From contig NC_091209.1 of assembly GCF_040958095.1 (NCBI RefSeq), positions 11,358,895 to 11,422,894 of the forward strand: 64,000 nucleotides of DNA, read 5' to 3'. The stretch is from Procambarus clarkii (taxonomy: Eukaryota; Arthropoda; Malacostraca; Decapoda; Cambaridae). Position 1 is the stretch's first letter; every line of letters starts with the position of its first letter. A program made the translations under genes and the position numbers. Of this stretch, positions 1-64,000 are shown piece after piece. The notes under the pieces are model-generated. The model saw only the letters and a list, made by a program, of their open reading frames with translations. It was not told the origin of the DNA and did not search any database.

Positions 1-105
1 TATTTTAATACAACGGTTTCGACTATTCCTGCTAAAGGCAACTGTAATTCCGTCCAGCAAGACAGTAATAATTAATGTGGGCAGGGTGATGCGTGTATGA
101 GCAGT

Positions 106-201
106 GGGCAGCAGGCTGTACCTAGGGTGGGCGGAGAGAGGGGGGCATGCTTGTAGTGGGCAGCAGGCTGTACCTAGGGTGGGCGGAGAGAGGGGGGCAT
201 G
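106..201. repeat. Two-copy direct repeat, about 48 bp
   Basis: GGGCAGCAGGCTGTACCTAG and GGGCGGAGAGAGGGGGGCAT occur twice in tandem. Confidence 0.8.
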
Positions 202-378
202 TAGGGGATACACTTGTAGTACTACAAGTGTATCTTGTACTGGGCAGCAGGGTGGGTTTCAGGCGAGCAGAGGTGCACGCTTGTGAGTAAACTGCACCTA
301 CTCTCAAGAAGCAGCAGCTTGTGAGTGGACGTTCACGGCAGTGTTCATGTTCTGATATATTGGTAGGCGAGCTGGATA

Positions 379-465
<87 letters not shown>
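379..465. repeat. (AC)n microsatellite
   Basis: About 43 uninterrupted dinucleotides; produces a spurious threonine/histidine ORF. Confidence 0.97.
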
Positions 466-467
<2 letters not shown>

Positions 468-1038
468 TGGGCCTTGTGGGTGGAATGCCGTTCATGTAGG
501 TTGGACAGGTGTTAGGTAATCAACACACACCCCTCTACGTTTAACTGTCAGCGGCAGGTGTTGCCCGGTACCTTCCTTCTCACTCTTTCGTGGCTCGCTC
601 TCACTCCCGTCCCCTACCTATCCTCCCCATACCGACCCCTCGCTACGTATCTGCTTCTACCTACCTCTTATCACGTCTTATCACCTGGCCTTCCTGGGTC
701 ATGAGCCACCTCAGAGCATCGGTACTGGCCCACCTCACTAGCCCAGAATTCTCAAATATGACACAAATATACTCCATTCCCTGTACTCAGGGACAGGAGG
801 CTTGTGACACCAACCTATTGTCATCAGAATACAACCCACAACAGTTGTCTAGCCCCTGGATAACTATTTATTGATATATAAACAGGGGCATAAGATGAAC
901 TTGTTAAGTTCAGTATCTCCTCAAGTATCTCCCATTACTGGGAGATACTTGAGGCGGTATATGAGAGAAATACTTCAGGAGAGTTGTGAGGAAACGGTAG
1001 AAAGAGTGTTGTTAGCGTAGATGTAGTACTGATGAAGT

Positions 1039-1294
1039 TTATGTAGGGCATACGTAAATCTGTATTTATGTATTTACGTATGTAGGTTAGCTTAGCATTT
1101 TAAAAGCACCAAATCACCTTCTGTGGTTGAGTGTTCAATAAACCCTTGAACTATATGTTTAACCCATCTCTAACCCTGTCCATGGAGGACAGAACAAAAT
1201 GTATATATGCTGGTTAGCATTGTAAATGTGTGGGCCACGTTTGTGGTAGAAAATAATAAAAATTAAAAAAAAAAATAAAAAAAAAAAAAAAAAA
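1039..1294 (+). mobile_element. Poly(A)-tailed retroposon with 11-bp target duplication
   Basis: ACTGATGAAGT occurs at 1028-1038 and again at 1295-1305, directly after an A-rich tail (1254-1294). The 256-bp insert includes AATAAACCC and AATAATAAAAATT. It is either a 5'-truncated LINE or a SINE; no coding sequence is visible. Confidence 0.75.
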
Positions 1295-1603
1295 ACTGAT
1301 GAAGTGAGAGAGTGGGTGGCGAGGGACATTGTGATTAGACATGAGCGTTGGATTTGTTATACTGTATGTCTGATAGCAGTGTGTTGGGCTTGGCGAGAAT
1401 GGTGGTGGTGACGAGTGACTGCTTGTATCATGGTGGTGATGCGGGTGATGTATTATGTATGGTCCCTACATAGTAACATAGGTGAGGGATCGTTCACTAT
1501 TGGCAGGATCCCATCTTTCAAATCAAGTGTACCCCAGTGGGCACAATATTCTATGTAACGTCGATTCAGCGCTGAATTAGCGTTTTTCTTTGATACTGTG
1601 CCC

Positions 1604-1842
1604 GGCCTCGTAGCCTGGTGGATAGCGCGCAGGACTCTTAATTCTGTGGCGCGGGTTCGATTCCCGCACGAGGCAGAAACAAATGGGCAAAGTTTCTTTC
1701 ACCCTAAATGCCCCTGTTATCTAGCAGTAAATAGGTACCTGTGAGTTAGTCAGCTGTCACGGGCTGCTTCCTGGGGGTGGAGGCCTGGTCGAGGACCGGG
1801 CCGCGGGGACACTAAAGCCCCGAAATCATCTCAAGATAACCG
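1604..1842 (+). mobile_element. tRNA-headed SINE, family A (full copy)
   Basis: A cloverleaf-competent head occupies 1605-1674: acceptor arms GCCTCGT/ACGAGGC, T-arm GGTTCGATTCC, anticodon loop CTCTTAA (CTT, Lys-like). Then come a body with CAGTAAATAGGTACCTG and a tail with GGACCGGGCCGCGGGGAC ending TCAAGATAAC. The tail matches the 3' end of the LINE at 7606-8035. It is a SINE, not a functional tRNA gene, because the body is repeated elsewhere in the window. Confidence 0.85.
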
Positions 1843-2049
1843 TATCACCGATGCTGCCCAGCTTCCACCTTTCCCTGTCGTTAACTACCCCGAATCAAGC
1901 CACAAGTATTAAGAGTATGACCAGCAGCGTCGGTGTACAAGAACCCACCACAGAGCACAAGGCACGTCTGTGTGCTTGTGGGAAGCGGCGACCTTCATGG
2001 TGACTGGACAAGGCTCCCGCGATGCACTAACACCACCAATAGTGACTGT

Positions 2050-2469
2050 CAAAGGAAGGAGCATATTTGGATGGGTAGGTAAGCAACGTATCCGTGAACT
2101 ATGCGTCTGGAGGCGGCTGTACCAGTAACCTTGTCACAGTAACAACGTTGCTCACACACTCGTGGTTGTCACATACTGTTCATCACAACACAAACCAAAG
2201 GCCAACCGGATTCCGGTTAAGTAACCGGATTCAACGGAATACACAAACAGAAGCCAAAAATGAAAATTAAATGCCAAAGAACTTAAAAAAACTGAGAATA
2301 TGAAACGATTAAAATAACACTAACCTAACTTACACTTCCTTGAAACTATTCAGTCGCCATGAAAACCGAGTAAAACCCCTCAGTTTTTAGGGTTTTAGGA
2401 GGAGAGAGAGAAGAAAAAAATGATAATTTTGTGTACAAAATTTGTTTATGTTTTGTACTTGCAATATAA
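2050..2469. other. No recognised feature
   Basis: Mixed-composition sequence between the 1604 SINE flank and the 43-bp minisatellite; I see no coding or repeat signal. Confidence 0.5.
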
Positions 2470-2777
2470 GCACATTAGCCTACTGTTACTGGGCGTGTGT
2501 CGTGGCTCGTGTGGACATTAGCCTACTGTTACTTGGCGTGTGTCCTGGCTCGTGTGCACATTAGCCTACTGTTACTTGGCGTGTGTCCTGGCTCGTGTGG
2601 ACATTAGCCTACTGTTACTTGGCGTGTGTCCTGGCTCGTGTGGACATTAGCCTACTGTTACTTGGCGTGTGTCCTGGCTCGTGTGGACATTAGCCTACTG
2701 TTACTTGGCGTGTGTCCTGGCTCGTGTGGACATTAGCCTACTGTTACTTGGCGTGTGTCCTGGCTCGTGTGGACAGG
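2470..2777. repeat. 43-bp minisatellite
   Basis: About seven units with ACATTAGCCTACTGTTACTT and GTGTGTCCTGGCTCGTGTG; nearly identical. Confidence 0.93.
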
Positions 2778-2889
2778 TTGTCCAGGAAAATAACAGTGCA
2801 GAAGGCGCCTCACACAACACTTACGGAAAATATAAAGACAACATAATAAGGACTAATACAAATGACTATAAAATATAAAATAAAATAAA

Positions 2890-4980
2890 ACGAACTTACA
2901 TTAACAAAGGAAACTGTCCAATGTGAAGCAAAAGAAAGGGGCAGAAGAGGGTGGTAGTGGAGGGGGTCCTTACTGGTGGAGGTCAGTGACTCCAGTCACC
3001 CAACCAACTAGAGTCATACACCGCCCAAGGCCACCGACTACCGTCATCATATTAGCCAAAGGTTCTCACACTGTGGGTATAATACCGTCGGCCTTCAGTA
3101 CCACATTATAGTGGTCCAGCAACTGAGGCTGAGGCACCCGGCTCGACATTCAGGTTGGCGAGGACTGTTGCACAACTGGAGTAAACTGTTACTCCGCTAA
3201 TCTTACCGTTTTGTAATCTTACTTCTTAGCGCTCCTTCAACGACCTTTTTATGATGTGCTATGTTCGCGCCATCTGTCTATAGCTTTTGTAACTTTTACT
3301 TCCCCCCCTATTGTGGAGCGGCGACATTTCAGCAAATTTTTGTGTCGGGGATGTCACTAGTATCTAAGCTTCTGCTCCATGGACTATTTAGCTTACACTA
3401 AGGACTCTGATAGACCTAGTGCAAATTTTTATGTTATTTTTTTAACTAAAAATAATTTATTATGAATAATAATCTAGTATATCACCGCCAAGGAGAGGAA
3501 GCCTTTTTCTTGGCATATCAAGGTCATCCTAGCCAAGGCTAAGCCTGTACGCACGGCCACTCATCCAGCGACTGGCCAGACAAAACAGTGATTAACCCGA
3601 TTAACGAGCGACGCATTGATAGCGACTCCTGCATTGTACCAAGCCACTGACTTGCACCGTGGGAGATCACCTTCGACATTACACTCCTTCCCTTGGCACC
3701 GTAGACTCAAACAAATGATCAGCTGAAGCTTCATGCTAATAAGAGTGCAATGCCTGAAACCAGACTGGTACTCTACTCACAGAGCGCTCCCTCCCCCATA
3801 CCAAACACCCCTTCACATATAAAAGTCTGCAACACCCAACTGTCGCTGCTGGAAGGTCACTTGTTGCAACACTGGCACCTGTCATGAGCCGGAGGATCAG
3901 TATAGATATCCTTTATGTGGAACTATTTCCTATAGTTTCTTCTTGCATTCTAATGTGTACGTATCTCCGTACTTTACACATTAATTTTAAGTAAATCCTT
4001 AGGTTTTATCCCACCATCCAAAATTCCTGTTTTAAATAGTGTTATAGGCTTGTTTCTGAACTCTGGCACATATAAACGAAAATTATTAATGAAAGAGTCA
4101 AGAGTATTTCACGTTACGCTCCCTATGCATGATAAAATTAATAAGTTAGCCAAAGCCTATGCTCTCATCGAAGGAGATTACTATAAACGTGTATTACCTG
4201 TAAGGAGGTTAAGAACAACACCGCATTACACCAAGAACTTCAGCAAACTAGTAAATCAGAGACAAAGTGAAATGTACACTATTATATTACAATGCCACAC
4301 ACTATTCATCGCCTCCTGTCACTTCTCTCAGGAAAGCTTCTCCTTCCTCTGTGTGCAAGATGGGTGCTACTCACGACCCGTGCATGCATGGTTCAGGAGT
4401 ACTCAAGACACCTGTATATACGCTGGGAACTACGCATCGTCTGTGTGTGCATGACGATCAATGAACAAAGACAACAAGGTTCTACTGCAACCGCCCATAG
4501 TACTCGAGTGATGGATGGCAGGTGATGACCTGCTTCACCTCCAGCCGCGCTACAAGTGACAGGGTATAGTTGTGAACGCTGCTGAAGGCCCTCACACACC
4601 CACGCAATAAGGTACTCATTCACACACACACACAGTCGCGTATTCATCCAAGTAAGTACTCTCGAGCGCTCAATCGCACTCTTTCACTCGCACTGAATCT
4701 ACAGATTGGCGACCAAAAGGGCTTGTTCCAAGGAGATCTAGTATGAAGGGCATCTTTATGGTGGTTCCTAACTATCTGCTGCAAGCCTTACATCCTTAAC
4801 CCAGATTTACTGCTGGGTGCACAGGCACGAACAGTGAAGAAACAGTGCTCAGTCGTCCCACCTTGCCCTCACCTGCTAGGCCAGTATGCTAACCAGTGTA
4901 CCTCAGTCTACCCCCAAGGCATCCAGTGATCAGACAAATTTGAACAAGCCAATGAACTATCCGGAGTGAACTTGTCTGCC
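2890..4980. other. Unassigned region with a TATA-like site
   Basis: No convincing gene. CATATAAAAGTCTGCAACAC at about 3816 resembles a TATA box with downstream start, and TGTTGCAC at 3166 versus TGCAACA at 3865 could be LTR ends, but no target duplication fits. The ORFs at 4050-4525 resemble no family I know. Confidence 0.4.
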
Positions 4981-4983
4981 AGA

Positions 4984-5165
4984 AAAGGTGCCTATTTATT
5001 ATTAACATCTTTATTGACAAAATTAATTACAATTTTGCCTAATCTGAGAATTTCGATTAAGTCTTATTGAAGTGAGGATAATGCTGGTATTCAGTCACGC
5101 AGGACAGAGGGTCATACTCAAGACAATAGGTCTAAACTGTAGGCGGAAGTACATATATATATATC
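4984..5165 (+). repeat. Dispersed repeat, family G
   Basis: CATCTTTATTGACAAAATTAATTAC to GGTCTAAACTGTAGGC. Over 90% alike with 40745-40915 by eye. Confidence 0.7.
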
Positions 5166-5274
5166 ATGGTTACAATGAATGTTTTAATATATGGATATGT
5201 GAAAACAACTTTCTATTGTGCACTGCCAAGACGAGGCGTTGTGATGGAGCAGATGAGAGACGCAGACAAGATGT

Positions 5275-5365
5275 TGACAAGACCACACACTAGAATGTGA
5301 AGGGACGTCGACGTTTCGGTCCGTCCTAGACCATTCTCAAGTCGATTTATTGTGACTCATCGCCT
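5275..5365. mobile_element. Short copy of the hairpin retroposon with target duplication
   Basis: Inverted first arm (GACGTTTCGGTCCGTCCTAG, ending CTCAAGTCGA) joined to TTTATTGTGACTCATCGCCT. GCAGACAAGATGT at 5262-5274 and 5366-5378 is a 13-bp target duplication. The second arm is absent. Confidence 0.8.
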
Positions 5366-5534
5366 GCAGACAAGATGTCTCGACCCGTACCAAAGTCATC
5401 TGCTGGGATCCACAAACTGTCGTTTGTGGTCCTGGTACAGACAAGTTGAAGATGCTCTCCCCACTCTTAAACTTTCTCCGTCTATCACTGTCTCCAGGTA
5501 CAAGAGCGATGAAGTAGCAATGTTGAATTGAACA

Positions 5535-6225
5535 ATGCAAAGGGAAGGGAAAGAGAAGAGGGAAAGGAGGGGAAAGAGAAGAGGGAAAGGAGGGGAGAGA
5601 GAAGAGGGAAAGGAGGGGAGAGAGAAGAGGGAAAGGAGGGGAGAGAGAAGAGGGAAAGGAGGGGAGAGAAGAGGGAAAGGAGGGGAGAGAGAAGAGGGAA
5701 AGGAGGGGAGAGAGAAGAGGGAAAGGAGGGGAGAGAGAAGAGGGAAAGGAGGGGAGAGAGAAGAGGGAAAGGAGGGGAAAGAGAAGAGGGAAAGGAGGGG
5801 AAAGAGAAGAGGGAAAGGAGGGGAGAGAGAAGAGGGAAAGGAGGGGAAAGAGAAGAGGGAAAGGAGGGGAAAGAGAAGAGGGAAAGGAGGGGAAATGAAT
5901 AGAGGGGGAAGGAGGAAAGAATGGAAAGCTTGGAGGGGTGGGAGGGAGGGGTTTGAAAGGAGGTGAGGCAGGAAGGGGAGTTAGGAAGGAGGGAGGAAAG
6001 GGAATTGGAAAGGAGGGAGAGAATATGAAGGTAAGGGAGAGGGAAAAGGAGGAAGGAGAGGGAGGAAGGAGAGGGAGGAAGGAGAGGGAGGAAGGGGAGG
6101 GAGGAAGGGGAGGGAGGAAGGGGAGGGAGGAAGGAGAAGGAGGAAGGGGAGGGAGGAAGGGGAGGGACATAGGGGGGAGGGGCAGGGTAGACTGAGAAGG
6201 TGGGGGAGAGGAGAGGAGGGGGGGG
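5535..6225. repeat. Polypurine minisatellite (23-bp, then 12-13-bp units)
   Basis: Left part: about 15 units of GAGGGAAAGGAGGGGA plus GAGAGAA. Right part: GGGAGGAAGGGGA type. The plus strand is over 600 bases of almost pure purine. Confidence 0.93.
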
Positions 6226-6697
6226 GGAAGCACCGGGTGGGAGATAATGACGTATGGTAAACATGAACGGTATGAACATTCGCTACTCTTTCCCTTGCGG
6301 AGACTATCGTTTTTATGTATATCGCGTGACACATTATATTACAAAATATACAGGTATGCCTGAAAACCAAAAAACGAGCGAGCATGCGCGCGTGCGTGCG
6401 TGTGCGTGTGTTTTGGTGGGGTCGACATGCACTAACCTATATGTACTCTCCTCCCTGCCCTTGCCTCTCACCTCTGGGACTAACCTAGTTTCATAACACT
6501 TCACGAAGATTGGACTCTATAAATACTAACAAAGTATTCCCGAATTAGTGTGACGTGTGTCGTAGAGTTTCCTGACTAATCCTTCAGGTCATACTTCTTC
6601 AGGCAGAATATATACAACCTTGGAACCCCAGCTGACGGCACCCGGGTTGTGCGCGCCTCAGACACGGGGCGCGAGGTCTACCCCTGGAGTACTGTTA

Positions 6698-7043
6698 TGT
6701 CCACCCGTCAAGGAAGGCTTCCCTCCACCCGTCAAGGAAGGCTTCCCTCCACCCGTCAAGGAAGGCTTCCCTCCACCCGTCAAGGAAGGCTTCCCCTCCA
6801 CCCGTCAAGGAAGGCTTCCCCTCCACCCGTCAAGGAAGGCTTCCCTCCACCCGTCAAGGAAGGCTTCCCTCCACCCGTCAAGGAAGGCTTCCCTCCACCC
6901 GTCAAGGAAGGCTTCCCCTCCACCCGTCAAGGAAGGCTTCCCCTCCACCCGTCAAGGAAGGCTTCCCTCCACCCGTCAAGGAAGGCTTCCCTCCACCCGT
7001 CAAGGAAGGCTTCCCTCCACCCGTCAAGGAAGGCTTCCCTCCA
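6698..7043. repeat. 23/24-bp minisatellite
   Basis: About 15 units of CCACCCGTCAAGGAAGGCTT plus CCCT or CCCCT; open in several frames, not coding. Confidence 0.93.
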
Positions 7044-7129
7044 TAGTTCATGCCTTGTCCTGACGCCTCGCAACAACAGGCACTGATTGGCACTCATTGG
7101 TCACTACCAGCGACTTATGGACTGTTTTC

Positions 7130-7285
7130 TAAGAGAAGTTCCGGATCAGCCGGGCTGTGGTGGGTATGTGGGCCTGCGGGCCGCTCCAAGCAACAGCCTG
7201 GTAGACCAAACTCTCACAAGTCAAGCCTGGCCTCGGTTTGGGGAGTAGAAGAACTCCCAGAACCCCATCAAGCAGGTATAAGATT
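7130..7285 (+). repeat. Retroelement tail with CATCAAGCAGGTA end
   Basis: Contains AAACTCTCACAAGTCAAGCC and ends CCCATCAAGCAGGTA. The last 85 bp recur at 12291-12370. This is probably the 3' end of another LINE or SINE. Confidence 0.6.
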
Positions 7286-7605
7286 ATTCTATATACATTG
7301 ACAATTTACTACCTCGGGTTGATTATTGACAAATTAAGAGGGATTCTTATGCATGTCTCCATGATACCCATCTGGTAACGTCCCGCCATTACTAGATGTA
7401 GCCCCTCGCCCGAGGCTACTGTGAACTATACAATACAGTACCGTCCCCGACACTAAGGTGTAGACTAGTAGGGCAGGGTGTCTGCGAAAGGTAAACAGGA
7501 GCAGAGGCTACAGGTGAAAACTGTACACACAGGCCAGCCACAGGACTGAGATGTACCCCTCTCTTCACTTGCATGCAACAGACTGAACAAAAAATGGTGG
7601 AGGCC

Positions 7606-8035
7606 TACCTTACCTTGAGGTTACCTTGAGGTGCTTCCGGGGCTTAGCGTCCCCGCGGCCCGGTCGTCGACCAGGCCTCCTGGTTGCCGGACTGATCAAC
7701 CAGGCTGTTGGACGCGGCTGCTCGCAGCCTGACGAATGAGTCATAGCCTGGTTGATCAGGTATCCTTTGGAGGTGCTTATCCAGTTCTCTCTTGAACACT
7801 GTGAGGGGTCGGCCAGTTATGCCCCTTATGTGTAGTGGAAGCGTGTTGAACAGTCTCGGACCTCTGATGTTGATAGAGTTCTCTCTCAGAGTACCAGTTG
7901 CACCTCTGTTTTTCAACGGGGGTATTCTGCACATCCTGCCATGTCTTCTGGTCTCATGTGATGTTATTTCTGTGTGCAGGTTTGGGACCAGCCCCTGTAA
8001 TATTTTCCACGTGTAAATTATTATGTATCTCTCCC
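7606..8035 (-). pseudogene. LINE 3' end (reverse transcriptase C-terminal region), family 1
   Basis: The minus frame reads KILQGLVPNLHTEI, RGATGTLRENSINIRGPRLF, NTLPLHIRGITGRPLTVFK and LDKHLQRIPDQPGYDSF. This is the end of a non-LTR retrotransposon ORF2, 5'-truncated with no catalytic domain. The 3'UTR ends in repeated CTCAAGGTAA units. A related, more decayed copy sits at 59440-59765. Confidence 0.8.
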
Positions 8036-8392
8036 GCCAACAACGAGGCCTTCGAGGCGAGGACATAACGAGACAACAACAATTACTGCACAGATTCAAA
8101 AGCAGATGCCGCAGTGTAACAAAATTACCGGAATGCTGCAGTTGAGTTGCAACGGATACACAGAAGTAAAGAGGCGGACCCAAGAGTTACTCCCACCTAT
8201 CTGGAATTTCTGGCAATCGCGCGCGCGCACACACTCGCGTACACGCTCACTTACACATACCTAACCCCCACCCCATCACCCCCCTTCCCGGAAATGTTTA
8301 AGCTTACAGTTTCAAGCAATTATGACGCTCGTGTAAACGAACTTTAAACTTTAATCTGGTTTTCTGCGGGATTTGTCTGACAACTTGACCTG

Positions 8393-8870
8393 GTGGTGAA
8401 GGAGGGGGAGGACCTGGAGTGGGGGGGGGGGGGGAAGGACCTGGAGTGGGGGGGGAAGGACCTGGAGTGGAGGGGGGGGGGAGGACCTGGAGTGGAGGGG
8501 GGGGAGGACCTGGAGTGGAGGGGGGGGAGGACCTGGAGTGGAGGGGGGGGAGGACCTGGAGTGGAGGGGGGGGAAGGACCTGGAGTGGAGGGGGGGGAGG
8601 ACCTGGAGTGGAGGGGGGGGGACCTGGAGTGGAGGGGGGGGGGGACCTGGAGTGGAGGGGGGGGAAGGACCTGGAGTGGGGGGGGAAGGACCTGGAGTGG
8701 GGGGGGAAGGACCTGGAGTGGAGGGGGGGGACCTGGAGTGGAGGGGGGGGAGGACCTGGAGTGGAGGGGGGGGAGGACCTGGAGTGGAGGGGGGGGGAAG
8801 GACCTGGAGGGGAGGACCTGGAGTGGAGGGGGGAGGACCTGGAGTGGAGGGGGGGAGGACCTGGAGTGAA
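8393..8870. repeat. G-rich minisatellite
   Basis: About 20 units of GGACCTGGAGTGGA plus a run of 6-12 G on the plus strand. Confidence 0.93.
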
Positions 8871-9344
8871 GACGAGGCCCTGGGAGGCAGGAGACTCTGG
8901 GTTCTAGACTAGAAGCTAACAAGGAGATTTCAATAAGCCGGTAAGACATTATCTCCACACCAGATAGATGGGCAAGGTTATAATCTGTATGTATAAAGTA
9001 TAATTTGTTTGTCCAAAGTAGGAGGCCAGATTCTTGGGCTAGCCTCACCAACTTTCCAGGATGACACATGCAGGGTATGGGAGTGTCATAGGCCAGTTGG
9101 GAGTGGCCCCAGTGCCACCATTTAAGGCATAACGGCATCTATGATGACCCCTTTGCTATTTTCGAGAAGTCTGAAATCGGGGATGTTTACCGAAGGGTTT
9201 TACCAGTGTTTTGGAGTTTCATAATATTAAATTTCGAGAGATAGATGGAGAAATGTAGAAAGGAGAGATGGGGGGGGGGGAAGGTGAGGTGAACAGGGGG
9301 GTGAGGGGGATGTTGGGGGATAAATGGGGTTGCTGAGGAGAGGG

Positions 9345-9475
9345 ATGTTAGCACCGTTCCTGTGCCAGGTAAGTCCACTACGGGCTCACCATAGCCCGTG
9401 CTACTTGCCCCGTTCCTGTGCCAGGTAAGTCCACTACAGGCTCACCATAGCCCGTGCTATGGTGAGCCCGAATCT
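9345..9475. repeat. Dispersed CACGGGCTATGG family, two tandem copies
   Basis: GTTCCTGTGCCAGGTAAGTC, GGGCTCACCATAGCCCGTGC twice; the second ends in its own inverted copy, GCTATGGTGAGCCCG. Confidence 0.65.
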
Positions 9476-9944
9476 ATAACAACTAACAACATCTATAACA
9501 ACATAACAGAAAGGGAGGTTATTATGATGAGGCTACACCACACCTTACTGTGTGATACAGTAAGGTGTGGTGTAGCCAATGATGCATGAGAAAGTGTAGT
9601 GTATCGGTATCTCTAATCTCGTGTTCGCCATGCACAACCCGGCAAAATACCTCAACATAATTACAACCTACTTACGAAAACCATCCCCTTGCACAGCTGA
9701 TAAGAAATATTAATTTCCATTATTGTCTTGCGTATAATTCATTTCAATATACAGTACATCCTTACCAAGTGTTGCAAGGGCTTGCAGCCACCTCCCTCTG
9801 ACCTTTGTTAAGGGCCACAGGGTAAGCTGTGCCCTAACACTATACCCACCTAACCCAACCCACATCCTACCCTCTCACTCCCTTCTTAACCACACCCACC
9901 ACCTCTCTCTCCACTACTTTGTTTTTGTACTCAATAACCCCACC

Positions 9945-11035
9945 CTCCTCCTGTTCACCCCTTTCATCTCATCTCCCTCACCTACAATCACCACTACCCT
10001 CATCTCTCACTCACAAGCACCTCTACCCTCCTCCTGTTCACCCCTTTCATCTCATCTCCCTCACCTACAATCACCACTACCCTCATCTCTCACTCACAAG
10101 CACCTCTACCCTCCTCCTGTTCACCCCTTTCATCTCATCTCCCTCACCTACAATCACCACTACCCTCATCTCTCACTCACAAGCACCTCTACCCTCCTCC
10201 TGTTCACCCCTTTCATCTCATCTCCCTCACCTACAATCACCACTACCCTCATCTCTCACTCACAAGCACCTCTACCCTCCTCCTGTTCACCCCTTTCATC
10301 TCATCTCCCTCACCTACAATCACCACTACCCTCATCTCTCACTCACAAGCACCTCTACCCTCCTCCTGTTCACCCCTTTCATCTCATCTCCCTCACCTAC
10401 AATCACCACTACCCTCATCTCTCACTCACAAGCACCTCTACCCTCCTCCTGTTCACCCCTTTCATCTCATCTCCCTCACCTACAATCACCACTACCCTCA
10501 TCTCTCACTCACAAGCACCTCTACCCTCCTCCTGTTCACCCCTTTCATCTCATCTCCCTCACCTACAATCACCACTACCCTCATCTCTCACTCACAAGCA
10601 CCTCTACCCTCCTCCTGTTCACCCCTTTCATCTCATCTCCCTCACCTACAATCACCACTACCCTCATCTCTCACTCACAAGCACCTCTACCCTCCTCCTG
10701 TTCACCCCTTTCATCTCATCTCCCTCACCTACAATCACCACTACCCTCATCTCTCACTCACAAGCACCTCTACCCTCCTCCTGTTCACCCCTTTCATCTC
10801 ATCTCCCTCACCTACAATCACCACTACCCTCATCTCTCACTCACAAGCACCTCTACCCTCCTCCTGTTCACCCCTTTCATCTCATCTCCCTCACCTACAA
10901 TCACCACTACCCTCATCTCTCACTCACAAGCACCTCTACCCTCCTCCTGTTCACCCCTTTCATCTCATCTCCCTCACCTACAATCACCACTACCCTCGTC
11001 TCTCACTCACAAGCACCTCTACCCTCCTCCCTCAC
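9945..11035. repeat. 83-bp minisatellite
   Basis: About 13 near-identical units with CTCCTGTTCACCCCTTTCATC and TACAATCACCACTACCCTC. As 83 is not a multiple of three, the 385-codon ORF cycles through three phases every 249 bp. Not a gene. Confidence 0.95.
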
Positions 11036-11438
11036 CACTAACTCATATTATACACCATCCTCCCACCCGTGACTAATGTTTCTATGCGACACCACACATC
11101 CCTGCATATGCCACCACACGCCGCGCATACCTACTTAAGAATAGTTATGTAGGTATGTAAATATGGGGGAGTGAGACTGGCCGAGGTAGCCGGTCCATCC
11201 AGCAGGTTGACAACCGCGCCTCAGGTGCGGCAGCAGGTAACTCGGCCACAGGAAGAGTCGTGACTAACCTTGGTTAATGACGCTCCTATCTTGCCCAAAA
11301 CTCCTTGTTTGGTTATCGTGTTCCCCACTCTCCGCCCTCGGGTTATGGGATTACAATACTCAAATTAACCACGTACAACCGTCTTTTTTTTCAGGACTAA
11401 TTATTACATTTTCAATAAAAACAACATACATACATTAT

Positions 11439-11439
<1 letters not shown>

Positions 11440-11534
<95 letters not shown>
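11440..11534. repeat. (AT)n microsatellite
   Basis: About 47 dinucleotides with one C interruption. Confidence 0.95.
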
Positions 11535-11535
<1 letters not shown>

Positions 11536-11599
11536 GTTGGGTATATAAATGTGTATATTGGGAAGGGTATATAAACGCCTTTTCGGCTCAATTCGCCTT

Positions 11600-12290
11600 C
11601 ATCAAAGCAAAATAAAATGAAGAAAAACTGTTGTAAAAATTGATATTTATACTTTTAATGTTTTCCGTTGAGCGTGCCTTTGTGATTTCTGAGGTGAACG
11701 CTTTATTAAAAGGAGATTTGCAGACATTGAAAAGTGATATTAACTTCTGAAGTATGATGTCAGGCTACTTACTTCACCGACAAAACGCGGCTACAGTTCT
11801 TATTAAAAACAATCGTATTTGGGGAACAGCGCCAAAAGCCTTGCTGGATTAATACAAAATAGTAATGTTTGACTCAGTTGCTTAGCTATTTGTATAACTA
11901 TCTTATAACTATTAGTGTAAATTTGAAAGTTATGAAAGCCTTGTGGTATTTATTTATGAAAGCCTTGCAGTCATTAAATTATATTTTTCAACATGATTAT
12001 ATATTTTGGCTCTATTAACACTTCAATTAAATTCCCCACAATTGATGTTAAATTAACACTGACAAATGTGTCTTGATAATGTCAGTGACGCTCTGGACTC
12101 TGCCCCTCTCATTTAGACCGTTCACATCACTAACATGATATATTAAATTCACCAAACCTAACCTAACCGAGGACCCACGAATAGTAAACGGGACATCGCG
12201 TCAATTTTGAGAGCTGCTATGATTATTTAGTATATCAGTTCCTGGTCTTAGAAGATTTTTACGTCAAAATGCAACGAACTATTCGGTAGT
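11600..12290. other. AT-rich region without recognised features
   Basis: No open frame, tRNA or repeat family seen; a short CCTAACCTAACC at 12156 is too small to be telomeric. Confidence 0.5.
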
Positions 12291-12372
12291 TCAAACTCTC
12301 ACAAGTCAAGCCTGGCCTCAGACCGGGCTTGGGGAGTAGAATAACTCCCAGAACCCCCATCAAGCAGGTAGG
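12291..12372 (+). repeat. Second copy of the CATCAAGCAGGTA tail
   Basis: Matches 7200-7283 with small changes, including an extra GACCGG. Confidence 0.6.
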
Positions 12373-12636
12373 ACAGTTAGCTGGACTATGCTATACTGCT
12401 AGGATAATTCCAGTGTTGCTTGATTTCTAAACTACTTAAACGGCTGTAGAGCTATTCTTTATTTTTTTTTTCGAACTAATACCTCTTGAGGGCCTTATTA
12501 TTTGTCCAGTTTAAATTGGTATATTTGTTGGCTTCTGTCGCTACTGGCCGAGGACTGTGTACTCTAATTTATTACTATTTTTAAAGGCGTTATTAATTTT
12601 ATGAACTCTGGTTTAAATACCATGAGGTAGTTATCT

Positions 12637-12895
12637 TATCTTAAGGTTATCTTGAAATGATTTCAGGACTTAAGCGTCCCAGCGGCCCAGTCCTCGACCA
12701 GGCCTCCTTTTTTGTTACACATCCCCAGGAAGCAGCCCGTAGCAGCTTTCTAACTCAGATACTTATTTACTGCTAGGTGAACAGGGCATCAAGGTGGAAG
12801 AAACTCTGCCCATTTGTTTCCGCCTCCACCGGGGATCGAACCCGGAAGCTCAGGACTACGAATCCGAAGTACTGTCCACTCAGCTGTCAGGCCCC
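12637..12895 (-). mobile_element. SINE family A body with a different tRNA head
   Basis: The minus strand reads a tRNA-like head with GGTTCGATCCCCGG, then the same body (AAACAAATGGGC, CAGTAAATA) and the same tail (TCGAGGAC, GGGCCGC), ending AAGATAAC repeats. The head differs from the 1604 copy. Confidence 0.75.
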
Positions 12896-12962
12896 GTAAC
12901 TTCCTTCGTGGAAAAGACGATAGTGGTACACCTTGAGACTGACGATCGACTCTTAGGGCTGG

Positions 12963-13925
12963 TGTTACGGACCCGAGCCCGACGTTCGAGCACGGAGCAG
13001 TGACGACCGCGCCATCTATGGGTCAGCTCCCGAAACCAGTACACGAGGTGTACTGGCCACGAGGGCCAGTTTCCAGTCCTGTTCAGCTCACAACACAGCC
13101 GCCGCTGACCTCTGGTGAGGTGGTGCTCAGACAACAACGCCATCTATGGAGTGGATAGGTGGGCGTTTGGGTCTGAGCCTGTAAGTGAGGTGCTTTAGTG
13201 TATCCCTGTTATTGATGACGTGTCTGCTTACAGAGTCGACCTGGGACTGCTGTAAGGGAAGTTGAGTCAGTCTACCCAAGGCAGCCGTCTCGACACCAAG
13301 TGTTTTGCTGCAGCAGCTGTGAGTCGCCTCCCGGATGAACACTGTGGTGTTACCCTGCCTGTGAAGCGGCAGTTGAAGGATTGTCATACCCGGGACTGGC
13401 TGGTGGAGACGCTTAACCACTGGGGTATTGCGGAAAGGAGAGTGATCTGTGGTATCACACGAGGCTCCTGACTAGGGCGCTACCCTAGTATCGCTCGTGG
13501 AGTGGCCTAACCAGCGTTGCTGATTCGGAACCTGCCAGCCATCTGCTGGACTTGTGGTTGACGGCCTCCACGGCGGTGCCCCCAGTGGAAGTGTGTTTTG
13601 GCTGACCTGTGGCCGGGGTAGACTTAGCTTCTCGAAGGATTCGTCGTGAGGCCACGAGAGCACCGAGAGGATCCAAGGTCTTCAGAAGAAGAAGACAGTG
13701 TATTATAGTGTTTATACCCCCCCCCCGTGTAATCCTTTATATATATTTATTGGTGACGGTGATCATTATATTATATTAAGTTTTTAACTTTATTTCCCTT
13801 CCCCTTTTAATTTACTTGCGTTACGGATCACATCCCTTGAAAGCCACTACTGGCTTGGGGCCGGATACCCTTCCTCTAGCAACATCAGAGTAAGAACCCA
13901 GTTGCGACCCGAGAGGGCCGTAACA
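12963..13925. mobile_element. Solo LTR of an LTR retrotransposon
   Basis: Begins TGTTACGG and ends CCGTAACA, perfect inverted termini with TG...CA. It is flanked on both sides by GCTGG (12958-12962 and 13926-13930), a 5-bp target-site duplication. It is 963 bp long, with GC-rich body and an AT-rich TATA-like stretch near 13739. No internal region or second LTR is adjacent, so this is the product of LTR-LTR recombination. A Ty3-type origin is likely but not shown. Confidence 0.85.
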
Positions 13926-14325
13926 GCTGGTTGCCAGTCGTTTGATTTGGTGGTGGTGCTCTGATGCATGATGATTCAACAGAGGTCCTGCCACCGCAAA
14001 ACTGACGACTGAATAATATACAAACGCAGTGGCCTACATTAAGAAACACGAAGCTTCCGAATGTCACAGAGACACGTATTAAACATAGCCTCCCATGTTG
14101 GTTATAAACTTGGTTCGCAGACTAAATATAAATAGTTCAACCATTATCTCTTGACACGACCCATGTTTACTAGTTCCCCACCCCAACCCCTTCCTCTCAA
14201 CACGTACATGGCAAAAACAACTTAGATACCGAGCTTATCTAATGACAACACAACTACTGGTACTGATCCACTTTCGACACCAATCAATATAGAATAGTTG
14301 TAAGGCTATTTTCCACCAACATTTA

Positions 14326-14612
14326 TTTATTTATATTTATTTATTTATATACAGTATATACAAGAGTTCTTATATTCCTGTACAGCCACTAGCACGCATA
14401 GCGTTTCAGGCAGGTCCTGAATCCTATGTTCCCTGGAATACGACTCGCCAAATCGTTGTTACAACCAGGTACCCACTTTACTGTTGGGTTAACAGAGGCT
14501 ACAGTTAAGGATTGGCGCCCAGTAAATCCTCCCCGGCCAGGATATGAACCCAGGAATAATCGCTTGCGAAACGCCAGGCGAGTGTCTTACCACAATACCA
14601 CCTCGGGGACTA
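14326..14612 (-). mobile_element. tRNA-derived SINE, family B
   Basis: Reverse copy of the 54255 element, including the head (GGTTCATATCC) and the AAATAAATATAAATAAATA tail. Confidence 0.75.
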
Positions 14613-14825
14613 TATTAAAACTGTTGCTGTATTGCAACTGCAGTCATACATGTAAAATGTGTTGACAACTTACTAAAGCTAATTATAAATATTTCGGCCT
14701 AATAATGTGCAGACCACGAGCAAGCTTGGTGACACGTGAACAGCTTCGAATCTGAAATTGAAACATTAGTGAAGAACCTAGACCCAGTGACCAGAATTAT
14801 GGGTTCTCAGGAGTTCAATGTGCTG

Positions 14826-16742
14826 TGAGGGACCTGGTGAACACCGTGGAGTGAGGGGGGGGGGGCCTGGTGAACACCGTGGAGTGAGGGGGGGGGGGCT
14901 GGTGAACACCGTGGAGTGAGGGGGGGCCTGGTGAACACCGTGGAGTGAGGGGGGGGGTGCCTGGTGAACACCGTGGAGTGAGGGGGGGGCCTGGTGAACA
15001 CCGTGGAGGGAGGGGGGGCCTGGTGAACACCGTGGAGGGAGGGGGGGCCTGGTGAACACCGTGGAGTGAGGGGGGGGCCTGGTGAACACCGTGGAGTGAG
15101 GGGGGGGCCTGGTGAACACCGTGGAGTGAGGAGGGGGCCTGGTGAACACCGTGGAGTGAGGAGAGGGCCTGGTGAACACCACAGCGAGGAGCCTGGTGAA
15201 CACCGTGGAGTGAGGGGGGGGCCTGGTGAACACCGTGGAGTGAGGGGGGGCCTGGTGAACACCGTGGAGTGAGGGGGGGCCTGGTGAACACCGTGGAGTG
15301 AGGGGGGGCCTGGTGAACACCGTGGAGTGAGGGGGGGCCTGGTGAACACCGTGGAGTGAGGGGGGCCTGGTGAACACCGTGGAGTGAGGGGGGGGCCTGG
15401 TGAACACCGTGGAGTGAGGGGGGAGCCTGGTGAACACCGTGGAGTGAGGGGGGGGCCTGGTGAACACCGTGGAGTGAGGGGGGGCCTGGTGAACACCGTG
15501 GAGTGAGGGGGGGGGCCTGGTGAACACCGTGGAGTGAGGGGGGGGCCTGGTGAACACCGTGGAGTGAGGGGGGGGGCCTGGTGAACACCGTGGAGTGAGG
15601 GGGGGCCTGGTGAACACCGTGGAGTGAGGGGGGGGGCCTGGTGAACACCGTGGAGTGAGGGGGGGGCCTGGTGAACACCGTGGAGTGAGGGGGGTCTGGT
15701 GAACACCGTGGAGTGAGGGGGGGCATGGTGAACACCGTGGAGTGAGGGGGGGCCTGGTGAACACCGTGGAGTGAGGGGGGGCCTGGTGAACACCGTGGAG
15801 TGAGGGGGGGCCTGGTGAACACCGTGGAGTGAGGGGGGTCTGGTGAACACCACAGCGAGGAGCCTGGTGAACACCGTGGAGTGAGGGGGGCCTGGTGAAC
15901 ACCGTGGAGTGAGGGAGGGGGCCTGGTGAACACCGTGGAGTGAGGGGGGCCTGGTGAACACCGTGGAGTGAAGGAGGGGGCCTGGTGAACACCGTGGAGT
16001 GAGGGGGGGCCTGGTGAACACCGTGGAGTGAGGGAGGGGGCCTGGTGAACACCGTGGAGTGAGGGGGGGCCTGGTGAACACCGTGGAGTGAGGGGGGGCC
16101 TGGTGAACACCGTGGAGTGAGGGGGGGCCTGGTGAACACCGTGGAGTGAGGGGGGCCTGGTGAACACCACAGCGAGGAGCCTGGTGAACACCGTGGAGTG
16201 AGGGGGGGGCCTGGTGAACACCACAGCGAGGAGCCTGGTGAACACCACAGCGAGGAGCCTGGTGAACACCGTAGAGTGAGGGGGGGGGGGCTGGTGAACA
16301 CCACAGCGAGGAGCCTGGTGAACACCACAGCGAGGAGCCTGGTGAACACCACAGCGAGGAGCCTGGTGAACACCACAGCGAGGAGCCTGGTGAACACCGT
16401 GGAGTGAGGGGGGGGCCTGGTGAACACCACAGCGAGGAGCCTGGTGAACACCACAGCGAGGAGCCTGGTGAACACCACAGCGAGGGGCCTGGTGAACACC
16501 ACAGCGAGGGGCCTGGTGAACACCACAGCGAGGGGCCTGGTGAACACCACAGCGAGGGGCCTGGTGAACACCGCAGCGAGGGGCCTGGTGAACACCACAG
16601 CGAGGAGCCTGGTGAACACCACAGCGAGGAGCCTGGTGAACACCACAGCGAGGAGCCTGGTGAACACCACAGCGAGGGGCCTGGTGAACACCACAGCGAG
16701 GGGCCTGGTGAACACCACAGCGAGGGGCCTGGTGAACACCAA
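14826..16742. repeat. Large compound minisatellite in GIPC intron 1
   Basis: About 70 units share GCCTGGTGAACACC. Two unit classes exist: one of about 28 bp with GTGGAGTGAG and a run of 5-9 G, dominating 14830-16200, and one of 24 bp with ACAGCGAGGA/GG, dominating 16280-16740 next to the exon. Between 15170 and 16400 the two classes are interspersed. The array begins 35 bp inside the intron. The minus strand is stop-free in all three frames. Confidence 0.93.
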
Positions 16743-16774
16743 GCCAGACTGCCAGCAGACCTAACGGTACTCAC

Positions 16775-17017
16775 ATCCTCGGAGGGAATATCGTAGCATT
16801 CGGCGATCTTCTGGTAAAGTTCCTTGACATTTGTGAACCCGGAGATGATGCCAGTGGGGGAGCCGTGCGCCTGCTGGCAGTGGAAGACCAACTTGGGGCG
16901 TGTGACGGTGGACTCTGTGGGCGTGGTGTGGCCATTGGTGGGCGCCCTGGTGCTGGGGTGGTGGGCGTGCGTGTCCTCCACGCCATCCTCACGCTTCCTG
17001 GGTTTAAACAATGGCAT
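16775..17017 (-). CDS. GIPC: GIPC-family PDZ adaptor, first coding exon
   Basis: This is a partial gene: 81 codons, then a GTGAGT donor at 16774-16769 in phase 0. GIPC proteins are cytoplasmic adaptors whose PDZ domain binds receptor tails and whose C-terminus recruits myosin VI for endosome traffic (family knowledge). What is visible is the N-terminal GH1 region: a low-complexity start [10 protein letters not shown], then [17 protein letters not shown] at residues 40-56 and [13 protein letters not shown] at 61-73, which are hallmark GIPC/kermit segments. I chose the Met at 17017 because GIPC proteins begin MPL; an in-frame Met 14 codons upstream (17059) is possible. The PDZ and GH2 exons were not found to the left, so they probably lie beyond position 1. 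The following intron opens after 35 bp into a 1.9-kb minisatellite. Identity is confident; the invertebrate gene may carry another name, such as kermit. Confidence 0.88.
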
Positions 17018-17270
17018 GATGAGGGGGGAGGGGTCACGCGGGGCCCTCCACACTATCACACATGCGCTCTATGGCGCCGCACTCTCACACCAGACGGCGA
17101 CGCGTCAGCACCAGCAGCAGGAGCACTAGAGAAGGAGGCGCAGCAGCAGCGACAGCAGCTCCACACGGCAGCACTGGCGGCCTCGTACTGGGTGTCGGGA
17201 GGCCGCGGTGGGGCGGAGTTCCGGTCTGTTCCCCCGGTCACCCTCCCTATACTATCGTTCACTTCCACAT
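17018..17270 (-). promoter_or_regulatory. Likely 5'UTR and GC-rich proximal promoter of the GIPC gene
   Basis: The stretch immediately upstream of the GIPC start is the most GC- and CpG-rich non-satellite sequence nearby, with CTG-rich runs and no repeat-element signature. It falls abruptly into AT-rich DNA at about 17270. This is what a 5'UTR or CpG-type promoter would look like, but no TATA box or initiator is convincing and the transcription start is unknown. Confidence 0.4.
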
Positions 17271-17523
17271 ATCATCCTTTCCACCCCAACATATCCACAT
17301 ACATACTCTCTATACATATTTATACATTTCATTATCCCGTTCTTACACAAAGTAATATTATACTCACCGACGTGTGTGATATTATATTTTTTCTTAATAA
17401 TATTTCCATTATGAAATGAAATTTAATTTAACCCAAAGTTTTTGATACCTGGTCGCTGTGTTATGGAAAGCCCGTTAGAGTGTGTGGAGTACTGGAGCAG
17501 CTGTGGTGGGAGGCGAGACTTGT

Positions 17524-19090
17524 CTCCCTGCACACCTCCCCAGGTAATACTCCCTGCACACCTCCCCAGGTAATACTCCCTGCACACCTCCCCAGGTAAT
17601 ACTCCCTGTACACCTCCCCAGGTAATACTCCCTGTACACCTCCCCAAGTAATACTCCCTGCACACCTCCCCAGGTAATACTCCCTGTACACCTCCCCAAG
17701 TAATATTCCCTGCACACCTCCCCAGGTAATATTCCCTGCACACCTCCCCAGGTAATACTCCCTGCACACCTCCCCAGGTAATACTCCCTGCACACTTCCC
17801 CAGGTAATACTCTCCCTGCACACTTCCCCAGGTAATACTCTCCCTGCACACCTCCCCAGGTAATACTCCCTGTACACCTCCCCAGGTAATACTCTCCCTG
17901 TACACCTCCCCAGGTAATACTCCCTGCACACCTCCCCAGGTAATACTCTCCCTGCACACCTCCCCAGGTAATACTCCCTGCACACCTCCCCAGGTAATAC
18001 TCTCCCTGTACACCTCCCCAGGTAATACTCTCCCTGTACACCTCCCCAGGTAATACTCCCTGCACACCTCCCCAGGTAATACTCTCCCTGTACACCTCCC
18101 CAGGTAATACTCTCCCTGTACACCTCCCCAGGTAATACTCCCTGCACACCTCCCCAGGTAATACTCTCCCTGTACACCTCCCCAGGTAATACTCTCCCTG
18201 TACACCTCCCCAGGTAATACTCTCCCTGTACACCTCCCCAGGTAATACTCTCCCTGTACATCTCCCCAGGTAATACTCCCTGCACACCTCCCCAGGTAAT
18301 ACTCCCTGCACACCTCCCCAGGTAATACTCTCCCTGCACACCTCCCCAGGTAATACTCCCTGCACACCTCCCCAGGTAATACTCCCTGCACACCTCCCCA
18401 GGTAATACTCTCCCTACACACCTCCCCAGGTAATACTCTCCCTGCACACCACCCCAGGTAATACTCTCCCTGCACACCTCCCCAGGTAATACTCTCCCTG
18501 CACATCTCCCCAGGTAATACTCCCTGCACACCTCCCCAGGTAATACTCTCTGTACACCTCCCCAGGTAATACTCTCCCTGCACACCTCCCCAGGTAATAC
18601 TCTCCCTGCACACCTCCCCAGGTAATACTCTCCCTGCACACCTCCCCAGGTAATACTCTCCCTGCACACCTCCCCAGGTAATACGTCTCTCCCTGTACAC
18701 CTCCCCAGGTAATACTCTCCCTGTACACCTCCCCAGGTAATACTCCCTGCACACCTCCCCAGGTAATACTCTCCCTGTACACCTCCCCAGGTAATACTCT
18801 CCCTGCACACCTCCCCAGGTAATACTCCCTGCACACCTCCCCAGGTAATACTCTCCCTGTACACCTCCCCAGGTAATACTCTCCCTGCACACCTCCCCAG
18901 GTAATACTCTCCCTGTACACCTCCCCAGGTAATACTCTCCCTGCACACCACCCCAGGTAATACTCCCTGCACACCTCTCCAGGTAATACTCTCCCTGCAC
19001 ACCTCCCCAGGTAATACTCTCCCTGCACACCTCCCCAGGTAATACTCCCTGCACACCTCCCCAGGTAATACTCTCCCTGCACACCTCTAC
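17524..19090. repeat. 28/30-bp minisatellite made of acceptor-donor motifs
   Basis: About 53 units alternate between 28 bp (ATACTCCCTG) and 30 bp (ATACTCTCCCTG). Every unit carries CACACCTCCCCAGGTAATA on the plus strand. A pyrimidine-rich tract ending in CAG is joined directly to GTAATA. Variants include GCACAC/GTACAC and rare CCCCAAG. The minus-strand ORFs of 553, 531 and 296 codons come from this periodicity. Confidence 0.93.
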
Positions 19091-19094
19091 ACAA

Positions 19095-19860
19095 TTATTT
19101 TACAATCCGGGCTCTTTAAGTATTTGGACAATTCCTAGATAGGCTTATCCGTGCATATTAATCATTCAGACCAGCGCAGTCCTTTATATTACGCTGGAGA
19201 ACTGTAAATCATTTGCTGAGTTTTACATAGAAAATAAATATTATAGGTTTCGTTTCATCTCATAAAGTAATATTGTCCCTAAAATGTGAAACTTAATACA
19301 ATCAATATCGTAACTTAAGCTCTTAGAGGAAAGTTTAGCGTACTTTGTAAAATATACAAATACAGTAGTGTATTACTACTGTAAATTATCAATATAAGCT
19401 GATTCTCTGTATTTTATATACATAAAACGATTGTTATTATCGAATGGTCGCCTAAATGATCTAAATCACATTGTTTTTCCGAGGCGAAGATAATATAGTT
19501 ACATGTAAACTGAAGTGGGAGCCTAGTACCATTGTTTAATATGGAGGTCGTGTAGAGTTACGTCACACCGCCGCTGCTCAGATATTCTTGCTTATCATGT
19601 CTGGCTTTATCAGCTGATTGTCACTGACGGCTTCTGCAGCTCGCCATGTTTACCCTCCATGTTTACTGCCTCCAGCACTAGATGGCAGGGCGAGCCTTGG
19701 CCTCACACACCCGAACATGTGGCAACAATGTCGTATCCTTCATTGTCTTACCTAATAGTTTGCAGAACCGAGCCTCAACTCCGACACCACATTTTTCCAA
19801 ATGTTAGTTGTTTATTGCAATAATTTTAATGTCTTTATCTATTTATATCTATTTTAAAAA
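19095..19860. other. AT-rich region without recognised features
   Basis: Nothing recognised; 19520-19720 is less AT-rich (GCCATGTTTACCCTCCATG). Confidence 0.5.
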
Positions 19861-19864
19861 CTAT

Positions 19865-20600
19865 GCATTGAGAAGACCTGTAATTTTTCACCTTATAGTT
19901 CATTCCACTTGCTTACTGGCCATACATTGAAAAACTGCTTCCTCACGTACCTGTGGCTCATCCCAGTGTACTCGCCTAATTGTGCTTACAGGGGGTTGAG
20001 CTTTGGCTCTTTGGTCCCGCCTTTCAATCGTCAATCTACTGCTGTACTAGCTTCTCGAGCTCTATCATATCTACATTCGAAACTGTGTATGGAGTCAGCC
20101 TCCACCACATCACTGCCTAATGCATTCCACCTGTTAACTACTCTGACACTGAAAAGTTCTTTCTAACGTCTCTGTGGCTCATTTGGGTACTCGGCTTCCA
20201 CGCATGCACACCAGGGTGTCTAGCTTTCATGCTTGTCCTCTCTTTACTCTGCTGTTCAAGATAAACATCTTAATCATGTCTCCATGATTTCTCCCGTTTT
20301 CCAGTTATATTAGGTTCAGCTCCTTCAGTCTATCCCAAAAGCTTAGTCTCCTTAATCTTGTAGCAAACCTCAGTATTTTCTCAACTTCATATTGTGTTTT
20401 TGAGGTGGGGGTCCACGCTGGTACTGCATACTCTGACACTGGTGTGAAATATGCTGCATAGGGTTCTAAAAAGCTTCTTTAGTCTTATGGTCGCCAGCTT
20501 AGCATTTGCTGTTGAAGTAGTTTTACTTTCGTGTGATTCTGGGGATAGCTTTAGTGTTATGACTTCTCTAAGATCTGTTGTATACCACCCTGGTAAGTTC
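19865..20600 (-). pseudogene. LINE family 2, decayed 3' fragments
   Basis: Minus-strand homology to the 43228 copy: 3'UTR at 19965-20090, RT C-terminal remnants to about 20600, and a second partial piece at 19880-19960. Many stops and frameshifts. Confidence 0.7.
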
Positions 20601-20839
20601 ATTATATATATTGCTCCTTGGCACTCATTAATGGTCCTATACTCATGAGTATAGGACTATTAATGAGTTCCAAGGAGCATCTATGCAGGGATGCATTGGA
20701 GATCCTTAAGTGTCGCTTGTATAGGATTTTAGAAGCGTCTTCGTGGTAAGGTTCAGTCAGATTCTACAGCCTCTGGTTTGTCAAGGTCTTTTTTCTCTGA
20801 GTCTCTAGAGGAGTCCTTCTTCCCATGTGGCCAGTTGTT

Positions 20840-21240
20840 TCAGCTCCAATTTGAAGATCTCTTAAAAATTAAATTTAACTTTTCACATATTACTCCGTTA
20901 TTCGACAGTAATTCTGCACTTTCCTGGTAAGCCTCGCCTCCACACAATTTATCGTACTTCTCAACCTTATATAATTGTGTAGTAATCTTTGTTGGTCCAT
21001 AACTTTGTAGACTACATAGTTCTCGCATTGTTTGTGTCTTAATCTTTTACTCTAGGAATACTCGTTAATTGTTCTCGTTCTTATCTCTTTATTCTCCAAT
21101 GTCTTGTTTTTTCAAGGACTTTTTCCCATGCTTTCCTGCTAATGGCTTTAATTTTCTTACATTGCCTATAGCACCATGGGCTGTCTTGTCTTGGTACGCT
21201 GTCTCTCTGGTGGCCAATGTTCCTCCCTTTTGCCTTTAAA
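20840..21240 (-). pseudogene. LINE ORF2 upstream remnants
   Basis: The minus strand reads GPTKITTQLYKVEKYDKLC and a piece RPWCYRQCKKIKAISRKAW, typical of the linker between endonuclease and reverse transcriptase. It belongs with the fragment at 19865-20600, with the catalytic part deleted. Confidence 0.55.
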
Positions 21241-21540
21241 TATTAGTGTTATAAATTCCATCATGTTTTGTATTGATTTGTCCCTTCTATTTCCCTGCGG
21301 ATTCTCGGTAATTATGATTATTTTCCTCGTCGTTACCGGTATGTTTTCGTTATTTTTTCCTAGTTCCCCTTTCGATAAAGCAGCTCATTGTTCTCTCTGA
21401 TATGTTTTTACCTCTATTTGTTTTTAACTGGGCGCACTCCTCTGGCGAGCCACGTTCCAACCTGATTTATAAATGTATAGTAATTTAATAGTTCAAGTAC
21501 ATTATGTATGGTCTACGTTGTCGGCTCACACCCTGACAGG

Positions 21541-21715
21541 TTAAATTTCCCTGTCAGGACAGAGACGATTGGGCACGTTTCCTGTCACTTGGTGCATCTG
21601 TTCACCCAGCAGATAGATACCGGGGAGTTAGATAATTGTTGTGGGTTAATTGCATGCTTGGGAAGATCAGTGGTTGGTCTAAGTACAGACTTTTTGTCCC
21701 CAATAACGGACAAGC
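21541..21715 (+). repeat. SINE-like repeat, family E
   Basis: GGACAGAGACGATTGGGCAC and TCTGTTCACCCAGCAGATAG resemble 38900-38960. Confidence 0.5.
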
Positions 21716-21939
21716 TAGCAACGGGATGAATAAAATAAAATTTTTATTTAAGTTACGCCTGTACACGTTCTATTTTAGAGTTGTCAAAGAAAATGAAATA
21801 TTTTATGTAAAACTAAAATCAATAAAGAGACCCTTCAGATGAACCACAATGATCTCTGGTAAAATACAATCGTCTTCTAGTCACTAATTTCACAAGCAAT
21901 ATTTACCTGATGACCACTACATATAAACAAGGAATACAG

Positions 21940-21946
<7 letters not shown>

Positions 21947-22032
<86 letters not shown>

Positions 22033-22050
22033 ATACATACACACACACAC
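21947..22050. repeat. (AT)n microsatellite ending in (AC)n
   Basis: AT repeats to 22035, then ACATACACACACACAC. Confidence 0.95.
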
Positions 22051-22579
22051 ACCAAGCAAGATACACCTTGCTTGATCGGTGTACATTGATATCACTCTGT
22101 ATTTATTTACAGAGTTACAAACTTTTGGTGCCCCATATATGTGTAATTCAAAATATAAATAATAATAAACAGCAAAATACAATTATATTTTACGAAATGA
22201 AGCAAAACTTAGAGTAAGATAGAAAATAATGTTTATTTTTGTATACTTTCACTTCACTTATTTACCTGAGGGATCACTTACACTCTAGTAGCCTCATGAG
22301 GACAAGATGCTGGCGGTTTGTCAAAGGTCACCCCATTTGTTCTGATGATTTTATCAAGTTGGATTTTGACATTCAGCAGTGTTTTGACATGTACGGCCTT
22401 CTGCGGGTAGGCGGTTCCATTGGTTGGCTTTTCTGTTCGTGTACCCATTGTTAATTAATACTTGAAGACTTGTGTCCAGTTCCTGGTATATGTTATGGCA
22501 GTCGGAACAATGAGTAAGGGGCTCCGCATATAATGAGTTTATCACACTAGTCTTGTATCTGTCTGGGTATTCGGAGTGA

Positions 22580-22583
22580 CCAT

Positions 22584-22630
<47 letters not shown>

Positions 22631-22735
22631 TATACAAGAAGGTACATTGGGATTGTGAGGATACATAGCATAGTAATTACATTCTTGTAAAGCCACTAGT
22701 ACGCGCAGCGTTTCGGGCAGAAATACCATTCTGTC
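22580..22735 (-). repeat. ATTT microsatellite and GCGTTTCGGGC repeat end
   Basis: ATTT repeats at 22580-22632, then ATACAAGAAGGTACATTGGG, AAAGCCACTAGTACGCGCAG and CGTTTCGGGCAG. Related to 55093, 46009 and 46981. Confidence 0.7.
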
Positions 22736-22739
22736 AGTC

Positions 22740-22955
22740 AGTAGTCAATCCTCGTGACCGAAGAGGATTGACTAGGCACCAGTCCTTAACTGCACGCTTC
22801 TGTTCATCCAGCAGTGAATGGGTACCTGGTTGTTAATCGATTTTGGCAGGTTTCCCGATTCCAGGGAACATAGGATTAAGGATCTGCCCGAAACGCTATG
22901 CGTGCTAGTGACTTGACAACAATGTAAGAACTCTTGTATATATAAATAGAAAAAT
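22740..22955 (+). mobile_element. SINE family B, headless copy
   Basis: GAGGATTGACTAGGCACCAG through CCCGAAACGCTATGCGTGC to TATATATAAATA. The tRNA head is replaced by the inverted 3' part of a related element at 22580-22735. Confidence 0.7.
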
Positions 22956-23265
22956 CATGCACATTCCAATATTGGCTTGGTTAGTATAAACATCTATGGT
23001 GGAGGTGTTGTCTTTGGTTCTCACGTAGACATCAAGGAAAGGTAGTGTATCATTGATGCCTGGTTCATGGGGTAAAGTTAAGCACTGAGTGTTGGGTAAG
23101 TAGATCCTTTAATTCACACATATATATATCATCGATGTATCTGCAGTAGATGTGAGGTATTTATGTAGTTTTGAAGATGGTGTCTTTTAGTGTTCCCATA
23201 AAAAAGTTATCAAAAGAACTCTTAGTGGAGGACCCTGTGACTACTCCGTCTATCTAGTAGTAGAG

Positions 23266-23400
23266 TAAATTTTATTCAGGAAAGTACATACATAGTTGAT
23301 TTACAAACATAATGTTGGATTTATTGATAGAGCTTGTACATACAATACCTGAAACCACTAATAGGCATAGCGTTGCGGGCAAGAAATCTGTGCATACATG
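23266..23400. repeat. Dispersed repeat, GCGTT(T/G)CGGGC family
   Basis: TTTTATTCAGGAAAGTACATACATAG to GCATAGCGTTGCGGGC. Confidence 0.6.
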
Positions 23401-24083
23401 TCTCCCCAAGGGGTGTGTTAATGGAGGCATTTTGGTGCAACTCTCCAGATTACGTGGGGCAGACTCTAGGGTCTCTAGTTGTTTCAGTTAGCTTAGAACT
23501 CAGCTTTTTAAAAATACTAGCAGCACTTTTATCCCAAGCACCAAGAGGCAATTGGGACAAAATTGTAGTGGTGATTAATAACTCTGAATTATTGACTGCT
23601 TCCCGGTGAGTGGCAGTACCGCCTGGATGTGCAACACTGAAGTCAATATAGGTGTTGGCTAAAATTGAAACATACGTGTAATCCGACACCAACTGTCTAC
23701 CATTCTTCCAGAGGTTCACAAGGGACACCAGTTTAAAACAATTGCAGTCTCTATCAAGTTATTGTAATTATACAGTAATTGATCTAACTATGACTGCAAA
23801 CTAATTGTAGTATATATATAAGTTCACTTTCTTGAAAAGGAACGAAAGATTTTTTTATTTTTCAGTTTGCTTAAAAGGAATATAATTACAGCACTTTCTT
23901 TATATACAGTACAGTATATCTATTACTATAAAACAGAATGTGTCTGTCCGGAGTTATAGGCAAGCAGCCCGTTCTTAGGGAATGTCCATGACCAGGAGAG
24001 AACAAACCCCACCTCAAATCAACTATAGTGAGGCTATTTCCAATCCCCCAAAAGAACGACATAGCCGCTGGACATTAAGCGCT

Positions 24084-24101
24084 ACACACACACACACACA
24101 C

Positions 24102-24140
<39 letters not shown>
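24084..24140. repeat. (AC)n-ATAT-(GT)n palindromic microsatellite
   Basis: AC repeats, ATATAT centre, GT repeats: self-complementary. Confidence 0.9.
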
Positions 24141-24142
<2 letters not shown>

Positions 24143-24249
24143 TCAGTGTCGCGATCCAGAGAGGAAATGCCTGCTGTATCTTGAGCACGCATTCCACCGC
24201 CGAAGAGCTGGATGAGGTCTTCGAACAATGATTGTTATATGTGTGTGTG

Positions 24250-25840
24250 TGTTTTCTGTAAACTGTAACACAATGTAATAAAATTAATACAAAAATATAT
24301 TAATTGTAACTCCCCCGCACAACGAAATCGTTGGAGAGTAGCTGCCTAAGTCCCTATAATTTCTTGACCACTGACAGTCATAAGAAGGTCGGTGTGGGCC
24401 TTCAAACAGCAACCTTTAGGTACCCGGGTCAAGCACCGGGTCGACATGGGTACCGTGGAAATATGGTATGAACGTATGAGGATAATTCTAAGTTCCATAC
24501 TTTGTTACTCAATAAGAGCTGTATGTGACTTCTAAGCCTATCCTAACACATGTGACCCAACAAATATATGTAACCTCTATAGGCCTATCGAGCACATGAA
24601 TGTGACCTATAGGCTTATAGATAAATAAATATAGATAAAAGATAAAACCATTTTGAAACAAAATAAGGATCAGTTATATGAATAAATTCTATAACACAAA
24701 TGTTCTTATAAAGGTTTTTCCTTACAGTGATCTCTGGCTTCGTGGAGCTGAACTCTGCCAACTGATATCCGGTTACATGGACCAGACTGTGTATTCACTT
24801 TAAATACAGTTAACTATTTTATAGACTCTAAAGGCTACGACAAAACGAGGTACCGAAAATATTTGTAATAATGATTTCAGGAAAATCTCTCTAATTGTAT
24901 ATCAGTCAAAAGTGTTGCAGTTTGATATTATCTACATTTGTTACTTATTTACGAAGTTAACTTATACACGCTCATTACGTTTAATGAAGTGTAGACGTTT
25001 GAGATGTGTAAACTGAGAACACGTCACTGTGTACATCTGCTTGTCTTCTAAGTTTCAATAAGCACTATGTGAGTAAATAAGGACAACATGGCTCATGGAA
25101 GTTAATGTTCCCCATACCATTTGCTATCGTTGGGAACGCCGGTGTTACAGTCATGTGCAGGTTGCACCTACAGTAAGCAAATTTTGGATACTTCGCTAAG
25201 ATTCCTGGCAGTACATCATTATGATTGAAATACTTACACATTTCTTGGATACCATTGATGGTGTTATCTCTGAATTCCGCGAATATTTCACATTCCATTA
25301 TATAACAACGCAAAAATAAGTGAATACGTCTGCTGACAGAGTTTACATTTAGTCAAATCTACATCGGCAGATGATGCAAACCCTAGCAGTGGTAACATCT
25401 AGAAGTCTGCTAACCTTATTGGATGACCCATAGACGTGCGGGTCTTCCTGCATAATAGAATGATGACAGATGGAGGAACTAGTGTTAATTTCACTTCGCC
25501 TCAAGTCTACTTGATTTTGTTACTGTTTCCGGATAATTACTGACCTCAGGCTGCTCAAATGCAGTCCAAGATGGTAATCAATTCCCTCTTTACGAACAAA
25601 AGTTTTGGCTAACTCGTCAGTTCTATCATGCATTAAGAGACAAATATGGAAAGGCGTTCCTGAACCCTTTCTACCACCGCACACGGAATGGGTATGGGGT
25701 ACATAATAAATGAATGAAAATTAAAAAAAACTCTGGTGTTGTTATCGTTGGCAACGCCGGTGTTGTTATTGCTGACAACCGAGCGCAAGTGTTGTCGTAC
25801 TCTAAGCGCCGGTGTTGTTCTCATGAGTATGGGTGTTGCC
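24250..25840. other. Downstream flank of the LRR gene
   Basis: Would contain its 3'UTR and polyadenylation site. AATAAA-like words exist (for example AATAAATGAATG at about 25706) but none can be assigned. The ORF at 25065-25313 has no family resemblance. Confidence 0.45.
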
Positions 25841-25846
25841 TCACTT

Positions 25847-26060
25847 CTAAGCGCTAGTGTTGTCATTCTCCTGAGAGCGAGAGTTGTCGTACTCGATCTC
25901 GTCGGCTACGGTGATGGTGGAGGGACCCCGCTGGATCCTGCTGTAGGCTCCCTGAGGGCGGCGACACAGCCACCCGTGACGCCAATACACCAGCAGCGAC
26001 ACCGTCGCCAGGCTCACGCCCAACCCAGCCACCATCAGCCCCACTAGAAACCCAAAGGAC
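25847..26060 (-). CDS. LRR type I membrane protein, exon 8 (membrane segment and tail)
   Basis: This last coding exon covers Lys419 to residue 489 and the stop. The acceptor is TTGTGTCCACAG. Residues 421-445 form one membrane-spanning helix, FGFLVGLMVAGLGVSLATV being its core, stopped by YWRHGW. The tail of about 44 residues has basic residues next to the membrane and an acidic tyrosine stretch, ADEIEYDNS. No TIR, kinase or ITIM motif is visible, so signalling, if any, is through partners. Overall length and order resemble trophoblast-glycoprotein-like and other small insect LRR receptors, but I cannot name an orthologue. Confidence 0.85.
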
Positions 26061-27027
26061 CTGTGGACACAATAGCGTTAGACAGACAAACCTGTGAGTA
26101 CAATTGTGCTTGTGAATTCAAATATAATTTGTAAAAACCCACTCATGTATGCTCTTATATTTTTTTTTAATGTTAGGTTGCTAATATATATAAAATTGGA
26201 TCTAAATTTAAATATCACATTGATGGAGCTTTTGATAAATTGAACCTGACAATATGTACATCAGAAACTATTCTGACCTTTTCAAACTTATCGATATTGT
26301 CATATAATGAGGAGTTTGGTATATCGGGAACAGGAAGCCAGTTAAGTTTATTGAGGGGACCATAATCAAGGATGGAAATATCCGCGCGGTCGTCTCTAAA
26401 TATGAGATATTAATGCCAATGGGAAAAGCTCAGAATATTCTCCGTACTTCCACTTCAGGCACTTGTCATCGTCTTTTGTGTATGGCTCTTCCCAGGATTT
26501 TGAGGTATGTACATTATATTGACTCCTTTAATGAGGCCAAATTGTAAAAGTGATAAATACTGAACATTATTAACTATTACCCTATTAAGGACTAAAATAT
26601 AGTTGCTAGTTGGTCAGTAGGCTACTGAGGAGGCCTTAATTACCGCTCCCTTGGGGTAATAGGCCCTGAAGTCAACACCAAACATGATAACATGTCATTC
26701 TTCAGCTTTTTCTTGACCTTGATAGACCTCATTTAGATAATACAGTTCAGTTTTGATCAACGAGTTACATGATAGACGTAAATTCCCTAGAACGTTAACG
26801 GAAGAGAGATAACGAAGGAATTATGAATCTTCCTTGTGAAGAATGATTACGAAAACTTAATTTATGTTTTCTAGAAAGAAGAGTGAACGGTGATATGATA
26901 GAAGTATAGAACTGGATGAAAGGGTATAGCGAAGGAGATAATAATAATAATACGTTAAATATATAAAGGAGAACAGAACGCGACACAATGGCCACAAATT
27001 AGATAAGTTTAGAGTCTGTTAAGTAAG

Positions 27028-27277
27028 GGTGCTATTGGTTTACGGAACAAATTCTGGTGCTATTGGTTTACGGAACAAATTCTGGTGCTATTGGTTTACG
27101 GAACAAATTCTGGTGCTATTGGTTTACGGAACAAATTCTGGTGCTATTGGTTTACGGAACAAATTCTGGTGCTATTGGTTTACGGAACAAATTCTGGTGC
27201 TATTGGTTTACGGAACAAATTCTGGTGCTATTGATTTACGGAACAAATTCTGGTGCTATTGATTTACGGAACAAATT
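27028..27277 (+). repeat. 28-bp minisatellite in LRR-gene intron 7
   Basis: Nine nearly identical units containing GGTTTACGGAACAAATTCTG. The last two have GATTTACGG. No link to an exon sequence is visible. Confidence 0.92.
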
Positions 27278-27469
27278 ACCGGGTAGCATAATAGACGTGA
27301 GATCGCTGGAGTGTTTCAAGAAGGAGTTAGACGTATATGAGTGAGTGTGGGTGGGTATAAATAAGAGCTGCCTCGGATGGGTCAGTAGGCCTTCTGCAGT
27401 TACCTTTATTCAAATGTTTTAATGTACTTGTTAAGATAGACAGGAAGAGAGAGAGAGAGAGACACCTAC

Positions 27470-27562
27470 TTGATCTGTGAATGAGTCTGTGGGTCACATC
27501 TGAGGTCCTCCTCCTTCACATACTTGAGGCGGTGACCGCGCAGGCGTAGAGGTTGTGAACAC
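27470..27562 (-). CDS. LRR type I membrane protein, exon 7 (LRRCT end)
   Basis: This 93-bp exon completes Leu388 and encodes residues 389-418. The acceptor is GGTTACAG and the donor GTAGGT at 27469, phase 2. It supplies the remaining LRRCT cysteines, C389 in CSQPLRLRGHRL and C410 in LRCDPQ. The spacing fits the usual LRR C-terminal cap. It is too short to stand out as an open frame and was found by following the splice phases. Confidence 0.85.
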
Positions 27563-27765
27563 CTGTAACCAACAACACTTACAGTTTATATTAGAACTAG
27601 TTTAATAAATTCAGAATAAGCCGCTATTGCAGATTGAAAGTGAACATATTTCTTAAGTGGACACGTAAATTCTTGATGAATCCCACCCCGGGATGGGTCG
27701 ACACCTCTTAAGGGGCACAGTAATATATATAATCAAAACTAATTAACGAGGAAACTAGAACTTAC

Positions 27766-27995
27766 AACATTCTATTGTCGACGAGATTCATTAGTGGCGA
27801 AGCCTTGACCCACTTCATCCGACAGTCACAGTTCCAGTGGTTGTATTCAAGGCGGACCTGACGAAGGTGCTGCCAGGGTAGCAGATCCTCCGGAAGTGTC
27901 GCCAAGATGGAGAACGAGAAGGTGAAATCTTCTACAATGATCGCCTTGTCTACCTGGTGGCCTGTCTGAGGATCTATCACCTGCTCGTGGAAGGC
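27766..27995 (-). CDS. LRR type I membrane protein, exon 6 (last LRR and LRRCT start)
   Basis: This exon covers residues 312-387 and two bases of 388. The acceptor is CCTCCCGCAG and the donor a strong GTAAGT at 27765, phase 2. It encodes a longer insert, AFHEQVIDPQTGHQVDKA, then ILATLPEDLLPWQHLRQVRL and the C-terminal cap entry YNHWNCDCRMKWV with C367 and C369. The insert between repeats is a distinguishing mark of this protein within the LRR superfamily. Confidence 0.86.
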
Positions 27996-28109
27996 CTGCG
28001 GGAGGATTGTCCGTCACTACCACTTTTTTAAGGCACAGCACTGATATTAAATTATTGTATATGAGTATTCGTTTTTGTATAGCCATCCGAATTATACAAT
28101 ATATTTTGT

Positions 28110-28200
28110 ATAATTCAAATTCAAATTTTTATTCAGGTAAAAGTACATACATAGATGGAATTATTCACAGAAACATACTGGAGCCTGTCAGTAAGGTAAG
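28110..28200. repeat. Dispersed repeat, TTTATTCAGGTAAAAGTACA family
   Basis: Short piece in LRR-gene intron 5, starting AATTCAAATTCAAATTTTTA. Confidence 0.55.
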
Positions 28201-28446
28201 ACTGAAGGTATTGTAGGGAGTGACCTCTGACTCCATAATGATATGACCTAATGACTCCATAATTGATAATATATAAAATTAAAACAAACTTAAAAATATA
28301 TAATTCAGTAATTCTGATATTTAGAATTGGTATTTTAGCCCATTTTTAAAATAGGATGCGAAAAATACTGACAACTAATACACAGATCCTTTATCCCGTT
28401 TCCTATTATTTCTGACCAGTATAACTAAAACCGCCATATTGCTAAC

Positions 28447-28611
28447 TTTTGGATGGATGTACTTGATCCTGGGCATGTAGCGGAGGACGACGGTCTCCAG
28501 GCTGTCCAGGTCCCCAAAGGCGTAGGCCTCAATGGTCTCCAGTAGCAAGAATCTCTCCAAAATGAGCGTCCGTAAGTTTGTGAGGTTGAAGAAGGAGTAG
28601 GCTCCCAGGGA
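28447..28611 (-). CDS. LRR type I membrane protein, exon 5
   Basis: This exon covers residues 257-311, in phase 0 at both ends. The acceptor is GGCCGCCAATAG and joins GNPIQ to SLGAYSFFNLTNLRTL, restoring a repeat that spans the junction. It contains LETIEAYAFGDLDSLETVVL and ends IKYIHPK. The donor GTTAGC is the weakest in the gene. The join to exon 6 (IHPK-AFHEQ) still reads as an LRR loop, so I keep it. Confidence 0.8.
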
Positions 28612-28965
28612 CTATTGGCGGCCACAACGAGGATGTGTTAATAATCAATGGGATGCAGACTGTTCTTCTTGCCAATATTATTACTATAATTAAGCTCATA
28701 TGCACTGAAATTATAAATAATCACAAAAGAAATGTATTTTTTTGTGTTAGGCTATTTCGTATACCTTCCATTACTGTAATTATAGTTTGTTCTCAGCCTA
28801 CGACATAAGTTTATTCATTAGTAATCGGATATGGAGTTTTAATGTTTTTGTTAAGCTTGGCATGAGTGAAAGAACGAGTAAGAGTTTTAGCTGATGCATA
28901 GCCTCATGCGGAGGAAAATAACAGTTAATTATCAAGTTGTAAACAAAGGGAGGAGTTTGGAAGTC

Positions 28966-28966
28966 A

Positions 28967-28996
<30 letters not shown>
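28966..28996. repeat. (AAT)n microsatellite
   Basis: Ten trinucleotides in LRR-gene intron 4. Confidence 0.9.
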
Positions 28997-28998
<2 letters not shown>

Positions 28999-29084
28999 GT
29001 GTGTGAGTTTAATTCAGCAAAAGGCCTGTAAACTATAACCATTCAATACTGACAGATACCATGGGGTCAGCTCGACCCCATAAT

Positions 29085-30431
29085 CATGACCCGGACACCG
29101 TGGGAGCGCCACATGGGCTCACCATAGCCCGTGCTACATGGACACTTCGTTCTGAGTAGCTAAATCTGAAACAACAACATCCACACATGACCCGGACACC
29201 GTGGGAGCTCCACACATGACCCGGACACCGTGGGAGCTCCACACATGATCCGGACACCCTGGGAGCTCCACACATGACCCGGACACCATGGGAGCTCCAC
29301 ACATGACCCGGACACCATGGGAGCTCCACACATGACCTGGACACCGTGGGAGCTCCACACATGACCTGGACACCGTGGGAGCTCCACACATGACCCGGAC
29401 ACCCCTGGGAGCTCCACACATGACCCGGACACCCTGGGAGCTCCACACATGACCCGGACACCGTGGGAGCTCCACACATGACCCGGACACCGTGGGAGCT
29501 CCACACATGACCCGGACACCCTGGGAGCTCCACACATGACCCGGACACCGTGGGAGCTCCACACATGACCCGGACACCATGGGAGCTCCACACATGACCC
29601 GGACACCATGTGAGCTCCACACATGACCCGGACACCGTGGGAGCTCCACACATGACCCGGACACCGTGGGAGCTCCACACATGACCCGGACACCGTGGGA
29701 GCTCCACACATGACCCGGACACCGTGGGAGCTCCACACATGACCCGGACACCCTGGGAGCTCCACACATGACCCGGACACCGTGGGAGCTCCACACATGA
29801 CCCGGACACCCTGGGAGCTCCACACATGACCCGGACACCGTGGGAGCTCCACACATGACCCGGACACCATGGAAGCTCCACACATGACCCGGACACCCTG
29901 GGAGCTCCACACATGACCCGGACACCCTGGGAGCTCCACACATGACCCGGACACCCTGGGAGCTCCACACATGACCCGGACACCCTGGGAGCTCCACACA
30001 TGACCCGGACACCCTGGGAGCTCCACACATGACCCGGACACCGTGGGAGCTCCACACATGACCTGGACACCCTGGGAGCTCCACACATGACCCGGACACC
30101 CTGGGAGCTCCACACATGACCCGGACACCGTGGGAGCTCCACACATGACCTGGACACCCTGGGAGCTCCACACATGACCCGGACACCCTGGGAGCTCCAC
30201 ACATGACCCGGACACCCTGGGAGCTCCACACATGACCCGGACACCGTGGGAGCTCCACACATGACCTGGACACCCTGGGAGCTCCACACATGACCCGGAC
30301 ACCCTGGGAGCTCCACACATGACCCGGACACCGTGGGAGCTCCACACATGACCTGGACACCCTGGGAGCTCCACACATGACCCGGACACCCTGGGAGCTC
30401 CACACATGACCCGGACACCCTGGGAGCTCCA
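29085..30431 (-). repeat. 29-bp minisatellite in LRR-gene intron 4
   Basis: About 43 head-to-tail units (29181-30431), each with CACACATGACCCGGACACC and a variable G/C/A before TGGGAGCTC. Variants are mostly at this one position and at CCCGG/CCTGG. One isolated unit at 29085-29112 is separated from the array by a 68-bp piece of another repeat family. All minus-strand frames are open by periodicity; the long ORFs are not coding. Confidence 0.93.
29113..29180. repeat. Dispersed repeat with CACGGGCTATGG palindrome, inside the 29-bp array
   Basis: It contains GGGCTCACCATAGCCCGTGC, the same core seen at 9380, 9440, 37410 and 39560. It interrupts or flanks the minisatellite. Confidence 0.6.
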
Positions 30432-30712
30432 CCATAAACCCATGACAACCGCAGGAAGGGAGGAAGCTGTGAGTTATCAAGCCAGACCTGATAATGTCAC
30501 GTGTTTGTCGTAGATAAACAGATAAGCGCATTGGACGATAAAGACTGGTTATTGGGAATTAACTTATCTCAATTTAACATTTATAAGCATAAAACTTTTG
30601 ATGACTAATTACAATGAATGGATATAGACAAAATTTTAAGTTTAAAACATTTCTTAGAAGTTATCTTAGGTTAATACTTAAAATTAATGGATAATTGGGG
30701 GTATGTATTGGG

Positions 30713-30866
30713 ATCACCACGCACCTGTATGGGGGAGGGGGTCACAACGCGCTTGTATGGGGTCACAACGCGCTTGTATGGGGTCACAACACATCTGTAG
30801 GGGGTCACCACGCACCTGCATGTGTCACCACGCACCTGCATGTGTCACCACGCACCTGTATGGGGT
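30713..30866 (-). repeat. Short tandem repeat of the exon 4 donor in LRR-gene intron 4
   Basis: Seven units of 20-28 bp. On the minus strand each is CCCCATACAG followed by GTGCGTGGTGA: the last bases of exon 4 plus its splice donor. Four units, including the real one, keep GTGCGT. Three have lost it (AGATGT, or AAGCGC twice). Confidence 0.85.
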
Positions 30867-30970
30867 TACCAGAGAGGTCGAGGGTGACGAGGGAGTCGCG
30901 CAGGAGGAAGAGAGCCTTGGCGGGGACGACGGTCATGTTGTTGACAGCCAGGGACACCTCCTGCAGACTC
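30856..30970 (-). CDS. LRR type I membrane protein, exon 4
   Basis: This exon completes residue 218 and encodes 219-256. The acceptor is GGTGTGCGGCAG and the donor CATACAG|GTGCGT at 30855, leaving phase 0. It encodes two LRRs, LQEVSLAVNNMTVVPAKAL and SLVTLDLSGNPIQ. The intron begins with a 20-21-bp tandem repeat that copies the last ten exon bases together with the donor (see 30713-30866). Confidence 0.85.
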
Positions 30971-31424
30971 CTGCCGCACACCCAACACGTCTCCGTTATT
31001 TGCAACAGTAATTAGGTAGGTCAATAGGTAGGTAATTGTCAGGAGAAAGCGCTTAGCCAGAACGACTGTATAGCACACTTAAGAGGGGAGTGGCCGGTCG
31101 CGCCCGGGTCTCTCTTCACCCTTATTCCATCTCTCCCAACTTAGCCCTTTGTCCCAGTATCTTTCCTCTCTCTCTCACCTCTCTTCCCATGACTTGACAC
31201 TTTTCAACTTTCTCTCCCAAGATATTCCTCCCCTCATACTCTTCTCATACTCTTCTCCTTCCCTCTCCACCTCTCACACCTTTCCCCTCCCTCACACACA
31301 CCTCTCTCCCATTTTCACCGTCTCTCCCAGTTTTCCAACTCTATTCACTCTTCCACCCCACCTCACCATCTGTCTTCCCCCCCCTTTCTCTCCTTCCCTC
31401 ATCTCCCCTTCTTTTCCACCCCCT

Positions 31425-31498
31425 TCTCTCTCTCACTCTCTCTGTCTCTGTCTCTCTCACTCTCTGTCTCTGTCTCTCTCTCTCTGTCTCTCTCTCTG

Positions 31499-31533
<35 letters not shown>

Positions 31534-31622
31534 GTCTCTATCTGTCTCTCTCTCTCTCTCTTTCTCTCTTTCTCTGTCTCTCTCTTTCTCTGTCTCTGTC
31601 TCTGTCTCTCTCTTTCTCTGTC

Positions 31623-31653
<31 letters not shown>

Positions 31654-31684
31654 TTCTCTGTCTCTGTCTCTCTCTCTCTTTCTT

Positions 31685-31715
<31 letters not shown>
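31425..31715. repeat. (CT)n/(CTGTCT)n pyrimidine tract ending in (AC)n
   Basis: About 280 bases of CTCT and TCTG in LRR-gene intron 3; the wider region 31150-31430 is also pyrimidine-rich on the plus strand. Confidence 0.93.
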
Positions 31716-31944
31716 AGGGAACACATCTAGGGACTCGACCAGTCATCTTTCACCAATTACAGGAAGGGGTGGGATCACTATTTGGCCCGAGTCCTCTTTT
31801 AATAGGAACAATAGGGTCGATGACAACAAGCCTTTGTCCACCTCATACCTCAGACCATTGAACTTACAAAGTCTTGTAAGGCTAACACCAAGTATCTGGC
31901 CTCCAGCCATGGACAGGCAGACATATACAAATATTCTCTCTTAT

Positions 31945-32205
31945 ATATATAGATGGAATGAAGGGGGAATCAGGGGGAAAGCGCCAAGTCATTACGACTA
32001 TATGGCACTTGGAAGGGGTCAGGATAAGGATTGGGGATGGAACGGGGGGGGGGGGAAGGAATGGTGACCTGACGTGAGGACCAAAGCAGCTGGGAAATGA
32101 GGACGAAGGGAAAGAGTGGTGTTCATTCACATGGACCATCGGGAATCGAACATCGACCTGCAAGAAACGAGTCCGTTGCTCTGCCAACCAGTCCAAGTGG
32201 TTAAG
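31945..32205 (-). mobile_element. tRNA-derived SINE, family C
   Basis: Minus-strand head: TTGGCAGAGCAACGGACTC and TGTTCGATTCCC, then body to GCGCTTTCCCCCTGATTCC. Sits in LRR-gene intron 3, inverted relative to 32375-32625. Confidence 0.7.
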
Positions 32206-32374
32206 TACTTGGAGATTTATACAGCTTCGCTAAACTATAGGAACGGTACAGCGTATGTCAATAGCTAGCTGGGTGATACTAAGCTCTCCGTCAGGTAGGC
32301 TGGTTGGCCATACAGTCTATGAGATTTGTCTACCACCAAGAGAAACATTTTGGAGAGATTATGAGAATATTTTG

Positions 32375-32625
32375 AAGAACATGAGAATGGACCAAGTAAT
32401 TTCTCAGCTCCGTTTCGCTTCAAGCAGGTCGGCGTTCAATTCCCGACTGTCCAAGTGGTTGGGCAACATTCCTCCCCCCCCCCCTCCCATCTCATCCCAA
32501 ATCTGCATCCTGATCCCTTCCCAGTGCTATATACTCGTAATGGCTTGGCGCTTTCTCCTGATAGACCCCCTCCCTTCCATGTACCTCATGTCGGCAGGTC
32601 TTTGGGTATAATGCCTGAACATTTA
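32375..32625 (+). mobile_element. tRNA-derived SINE, family C
   Basis: CAGGTCGGCGTTCAATTCCC, a C-run, then CTTGGCGCTTTCTCCTGATAG. The two copies could pair in intronic RNA. Confidence 0.7.
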
Positions 32626-32749
32626 ATAATATAATATAGTTTGTGCCTCATTTTCATTAACATTCAAGAGGGCTAGCTCACCCTGGATGTAAATCATCGG
32701 GGAAATGCTGATATGATCTAAAAGTCTCGACAAGAAGCGAGGAACTCAC

Positions 32750-32985
32750 GTGAGGTTGGGGTGGAAGAAGTCATTTGGTAGACTAGACAGTTTGAGGGCG
32801 GCAAGGTCTAGCTTGGTGAGGGCAGTGTTCTGGGCCAGTAAGGACGGGCTGAGGGTCACCAGCGGGTTGAACGCCAGCCGTAGCTCCTCCAGGTTCACCA
32901 GCGGCCACAACACCTCCGCGGGTAGGTCCTCGATCTTGTTGTAGCTAAGGTCTAGCCGGGTCAGGTTGTGGAGCCCAAAGAACGC
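32750..32985 (-). CDS. LRR type I membrane protein, exon 3
   Basis: This exon covers residues 140-217 and two bases of 218. The acceptor is ACTGTGATACAG before AFFGLHNLTRLDLS, in phase 0 with exon 2. The donor is GTGAGT at 32749-32744, leaving phase 2. It encodes about three more repeats: LTRLDLSYNKIEDLPAEVL, LEELRLAFNPLVTLSPSLL and LTKLDLAALKLSSLPNDFF. NLT near the end is a potential N-glycosylation site. The upstream bases up to the stop-free frame limit belong to the intron. Confidence 0.87.
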
Positions 32986-33479
32986 CTGTATCACAGTGTT
33001 ATAGTATTATTATAGTTATATTATAAAAGCATCTTTCCGCTTCGTTCCAAGCAAAAATATCCTACAAGTTCCAGTGGGTTTCGAATCCTCTTTCTCACGA
33101 CATATCGCTGCCAATAACATCTGTTCTACCAGGCAAGCTAACCGAGTTGTTAAACAGTTAGATAACGAATCCTTGGGCGTCACTTACATGCATTACTTGC
33201 AAGGTACTGAAGAACGTAATCATGACAAAATAATAGAGCACCTGCAGAGGTTGAACTTTGCAAGTGAGATACGATGTAGGTTTAAAGTGGAAAAGTCGGG
33301 CCTAATTAACTTAATAAGTGTTCTATAGCAACGATACTAAAATACGACTGGGTAAAGAAGGCTGAATAGACTTAATTTATGCAGACTGTAAAAAAAAAAT
33401 TACCACTGTTCCTGTTGAAAGACTATTGTATAAGATAGAAAGTCGAGCTGTTGTAATTTGAAAGACATTAAACTGGATT

Positions 33480-34110
33480 AGGGAGGGCCTGGCGGAGTGA
33501 TCTAATGCGTGTCAATTTTTGTCGAGGGCGCAAAGCTATCCAGGAAAGTAAAAACGGAAGAGGACTGTACAATGGGCGCTTCAGGAAGACCTTGACGACC
33601 TCCATGAGCGGCCAGATATATGGCTGCTAGAGAAGTGAAGTAATGGACATGGGAAAGGGTGACAGAACACGTGAAGTACACGATAATGGGACGGAAAAGT
33701 CAAAGAATAGGAGTGAGAAAAATATTTGGAAACCGTTATAATTCCGGCATTAACAGCAGATGTATGCAGAACTTAAAATGATAACAGCGGCAGCCTATGA
33801 AAACCTGGTCACGATCGACAGGATTGGCATTTAAAAAATCAAAACGAAAACTTTTCGTTTTGACAATTTACAGTTTACAAAGATAATTTACACAGTCTTT
33901 GGGAGACTAATGCAAGAACACGAAGCCCCGGCACGGAATCCAAACCTTGTATGCATTTCTATGCCCCAAAGGAATCTTGAGAATGTTTAGAGGTTGACCA
34001 CTAACAAGGTACGAACTAAACGAACTCATTCCAGCAACCGTAAAGAGGAGAATGAAGAGAAGAGACATGACAACGCCATACAAAATACTGAGCGGGAATA
34101 GATAATGCGG
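33480..34110 (+). pseudogene. LINE reverse transcriptase remnant in LRR-gene intron 2
   Basis: The plus strand encodes LQEDLDDLHERPDIWLLE, the usual post-catalytic segment of LINE RTs, and later ELNELIPATVKRRMKRRDM and TPYKILSGN. Frames are broken repeatedly. Confidence 0.6.
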
Positions 34111-34234
34111 GCAAGGAAAACCTTTTTAAATAGAAATAAAATACCAACATATTATATCTGAGGAAGTTAGAAATGCAAGTGAGTCGAGTGACTTGCAAGA
34201 AAGAAGAAAATACCTGTACTCCTGTACGGGTGGT

Positions 34235-34477
34235 TGACGAGTGCATGAACGGTGCCGTCATGGAAGCCACCTCAGGGTTCGATTCCCGCACGAGGCAGAA
34301 ACAAATGGGCGAAGTTTCTTTCACACTGAATGCCCCTGTTACCTAGCAGTAAATAGGTACCTGGGAGTTAGTCAGCTATCACGGGCTGCTTCCTGGGGGT
34401 GGAGGCCTGGTCGAGGACCGGGCCGCGGGGACACTAAAAAGCCCCGAAATCATCTCAAGATAACCTCAAGATAACCT
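34235..34477 (+). mobile_element. SINE family A, second copy with decayed head
   Basis: From GGTTCGATTCCCGCACGAGG on, it follows the 1604 copy closely. The end repeats TCAAGATAACC twice. The 5' part of the tRNA head is not recognisable. It lies in LRR-gene intron 2. Confidence 0.8.
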
Positions 34478-34732
34478 CCATACACAGCTTCAGTTACAAA
34501 TACACGGAAATAGTGCGTCCAGAGATTGAAAACACACCGCGCCATATACAATGACTAGGGTGCTGTGTGTAAAGAATTAGACCTCACTCTCCCGTAATCA
34601 CTGATATATCAACACTGATGGTTATCAGTAACTGTCCAATCCATTCCATGAATGTTTCTCGAAGTCGAACTGAGACTCACATTTGTGAGAGGCTGTGGTG
34701 GGGAGTTGTTCTCAGTGGTCAGGGGCAGGTTT

Positions 34733-35055
34733 CTTAGTTTAGTTCAATTATTATGCACCCTATACCCATCATAAGAGCGGTGATGAAAAAGGTTAGAGGC
34801 GCATAAAGGGCTCAGAGGCTGAATCCCAAATTTTTTTTAACTAAGCAAGTTACAGACGTGATGAGCTAGTTACGTACTGTAATGTATATTATTATGTCAA
34901 CAATGGGTTCGAGAACGACCCCAAGTACATTCTCTAAACTAAGCAACTTACACATGTGGTGAGCTAGTTTCATAATTCGATTTGGTTATCATGCAAACTG
35001 TCAAGTAATGACTAGTTTAGGAGGGGCAGAAATAGTCAGACAATGACGGAGACAT
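34733..35055 (+). repeat. Dispersed repeat, family F
   Basis: ATTATGCACCCTATACCCAT, CTAAGCAAGTTACAGACGTG and GATGAGCTAGTTAC. Aligns with 52868-53225. Confidence 0.65.
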
Positions 35056-35513
35056 AGGCTTGTGTAGAGAAGTAAACTGTACCCAAAACAGTACACTTAC
35101 CTGGTAGACCAGTAGATAAATTGAAATTAACACAAATATTTAACAAAAGAATTCTGGTGAAAGATACAGATTCCTATAACATTAATTAGGCCTACATTAA
35201 ATTATTTGTATTACTTTTAGATGGCAACCGAGGATCAATGTCCCCGCGTTCCGGTCTCTGACTTGGCCTCCTGGTTGGTGGTCTTGATTACCAGATCACC
35301 AGAATAAATAAATGTTTATGAAGGCTCTGTACTTTAAGCAGTTTTTTCTTAGACAAGGTACAGCAAGGGTTCCATACCTGTACTTCAGACAGGAGCCGCA
35401 GTCACGTGACCGCTCGTAACACGTGTCAAGGGTCAACACGTGCCACGTGCACCGGCTGGTAATTATAAACAAGCAAATGATGTAATGTAGTTTGTTATTT
35501 AAAGGACTCTTAC

Positions 35514-35731
35514 ATTTGTGTCGATGGTTTTTAACTTGTTGTTCTTGAGGAGGAGCGTAGCGAGGACCTTGAGCGGCTGGAAGACCAGAGCGTCGATGGT
35601 CTCCAGTTCGTTGTCCGAGAGGTCGAGGGACACCAGCGAGCTCGAGTCGCTGAAGGTAGACACGGAGAGGCTGGAGATGTGGTTCCTGGAGAAGTCAATT
35701 CTGGTGTACTGAGCGGGAACCTCCATTTGAT
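35514..35731 (-). CDS. LRR type I membrane protein, exon 2
   Basis: This exon covers residues 67-139. The acceptor is TGTCTGCTGCCGACAG and the donor GTAAGA at 35513. It joins exon 1 in phase 1 and leaves phase 0. It encodes about three LRRs, seen in TRIDFSRNHISSL, LVSLDLSDNELETIDALVF and VLATLLLKNNKLKTIDTN, each with the LxxLxLxxNxL core. The first segment follows the LRRNT directly. The plus strand over this exon is also open but shows no LRR pattern and is a shadow. Confidence 0.87.
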
Positions 35732-36114
35732 CTGTCGGCAGCAGACATCGGGGATGACTGATGACTTCGTCTTGAGGACAACTAAGAGGACAACATCATT
35801 CTACCAGCTTCATATTACATGTTTAACCTAATCTATATTACAGTAACTAGGTCGACACTGCTCGATATTCAAACTGCCGCCTGGAAATATCTGAATTGAT
35901 ACTTAGTGATGTTTTTTATTGTATTTAATTTGAAGTACACACTAAACTAGTGAGCGTGAGTCTTCGTCTGTATTATATAACTTACGAACCAGAGACACGA
36001 CAACATGCAGTGATTCCAGGTAACAGACGTTGTTCTTGTATAGGTCAGTTACCGCCATGATTCCTGGAGGTATATGAGAGGACGGCCGCTACGTCGGTAC
36101 TGTCTGAGGCACTC

Positions 36115-37009
36115 ACCTGGAAGCTGGTGATGTTGGCGTCGCTGGACACCCACCTGGTGATATACTGGCGTCGCTGGACACCCACCTGGTGATATACTGG
36201 CGTCGCTGGACACCCACCTGGTGATATACTGGCGTAGCTGGGCACTCACCTGGAAGACTGGTGATATACTGGCGTCGCTGGGCACCCACCTGGTGATATA
36301 CTGGCGTCGCTGGGCACCCACCTGGTGATATACTGGCGTCGCTGGACACCCACCTGGAAGACTGGTGATATACTGGCGTCGCTGGGCACCCACCTGGTGA
36401 TATACTGGCGTCGCTGGGCACCCACCTGGTGATATACTGGCGTCGCTGGACACCCACCTGGTGATATACTGGCGTCGCTGGGCACCCACCTGGTGATATA
36501 CTGGCGTCGCTGGGCACCCACCTGGTGATATACTGGCGTCGCTGGACACCCACCTGGAAGACTGGTGATATACTGGCGTCGCTGGGCACCCACCTGGTGA
36601 TATACTGGCGTCGCTGGGCACCCACCTGGTGATATACTGGCGTCGCTGGGCACCCACCTGGAAGACTGGTGATATACTGGCGTCGCTGGACACCCACCTG
36701 GAAGACTGGTGATATACTGGCGTCGCTGGACACCCACCTGGAAGACTGGTGATATACTGGCGTCGCTGGGCACTCACCTGGAAGACTGGTGATATACTGG
36801 CGTCGCTGGGCAGCCACCTGGAAGACTGGTGATATACTGGCGTCGCTGGGCACCCACCTGGAAGACTGGTGATATACTGGCGTCGCTGGGCACTCACCTG
36901 GAAGACTGGTGATATACTGGCGTCGCTGGACACCCACCTGGAAGACTGGTGATATACTGGCGTCGCTGGACACCCACCTGGTGATATACTGGCGTCGCTG
37001 GGCACCCAC
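36115..37009 (-). repeat. Minisatellite of splice-donor copies at the start of LRR-gene intron 1
   Basis: About 25 tandem units of 32 or 40 bp. On the minus strand each unit carries CGACGCCA, then ATCACCAG (long units add TCTTCCAG), then GTGGGTG or GTGAGTG. This is the 3' end of exon 1 with its donor. The two outermost copies keep CCAACATCACCAG as in the exon, while inner copies share the variant CCAGTATATCACC. Units with GTGAGT lie at about 36116, 36245, 36773 and 36893. All three minus-strand frames stay open for long distances, which explains the large spurious ORFs here. Confidence 0.92.
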
Positions 37010-37208
37010 CTGGAAGACTGGTGATGTTGGCGTCGCGACAATCGATGCCGTTCCTGCTTGCTGGGAGGAGCTTGGTGGGGCAGCGGCAGGTGGAGGGGCA
37101 GAGCTGCAGGACCTCTGTGGCACCCCACAGGAAGCCACCACAGCACACCGCCTGCCCTATCACCACCATCACCAACACCCACCCACCACCTCTCCACTCC
37201 CCCCCCAT
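37010..37208 (-). CDS. LRR type I membrane protein, exon 1 (signal peptide and LRRNT)
   Basis: Exon 1 of an eight-exon gene encoding 489 residues. It encodes residues 1-66 plus one base. Residues 9-29 form a hydrophobic signal peptide. Then comes an N-terminal LRR cap with C37, C41, C43 and C57 in the pattern CPSTCRC...DCR, followed by NITSLP, the usual entry into the first repeat. The donor is CCAG|GTGGGT with intron base 1 at 37009, leaving phase 1, which the acceptor at 35734-35732 matches to give LP-DQMEVP. I chose the Met at 37208 because it places the hydrophobic run correctly. The donor is the first of about 26 tandem near-copies that fill the start of intron 1. Extracellular LRR proteins of this build act in adhesion or receptor recognition; the ligand cannot be told. 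Confidence 0.85.
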
Positions 37209-37394
37209 CTCCTGGTGCCCCGTGGCTGGTTGTGATGCTTAGTGGCCCAAATGATGTGATTCCCGTACTCTTTTCTTCCTGAATGTGCATAGAGAAGTGA
37301 CATTAATTGACTATGATGGCCAGTTGACTGATAGTCGTATTGCTGCTGTAACAGTGGGCGAGGAGTTGTTTAAGATTCAGCTACTGGGAACAAA

Positions 37395-37560
37395 AAGTTC
37401 CAAGTAGCACGGGCTATGGTGAGCCCGTAGTGAACTTACCTGGCACAGGAGCGGGACTGTAACTGGGCGAGGAGAGAGGAGGCTATAATTATACTTTACA
37501 TGATTGATGATGATTAAGCCCCCAAGAGGTGGCACGGGCATGACTAGCTCGTAAGTACTT
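37395..37560. repeat. Dispersed CACGGGCTATGG family
   Basis: CACGGGCTATGGTGAGCCCG, ACTTACCTGGCACAGGAGCG, then TGATGATTAAGCCCCCAAGA and GGTGGCACGGGCATGA. Confidence 0.65.
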
Positions 37561-37622
37561 TACGAGCTCGTAAGTACTTTACGAGCTCGTAAGTACTTTA
37601 CGAGCTCGTAAGTACTTTACGA
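37546..37622. repeat. 19-bp tandem repeat of two palindromes
   Basis: Four units of ACGAGCTCGT (palindrome) plus AAGTACTT (palindrome). The whole block reads nearly the same on both strands. Confidence 0.85.
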
Positions 37623-37874
37623 GTGACTCCCATGTTAATAAGGTGAGGTCATGGAAAGTGAGGTGGTGGAAGTACTCATCTAACAGTGACTATACTGACA
37701 AGGCAGGTTCAAGTACGTTTATTGAGACAATAACATACATCTCAGAAGGATAGAGTAACTTAGGCTATTTCTACCCTCTTCGTCAGGTCTAACTCTTCAT
37801 GCCCCGTTAATTAGCCTGGGCATTATATATATTTATATTTGACTGACGTTCGAGTTTTTGTCATTGAAGTTGTG

Positions 37875-38010
37875 AATAGAGGTGCCTTTAACTACTTGAA
37901 ATTGAAATTGAAATTGAAATAAGTTTATTGAGGTAAAATACACATAAAGGGATGAGGTAGCTCAAGCTATTCTCACCCCGTTCAGTACATCGTGTTAATA
38001 CATACATAGA
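37875..38010. repeat. TTGAAA array and dispersed repeat
   Basis: Four TTGAAA units, then TAAGTTTATTGAGGTAAAAT and GATGAGGTAGCTCAAGC; resembles the retroelement ends around 37700-37800. Confidence 0.6.
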
Positions 38011-38199
38011 TACACATCACAAGCAATAGACGTATTACCGTACATTCTGAGAGATAAACATATACATTTCCTCCTTTACACAAGTAGTATGGTATCAGAC
38101 ATACACACAAATACTTTTTATGACCTAGGTATACTGTATAGACAATTTATTTAACTACTTCATTCAGTGCATTTCCAGTTGTTGACCACCCGTGCAGGG

Positions 38200-38550
38200 T
38201 TACCTTGAGGTGCTTCCGGGGCTTAGCGTCCCCGCGGCCCGGTCGTCGACCAGGCCTAAAGGGTACGAGTATTTCCTAACATTTACTCAACTGCGTTTCT
38301 AGATTCTACGTATGTCCTCTTGTCCTGTTTTCTTTCACTTTAACAAATCTATCCTTGCACACCTTGGCTATTTCCCCTCAGTATCGTGTATGTAGTGATA
38401 ATGTCCCCTCTGTTTTCTCTGTTAAGTTCCCTAAATTTGTCCTCACAGCTTAGTCTTGTTAATTCTAACATTACAATTGTTACAAGCCTCTGTGTTGCAA
38501 TATTAGGGTTGACATCTATGCAGGTATTGTATGGATATTTCTTCACCTAT
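38200..38550 (-). pseudogene. Composite LINE 3' remnants
   Basis: 38200-38258 matches the family 1 3' tail (minus strand). It is followed by a family 2-like RT end with LTRLSCEDKFRELNRENRGD and YTILRG at about 38345-38470. Two elements abut. Confidence 0.65.
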
Positions 38551-38859
38551 TAAACCTATTATAATCTGACTTAATATTTAACCTATCCTAACCTAACTCA
38601 GCATTATCTAGGCCTAATATTTTACATATATGTATGATATTAGACCTAAGTAAAGTTAGGTTATTATCCTCGTCACATTTGAGGACTCTCGCAGAAGGAA
38701 TGTTTCATTTGCAAACAGGAAACATTGTGGCCTTGTGTTTTTGACAAAATTATATATTTTTTATATATACCCACTGTAATATTAACTACGGTACTAAAAT
38801 GTGACTCTTTTTTGTAACTCGATCATAGACATATGCTTAGTGAACGAACAGGAGTAGTG

Positions 38860-39030
38860 CAGTTGGATTCGTTCCCGTCTCACAATCGTGAATCCCAGGT
38901 TGACCCAAAACGTTGGGGACTTTTCCTTTCCCTAATGCCTCTGTTCACTTAGCGGTAAATAGGCAGCCAGGAGTTAGTGAACTGTTGTGGGGTTGTGTCC
39001 TGGAGAGGCTCAGCAGGTCGACCTTGGGAG
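38860..39030 (+). mobile_element. SINE-like repeat, family E
   Basis: Starts AGTGCAGTTGGATTCGTTCC; CTCTGTTCACTTAGCGGTAA and GGGGTTGTGTCCTGGAGAGG in the body. Related copies lie at 21541-21715, 52665-52870 and 53697-53890. Confidence 0.65.
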
Positions 39031-39119
39031 GACTTCGATACACGCTGCCTGTCCCCGACAAAACGAATTATTATTGCTGAGCCCAACATTATATGATTAT
39101 TATAGGTAACCGGAGAAAG

Positions 39120-39300
39120 GTCTAAGCTAGGATGAACATCTAGCGCTTGGAAGGGATGTGAGAACAATTAAAGAACTGGGATAAGACAATAAATTGAAAA
39201 AAACTGTGCCCAATCACTTGAGCCATCTGGGATCGAACATCGGTCCTGCAAGAAGCAAGGACGCCGCACTACCAATCACTCCAAGGCCTTGGGAATCTCA
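39120..39300 (-). mobile_element. tRNA-derived SINE, family C, decayed
   Basis: GGGATCGAACATCGGTCCTG and GCAAGGACGCCGCACTACC on the plus strand mark the head. Confidence 0.6.
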
Positions 39301-39519
39301 TGTGAAAGGAGGAAGAACGTTGTTTATGGATGTCTGACCATAAATACAGTATAGTGCAAATAATTCCTCGAAACCGCTTGCTACTGTGTTCATATTCCTG
39401 CCGCAGGATGTAGGTCTACAAAGATATTCAGACAAGGTAATTACGAGGAGAAAGCGCCAAGCCAGTATGATCATATGTCCAGACAAGAGGAGACTGTGGA
39501 CGCGAGAGGTGCAATGTTG

Positions 39520-39670
39520 TTTTATATTCAGCTACTTGCAACAAAAATTCCAAGTAGAACGGGCTATGGTGATTGATTGATTGATAAAGATTAAGCCACC
39601 CACCTGAGCGGGTGGGTGGCTTAAGGTGGCACGGGCTATGGTAAGCCGGTAGTGGACTTGTGAAGAGTGG
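39520..39670. repeat. Dispersed CACGGGCTATGG family with hairpin
   Basis: GAACGGGCTATGGTGATTG, a 14-bp-arm hairpin at 39591-39624 and CACGGGCTATGGTAAGCC. Confidence 0.65.
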
Positions 39671-40194
39671 AGAGTGTGAAGCTAAGGAAGCCTAGTGAGC
39701 AAGCCGAACCTGTGGCGCATATTCTGGGTTGGTTTGGCCCCGACGCCGGACTGTGTTCAGACTTGAGTACTGATATGATCCACAAACACTGACTCGCGTA
39801 TTCTCTGCAAGAGTTATCTTTTCATGGACGATTACGATCACATCCGGAAGCTGTATTTGTAATAAATTTATACAAAGCGTTACAATTCTGGCTGGACTAA
39901 ACAGATGTACTGCCGTAAACCTTTAATTTTCGTGACTAATAGAATAACATAAAGTTTACAACGTGATGCTCATAATGTCAAAGCATACAATTAAAGACTA
40001 TATATACACATCAGATATTATGGTGCACAGCATACATGCATCATCTATTTAAAAGTATGTTGCAATAGATGTGGCAGCTCGGGCGTAATGATGAGGCTAT
40101 GACACTGAATACAAAGTGAGGTGTTGCTCTCAGGGACCAACACACAACCCTGTAATACTTCTCTTGCCCCACACTCCATCTTAGTCCTTAGTCA

Positions 40195-40385
40195 TACACC
40201 TCACACCCACACTACGTCCCCTACACTCCACACCCCACACTACGTCCCCTAGACTCCACACCCCACACTACGTCCCCTACACTACACACTACGTCCCCTA
40301 CACTCCACACCCCACACTACGTCCCCTACACTCCACACTACGTCCCCTACACTCCACACTACGTCCCCTACACTCCACACCTCAC
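40195..40385. repeat. Degenerate minisatellite, CTACACTCCACACC type
   Basis: Seven to eight units of 18-28 bp with CACACTACGTCCCCTA. Confidence 0.85.
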
Positions 40386-40474
40386 ACTCATTCACACTAA
40401 CATCATGACACCCAACATCACTAAATGTTAAGAACAGTGTAGCAGATATTGTGGGATGTAATGTATCGCCTTAA

Positions 40475-40620
40475 CCTCCTTGACCTCACCCGACCTTCTC
40501 CTCCCTGACCTCACCCCATCTTCTCCTCCCTGACCTCACCCGCATCTTCACCGCCCTGACCTCACCCGCACCTTCACCGCCCTGACCTCACCTCATCTTC
40601 ACCGCCCTGACCTCACCCCA
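40475..40620. repeat. 26-bp minisatellite
   Basis: Five to six units of CCCTGACCTCACCC plus (G/C)CATCTTCACCG. Confidence 0.85.
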
Positions 40621-40744
40621 CACGAGTATCTGCAGATATGATAAAAGTTTCTACAGGCAAACATTCATGTATAAATAATTATAATATCTTGGCGTTTTTT
40701 CTCAACTTGCAACACTTTGAGGAAAATGATCTGGTGCTGCCAAA

Positions 40745-40920
40745 ATACCTTATTATTATTAACATCTTTATTGACAAAATTAATTACAATTTTGCCTAAT
40801 CTGAGGATTTTGATAGTCTTATTAAAGTGAGGATAATGCTGGTATTCACTGTCACGCAGGACAGAGGGTCATACATAAGACAATAGGTCTAAACTGTAGG
40901 CTGAAGCACATATATATCAA
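40745..40920 (+). repeat. Dispersed repeat, family G
   Basis: Second copy of 4984-5165. Confidence 0.7.
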
Positions 40921-41573
40921 CACATCAACAATGAATATGAATGCTAACTGGCCGAGTAGAAATGCCGCCAACCTCATCAGAGATCTCCGCGAGTGCCAGA
41001 AACGGCCATGATACTATGTCCCCCCCCTCCACCAAACACACAAACTACTGAGCTGCAGGTGTGTGTGTGCCAGGTGTGCCACCATGCTGGCTCCCTCCAC
41101 CCCCTCCCCCCCCACACACACCAACAGAAAATCCTCCACATCAGAGGGAGAAACGTGATAAAGTATAGTCTTACCTAGCGCCAGGAGGCGGTTATGCCGG
41201 AACAACCAGACGACCCAAAACAACACACGAGCCTCTTATCACTGTACAATGGCGTCACACATCATGATAAAACAACCACGTGAGATAAACTGATTGAAAT
41301 ATAAATATATATAAAATATATAACTCTATCTTTCACGCACTTGAGACACAGAGCCTCAGATCAAGGGAATGTATCTTAGAAACGCGAGGCTTTCGAGACA
41401 CAGGATACAGGGACTGGAGGCCGGAGTGTGTGTGTATGTATGCGGACACAGGAGGTGACTAGCGAGGCTGCAGAATACGGGGCCGGTTAAGAGGTGCGGT
41501 TATCAGCGGCTCACAGACCTTATACCTACATACCGTTTTCTCTAGCTATATGTCTGCAGCACTCATTGTCGCG

Positions 41574-41717
<144 letters not shown>

Positions 41718-41995
41718 TTTCAGTGTCGTTGTCACTGTCACTGTTTCTCTGTTGTTGTCTGTCTCTTATTATTATTTTAGTTCTCTGTATTATCAGTTAT
41801 TGCGTTTTTCCAAGATTCAGTCTCTTATCTCACTTTGTGTCTTATCTCTGTCTGTCTGTCTGTCATCACTCTCCTTCTTTCCTCCGTCCCAGCAACCCCG
41901 TCTCCCTCAGGTAACACCCAGCTGACAACAGGTAAGTACACTTGCTTATCCGCCGGCCTGTGTGTGGGTAAACACAACACGTGAGTTCAAACATC

Positions 41996-41997
<2 letters not shown>

Positions 41998-42030
<33 letters not shown>
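41998..42030. repeat. (AC)n microsatellite
   Basis: About 16 dinucleotides. Confidence 0.95.
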
Positions 42031-42033
<3 letters not shown>

Positions 42034-42598
42034 TCATTATAATATGATAAATTCTTTATGATTATATTTCAGGTGTTCTGCTCCTAGCTATCCAGATGTC
42101 ACATAAAACTAAGCTATTTACATCTTTTGAGGTTGTAACGTTACGATTATGTTACGTTGTTGGGTAGATTAGATACACAGTGCTTAGAGAGTTTCATATA
42201 TATTTAGTAGTCTTGATTACAGTAGTCGGTTGTTAGCATTATCGTGAACGTTGATACGGAGCTTCGAGCAGAGCAAGGAGCTGAGTGAGAGGCCGGAGTC
42301 CCGGAGCTCAATGCGGGAGAGCGTGGCGGCTCGACTGGAAATCGTGAGTGTCTAAACTCGATGAGGAGCGAGAGCGTTGTATCTCGATGTGGTCGTAATC
42401 TGTTGTCTGCTCTGTGTCGAAGCTGTATTGTCTTGGGGTCAATTAGAACTGCATACGCAGAGTGCTACATTCTTGTGGTTGAAGAGGTGAGGTAAATCCA
42501 GAGCGTCTGTATTGGAGTTATTTGACTCACTGTGGAAATTGTACCCCTTGGCTGTCCGCCTATCGCTTGCTTATATTTGGTGACTACACCTCAGCTTC

Positions 42599-42794
42599 GT
42601 TGACCAGACCACACACTAGAAGGTGAAGGGACGACGACGTTTCGGTCCGTCCTGGACCATTCTCAAGTCTCAAGTCCATTCTCACAATCGACTTGAGAAT
42701 GGTCCAGGACGGACCGAAACGTCGTCGTCCCTTCACCTTCTAGTGTGTGGTCTGGTCAACATACTTCAGCCACGTTATTGTGACTCATCGCCTG
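42599..42794. mobile_element. Retroposon with perfect 71-bp hairpin arms
   Basis: Arms 42599-42669 and 42690-42760 are exact reverse complements separated by 20 bp. The 3' end follows (42761-42794, with TTGTGACTCATCGCCTG). CACCTCAGCTTC flanks the element at 42587-42598 and 42795-42806, a 12-bp target duplication. Confidence 0.85.
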
Positions 42795-43227
42795 CACCTC
42801 AGCTTCCTCCAACAGGATGCAAAGAGTGTTACCTGTAATTAGGGAAAGGATTTGAGTAGTCATAATTTGTTCTGATTAGGTTTGTCATTAAGGTAATGAG
42901 AGATTGGAGCGAGTATAAGGTTTACTGGCAAGAAGGTCATGCAGGTAGGACTGACGATGATGTTAATCTCCACACTGGGGATCTGTAGCAGCAAAAAGGT
43001 TAAGAACCTCTGGATTAGAGGGAGACTTGAGAGGAGGATTGACCAAGAGGTGAGTGGGTTATGAGAGGGGGTATGTGGGTATCGGGGTGATAGGGGGCAT
43101 GCTTGGAATGTGGGTGGAGGGAACTATCAGGAGAAGTGCCAAGCCATTACGAAGTCGGAGGAAGGGTAGGAACATGTGGGTGTGGGATGGCGAGAATTGT
43201 GGGTGTGGGGTGGCGGGGAATGTTGTC

Positions 43228-43878
43228 CTCACCTAGTTGTGCTTGCGGGGGTTGAGCTCTGGCTCTTTGGTCCCGCCTCTCAACTGTCAATCAACTGGTG
43301 TACAGATTCCTGAGCCTACTGGGCTCTATCATATCTACATTTGAAACTGTGTATGGAGTCAGCCTCCACCACATCACTGCCTAATGCATTCCATTTGTTA
43401 ACTACTCTGACACTGAAAACATTCTTCCTAACGTCTCTGTGGCTCATCTGGGTACTAAGTTTCCACCTGTGTCCCCTTGTTCGTGTCCCTCCCGTGCTGA
43501 AGAGTTTGTCTTTGTCCACCCTGTCAATTCCCCTGAGAATTTTGCAGGTGGTTATCATGTCTCCCCTTACTCTTCTGTTTTCCAGGGATGTGAGGTTCAG
43601 CTCCTTTAGCCTTTCCCCGTAGCTCATCCCTCTCAGTTCCGGGACGAGCCTGGTGGCATACCGCTGAATCTTCTCTAACTTTGTCTTGTGTTTAACTAGG
43701 AATGGACTCCAGGCTGGAGCTGCATATTCCAGGATTGGTCTGACATAAGTGGTATACAGGGTTCTGAACGATTCCTTACACAAGTTTCTAAAGGCAGTTC
43801 TTATGTTGGCCAACCTAGCATATGCCGCTGATGATATCCTTTTGATGTGGGCCACTGGGGACAGGTTCGGTGTGATAT
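43228..43878 (-). pseudogene. LINE 3' fragment, family 2 (CR1/L2-like), best-preserved copy
   Basis: The minus frame is open and reads TLYTTYVRPILEYAAPAW, LEKIQRYATRLVPELRG, MSYGERLKELNLTSLENRR, RGDMITTCKILRG and FSVRVVNKWNALGSDVV: the conserved C-terminal part of a CR1/L2-type ORF2. The catalytic core is missing and its 5' side ends in a long AC array. The 3'UTR reads RCYDRAQ-stop then GGTTGAGAGGCGGGACCAAA. The copy looks young. Confidence 0.85.
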
Positions 43879-44272
<394 letters not shown>

Positions 44273-44280
44273 AGAAGGTC

Positions 44281-44283
<3 letters not shown>

Positions 44284-44314
<31 letters not shown>
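44284..44314. repeat. (GT)n microsatellite
   Basis: About 15 dinucleotides. Confidence 0.95.
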
Positions 44315-44316
<2 letters not shown>

Positions 44317-44359
44317 GATTAAGCAGTAATAGTCACATTACTACGCATCATCGTATCTT

Positions 44360-44470
44360 TGAACACTTGTCTCTCTCGACGGTCTCGCTTCACGCAGGTC
44401 GGCGTTCAGTCCCGGACCATCCACAAGTGGTTGGGCACCATTCCTCCCCCCCCCAACCCCCCTGGGTGAT
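44360..44470 (+). mobile_element. SINE family C fragment
   Basis: CAGGTCGGCGTTCAGTCCCG, GTGGTTGGGCACCATTCCTC and a C-run. Confidence 0.6.
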
Positions 44471-44599
44471 GGTAGTATAGGGTAAAACAAAGAAAAGATT
44501 AATCACATTCGACACCAAAACCAGAGACACTATTTAGTCTAAGCAGTGAAGGATGGCAAAAAGGGAGACGAGAAGAAGCAAGAACTACATGAAGGAAGT

Positions 44600-44775
44600 A
44601 ATCAAGATCAATTCACAGTAGAGCTAAGATCAGCCTTCAAGCTTGAATGGTTCCCAAGCCAATATGCAACTGAAAACTCCACACCCCAGAAGGATTTGAA
44701 CCCAGACAGCCAGGAGTAATATGCACCTTGGCATACCTGGTACCTTAACCACTAGACCACACTGACTGTACAAAA
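44600..44775 (-). mobile_element. Family D-like SINE, minus copy
   Basis: Head on the minus strand: GGTCTAGTGGTTAAGGTACC and GGTTCAAATCC. Forms an inverted repeat with 44850-44985. Confidence 0.65.
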
Positions 44776-44844
44776 ATCTTGGTAATCGTGAGACTATTTA
44801 TCCAAGATAGTATTTATTTTTTTATCTAATATCGCACTATATTT

Positions 44845-44985
44845 ATCCACAGTGCTCCTGGGTGTCTGAGTTCGAATCCTTTTGGGGTATGGAGTTTTCA
44901 GTTGTATATTGGCTTGGGAACCATTCAAGCTTCAAGGCTGACCTTATCTCTGCTGTTAATTGATTCTTTGATTATCTTGATATAT
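44845..44985 (+). mobile_element. Family D-like SINE, plus copy (partial)
   Basis: GAGTTCGAATCCTTTTGGGG, then AACCATTCAAGCTTCAAGGC: the reverse complement of 44620-44715 with small differences. Confidence 0.65.
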
Positions 44986-45037
44986 ATATTCCGTGGTCTG
45001 ACACTGTCACATTTTTAATCACGTGTTTATTTTCGTG

Positions 45038-45040
<3 letters not shown>

Positions 45041-45121
<81 letters not shown>
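45041..45121. repeat. (AC)n microsatellite
   Basis: About 40 dinucleotides, directly before a LINE family 2 end. Confidence 0.97.
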
Positions 45122-45697
<576 letters not shown>

Positions 45698-45701
45698 TTT
45701 A

Positions 45702-45704
<3 letters not shown>

Positions 45705-45764
<60 letters not shown>
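45705..45764. repeat. (AT)n microsatellite
   Basis: About 30 dinucleotides after the family D tail. Confidence 0.95.
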
Positions 45765-45766
<2 letters not shown>

Positions 45767-46008
45767 AACCAAACCATCTCAAGGTAGTGTTACAACGGAA
45801 TTTCCCATTTGGATTTTCAGCGAATGTGATATTGAGATAATATCTGAAGGACTGATTGACAATAATTACGGTGAGGAGGATGTGGGATGGTTGCTGATAA
45901 GATATGGATCAAGTTATCCTTGTCTGGCAAACTGAGTCCCAGCGGATGAGACGCTCTTCAACTGTCACCGTTTTCTCTTCTAGTCGACCCTCTTAGGCAC
46001 GCACACAT

Positions 46009-46146
46009 GTTCAAATCAAATTAAATGTTTATTCAGGTAAAAGTACATAATACAAGATGAGTTACAAGTATAATGTTGGATTTCTTGAAAGAGCTAGTAC
46101 ACACAATGCCTAAAGCCACTAATGCGCACAGCGTTTCGGGTAAGGT
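46009..46146. repeat. Dispersed repeat, GCGTTTCGGG family
   Basis: TTTATTCAGGTAAAAGTACA at the left, AAAGCCACTAATGCGCACAG and CGTTTCGGGTA at the right. Confidence 0.65.
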
Positions 46147-46182
46147 ATGGGGGAAAAACACTAAAACTAAAACTTGAGTTGC

Positions 46183-46255
46183 TTCTTCGTCTTCTGATGA
46201 GTGGTTTGGTTGTCATATCTTCACCCACGCTATTGTCACTCATCGTCTGCATCTG
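46183..46255 (+). repeat. Diverged 3' end of the hairpin retroposon
   Basis: CTATTGTCACTCATCGTCTGC and the preceding 45 bp align with 42735-42794, with about a quarter of bases changed. Confidence 0.5.
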
Positions 46256-46980
46256 AATAATAATACTAATAATATTTATATATACGTTTTGTAAGTGAGC
46301 AGCTGCTTGCTTGTCGGGAAGAGGGGCCACGCAGTCTGCAGGCCGAGCTTATATAACCTCGGCCCGTTGCGCGCGCAGCTTGGGCGGTTAAAGTCAGCTT
46401 CCAGACATACGTTTTCTCTTCCCTCAGAAAACCCACCGTTTTGGGGAAAAACAGTGTTCTTATAACCGCCTGTACCGCAGCTGTAACTATCAAGGCAGCA
46501 CTCTAGTTCAATATGCAGCTTTATAATAGTTATTTATTGAAATACAAGAAAATGACACTAGGTTATTCCTTTCCAATTTTGGCGTGTAAATAGTAGATAC
46601 TCGCAATATCACTAACATCCATAACGGTTTGGGCAGATCTTTATCAATTACAGCTAATAAGGTGTATAGTTGATGTGTACATTAAAAATTTGCAGAGGTG
46701 TATAGTGAGTTTTAAACATGAGCTATGTTTACTAATACTAAATACGAAATGAACTATTAAAATTAGTAACTGAGGTATACATTGAGAATTTGCAGTAATT
46801 TGGAAGAAAACATTAATTAGTCAGTTTTAATCGCGTCATTTAAAACTAACGATTAAGTTATATTTTGAGAATTTGCAGTGAAAGGCAATTAAGTAATTTT
46901 TACCCGTGGACATATTATAGTTTACATGTGTATAAATAGGCAGGTACTCGCTGTTCAAATTTAGACACTTACTGCTATAT

Positions 46981-47125
46981 ATTACAATACAATACAATAC
47001 AATACAATTTTATTTAGGTAAGGTACATACATACAATAAATATTTACAAGGATTGTTTAACTTATAGGTATAGCTAGTACATACAATGCCTAAAGCCACT
47101 ATTACGCAAAGCGTTTCGGGCATGA
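46981..47125. repeat. Dispersed repeat, GCGTTTCGGGC family
   Basis: Starts with an ACAAT pentanucleotide array, then TTTATTTAGGTAAGGTACAT and AAGCGTTTCGGGC. Confidence 0.65.
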
Positions 47126-47639
47126 TAAACTTAAATGACAAGCTTAATACTAATTGAGCATAATGAGTAGAATGAAAACAAGAAATGAAAACATAGATGA
47201 AAAAGCAGCACAAATACAATTATGTCGACAAACAGCGCTCTTTAAAGAAAAAAACAGACATTGGTTGACAATAGAAGGGTAAGGTAGGTTACAGGGAATT
47301 TATTAGGTATAGCTTCGCTTTTAACTTAAACTGGTTGAGAGAGGTACAGTCTTTAACATGGTTGGGAAGGTCATTCCACATGTCATTCCATATTACATTA
47401 GTTAGTAGGCCTACTTGATGAAAGTGGTTATGACGAGTAATGACGTTGATGAAGGAGCTGTTTTAGTGACACAAATGTCTTGGAAACATATAACTTCACA
47501 ATGTAATTTGCATAACGAATAAATTTAACTATACTATGGCGAGGAAATTTGGTGTACAGGTATTTGCTTTATTTTATAATAATTCCTGTTGTCAGGGTCT
47601 TGTATTAAAGTCCCTCTAGGTCGAACTATACTAACTTTC

Positions 47640-47790
47640 CCCAGGATGCAATTCCCAACAGTTACCAAACTCGACATACCTATTTACTGTTAGGTAAACA
47701 AAGGTATCAGATGTAAGGAAACGTGCCCAACCATTTCTCTCCTGCTCGGGGATCGATTCCGGGATTCTCAAAAGTGAGTCGAGATCATAG
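47640..47790 (-). repeat. SINE-like repeat, tRNA-type head
   Basis: TTTACTGTTAGGTAAACAAAGG and GGGGATCGATTCCGGGATTC suggest a decayed minus copy related to families A and E. Confidence 0.5.
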
Positions 47791-47824
47791 ACTTTTGACT
47801 ACAGTAGAACTACAGGACTACAGG

Positions 47825-48290
47825 ACTTTAACTAGGTATGGATTTCAGCCTGGAGTTCATGCGTTATTAAACACAAGACAAAGTTAGAGAAGATTCAGAG
47901 GTGTGCCATCAGACTAGTCCTAGAGCTGAGAGGTATGAGTTACGAGGAAACGCTACAAGAATTTAATCTCGCGTCCCAGAAAGACAGAAGAGTTAGAGGA
48001 GACATGCTCACTACATAAAATTTTTCAGAGGAAATAACAGGATGGACAAAGACCAACTATTTAGCGGATGCGGTACATGAACAAGGGGACACAGGTGGAA
48101 AGTTAGTACTCAAATGAGCCGCAGACACGTTAGATTTTTGGTGGAAGCAGACTTCATACACAGTTTCAAATGTAGATATAATGGAGCCCAATAGGCTCAG
48201 AAACCTGACAGCTGAGAGGAGGGACCAAGGAGCCGAAGGTCAACCCCCGCAAACACAAGTACAACTAGGTGGGTACTAATTTTGATGTTG
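47825..48290 (+). pseudogene. LINE family 2, decayed copy
   Basis: The plus strand has KHKTKLEKIQRCAIRLVLEL, GMSYEETLQEFN and the 3'UTR AGCCGAAGGTCAACCCCCGC ending AACTAGGTGGGTAC. Broken by stops. Confidence 0.75.
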
Positions 48291-48769
48291 TTAAGTAACT
48301 ATTTTCTTTGTTTGGAAGGACGTTTCAAATTTTACGCCTATTTATTTGTATAAAATCCACAAGAATAATGGGGACAACTTACACCGGCTTCTTGTCCCGA
48401 CGAGGCCACTATAAAGGTCGGGCCCTGCGGCTAAATTTAAGAAATAGTTTTCCCTCCAATTACACAACATCTTCGTTTTTTATGGAGTTGTGTTTATCAG
48501 GTGGCGTGGCAAGCGACCCCCTGTCACTTGTTGATCACAGGTGTAGGAGTGCGGCCAGGTATGTCACTGCTCCTCTTCTGTGTAGTACTATTAATAACGA
48601 TCAGTAATAGTGAGTTTACTGTGTTGTAAGGGGGTGGAGGCGAACACATGGTGTGGTCGATACCGACTCGTTGATTTATGCCAACACGACATACGGTGTG
48701 GCGCTCGCTCGGTGTGGTAGACAGGTGTGTTACTGGCTTTTGTATAGGTCTTGGTGTATAAATGGTACA

Positions 48770-49560
48770 TTGTCACAACTGGGTAAGGAAACACCAGAAG
48801 GACATAACGCAGAGAGTCACAGTCAGAGCTGGTGTCCCCCAAGGCTGAGTCCTGGGACCTCTAATGTTTCTAATATACGTGAATGACCCCACTCGAGGGA
48901 TTGAACTTTTACATGTCAGTGTTTGCAGATGATGCAAAGCTAATGAATATGTAAAAATTGAGGAGGACCACAGAAAGTTACTAGAAAGCATTGATAAGCC
49001 CCAAGAGTGGGCAAACAAATGGTTGCTAGAATTCAATTTTGGCAAGTGTAAGGTAATGAAGAAGGGAACAGGAGACTAGGAGGCATCTACACCATGTGTA
49101 AAAGGCAATTACAGTTAGTGGAAAAAAAAGATATTGAGAAGTGGATATAATTTCAATACTTAACACCTGATGAGGCACACACAAACAGGGTAACATCAGA
49201 AGCACATAGGATGCTGGAAGACATTACATCATTTAGAAACCTAAATTACACTTCATTCAAGGCAATCTACATATCATTAGACCAATACTGGAAGATACAA
49301 CACTGGACTGGGATATGCACCGTGTGAAGCATAAAACCAAAATTGAAAAAGCACAGGTTTGCAACAACATTAGTGCCAGAGCTAAGAGAATTAAGCTGTG
49401 AAGATTGGTTCAGAGAACTGAAACTCACAACCCAAAAGGACAGAATAAATAGAAGGTATATGATCACAACATACAAGTTACTCAAGGGGAGTAGACATGA
49501 TGGACAAGGGGACTCCTTAAATTGAGTGAAAGTATGATGACTAGAGAACACAAGTATATG
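48770..49560 (+). pseudogene. LINE reverse transcriptase with catalytic motif, broken
   Basis: GVPQG at 48831-48845 is followed by an in-frame TGA, then VLGPLMFLIYVND. FADD at 48922-48933 is in another frame. Later text reads LSCEDWFRELKLTTQKDR. This is the only catalytic RT core in the window and it is dead. Confidence 0.75.
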
Positions 49561-49564
49561 GAAA

Positions 49565-52500
49565 TATAAATGAGTCAAACAATTGTAAAGAAATATTCAT
49601 ATCTTGTATGAATGATCAGCAAATGTAATGTATAGTACTTAAAGAGAAAGTTGTTGAAGCCACTTCCTTCCATAACTTTAAGGTCAGCCCTGGAAACAAA
49701 CCGAAACCGTCTCTATTTTCCGCTTGTTACAACTTGTAATAAAGTTGTTACATCTTGGCTTAACGTGTTTATGACGTATTAGAACGTTGTTACAACTTGC
49801 TATGTTGGTTGTTGTAACTGGTTAGGAGGTGTTAAAACTTGTTCGAACGTTGTGCCAACGTCGTAGTTTCGATGTGTGTTTGGCGGGAGATTCTACAAAG
49901 AATTAAAATGTCATAATACTGTAGTTAATTTATCACTTTAGGTGCAGCAAGGTTAGTAGGAAGGGGTACAAAGAGCTAGACCTCACTTCCACATTGTCAC
50001 TGATAAGTAAGTACTGTATTGATGTGATGGTGTGGACCTAGTATCTTTTTATATATGTTTCTAGATTTGTATTCCTTTTTAGGCTATAGTGGTCACATGA
50101 AAGGGCGAGTTTCTCCCTTACTTGGATTTAGTCGATCATGCCCTCCTCTGAAGTTTCTCCCCTACTTGGATTTAGTCGATCATGCCCTCCTCTGAAGTTT
50201 CTCCCCTACTTGGATTTAGTCGATCATGCCCTCCTTTAAAGTTAGCACAAGATCTATAATGCTGTTATTTCTTGAGTGGACTCTGACACATGCTGTTTGA
50301 GAAGAGAGTCCTGTACTTGGCCAAAAAATTACTCTCCCTCTGTTACATTAGATTATGCTCCTGCTCTGTTCTTCTAATGCTATACTACTCACTAATCTAT
50401 CCCTATCTAATTTACGGTATCTGTGCATAGAGTTCAGCCACTGCAAACTACCTCAAGCCCATCATCACTTGGTAAAAATAAGCTATAAGAACCAACAAAT
50501 TCTATCATCAGACAACACACAGCCCCTATGTTCAAATCTTAAACATGCTAAACATACATTTACTCCACATGTTATCATGTGTTAAATACATTTAAAAACA
50601 AAAGTTGTTCCTAAATTGTAATCCTATCTTGAATCTCTTCCATGATAGATGTAATAGAACCCATGAACATCACACCAGAAATAAATCTCTGATATTCCCA
50701 GAGTTAGACTAAATCTATGCAAGCATGCCACACAAATAAAAGAACCCAGTATAGTATTTGGAACTCGCTCCTTAATGAGTTAAAAAATTATCCAACCTAT
50801 ACATTATTCAAAAGTAGAACAATGAAGTATGCAGTTTCATCTTTATAGCATCCCACCTTGTTCTGTTAACTTATTCAGTATCTTGTGCTACCCACTCACC
50901 CAGTACATCACAGTATAAGAATGGAACTTCATCGGTATGATATAATTTATCACTATACTCTGGTAGTTATGTGAATTCAAATTCTGCTACAATGTACCAA
51001 TCATTACACTTATTTATTAGTTTAATCTTAATTATCTTCCCAAAATGCTATGCATGCTAGTGATTTTGCAAGAATGTACCTCTTAATCACCAATATATGT
51101 AAGTACAGTACTCTCATAACCCATTGTACTTATATTTATATAAATAAATTAATACAAAATATAAATAAATGCAAAATAAATAATAAATTCACCCAGTCTA
51201 TTGTCTCATGGTTAAAATCCCCCATTATAAGTGCTTTGGATTCAATTCATCTCCTGATTTTATCACATTATGCAGGTCTGTAACTTCCTCAGCCATGTGT
51301 ACATACCTGAGTACTGTATTCTTGTTACTGTACTTAATTGCTCATTGGTAGTTGCAGACAGGTCACGTGTGTATAAAATATACACATTCATACATATGTA
51401 TATACGTACATATTATAGTACATATTAAACCTCTTGCTCTTGTTATTCTATCCATTTTGGAAGGTGATAAAGTAATTTCACTTCAGTTACTTTTTTCTTG
51501 TCCCCATGTTTTGCTGAGCCCAATGATGTTGGGCTTTTTAACCACAATATTCTGTATATTGTCCCTATGGTCTTGTGCCTGCATGTCAGTGGAGATGTAT
51601 AGGGCTATTTCTAAGTCTCTAATAGAGGACTTAGTCGTCTACATCTACTAACTTGATTACCTGCCCTTTCCTTAGCTGTAGCTTTGAATTTGTGTGTTGA
51701 AGGTATGATTTTCAACTCCTTTAGCTTGTCTCAATTTTTTGTCATTGTTTTGCTGTTTTTACTGTGAGGTGTGGGGATATGTTGCTATACCTATCCAGTT
51801 ATCTGCAGTTTTGTGCATTTTTAAGTATATTTAATTTGTGCAGATGATGAGCGTAAATGAAGGTAATGATAAAGGCTGTACAGTACTTTGATGTTTATGA
51901 AAGTACAGTACTGTATAGTAGTCTTCAGTAGTGTTTATGTTCAGACTGTACAGTATTCAGAAAATCATTGTTTATTAGCTCCAGTTTGAAGCATCTGAAT
52001 TTCCTTTGATGTCAAGTAGTGTTTTGAAATATTTGATATCCTTTGGTTTATCTAAGAAGTGGACCATGTATCTTATAGATTATACTCTGCTGGAGATCAC
52101 AGTCTAGATATCATTTTTTATGAGCACTACTTTTAATCTTTGTGGTTGGGTTTATCTGCCAGGCCTTTTTTTTAATGCATGTTAAAATGATGCAATCAAG
52201 TATTTATTACAAAGACATACAGTAGACTAGAGTGCTGTATACAGATACAAATTATGGAACTCATAGTAAATAAAACACTTAATTTTTCTGGCACAAAAAA
52301 ACACAACTTCAAAACAGTGCATCAGGAGTTTTTAGTCATAATATTTTATGGTTGTAAATACTGTAAAAGGTATCAGCCTCTGCAAAAGTATGCTGGAGCC
52401 TCAGCATAGTTCATTTAATGGAAAGTTATCATGCACAGAGATAATTTTGTTATTGAATTAATTTTCTGAAGAATTTTTACAGTCCTTAGTATTGAACTTT

Positions 52501-52660
52501 ATTGTATTTTTATAGAACAGTCCACTGTTTTTAAGGTTTTACTCGCTCATGTCTTGTTATCGAGATATTGGACATGAAAGGATGATAGTAATAGGAAAAC
52601 TTTGGTAATTTTCATTGCCATTACTAGTCTTGATTACTACACATAGCAGGGCCCTATAAT
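49565..52660. other. AT-rich intergenic region
   Basis: Apart from the 44-bp repeat and a scrap of family B (51043-51110), I see no gene or repeat. The ORFs here are short and of low complexity. Confidence 0.45.
50105..50240. repeat. 44-bp tandem repeat, three copies
   Basis: Units contain ACTTGGATTTAGTCGATCAT and GCCCTCCTCTGAAGTTTCTC; the last is slightly changed. Confidence 0.9.
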
Positions 52661-52664
52661 ATAG

Positions 52665-52870
52665 TTGGCTTTGTTCTCAACTCCCAATCAGAGATCCTAG
52701 ATTCAATTCCTGAGTGGGACCGAAATGATTGGGTACATTTCCTTTCACTCGATGCCTCTTCACCTAACATTAAATACCCAGGAGTTAGGCAACTGTTATG
52801 GGGTTACATCCTGGAAAGGGGTCAGCAGTTCGTCCTTGGGGAGTGGGGGGAACTTTGATACATTCATGTC
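52665..52870 (+). repeat. SINE-like repeat, family E
   Basis: GGGACCGAAATGATTGGGTAC, TACCCAGGAGTTAGGCAACT and GGGGTTACATCCTGGAAAGG. Confidence 0.65.
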
Positions 52871-53225
52871 CTTGGTTAGTTTAGTTCATTTATTATGCAC
52901 CCCATACTCATCCTGTGGGCAGTAATGGAAAGGGTTACAGAGGCACATAATGGACATAATGGGCTCAAGGACTGAACCCCACAATTCATTTAGCTAAGCA
53001 AGTTACAATCTTGATGAGCTAGTTACAAAATTCAATGCACATTGTCACATCAGTAATGGGCTCGAGACTGACCACAAGTACGGTTTGACATATGTGGGGA
53101 GTTAGTGGTTAGTGTCACAATTGATATGTTTATCCTGCACACCGGCCCCCCCCCCCATCCAGTGGGCAGCGGTGGGTAGGTTACAATCACTTAGTTACTA
53201 CCTACAGTTAGCAAGCTGGGGATAT
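52868..53225 (+). repeat. Dispersed repeat, family F
   Basis: Same order of blocks as 34733-35055, with a run of C at 53144-53156. Confidence 0.65.
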
Positions 53226-53696
53226 TTGGCAAAGATTTTTGGTAGCAGATCATGTCCTTGGAAAAACAAATTTTTAATTTTACAAAACAACTGGAGATAA
53301 GAGAAAATTTTTCTTTTGCAAGAAGCACTTTCAGCTGGCTTATTTTATCTTTACTGATAAGACTGACTCATACATATTTATGGGTGTTGATTTATTTATT
53401 TTGTTTATTTAGGCACCTGTAGATTTTAAACTGACAAATAAAGCACTGTATATTTTGTGAATTTTTGTAAGTTTGTGGTCTATGAATTGTGTTTATATGT
53501 ACAGAGAAATGCCTTGCTACCTTATTCATAAATATCATGACCAAGTGTGGCAATATACAATAGATTTTAACAGTGCTGCACAAAACTTGCGTGACTGTTT
53601 ATTACAGAATGAGTTAAGACTTAATGCACTACTTGAATGCCTCATGTGTTTAACCTTGAAATTCATTCATATACTGTACCACTACATTCAAATGTA

Positions 53697-53892
53697 GTAG
53701 TACAGTTGGGTTCGTTCTTGTCTCACAATTGGGAATCTCGGGCAGGACAGAAATGCTTGGGCACACTTCTTATCACCTAATACCTCTGTTCACCTAGCTG
53801 TAAGTAGATACCCAGGAGTTAGTGTGTTGTGGGGTTGCATCCTGGGAAGGGACAATAGTTCAACCTTTGAGGGACCTTGATATAAGCCTAAA
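53697..53892 (+). repeat. SINE-like repeat, family E
   Basis: TACAGTTGGGTTCGTTCTTG, CCCAGGAGTTAGTGTGTTG and GGGGTTGCATCCTGGGAAGG. Confidence 0.65.
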
Positions 53893-54254
53893 GTACATAA
53901 AGGTACTGTACAGTGTTATACTGTACACACAGGCTACCTGTTTGCTGCAAAATTATTATTAATTATGATTTATTATAAGGCACTCAATCCACTTGAAAGT
54001 TTCATGCATAATTTATGTACATAATAAATTATATCTTTTTTATGTTGCATGTTTATTGAAGAAAACTCATTTGTTCAATTAAAATGGTTAATTTTGATTA
54101 ATTCGAGAACATATTTTTCCCTACTTAGAAAACATAATATTTATATTTTCATAAGCAAATCTTATCAAATACACCATCCCCCAAAAAGTTAAGGTAAATA
54201 ATCTTGAGATAGTACAGTGTGCATCCTTGTGAGGGCAGCACTGTACAGGATCGA

Positions 54255-54545
54255 CATAAAGCAGTCCCCATGGCGTAATGATAAAGCACTCGCCAGGCGC
54301 TTCGCGAGCGTTTTGGCCTGGTTTCGCATCCTGGTTAGGGAGGATTGACTGAGTGCCAATCCTTAACTTAAGCCTCTGTTCACCTAGTAGTGAATGGGTA
54401 CCTGGTTGTTAAACAATTTGGCAGGTCATATTCCAGGGAAAAAAATTAGGCTTAAAGACCTGCCCGAAATGCTATGCGTGCTAGTGGCTGTACAGGTACA
54501 AGAATGTAAGAACTCTTGTATATATAAATAAAAAATAAAAAATAA
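54255..54545 (+). mobile_element. tRNA-derived SINE, family B
   Basis: tRNA-like head with CCATGGCGTAATGATAAAGC and GGTTTCGCATCC, body GTGAATGGGTACCTGGTTG, 3' part CCCGAAATGCTATGCGTGC, ending TATATATAAATAAAAAATAA. Confidence 0.75.
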
Positions 54546-55092
54546 ATAAAGTAAGCCGTGGCCTTATAATGTGTTAATTTTGGTATGAGGAGTAAAGATA
54601 ATTTTGATGCAAAGCAATTGGTAAATTTAATGAGATCTGCATCTGTTATATGCCAAAAAGGTTTGACATTTATTATTAAGTAATATACATACATTTATGT
54701 TTTCTTACCCATGCAAATCTAAGATTTGTTTTGTGGCAACCTGTAACTTCTATAATAAGTTGATCTAAGTTACATTTTCCTTCCATTTTCTTGTTACTTT
54801 TGAAATCTTGATTAAGTTTTTGCAGCAGTGGCTACAACACATTTAAAACAGTGTGTTTTGCTTTGTATTAGTGTGGACAGGTGGGATTTTGTTTTTTATG
54901 GGTGGATCTTAGTGGATGGGGTATCAGTCACACAGACAGACTGACAGATATAGAAAAAATATATGTTGATTTTGTCATAGAAATTAAGGAGAATTCAAAT
55001 GTTGTAAATGGCATAATTATGATTTTCTTGAAATGTCAATTAGATAAAAATATTTACAGGGCTGAGTACCATTAAAGATGTATATAATTTAT

Positions 55093-55205
55093 AATAATAA
55101 TTTTTATTCACAAGAAGGTACAATGGGATTGTGAGATTACATAGGGTTTGTATTTTTACATTCTTACAAAGCCACTTAACACGCATAGTGTTTCGTTTCG
55201 GTTTA
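55093..55205. repeat. Dispersed repeat, GTGTTTCG family
   Basis: ATAATAATTTTTATTCACAAGAAGG, then AAAGCCACTTAACACGCATAG and TGTTTCG. Confidence 0.55.
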
Positions 55206-55809
55206 AACAAATATTGGCCAATAGTGTGGTAACTGTACAACTAAATAAATTGAACAGTATACACACAAGGAAAACTTCAGAAGTACTGTACTGTAAAAAA
55301 TATATGCAGAACTCATAGGAAACATGATCACACTGCTATCAGTGGTGAATGTGGCTAATTTTGGCCAAGATTGAAACTGCATTATTTTTGCCATTCTTGA
55401 GATAAGGGAGAGTGTGAGGATGAACGAGAGGCAGAGAAAATGGAATAAAGAGAAGGGAAAATAAACTTTTGTGTATTAGTTTTATACTAATCTTAAATGT
55501 AGTTATAACCAGTTAGTTATGAATAGTTATAGCTGGTTATATATAACCAGTTTAACCAATTTAAGATTTAAGGCAAATTCTTGACTAGCTCTCGTGAAGC
55601 ACTGGCAAACTCAACATGTGTACAGTCTGTGTGGCTATAGTGTGCATCTAACAGGCAGTGGTGATGCCCTTTTAACCCATGTATTTAAAATACAATGTAT
55701 GTTTTTCACATCAGCCTTTTGGTTACATATGCTTCACTTCTTCATATTAGAGAAATAGCATGGAAATCTCTCGGTCAAAAGATTCATCAGTGACTAAATA
55801 GAAATGGCA

Positions 55810-56575
55810 AATAGTTTTTAATATAGAAAAATGGAAGACCCTGCATGTGGGGCATAACAACCCATGACACAACTACCAAATTAATAACATTACATTACAG
55901 CAGATTGATGAAGAAGAGGACCTTGGAGTCAAACTTCCCCACTCATTAAAAGTCGCACAACAGGTAGAAGCAGAAGTCAGAATAGCTAATTAAACCCTTG
56001 GAATAACCAAGCATACTTTTGACTTTAAGGAAAAAAAGGTAATGATTCAACTATATAAATCTCTGGTATGTATATATAAATTTACTTGGATTACTGTACT
56101 TCATTTCAGGAAGACATAGATGCTCTGGAAAAAGTACAACACCGGGCAACAAAAGTCATTCCAGAGCTAAGTCATCTCTCGTTTCAGGAACGGTTGAAGG
56201 CCACAGGGCTAACAATACCGCAAACCAGGCATGATAGGGCGGATCTTATTGAAACTTAAAATACAGTACTGTACTGAACAAGTTAGATGATGTTGATCTG
56301 GACAATTTCTTTAAAAGGCCAGATGTAACACAAACAAAGAGCAACAGTTTCAAGCTCAACAAGCTACAATGTAGGGCTGAGAACAGGAGATGCTTTTTCA
56401 CCCACAAGGTTATCAACCCATGAAACTGCCTACCCGTCAAAGCCGTAAATGTCAAAACTGTGCCAAGTTTTAAAATTTACCTGGAAAAGATCATAAAGGC
56501 AAATTATCACCTTCGAGAAGCTGCTGTCTTCCTGTTCTCGTTGAGGCCACTAGGGTTAGTGGCCCTCGGGTAAAT
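55810..56575 (+). pseudogene. LINE reverse transcriptase C-terminal remnant
   Basis: The plus strand reads DALEKVQHRATKVIPEL, SHLSFQERLKATGLTIPQTR and a tail resembling SFKIYLEKIIKANYHL. Several frameshifts. Different LINE family from 43228. Confidence 0.65.
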
Positions 56576-56579
56576 CAGA

Positions 56580-57355
56580 ATTGTTGACACTATAGTACTG
56601 TACAGTAGTTGGGTTTTTCCTGTATAATAGTAAAACAAAAGCATAAGCTCTTATCATATCAGTGGGTCATCCTCATATCACATTCTCCAAGGTAGAGTGG
56701 GTTGTTAACGAGATAACTTTTTAATCAGTACAGTACTTGTTTGGAGATTAAGGGGAAAATGATAATATTTTGCTAATCATAAATTTTGTATTGGTTCTGG
56801 ATGATAAGGTAGTTATTAAGCTAAAATAAATAAAGATGTATGATTTGAAATGGTATCGAAGTGTTTATCATTTAGTTTTCATGGGTACATTCAATTTGTC
56901 ATCAGTGAGGTAATTAGTTAAGTGTAGTTACAGGATGAGAGCTACGCTCATGGTGTCCCATCTTCCCAGCACTCATTGTCGTATAACACTTTGAAAGTAC
57001 TGTACTGATGGTTTTGGCCTCCATCACCTGCTCACCTAACTTGCTCCAACTGTCTACCACTCTGTTGCCTGCCTTGTCTTGCTCTCTTCTCATATGACCT
57101 TGAAATCATGTGATAATGACCATTAATCGGTGCTTCTTTTTTTCCATGCTTCATTGTATCTGGCACAGATATGGCCAACCTACTTTAACAAAAAGTATGT
57201 CATGTGAGTTGTTGCTTAAAGTTAATTTATAGGTGACTTGAGTTCTATCATCAGTTACTAATACCTTTGTTGGCATCGAATGTTGGCATTGTCTGAAAAT
57301 TGAGGTTTCATAGCCTTGGAATAATGATATAGACATATTGGTTGAATGAGTAGAA
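56580..57355. other. AT-rich intergenic region
   Basis: No recognised feature between a LINE remnant and a SINE. Confidence 0.5.
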
Positions 57356-57359
57356 TTCT

Positions 57360-57545
57360 TAAGGATAGGGAAAGGAACTATCAGGAGAGAGTGCTAAGCC
57401 ATTGCAACCATATAGCACTTGAAAGGGATCAGGATAAGGATTTGGAATGGGACGGGGAAAAAGGAATGGTGCAAAACCACTTGGACAGTCGGGGATTGAA
57501 CTCTGCCCTGCATGAAGCGAGATTTTTTCTCTACTGTCCAGTCCG
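57360..57545 (-). mobile_element. SINE family C copy
   Basis: AGAGTGCTAAGCCATTGC to GGGGATTGAACTCTGCCCTG and CATGAAGCGAG on the plus strand. Confidence 0.65.
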
Positions 57546-57591
57546 GATAGATGAAAGAAACTTGCATAACATGCACAGGGAAATTACAATA

Positions 57592-58522
57592 CAGTGGTAC
57601 CTCAGCTTACGAATTTAATCCGTTCCCAGAGATGGTTTGTAACCCGAAAATTCATAAATCGAAGTGAATTTTCTTAAAAGAAATAATGTAAATTAAATTA
57701 ATCCATTCCACACTCCCAAAAATATTGACTTCAAAGTAAATTTTATATCTAATTTACCCAAATCTTTAGTACAAAAGCATTTACAAGTTATTGCATACCT
57801 TTATTGACGACTCTTGTTGGCGTATGGAAGACGGTGAGGAATGGGGGAGGAGGAGAAGTGTTAGTGTTTGGAAGGGGAGTCCCCTTCCATTATTACATCA
57901 GGCAGTGATGACTTCTCTGGGGTACTCTCTCTCCTACATTTTGCAGGAGTACCACTAGGACCTGCTTGTGGCTCACGGCTTGCTTGTCTAAGAATCTGTC
58001 TAAAGACGCATGTTTTTCCCTACATTTTAACACTTGTCTGTAGTGAGACATCACAGTGTCATTTAAAAGATCGATGCAACAGCCTGCTACAACTTTATCT
58101 GGGGTGAGTTTTTTCAACAAAACTTTGCAGTTCTTCCCATACTTCACACATTTTGTTAATGAGGAAAGGAACATTCTCTACTGCCTCTACTCACAACTAT
58201 TTTCTTAGGTTGAACCTTACCACTGACTTTCTTGGGACCCATGGTGAAATATATAATAATTACTTTTATGTTCAAATACCCAAAAATAAAAAATACACTG
58301 AAATTCTTTACAAAAAATTCAGATGCAATTGTCACTAGGAGGGAGGCACTGGTAAACTTAAGGTGCGGTCGCCATACCACCACGCGCTAGGTCGGCCATA
58401 TATGTATCAACAAATTACGTTACCCGAGGCAGTGCGTAACCTGATCTGGATTTTACGAAGAAATTGGGCTCGTAATCCGAAAAGTTCGTAAAGAGGGGCA
58501 TTCGTAAGCTGAGGTGTCACTG
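57592..58522 (-). mobile_element. Internally deleted pogo/Tigger-like DNA transposon
   Basis: Terminal inverted repeats CAGTGGTACCTCAGCTTACG and its complement at the right end, inside TA dinucleotides (57590-57591, 58523-58524). On the minus strand, MGPKKVSGKVQ starts at 58243, the known start of Tigger transposases, and PDKVVAGCCIDLLNDTVMSH from the C-terminal region lies near 58050-58110. The DDE core is missing. Confidence 0.8.
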
Positions 58523-58524
58523 TA

Positions 58525-59435
58525 CTGGGATATTTCTTTGAAAATCCATTGGAGCACTATCCATTACCCACTAGACTACAGATACAGCAAATCTGATCAT
58601 GTTGTAACAACAAACAAAATGCATACAAAGGAAATACACTGTACTGTAACTTGAAAACTGGGATGATAGATCTTCGACTTCCCTACAGATTGAAGCTAAT
58701 GAGTACCAGTCAGTTAAGTAAAATAGGAGATTTCCACTAGAAATGGCTGTTACCCAGGATATGATCCTCATTGCAATACTCACTCATCCTCTTACTTATA
58801 GCCAGAAGCATTAATTATAGTGCCATATCTTTTTCTTTTATACTGTATTAATCTCTGCATAATGATTGGTTTGATTGATTGATTTGTATATACAGAATTG
58901 TACAGTATTCTATAAATATACAGGCATTTTAAATTTATAGTAGTTTTTGAACATGAATTTATAGTAATTTCATTGTTCTATTACATTTTTGCATAAATTA
59001 TAAAATTAGAATGAAGACATGCATTACAGTATAGTGTATTGATAAAAACATTCCTTACACAAATGCATAATATAACATACAGATTATCTATTAGATATTC
59101 TAGCATGGATTAAAATAAAAATAGAATTTTGAGAATTTGGAAAGACTGCTTCTGAGCAATCTCTAGGTTGCTGGTCAAGCCATTTACTCATTTTGTCCAC
59201 CCAGACCACAAAACATGCGAGGCTCTGTTGTCCTACACTCTCATAAATTGATGAAGGGTGACTGTGTAGAATGCTGTACCTTTATCCCTCACCAAAAGAC
59301 CAGTTCACTGTTAGACAAAGGAGAAAATTAAAGTTTGACTACCCTCTGAAAATGAAACCTTATACTCTGTAGGAACTACTTATTTCTCTGCTAATTACTG
59401 AATAGCCCGCTACTCACTACCATGACTGCCATTAG
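58525..59435. other. AT-rich spacer between the two Tigger-like elements
   Basis: No recognised feature. Confidence 0.5.
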
Positions 59436-59439
59436 AGAT

Positions 59440-59765
59440 CTGCATGTCAACAGGGTCATAGCAGAATATGCAAAATAACCCCACTGAAAAGTAGAGATGC
59501 AAAAGGCATGTGGAGAGAGAACTCTATCGACATCAAAGGCCCAAGATTTTTCAACACTTTCCTGGCACATATGGGGCATAACTGGCAGACCTCTCGCAGT
59601 GTTCAAAATTCAACTCAACAAGCACCTTAATTAAAAGGATACCTGATCAACCAGGCTGTGACTCGTACATCAGGCTGCAAAGAACCGTATTGAGCAGCCT
59701 GGTTGTTCAGACCAGCAACCAGGAGGACTGGTCGGAGATCGAGCCATGGGGACATTAATCCTTGA
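59440..59765 (+). pseudogene. LINE family 1, decayed 3' end
   Basis: The plus strand resembles 7606-8035 read in reverse: RENSIDIKGPRFFNT, then GYLINQAVTRTSG and a tail with CAACCAGGAGGACTGGTCGG. Confidence 0.65.
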
Positions 59766-60004
59766 ACTCTCAAACAGGTAGTCAACAGATAATCTGCAAC
59801 TAAGCCTATTAAGCTAAACATGCAAACTTTTGAAAAAATATATATAAAAGCCTGTTGCACTTCCTGAAGTGCGGGAGAGAATGATATGCTGTATTCTTGT
59901 AAATAATGGAGGGACTGATTTAAAATTTGGAGAATTGTATAATTCCTTGTGAAAGTGAGAGGTAAGGTTGAATGTGCAAAATAATTACAGTACGATGAAA
60001 AGTA

Positions 60005-61046
60005 CAGTGACACCTCGACTTACGATTGCCCCAACTTACGATAATTTTGAGTTACGATATAAATTTAATCGAAAAATGCAGCTCTACTTACGATAGTGTC
60101 GACGACTAACGATATTCGTTGATATACATTTGGGTTGACCGAGTGCATGGTTCTCGGTCGCGCAGGCTGACCTGAATCAGTTTACTAGAGCCATCTGCTT
60201 AGTGACGATTACGCTTATAAGAAATTTCCATTTTTGTGGTGATTTTTTTTGCTTTTGGAACATAAAACTGATTATTATATATCACACCATGGGTCCTAAG
60301 AAAGTCAGTGGTAAGGTTCAACATATGAAAACACATGTAAGAATGACCATAGAGAAAAAACAAGAGATCATTTGTAAACATGAAAATGTACTCGTGTTGT
60401 TGAACTAGCTAGGCAGTACAACCAATCTTCAGGGGAGGAGGAGGAGGAGGTGGCAGTAGAGGACGTCCCTTCCTTGTTAATTAAAAAAATGTGTGCAGTA
60501 TGGGAAGGACTGCAAAGTTTTGCTGAAAAGAATCGCCCAGATAAAGCCGTAGCAGGCCGTTGCATTGATCTTTTTAATGACAATGTGATGCCTCACTACA
60601 GAGAAGTGTTGCAAAGAAGGGGAGAAACAATCTTCAAGAAAAAAATGAGAAAATCATGCAGTGAGCCAGAAGCAGGTCCTAGTGGTATGTAGGCAAAACA
60701 TGCCAGAGTGTGTACCCCAGAGAAGTGCTCACTGCCTGATGTCATAATAGAAGGGGACTCCCCTTCCAAACAGTAACACCTCTCTTTCTACCCCCTCATC
60801 ACTATCTTCCATATGCCATCAAGAGTCCTCAATAAAGGTAAGATAAACATATGTACTGTATTGTAGTTAGAGAAAAAAAATTGTATTCAGTATAGAATGT
60901 TTACTTAAGTTAATATTTTTGAGGGTGTGAAACGGATTAATTCAATTCCATTTATTTCTTATGGGAAAAATCGTTTCGACTTATGATATTTTGACTTAAG
61001 ATACGTCTCTGGGAACGGATTACCATCGTAAATCGAGGCCCCACTG
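60005..61046 (+). mobile_element. Internally deleted pogo/Tigger-like DNA transposon
   Basis: Begins CAGTGACACCTCGACTTACG and ends with a matching inverted terminus at 61046, flanked by TA (60003-60004, 61047-61048). The transposase start at 60289 reads MGPKKVSGKVQ, VRMTIEKKQEIICKHEN, then stop at 60408. C-terminal residues PDKAVAGRCIDLFNDNVMPH lie at about 60540-60600. Same deletion class as 57592-58522, opposite orientation. It ends 420 bp before the transporter 5'UTR exon. Confidence 0.82.
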
Positions 61047-61049
61047 TAT

Positions 61050-61468
61050 ACAGACAAAGGTCTTTCCCTTACCTTCCTCCCAAATATAGGCTAAGTGAAA
61101 TTGCAGATCCTTATTAGCCAGACTGCACAATATGTTGGGCAGCAACTTGCATGTGCAACATCCTGGATGGTTGGGGGATGTGGGGGTTAGGAAATGTATC
61201 CTATGTTAGCCTCATATGATTTTGATGACAAGGACAATGATATATAATGGGGGGTAGAATAACTACTTTTTAACTAGTTTCTTGACTGTTAGACATTAAC
61301 CAGTAGGCTTAGTTGTATATTAGCCAGCAGGGCTGTTGGTTTTTGGAACCATTATTATATATATGATAGATGTATAGGTAAACCCATTTGTAGTAGGACA
61401 ATTAAGGCCTGACAGGGAGTAAGTAGTACATGAAACATTGATGATCAATAACTATTTTTGTATTTCAG
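61050..61468 (+). other. Upstream flank or intron of the transporter gene
   Basis: Ends in a good acceptor, so its right part is intron. No promoter elements can be assigned. Confidence 0.5.
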
Positions 61469-61522
61469 GTGATTTGTGTAATGAAGCTCGTCTAGTTATA
61501 CACAAATACTGAACATTCCAAA
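61469..61522 (+). other. 5'UTR of the SLC7A-type transporter, with a short uORF
   Basis: A typical acceptor, TATTTCAG at 61461-61468, precedes 54 untranslated bases, so at least one non-coding exon lies upstream and was not located. A five-codon upstream ORF, ATG AAG CTC GTC TAG, occupies 61481-61495. The main ATG at 61523 has AAA before it. Confidence 0.6.
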
Positions 61523-61742
61523 ATGTCAAGCTTTGTGGATCGTTTGACAAGGCGAAAATTTGTTACCTTTGAAGACACAGAACTACCTCGAGTTTTAAAT
61601 ACCGTTGATCTCACATTACTTGGCGTTGGATCAACTATTGGTGTTGGTATTTATGTGCTTGCAGGTAAAGTTGCAAGTGAAACTGCAGGACCAGCAGTTA
61701 CAATATCATTCCTCATTGCTGCCGTTGCCTCAGTGCTTGCTG
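61523..61742 (+). CDS. Cationic amino acid transporter (SLC7A/CAT family), first coding exon
   Basis: Encodes residues 1-73 and one base of Gly74; donor GTAAGT at 61743. CATs are multi-pass plasma-membrane or lysosomal carriers of arginine, lysine and ornithine in the APC superfamily. The conserved cytoplasmic lead (residues 1-25) is followed by TM1 with the APC substrate motif [15 protein letters not shown] at 34-48, then [20 protein letters not shown] of TM2. This closely follows the human CAT1 layout. The gene runs off the right edge. CAT-1/-2/-3 versus SLC7A4/14 or slimfast-type cannot be decided from 117 residues. Confidence 0.9.
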
Positions 61743-62368
61743 GTAAGTTACTGATCTTGGTACTTGCGTCTTATCTTAGTCGAAAGTAACCTGTATTTTG
61801 TTGATTTTGACTAGTGAAACAAACATGGAAATATTTTAATTTATTGCTTATATGGTGTATGGCATTGTGAAAAGCTAGTAATTTGAAGAATATAAAGTAT
61901 GCTTTCAAGTTAGATTACATTGTTGTAAAACTTCAAAATTATATGATCTTTGGTACATTATTAGATTTGCATTTAATTCTTTAATATTTATAGGCATAAA
62001 TTTATAAGGTATTTGATCCACAACCATCCGAGTCACAACACTGCCTACATTCTTTACACCTCGTGTTGTCCATGGTTACCATAAGGCTGATTTGCTCAAA
62101 AGTCTCAGGCCCATACAATTTACATCTTGGTTTTGCATAGGGCATTCTACCAAAGTCAATTTTATCAGATTTTGAGAGCAAAGACAAAACTTTGACAGAG
62201 ACATCTGCAACCACTAGAGCACATTTAGACCAGCATAATAATCTTGTTCAATAATTGACACTTTTCTAGCTTCACCTTTTCTGATAAGACTATTGGGTAT
62301 GCACAAGCATTAATTTTACATAGAATCACATTTAAATACATTTGGTAATGTATGTATTTTTCCCCCAG

Positions 62369-62497
62369 GCCTGTGTTATGCAGAGTTTGGAGCTCGTGTG
62401 CCCAAAGCTGGCTCTGCGTATGTCTACACCTACGTGTGCATTGGAGAATTTGTTGCCTTTGTTATTGGATGGAATTTAATCTTGGAATATGTAATTG
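62369..62497 (+). CDS. Cationic amino acid transporter (SLC7A/CAT family), second coding exon
   Basis: Acceptor TTTTTCCCCCAG, donor GTAAGT at 62498; phase 1 in and phase 1 out. It completes Gly74 and encodes residues 75-116: [19 protein letters not shown] (cytoplasmic loop into TM3) and [10 protein letters not shown]. These are signature CAT residues. The next acceptor, ATATTTCAG, ends at 63999, so the third exon starts with G at 64000 and restores the expected Gly of EYVIG. Confidence 0.92.
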
Positions 62498-63039
62498 GTA
62501 AGTTGAAAATGTGTAATACCGGATTTGCAAATGGTGCTGTATGAATGACGTTGCATACTGTTTTGAGTTTCAGTTACTCCTCTCTTTGTCTTGCTAGTAT
62601 TGTGTGTGTCCTTGACTTGTAGTGCTAAGTACAGTACAGTAATTTGTTTATACAGTACTGTAACTTTTAAATGCTATGCAGTATATGTTTTCACCTACTG
62701 TAAATATTGTTTTGATATTGTATCCTGAAAATATATGAGTCTTTCCCCTTGGTTTAGTGGTATATGTTGATTGTTTTATGTGGAAAAGGCACTTTACTTA
62801 GGCATGTAGGTCTATTTTATATTTTTGTTGCAAATCTGTCAACTAAGCACTGTTCACTATGTGAAGGTTCCTAATTAAGACAAAATATTGAGGCCACATG
62901 AAGGGATCAAACCCTATTCTCATGAGGTATACATGCTACCGACTGGAACATTATGAAGCTCAAAAGTACTACCACACTTAATTTGAGTTTGGGAGGCACT
63001 ATTCAGTACTACAATCCAAGTTCTATGCAATACCTGCCC

Positions 63040-63735
63040 ACACTCGGATGTCGGTAGTGATGTTACCCCGTCTCTCGCCCCTGTCAATGTTACCCTCCCA
63101 CACTCAGGTGTCGGTAGTGATGTTATCCCGTCTCTCGCTGCTGTCAATGTTACCCTCCCACACTCGGATGTCGGTAGTGATGTTACCCCGTCTCTCGCCG
63201 CTGTCAATGTTACCCTCCCACACTCAGGTGTCGGTAGTGATGTTACCCCGTCTCTCGCTGCTGTCAATGTTACCCTCCCACACTCAGGTGTCGGTAGTGA
63301 TGTTACCCCGTCTCTCGCTGCTGTCAATGTTACCCTCCCACACTAGGGTGTCGGTAGTGATGTTACCCCGTCTCTCGCCGCTGTCAATGTTACCCTCCCA
63401 CACTCAGGTGTCGGTAGTGATGTTACCCCGTCTCTCGCTGCTGTCAATGTTACCCTCCCACACTAGGGTGTCGGTAGTGATGTTACCCCGTCTCTCGCCG
63501 CTGTCAATGTTACCCTCCCACACTCAGGTGTCGGTAGTGATGTTACCCCGTCTCTCGCCGCTGTCAATGTTACCCTCCCACACTCAGGTGTCGGTAGTGA
63601 TGTTATCCCGTCTCTCGCTGCTGTCAATGTTACCCTCCCACACTAGGGTGTCGGTAGTGATGTTGCCCTGTCTCTCGCTGCTGTCAATGTTACCCTCCCA
63701 CACTCGGGTGTTGGTAGTGACGTTGCCCCGTTTCA
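63040..63735. repeat. 60-bp minisatellite in transporter intron 2
   Basis: About 11.5 units containing CACACTC(A/G)GGTGTCGG and TCTCGC(C/T)GCTGTC. Because 60 is a multiple of three, each frame keeps one reading, giving a 241-codon plus ORF and a 135-codon minus ORF. Neither resembles a protein and both lie between two confident exons. Confidence 0.93.
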
Positions 63736-63999
63736 CACACTCATCACTACACAATGAAATCATAAGAAGTTGATGTACTGTACAGTATATGTGAGAAAAT
63801 ACTGAGTTCGTGTGAACAAATCAACATTTTGTGGGATCACTGTGGGATCACACCCACATTTCTGTACTTCAACAGTGTTTGTGTGGAGAAACCAGTGCAC
63901 AGATAATCTGGCTGTATCATATAAATTTTTTTTTAATAAGCCTTGAAATGTGATTTGCTTTATGGAGTAACTGACTAATTTTAATAATTAATATTTCAG

Positions 64000-64000
64000 G
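64000..64000 (+). CDS. First base of transporter exon 3 (cut by window edge)
   Basis: Acceptor ATATTTCAG at 63991-63999 follows an AT-rich tract. One exon base, G, remains and fits the phase 1 donor of exon 2. Confidence 0.65.

Follow-up and report, generated by a model that had tools for sequence, protein, structure and literature searches.

We wanted to investigate why the first intron of a predicted leucine-rich-repeat (LRR) gene of the crayfish Procambarus clarkii opens with a long run of tandem splice donors, and which of these donors the gene would use. The window, that is the whole stretch of DNA that was analysed, comprises 64,000 nucleotides. A short motif known from decapod crustaceans was matched four times with up to 1 mismatch, which is no more than a lead to the origin of the DNA. 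The gene was predicted to have the following exons (the slash marks a splice boundary).

37010..37208, minus strand: exon 1 (coding), with the ATG, a hydrophobic signal-peptide-like segment and an LRRNT-like cysteine cap, ending ...NITSLP; donor CAG/GTGGGT
35514..35731, minus strand: exon 2 (LRRs), acceptor GACAG/ATC, phase-1 join to exon 1
32750..32985, minus strand: exon 3 (LRRs)
30856..30970, minus strand: exon 4 (LRRs, ends ...LSGNPIQ), donor CATACAG/GTGCGT
28447..28611, minus strand: exon 5 (LRRs), weak predicted donor AAA/GTTAGC (score -0.89)
27766..27995, minus strand: exon 6 (LRRs and NHWNCDC)
25847..26060, minus strand: exon 7, a hydrophobic transmembrane-like segment, a short tail and the stop

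These seven predicted exons join in frame and encode a protein of 458 aa, which is predicted to be a receptor-like LRR membrane protein. It matched the Pfam LRR_8 model above the cut-off (E 1.3e-35), and its residues 1-388 matched 336 distinct solved chains at E <=0.001, the best being the acid-labile subunit of the IGF-binding complex (7e-39). Hydropathy analysis alone gave an N-terminal peak, VLVMVVIGQAV, in exon 1 and a transmembrane-like peak that starts at residue 394 (2.21 over 19 residues). Exon 1 encodes the cysteine cap motif CPSTCRC...C. The NHWNCDC motif in exon 6 presumably corresponds to the start of C-terminal caps, and part of this cap may be encoded in a further exon. The Pfam LRRNT and LRRCT models were absent from the six families found for the predicted protein at E 0.001.

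The array, hereafter array 1, starts at the 3' end of predicted coding exon 1. Its features are as follows.

about 36105-37035, minus strand: donor minisatellite, 26 copies of the exon 1 end with its donor, flanking copies included; internal units 32 or 40 nt
36117..37010, minus strand: 26 candidate 5' splice sites, given by the last exon-type base (first 37010, last 36117)
36117..36141, minus strand: last copy, in which the exon-like CGACGCCAACATCACCAG lacks 1 nt (CTTCCAG) and is followed by the donor GTGAGT
36938, minus strand: donor 3, the sole alternative array donor that keeps the frame (+24 aa)

We counted 26 CCAG/GTG junctions on the minus strand, from 37010 down to 36117. They comprise 21 CAG/GTGGGT, four CAG/GTGAGT (36898, 36778, 36250 and 36117) and a single CAG/GTGGCT (36818). 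The initial annotation had put the number of donors at about 26, four of them GTGAGT, and had taken the first copy to be the exon end at 37010; the counts agree, and 37010 matches the predicted end of exon 1. Among the 25 donor-to-donor intervals 13 were 32 nt long, 11 were 40 nt and one was 37 nt. Cutting the array at CGACGCC or CTACGCC also yielded 26 copies, the first of which (from 37035) is the exon 1 end itself.

At the boundary of exon 1 the exon sequence CGACGCCAACATCACCAGTCTTCCAG is followed by GTGGGTGCC in the intron. In the 40-nt unit, 12 intron bases follow the last 26 bases of the exon, which have been altered by one substitution and an insertion of 2 nt. The 32-nt unit is without TCTTCCAG, which could have been lost between two CCAG repeats. 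As first described, the unit is the exon end plus its donor, but more of the exon is repeated than had been stated, with 26 exon bases from CGACGCC and approximately 12 intron bases. All 24 internal copies share AGTATATC and carry the 2-nt insertion, while AACATC is confined to the first and the last copy. The last copy bears instead the 1-nt deletion that gives CTTCCAG, is followed by GTGAGT and continues into CCTCAG, as compared with CCCAG in the internal units.

The proposal that an exon-intron boundary had been amplified into a minisatellite, with a last copy that is again exon-like, was borne out by shuffling. The exon boundary aligned with the internal units with a score of 64 (best of 2000 single-base shuffles, 28) and with the last copy, which shares AACATC, with a score of 59 (maximum in 2000 shuffles, 23). 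Allowing <=3 mismatches, we matched a 35-base unit pattern 24 times in the window and 0 times in 100 shuffles.

We suppose that the 3' end of exon 1 was tandemly duplicated together with its 5' splice site, and that the duplication grew into a minisatellite within intron 1. In the simplest history, the exon end would have been duplicated early on, a middle copy would then have changed, and the changed copy would have expanded. The CCTCAG into which the last copy runs suggests the end point of the first duplication, and the near identity of the internal units is compatible with turnover, as judged from one sequence. We also considered the opposite direction, in which the array invaded the exon. 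This is unlikely, as the exon end encodes the tail of an LRR cap (ITSLPD), aligned through the join to LRR proteins. The alignment to 7wrq, a weak 21.0-bit stretch over residues 36-141, takes in residues 66-67, where exons 1 and 2 meet, and since it runs through this join the exon is the likelier source rather than the array. A coding role for array 1 is likewise unlikely, because its units have lengths that three does not divide and carry frame-breaking changes. Two other minus-strand frames are open across the array (36049-37302; 417 and 347 codons, one with an ATG at 37290), and nothing was found that pointed to coding in them.

These two open frames bear on whether the 5' end of the gene model is wrong. 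Transcription would then start elsewhere, and the array would belong to an exon that ends at 36117 and is untranslated or read in another frame. Such an exon could draw on the open frames with their ATG, on the last donor, which is of the strongest type (GTGAGT), and on the failure to find the Pfam LRRNT model in the predicted protein. We regard it as very improbable: the hydrophobic start, the cysteine cap and the phase-1 join all suit an exon 1 that ends at 37010, and the 1-nt deletion in the last copy breaks the phase that exon 2 needs.

In order to compare the strength of the array donors, we scored them with a donor frequency matrix and computed the energy of their U1 duplexes. The scores from this table were 5.71 for GTGGGT, 8.25 for GTGAGT and 1.71 for GTGGCT. 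The corresponding duplex energies were -12.5 or -13.3 kcal/mol (depending on the base at +8), -13.3 kcal/mol and -7.3 kcal/mol. CAG/GTG was present in 26/26 copies, and 25/26 reached a score of at least 5.71 with this matrix. The donors had been called near-equal; this holds for GTGGGT and GTGAGT (-12.5 to -13.3 kcal/mol) and fails for the single, weaker GTGGCT. Donor 1 itself had a score of 5.71 and a U1 duplex of -12.5 kcal/mol, and the GTGAGT copies were stronger (8.25, -13.3 kcal/mol). As several later donors are equal to it or stronger, the core site gives no reason for a preference for donor 1.

Sites of this strength are concentrated at the array. Among 4413 minus-strand GT sites, 37 scored at least as high as CAG/GTGGGT, and 24 of those 37 lay within 36000-36999. 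Of the 884 GT sites in the gene, two outside array 1 reached 5.71, namely 35101 (CAG/GTAAGT) and 31179 (GAG/GTGAGA). The former is a perfect site inside intron 2, and it outscores the own donor of exon 2. The six intron donors scored 5.71, 3.81, 3.51, 5.12, -0.89 and 2.39.

We spliced each array donor in silico to exon 2 onward and obtained a full-length open reading frame from two of the 26, donors 1 and 3. The product of donor 1 has 458 aa, and that of donor 3 (36938, minus strand, +72 nt) has 482 aa, with 24 additional residues. Donor 2 (+32 nt) brings exon 2 out of frame and yields 143 aa, with a stop at codon 144 in exon 2; donor 4 (+112 nt) does so as well and yields 115 aa, with a stop at codon 116 in exon 2. 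Each of donors 5-26 yields 104 aa, the first GTGAGT creating a TGA at codon 105. For donors 2 and 4-26, 24 in all, the stop precedes the last junction by 766 to 1744 nt. Most array donors break the frame because the spacings of 32, 40 and 37 nt are not multiples of three. The initial annotation had frame 1 open to 36894, which is correct, yet donors 2 and 4 are still unusable. Its expectation that use of the next few donors would add up to about 38 residues to the LRRNT has to be dropped, as donors 2 and 4 are off-frame and only donor 3, with 24 residues, could do so.

Stop-bearing transcripts are generally degraded by nonsense-mediated decay. We favor, with a probability of about 0.62, the reading in which the boundary of exon 1 became a minisatellite, donor 1 is mostly used and leakage leads to unproductive mRNA. 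Splicing would proceed mainly from the first donor, at 37010, because only donors 1 and 3 yield the full protein, and the preference for donor 1 may have the usual answer, its position near the cap and the exon. The remaining copies would leave with intron 1 and so could accumulate. Leakage to donors 2 or 4-26 would produce early-stop transcripts, which would probably decay. The array may thereby lower the yield of productive mRNA or make it vary, the more so the longer it is, and its length may vary between individuals. Expression may depend on repeat number.

The array could also be inert, donor 1 being used essentially always, aided by the proximity of the exon and the cap, and the copies having no effect on expression. 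The requirement of a full open reading frame for donor 1 or 3 suits this as well, and so does the abundance of arrays: the 20 that we took amount to 16% of the window, so an array needs no function. With 25/26 sites scoring at least 5.71, however, zero leakage would demand a preference that was not seen, and we consider an inert array possible but rather unlikely.

Donor 3 could instead belong to a regulated switch between two isoforms, the second of which would carry 24 extra residues (GGCPATPVYHQVGVQRRQYITSLP) past the N-terminal cap. Donor 3 is in frame and stop-free, and the insert ends again with ITSLP. The insert would however place one more cysteine next to a cap in which disulfides are presumably present, and donor 2, which shifts the frame, intervenes. 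Such a switch seems improbable to us.

Some of the copies resemble acceptors too. CTTCCAG closes 13/26 of the exon-type ends (that of donor 1 and 12 further downstream), and these ends are acceptor-like as well as donor-like. As an acceptor TTCCAG/G scored 2.7, which is above 96% of the 781 AGs in the gene and above 4/6 predicted acceptors; with the A of exon 2 after it, TTCCAG scored one bit lower. The array might on this ground correct itself, either by re-splicing a wrong CTTCCAG/ATC junction from donor 1 or by its units serving as zero-length recursive splice points. If this were true, exactly the right mRNA would be restored and a wrong choice of donor would be tolerated. The other 13 exon-type ends (ATCACCAG) had acceptor scores <=-0.19, and the pyrimidine tract of the CTTCCAG candidates is short. 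We give self-correction only a slight chance.

Another exon of this gene, exon 4, likewise ends in a donor array.

30712..30866, minus strand: second donor array (array 2), exon 4 end, about 7 copies 20-28 nt apart

The boundary of exon 4 reads CCCCATACAG in the exon and GTGCGTGGTGAC in the intron, and copies continue to about 30712. CAG/GTGCGT is intact in four copies (30856, 30836, 30816 and 30725) and lost in three, once as CAG/ATG and twice as CAA/GCG, as judged by eye. Only 30856 leads to the full protein, while 30836, 30816 and 30725 give stops after 323, 296 and 272 aa. Judged by eye, the last copy resembles the exon copy more closely than the middle copies do, as in array 1. Array 2 looks like an older, decayed instance of the same event. 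Tandem duplication from an exon end would be tolerated provided that the upstream donor works, as the downstream copies would be spliced away; this would account for both arrays keeping one good exon copy upstream and drifting within. The indels in the internal copies (2-nt insertion) and in the last copy (1-nt deletion) of array 1 are as expected when coding constraint is absent. Intron 4 holds a further array, of 1.25 kb with 29-bp units (29180-30432), which follows array 2 downstream at a distance of about 300 bases, and three minus-strand frames are open throughout it.

Exons 1 and 4, whose donors have been amplified, have the two highest-scoring of the six donors of the gene, a number too small for testing. 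Two of the six donors and none of the six acceptors of the LRR gene lie inside arrays. The four arrays of the gene make up 22% of it. When they were placed at random, at least two of the six donors fell inside them in 33% of 20000 trials, and we therefore make no claim that donors are hot spots for minisatellites.

We surveyed the arrays of the window as 20 stretches out of 67 tandem-repeat rows, with periods >=19 bases and overlaps mostly merged. Simple repeats, such as a 280-base CT stretch within the gene (31425-31704), and short rows, such as 8979-9020, 28221-28268, 31299-31335 and 51138-51188, were excluded. At a score of at least 5, about one donor-like site per unit was detected in three of the 20 arrays: 36134-37036 (minus), 9354-9459 (plus) and 9942-11030 (minus). 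Three sites (0.49 per unit) were detected in 30738-30866 (minus) and one each in 5961-6167 and 40470-40618. At a score of at least 3.5 there were 55 sites in 17523-19087 (plus) and six in 40470-40618 (minus). No exon could be linked to the surveyed donor-like arrays outside the LRR gene.

Some of these arrays had features of their own. The array at 17523-19087 (plus) is made up of about 56 units of 28 bp, most of which carry CCCCAG/GTAATA, and its 55 donor-like sites are of moderate score; by eye, its first copy closes the open frame MESPLECVEYWSSCGGRRDLSPCTPPQ, and no gene could be linked to it. The array at 9942-11030 has 13 copies of 83 bp that are 99% alike, with one good donor-like site per unit (minus). 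A repeat with CCAGGTAAGT, CACTAC and GGCTCACCATAGCCCGTGCTACTTG is present by eye in two tandem copies at 9354-9459 (plus); it recurs at about 37400-37480 (minus), just upstream of exon 1, and carries a perfect donor consensus.

A minisatellite that supplies several splice donors was reportedly described by Turri, Cuin and Porter in 1995 in the human gene IFI6 (6-16, G1P3). The IFI6 array has about 26 frame-preserving copies of a 12-nt unit close to the end of exon 2, and the units that serve as donors are the repeats nearest the exon. A paper that cites this work states that two downstream repeat units act as donors besides the main form, giving three mRNA species, and that the form of 130 residues predominates (PMC4526556). 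Array 1 is like IFI6 in that a minisatellite offers several donors in one transcript, in our case candidate donors read from the sequence. It differs from IFI6 in that the units are 32 or 40 nt long, about 26 bases of each derive from the exon and 24/26 donors break the frame; unlike IFI6, the crayfish LRR gene also has a second exon that ends in a small array. We would expect a pattern of donor usage here that resembles that of IFI6.

Other systems share parts of this arrangement. According to a study of human genes in segmental duplications, internal minisatellites average 30-bp units in four copies, and tandem repeats at exon-intron boundaries can alter splicing via new introns (Genome Biol 2009, PMC2812944). 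Half of those repeats lie in coding exons with transcript support, whereas array 1 has many more copies and was read from DNA alone. Intron gain through tandem genomic duplication of an AGGT-bearing exon segment is treated in a review (PMC3443670). Compared with what is given there, array 1 likewise has a duplicated exon segment with AGGT, each copy being donor- and acceptor-like, but the intron here has its own acceptor outside the array, at 35731. In C. elegans an intronic minisatellite has been linked to genes with several splicing decisions (PMC4039745). We found no comparable donor array in a crustacean among the titles and abstract openings listed by searches of the open-licence literature.

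In summary, array 1 extends the IFI6 kind, its units holding more of the exon and having a length that breaks the frame; given this precedent, a known kind is extended and no new kind is opened. Twenty-six near-equal donors in one intron form a natural experiment in which the reading frame reports the choice of donor, as nearly every wrong choice destroys the protein. If RNA showed that the first donor dominates over later donors of equal strength, positional preference (proximity to the cap or exon) would be separated from site strength. If the length of the array varies between animals, a simple repeat would set the output of the gene through splicing.
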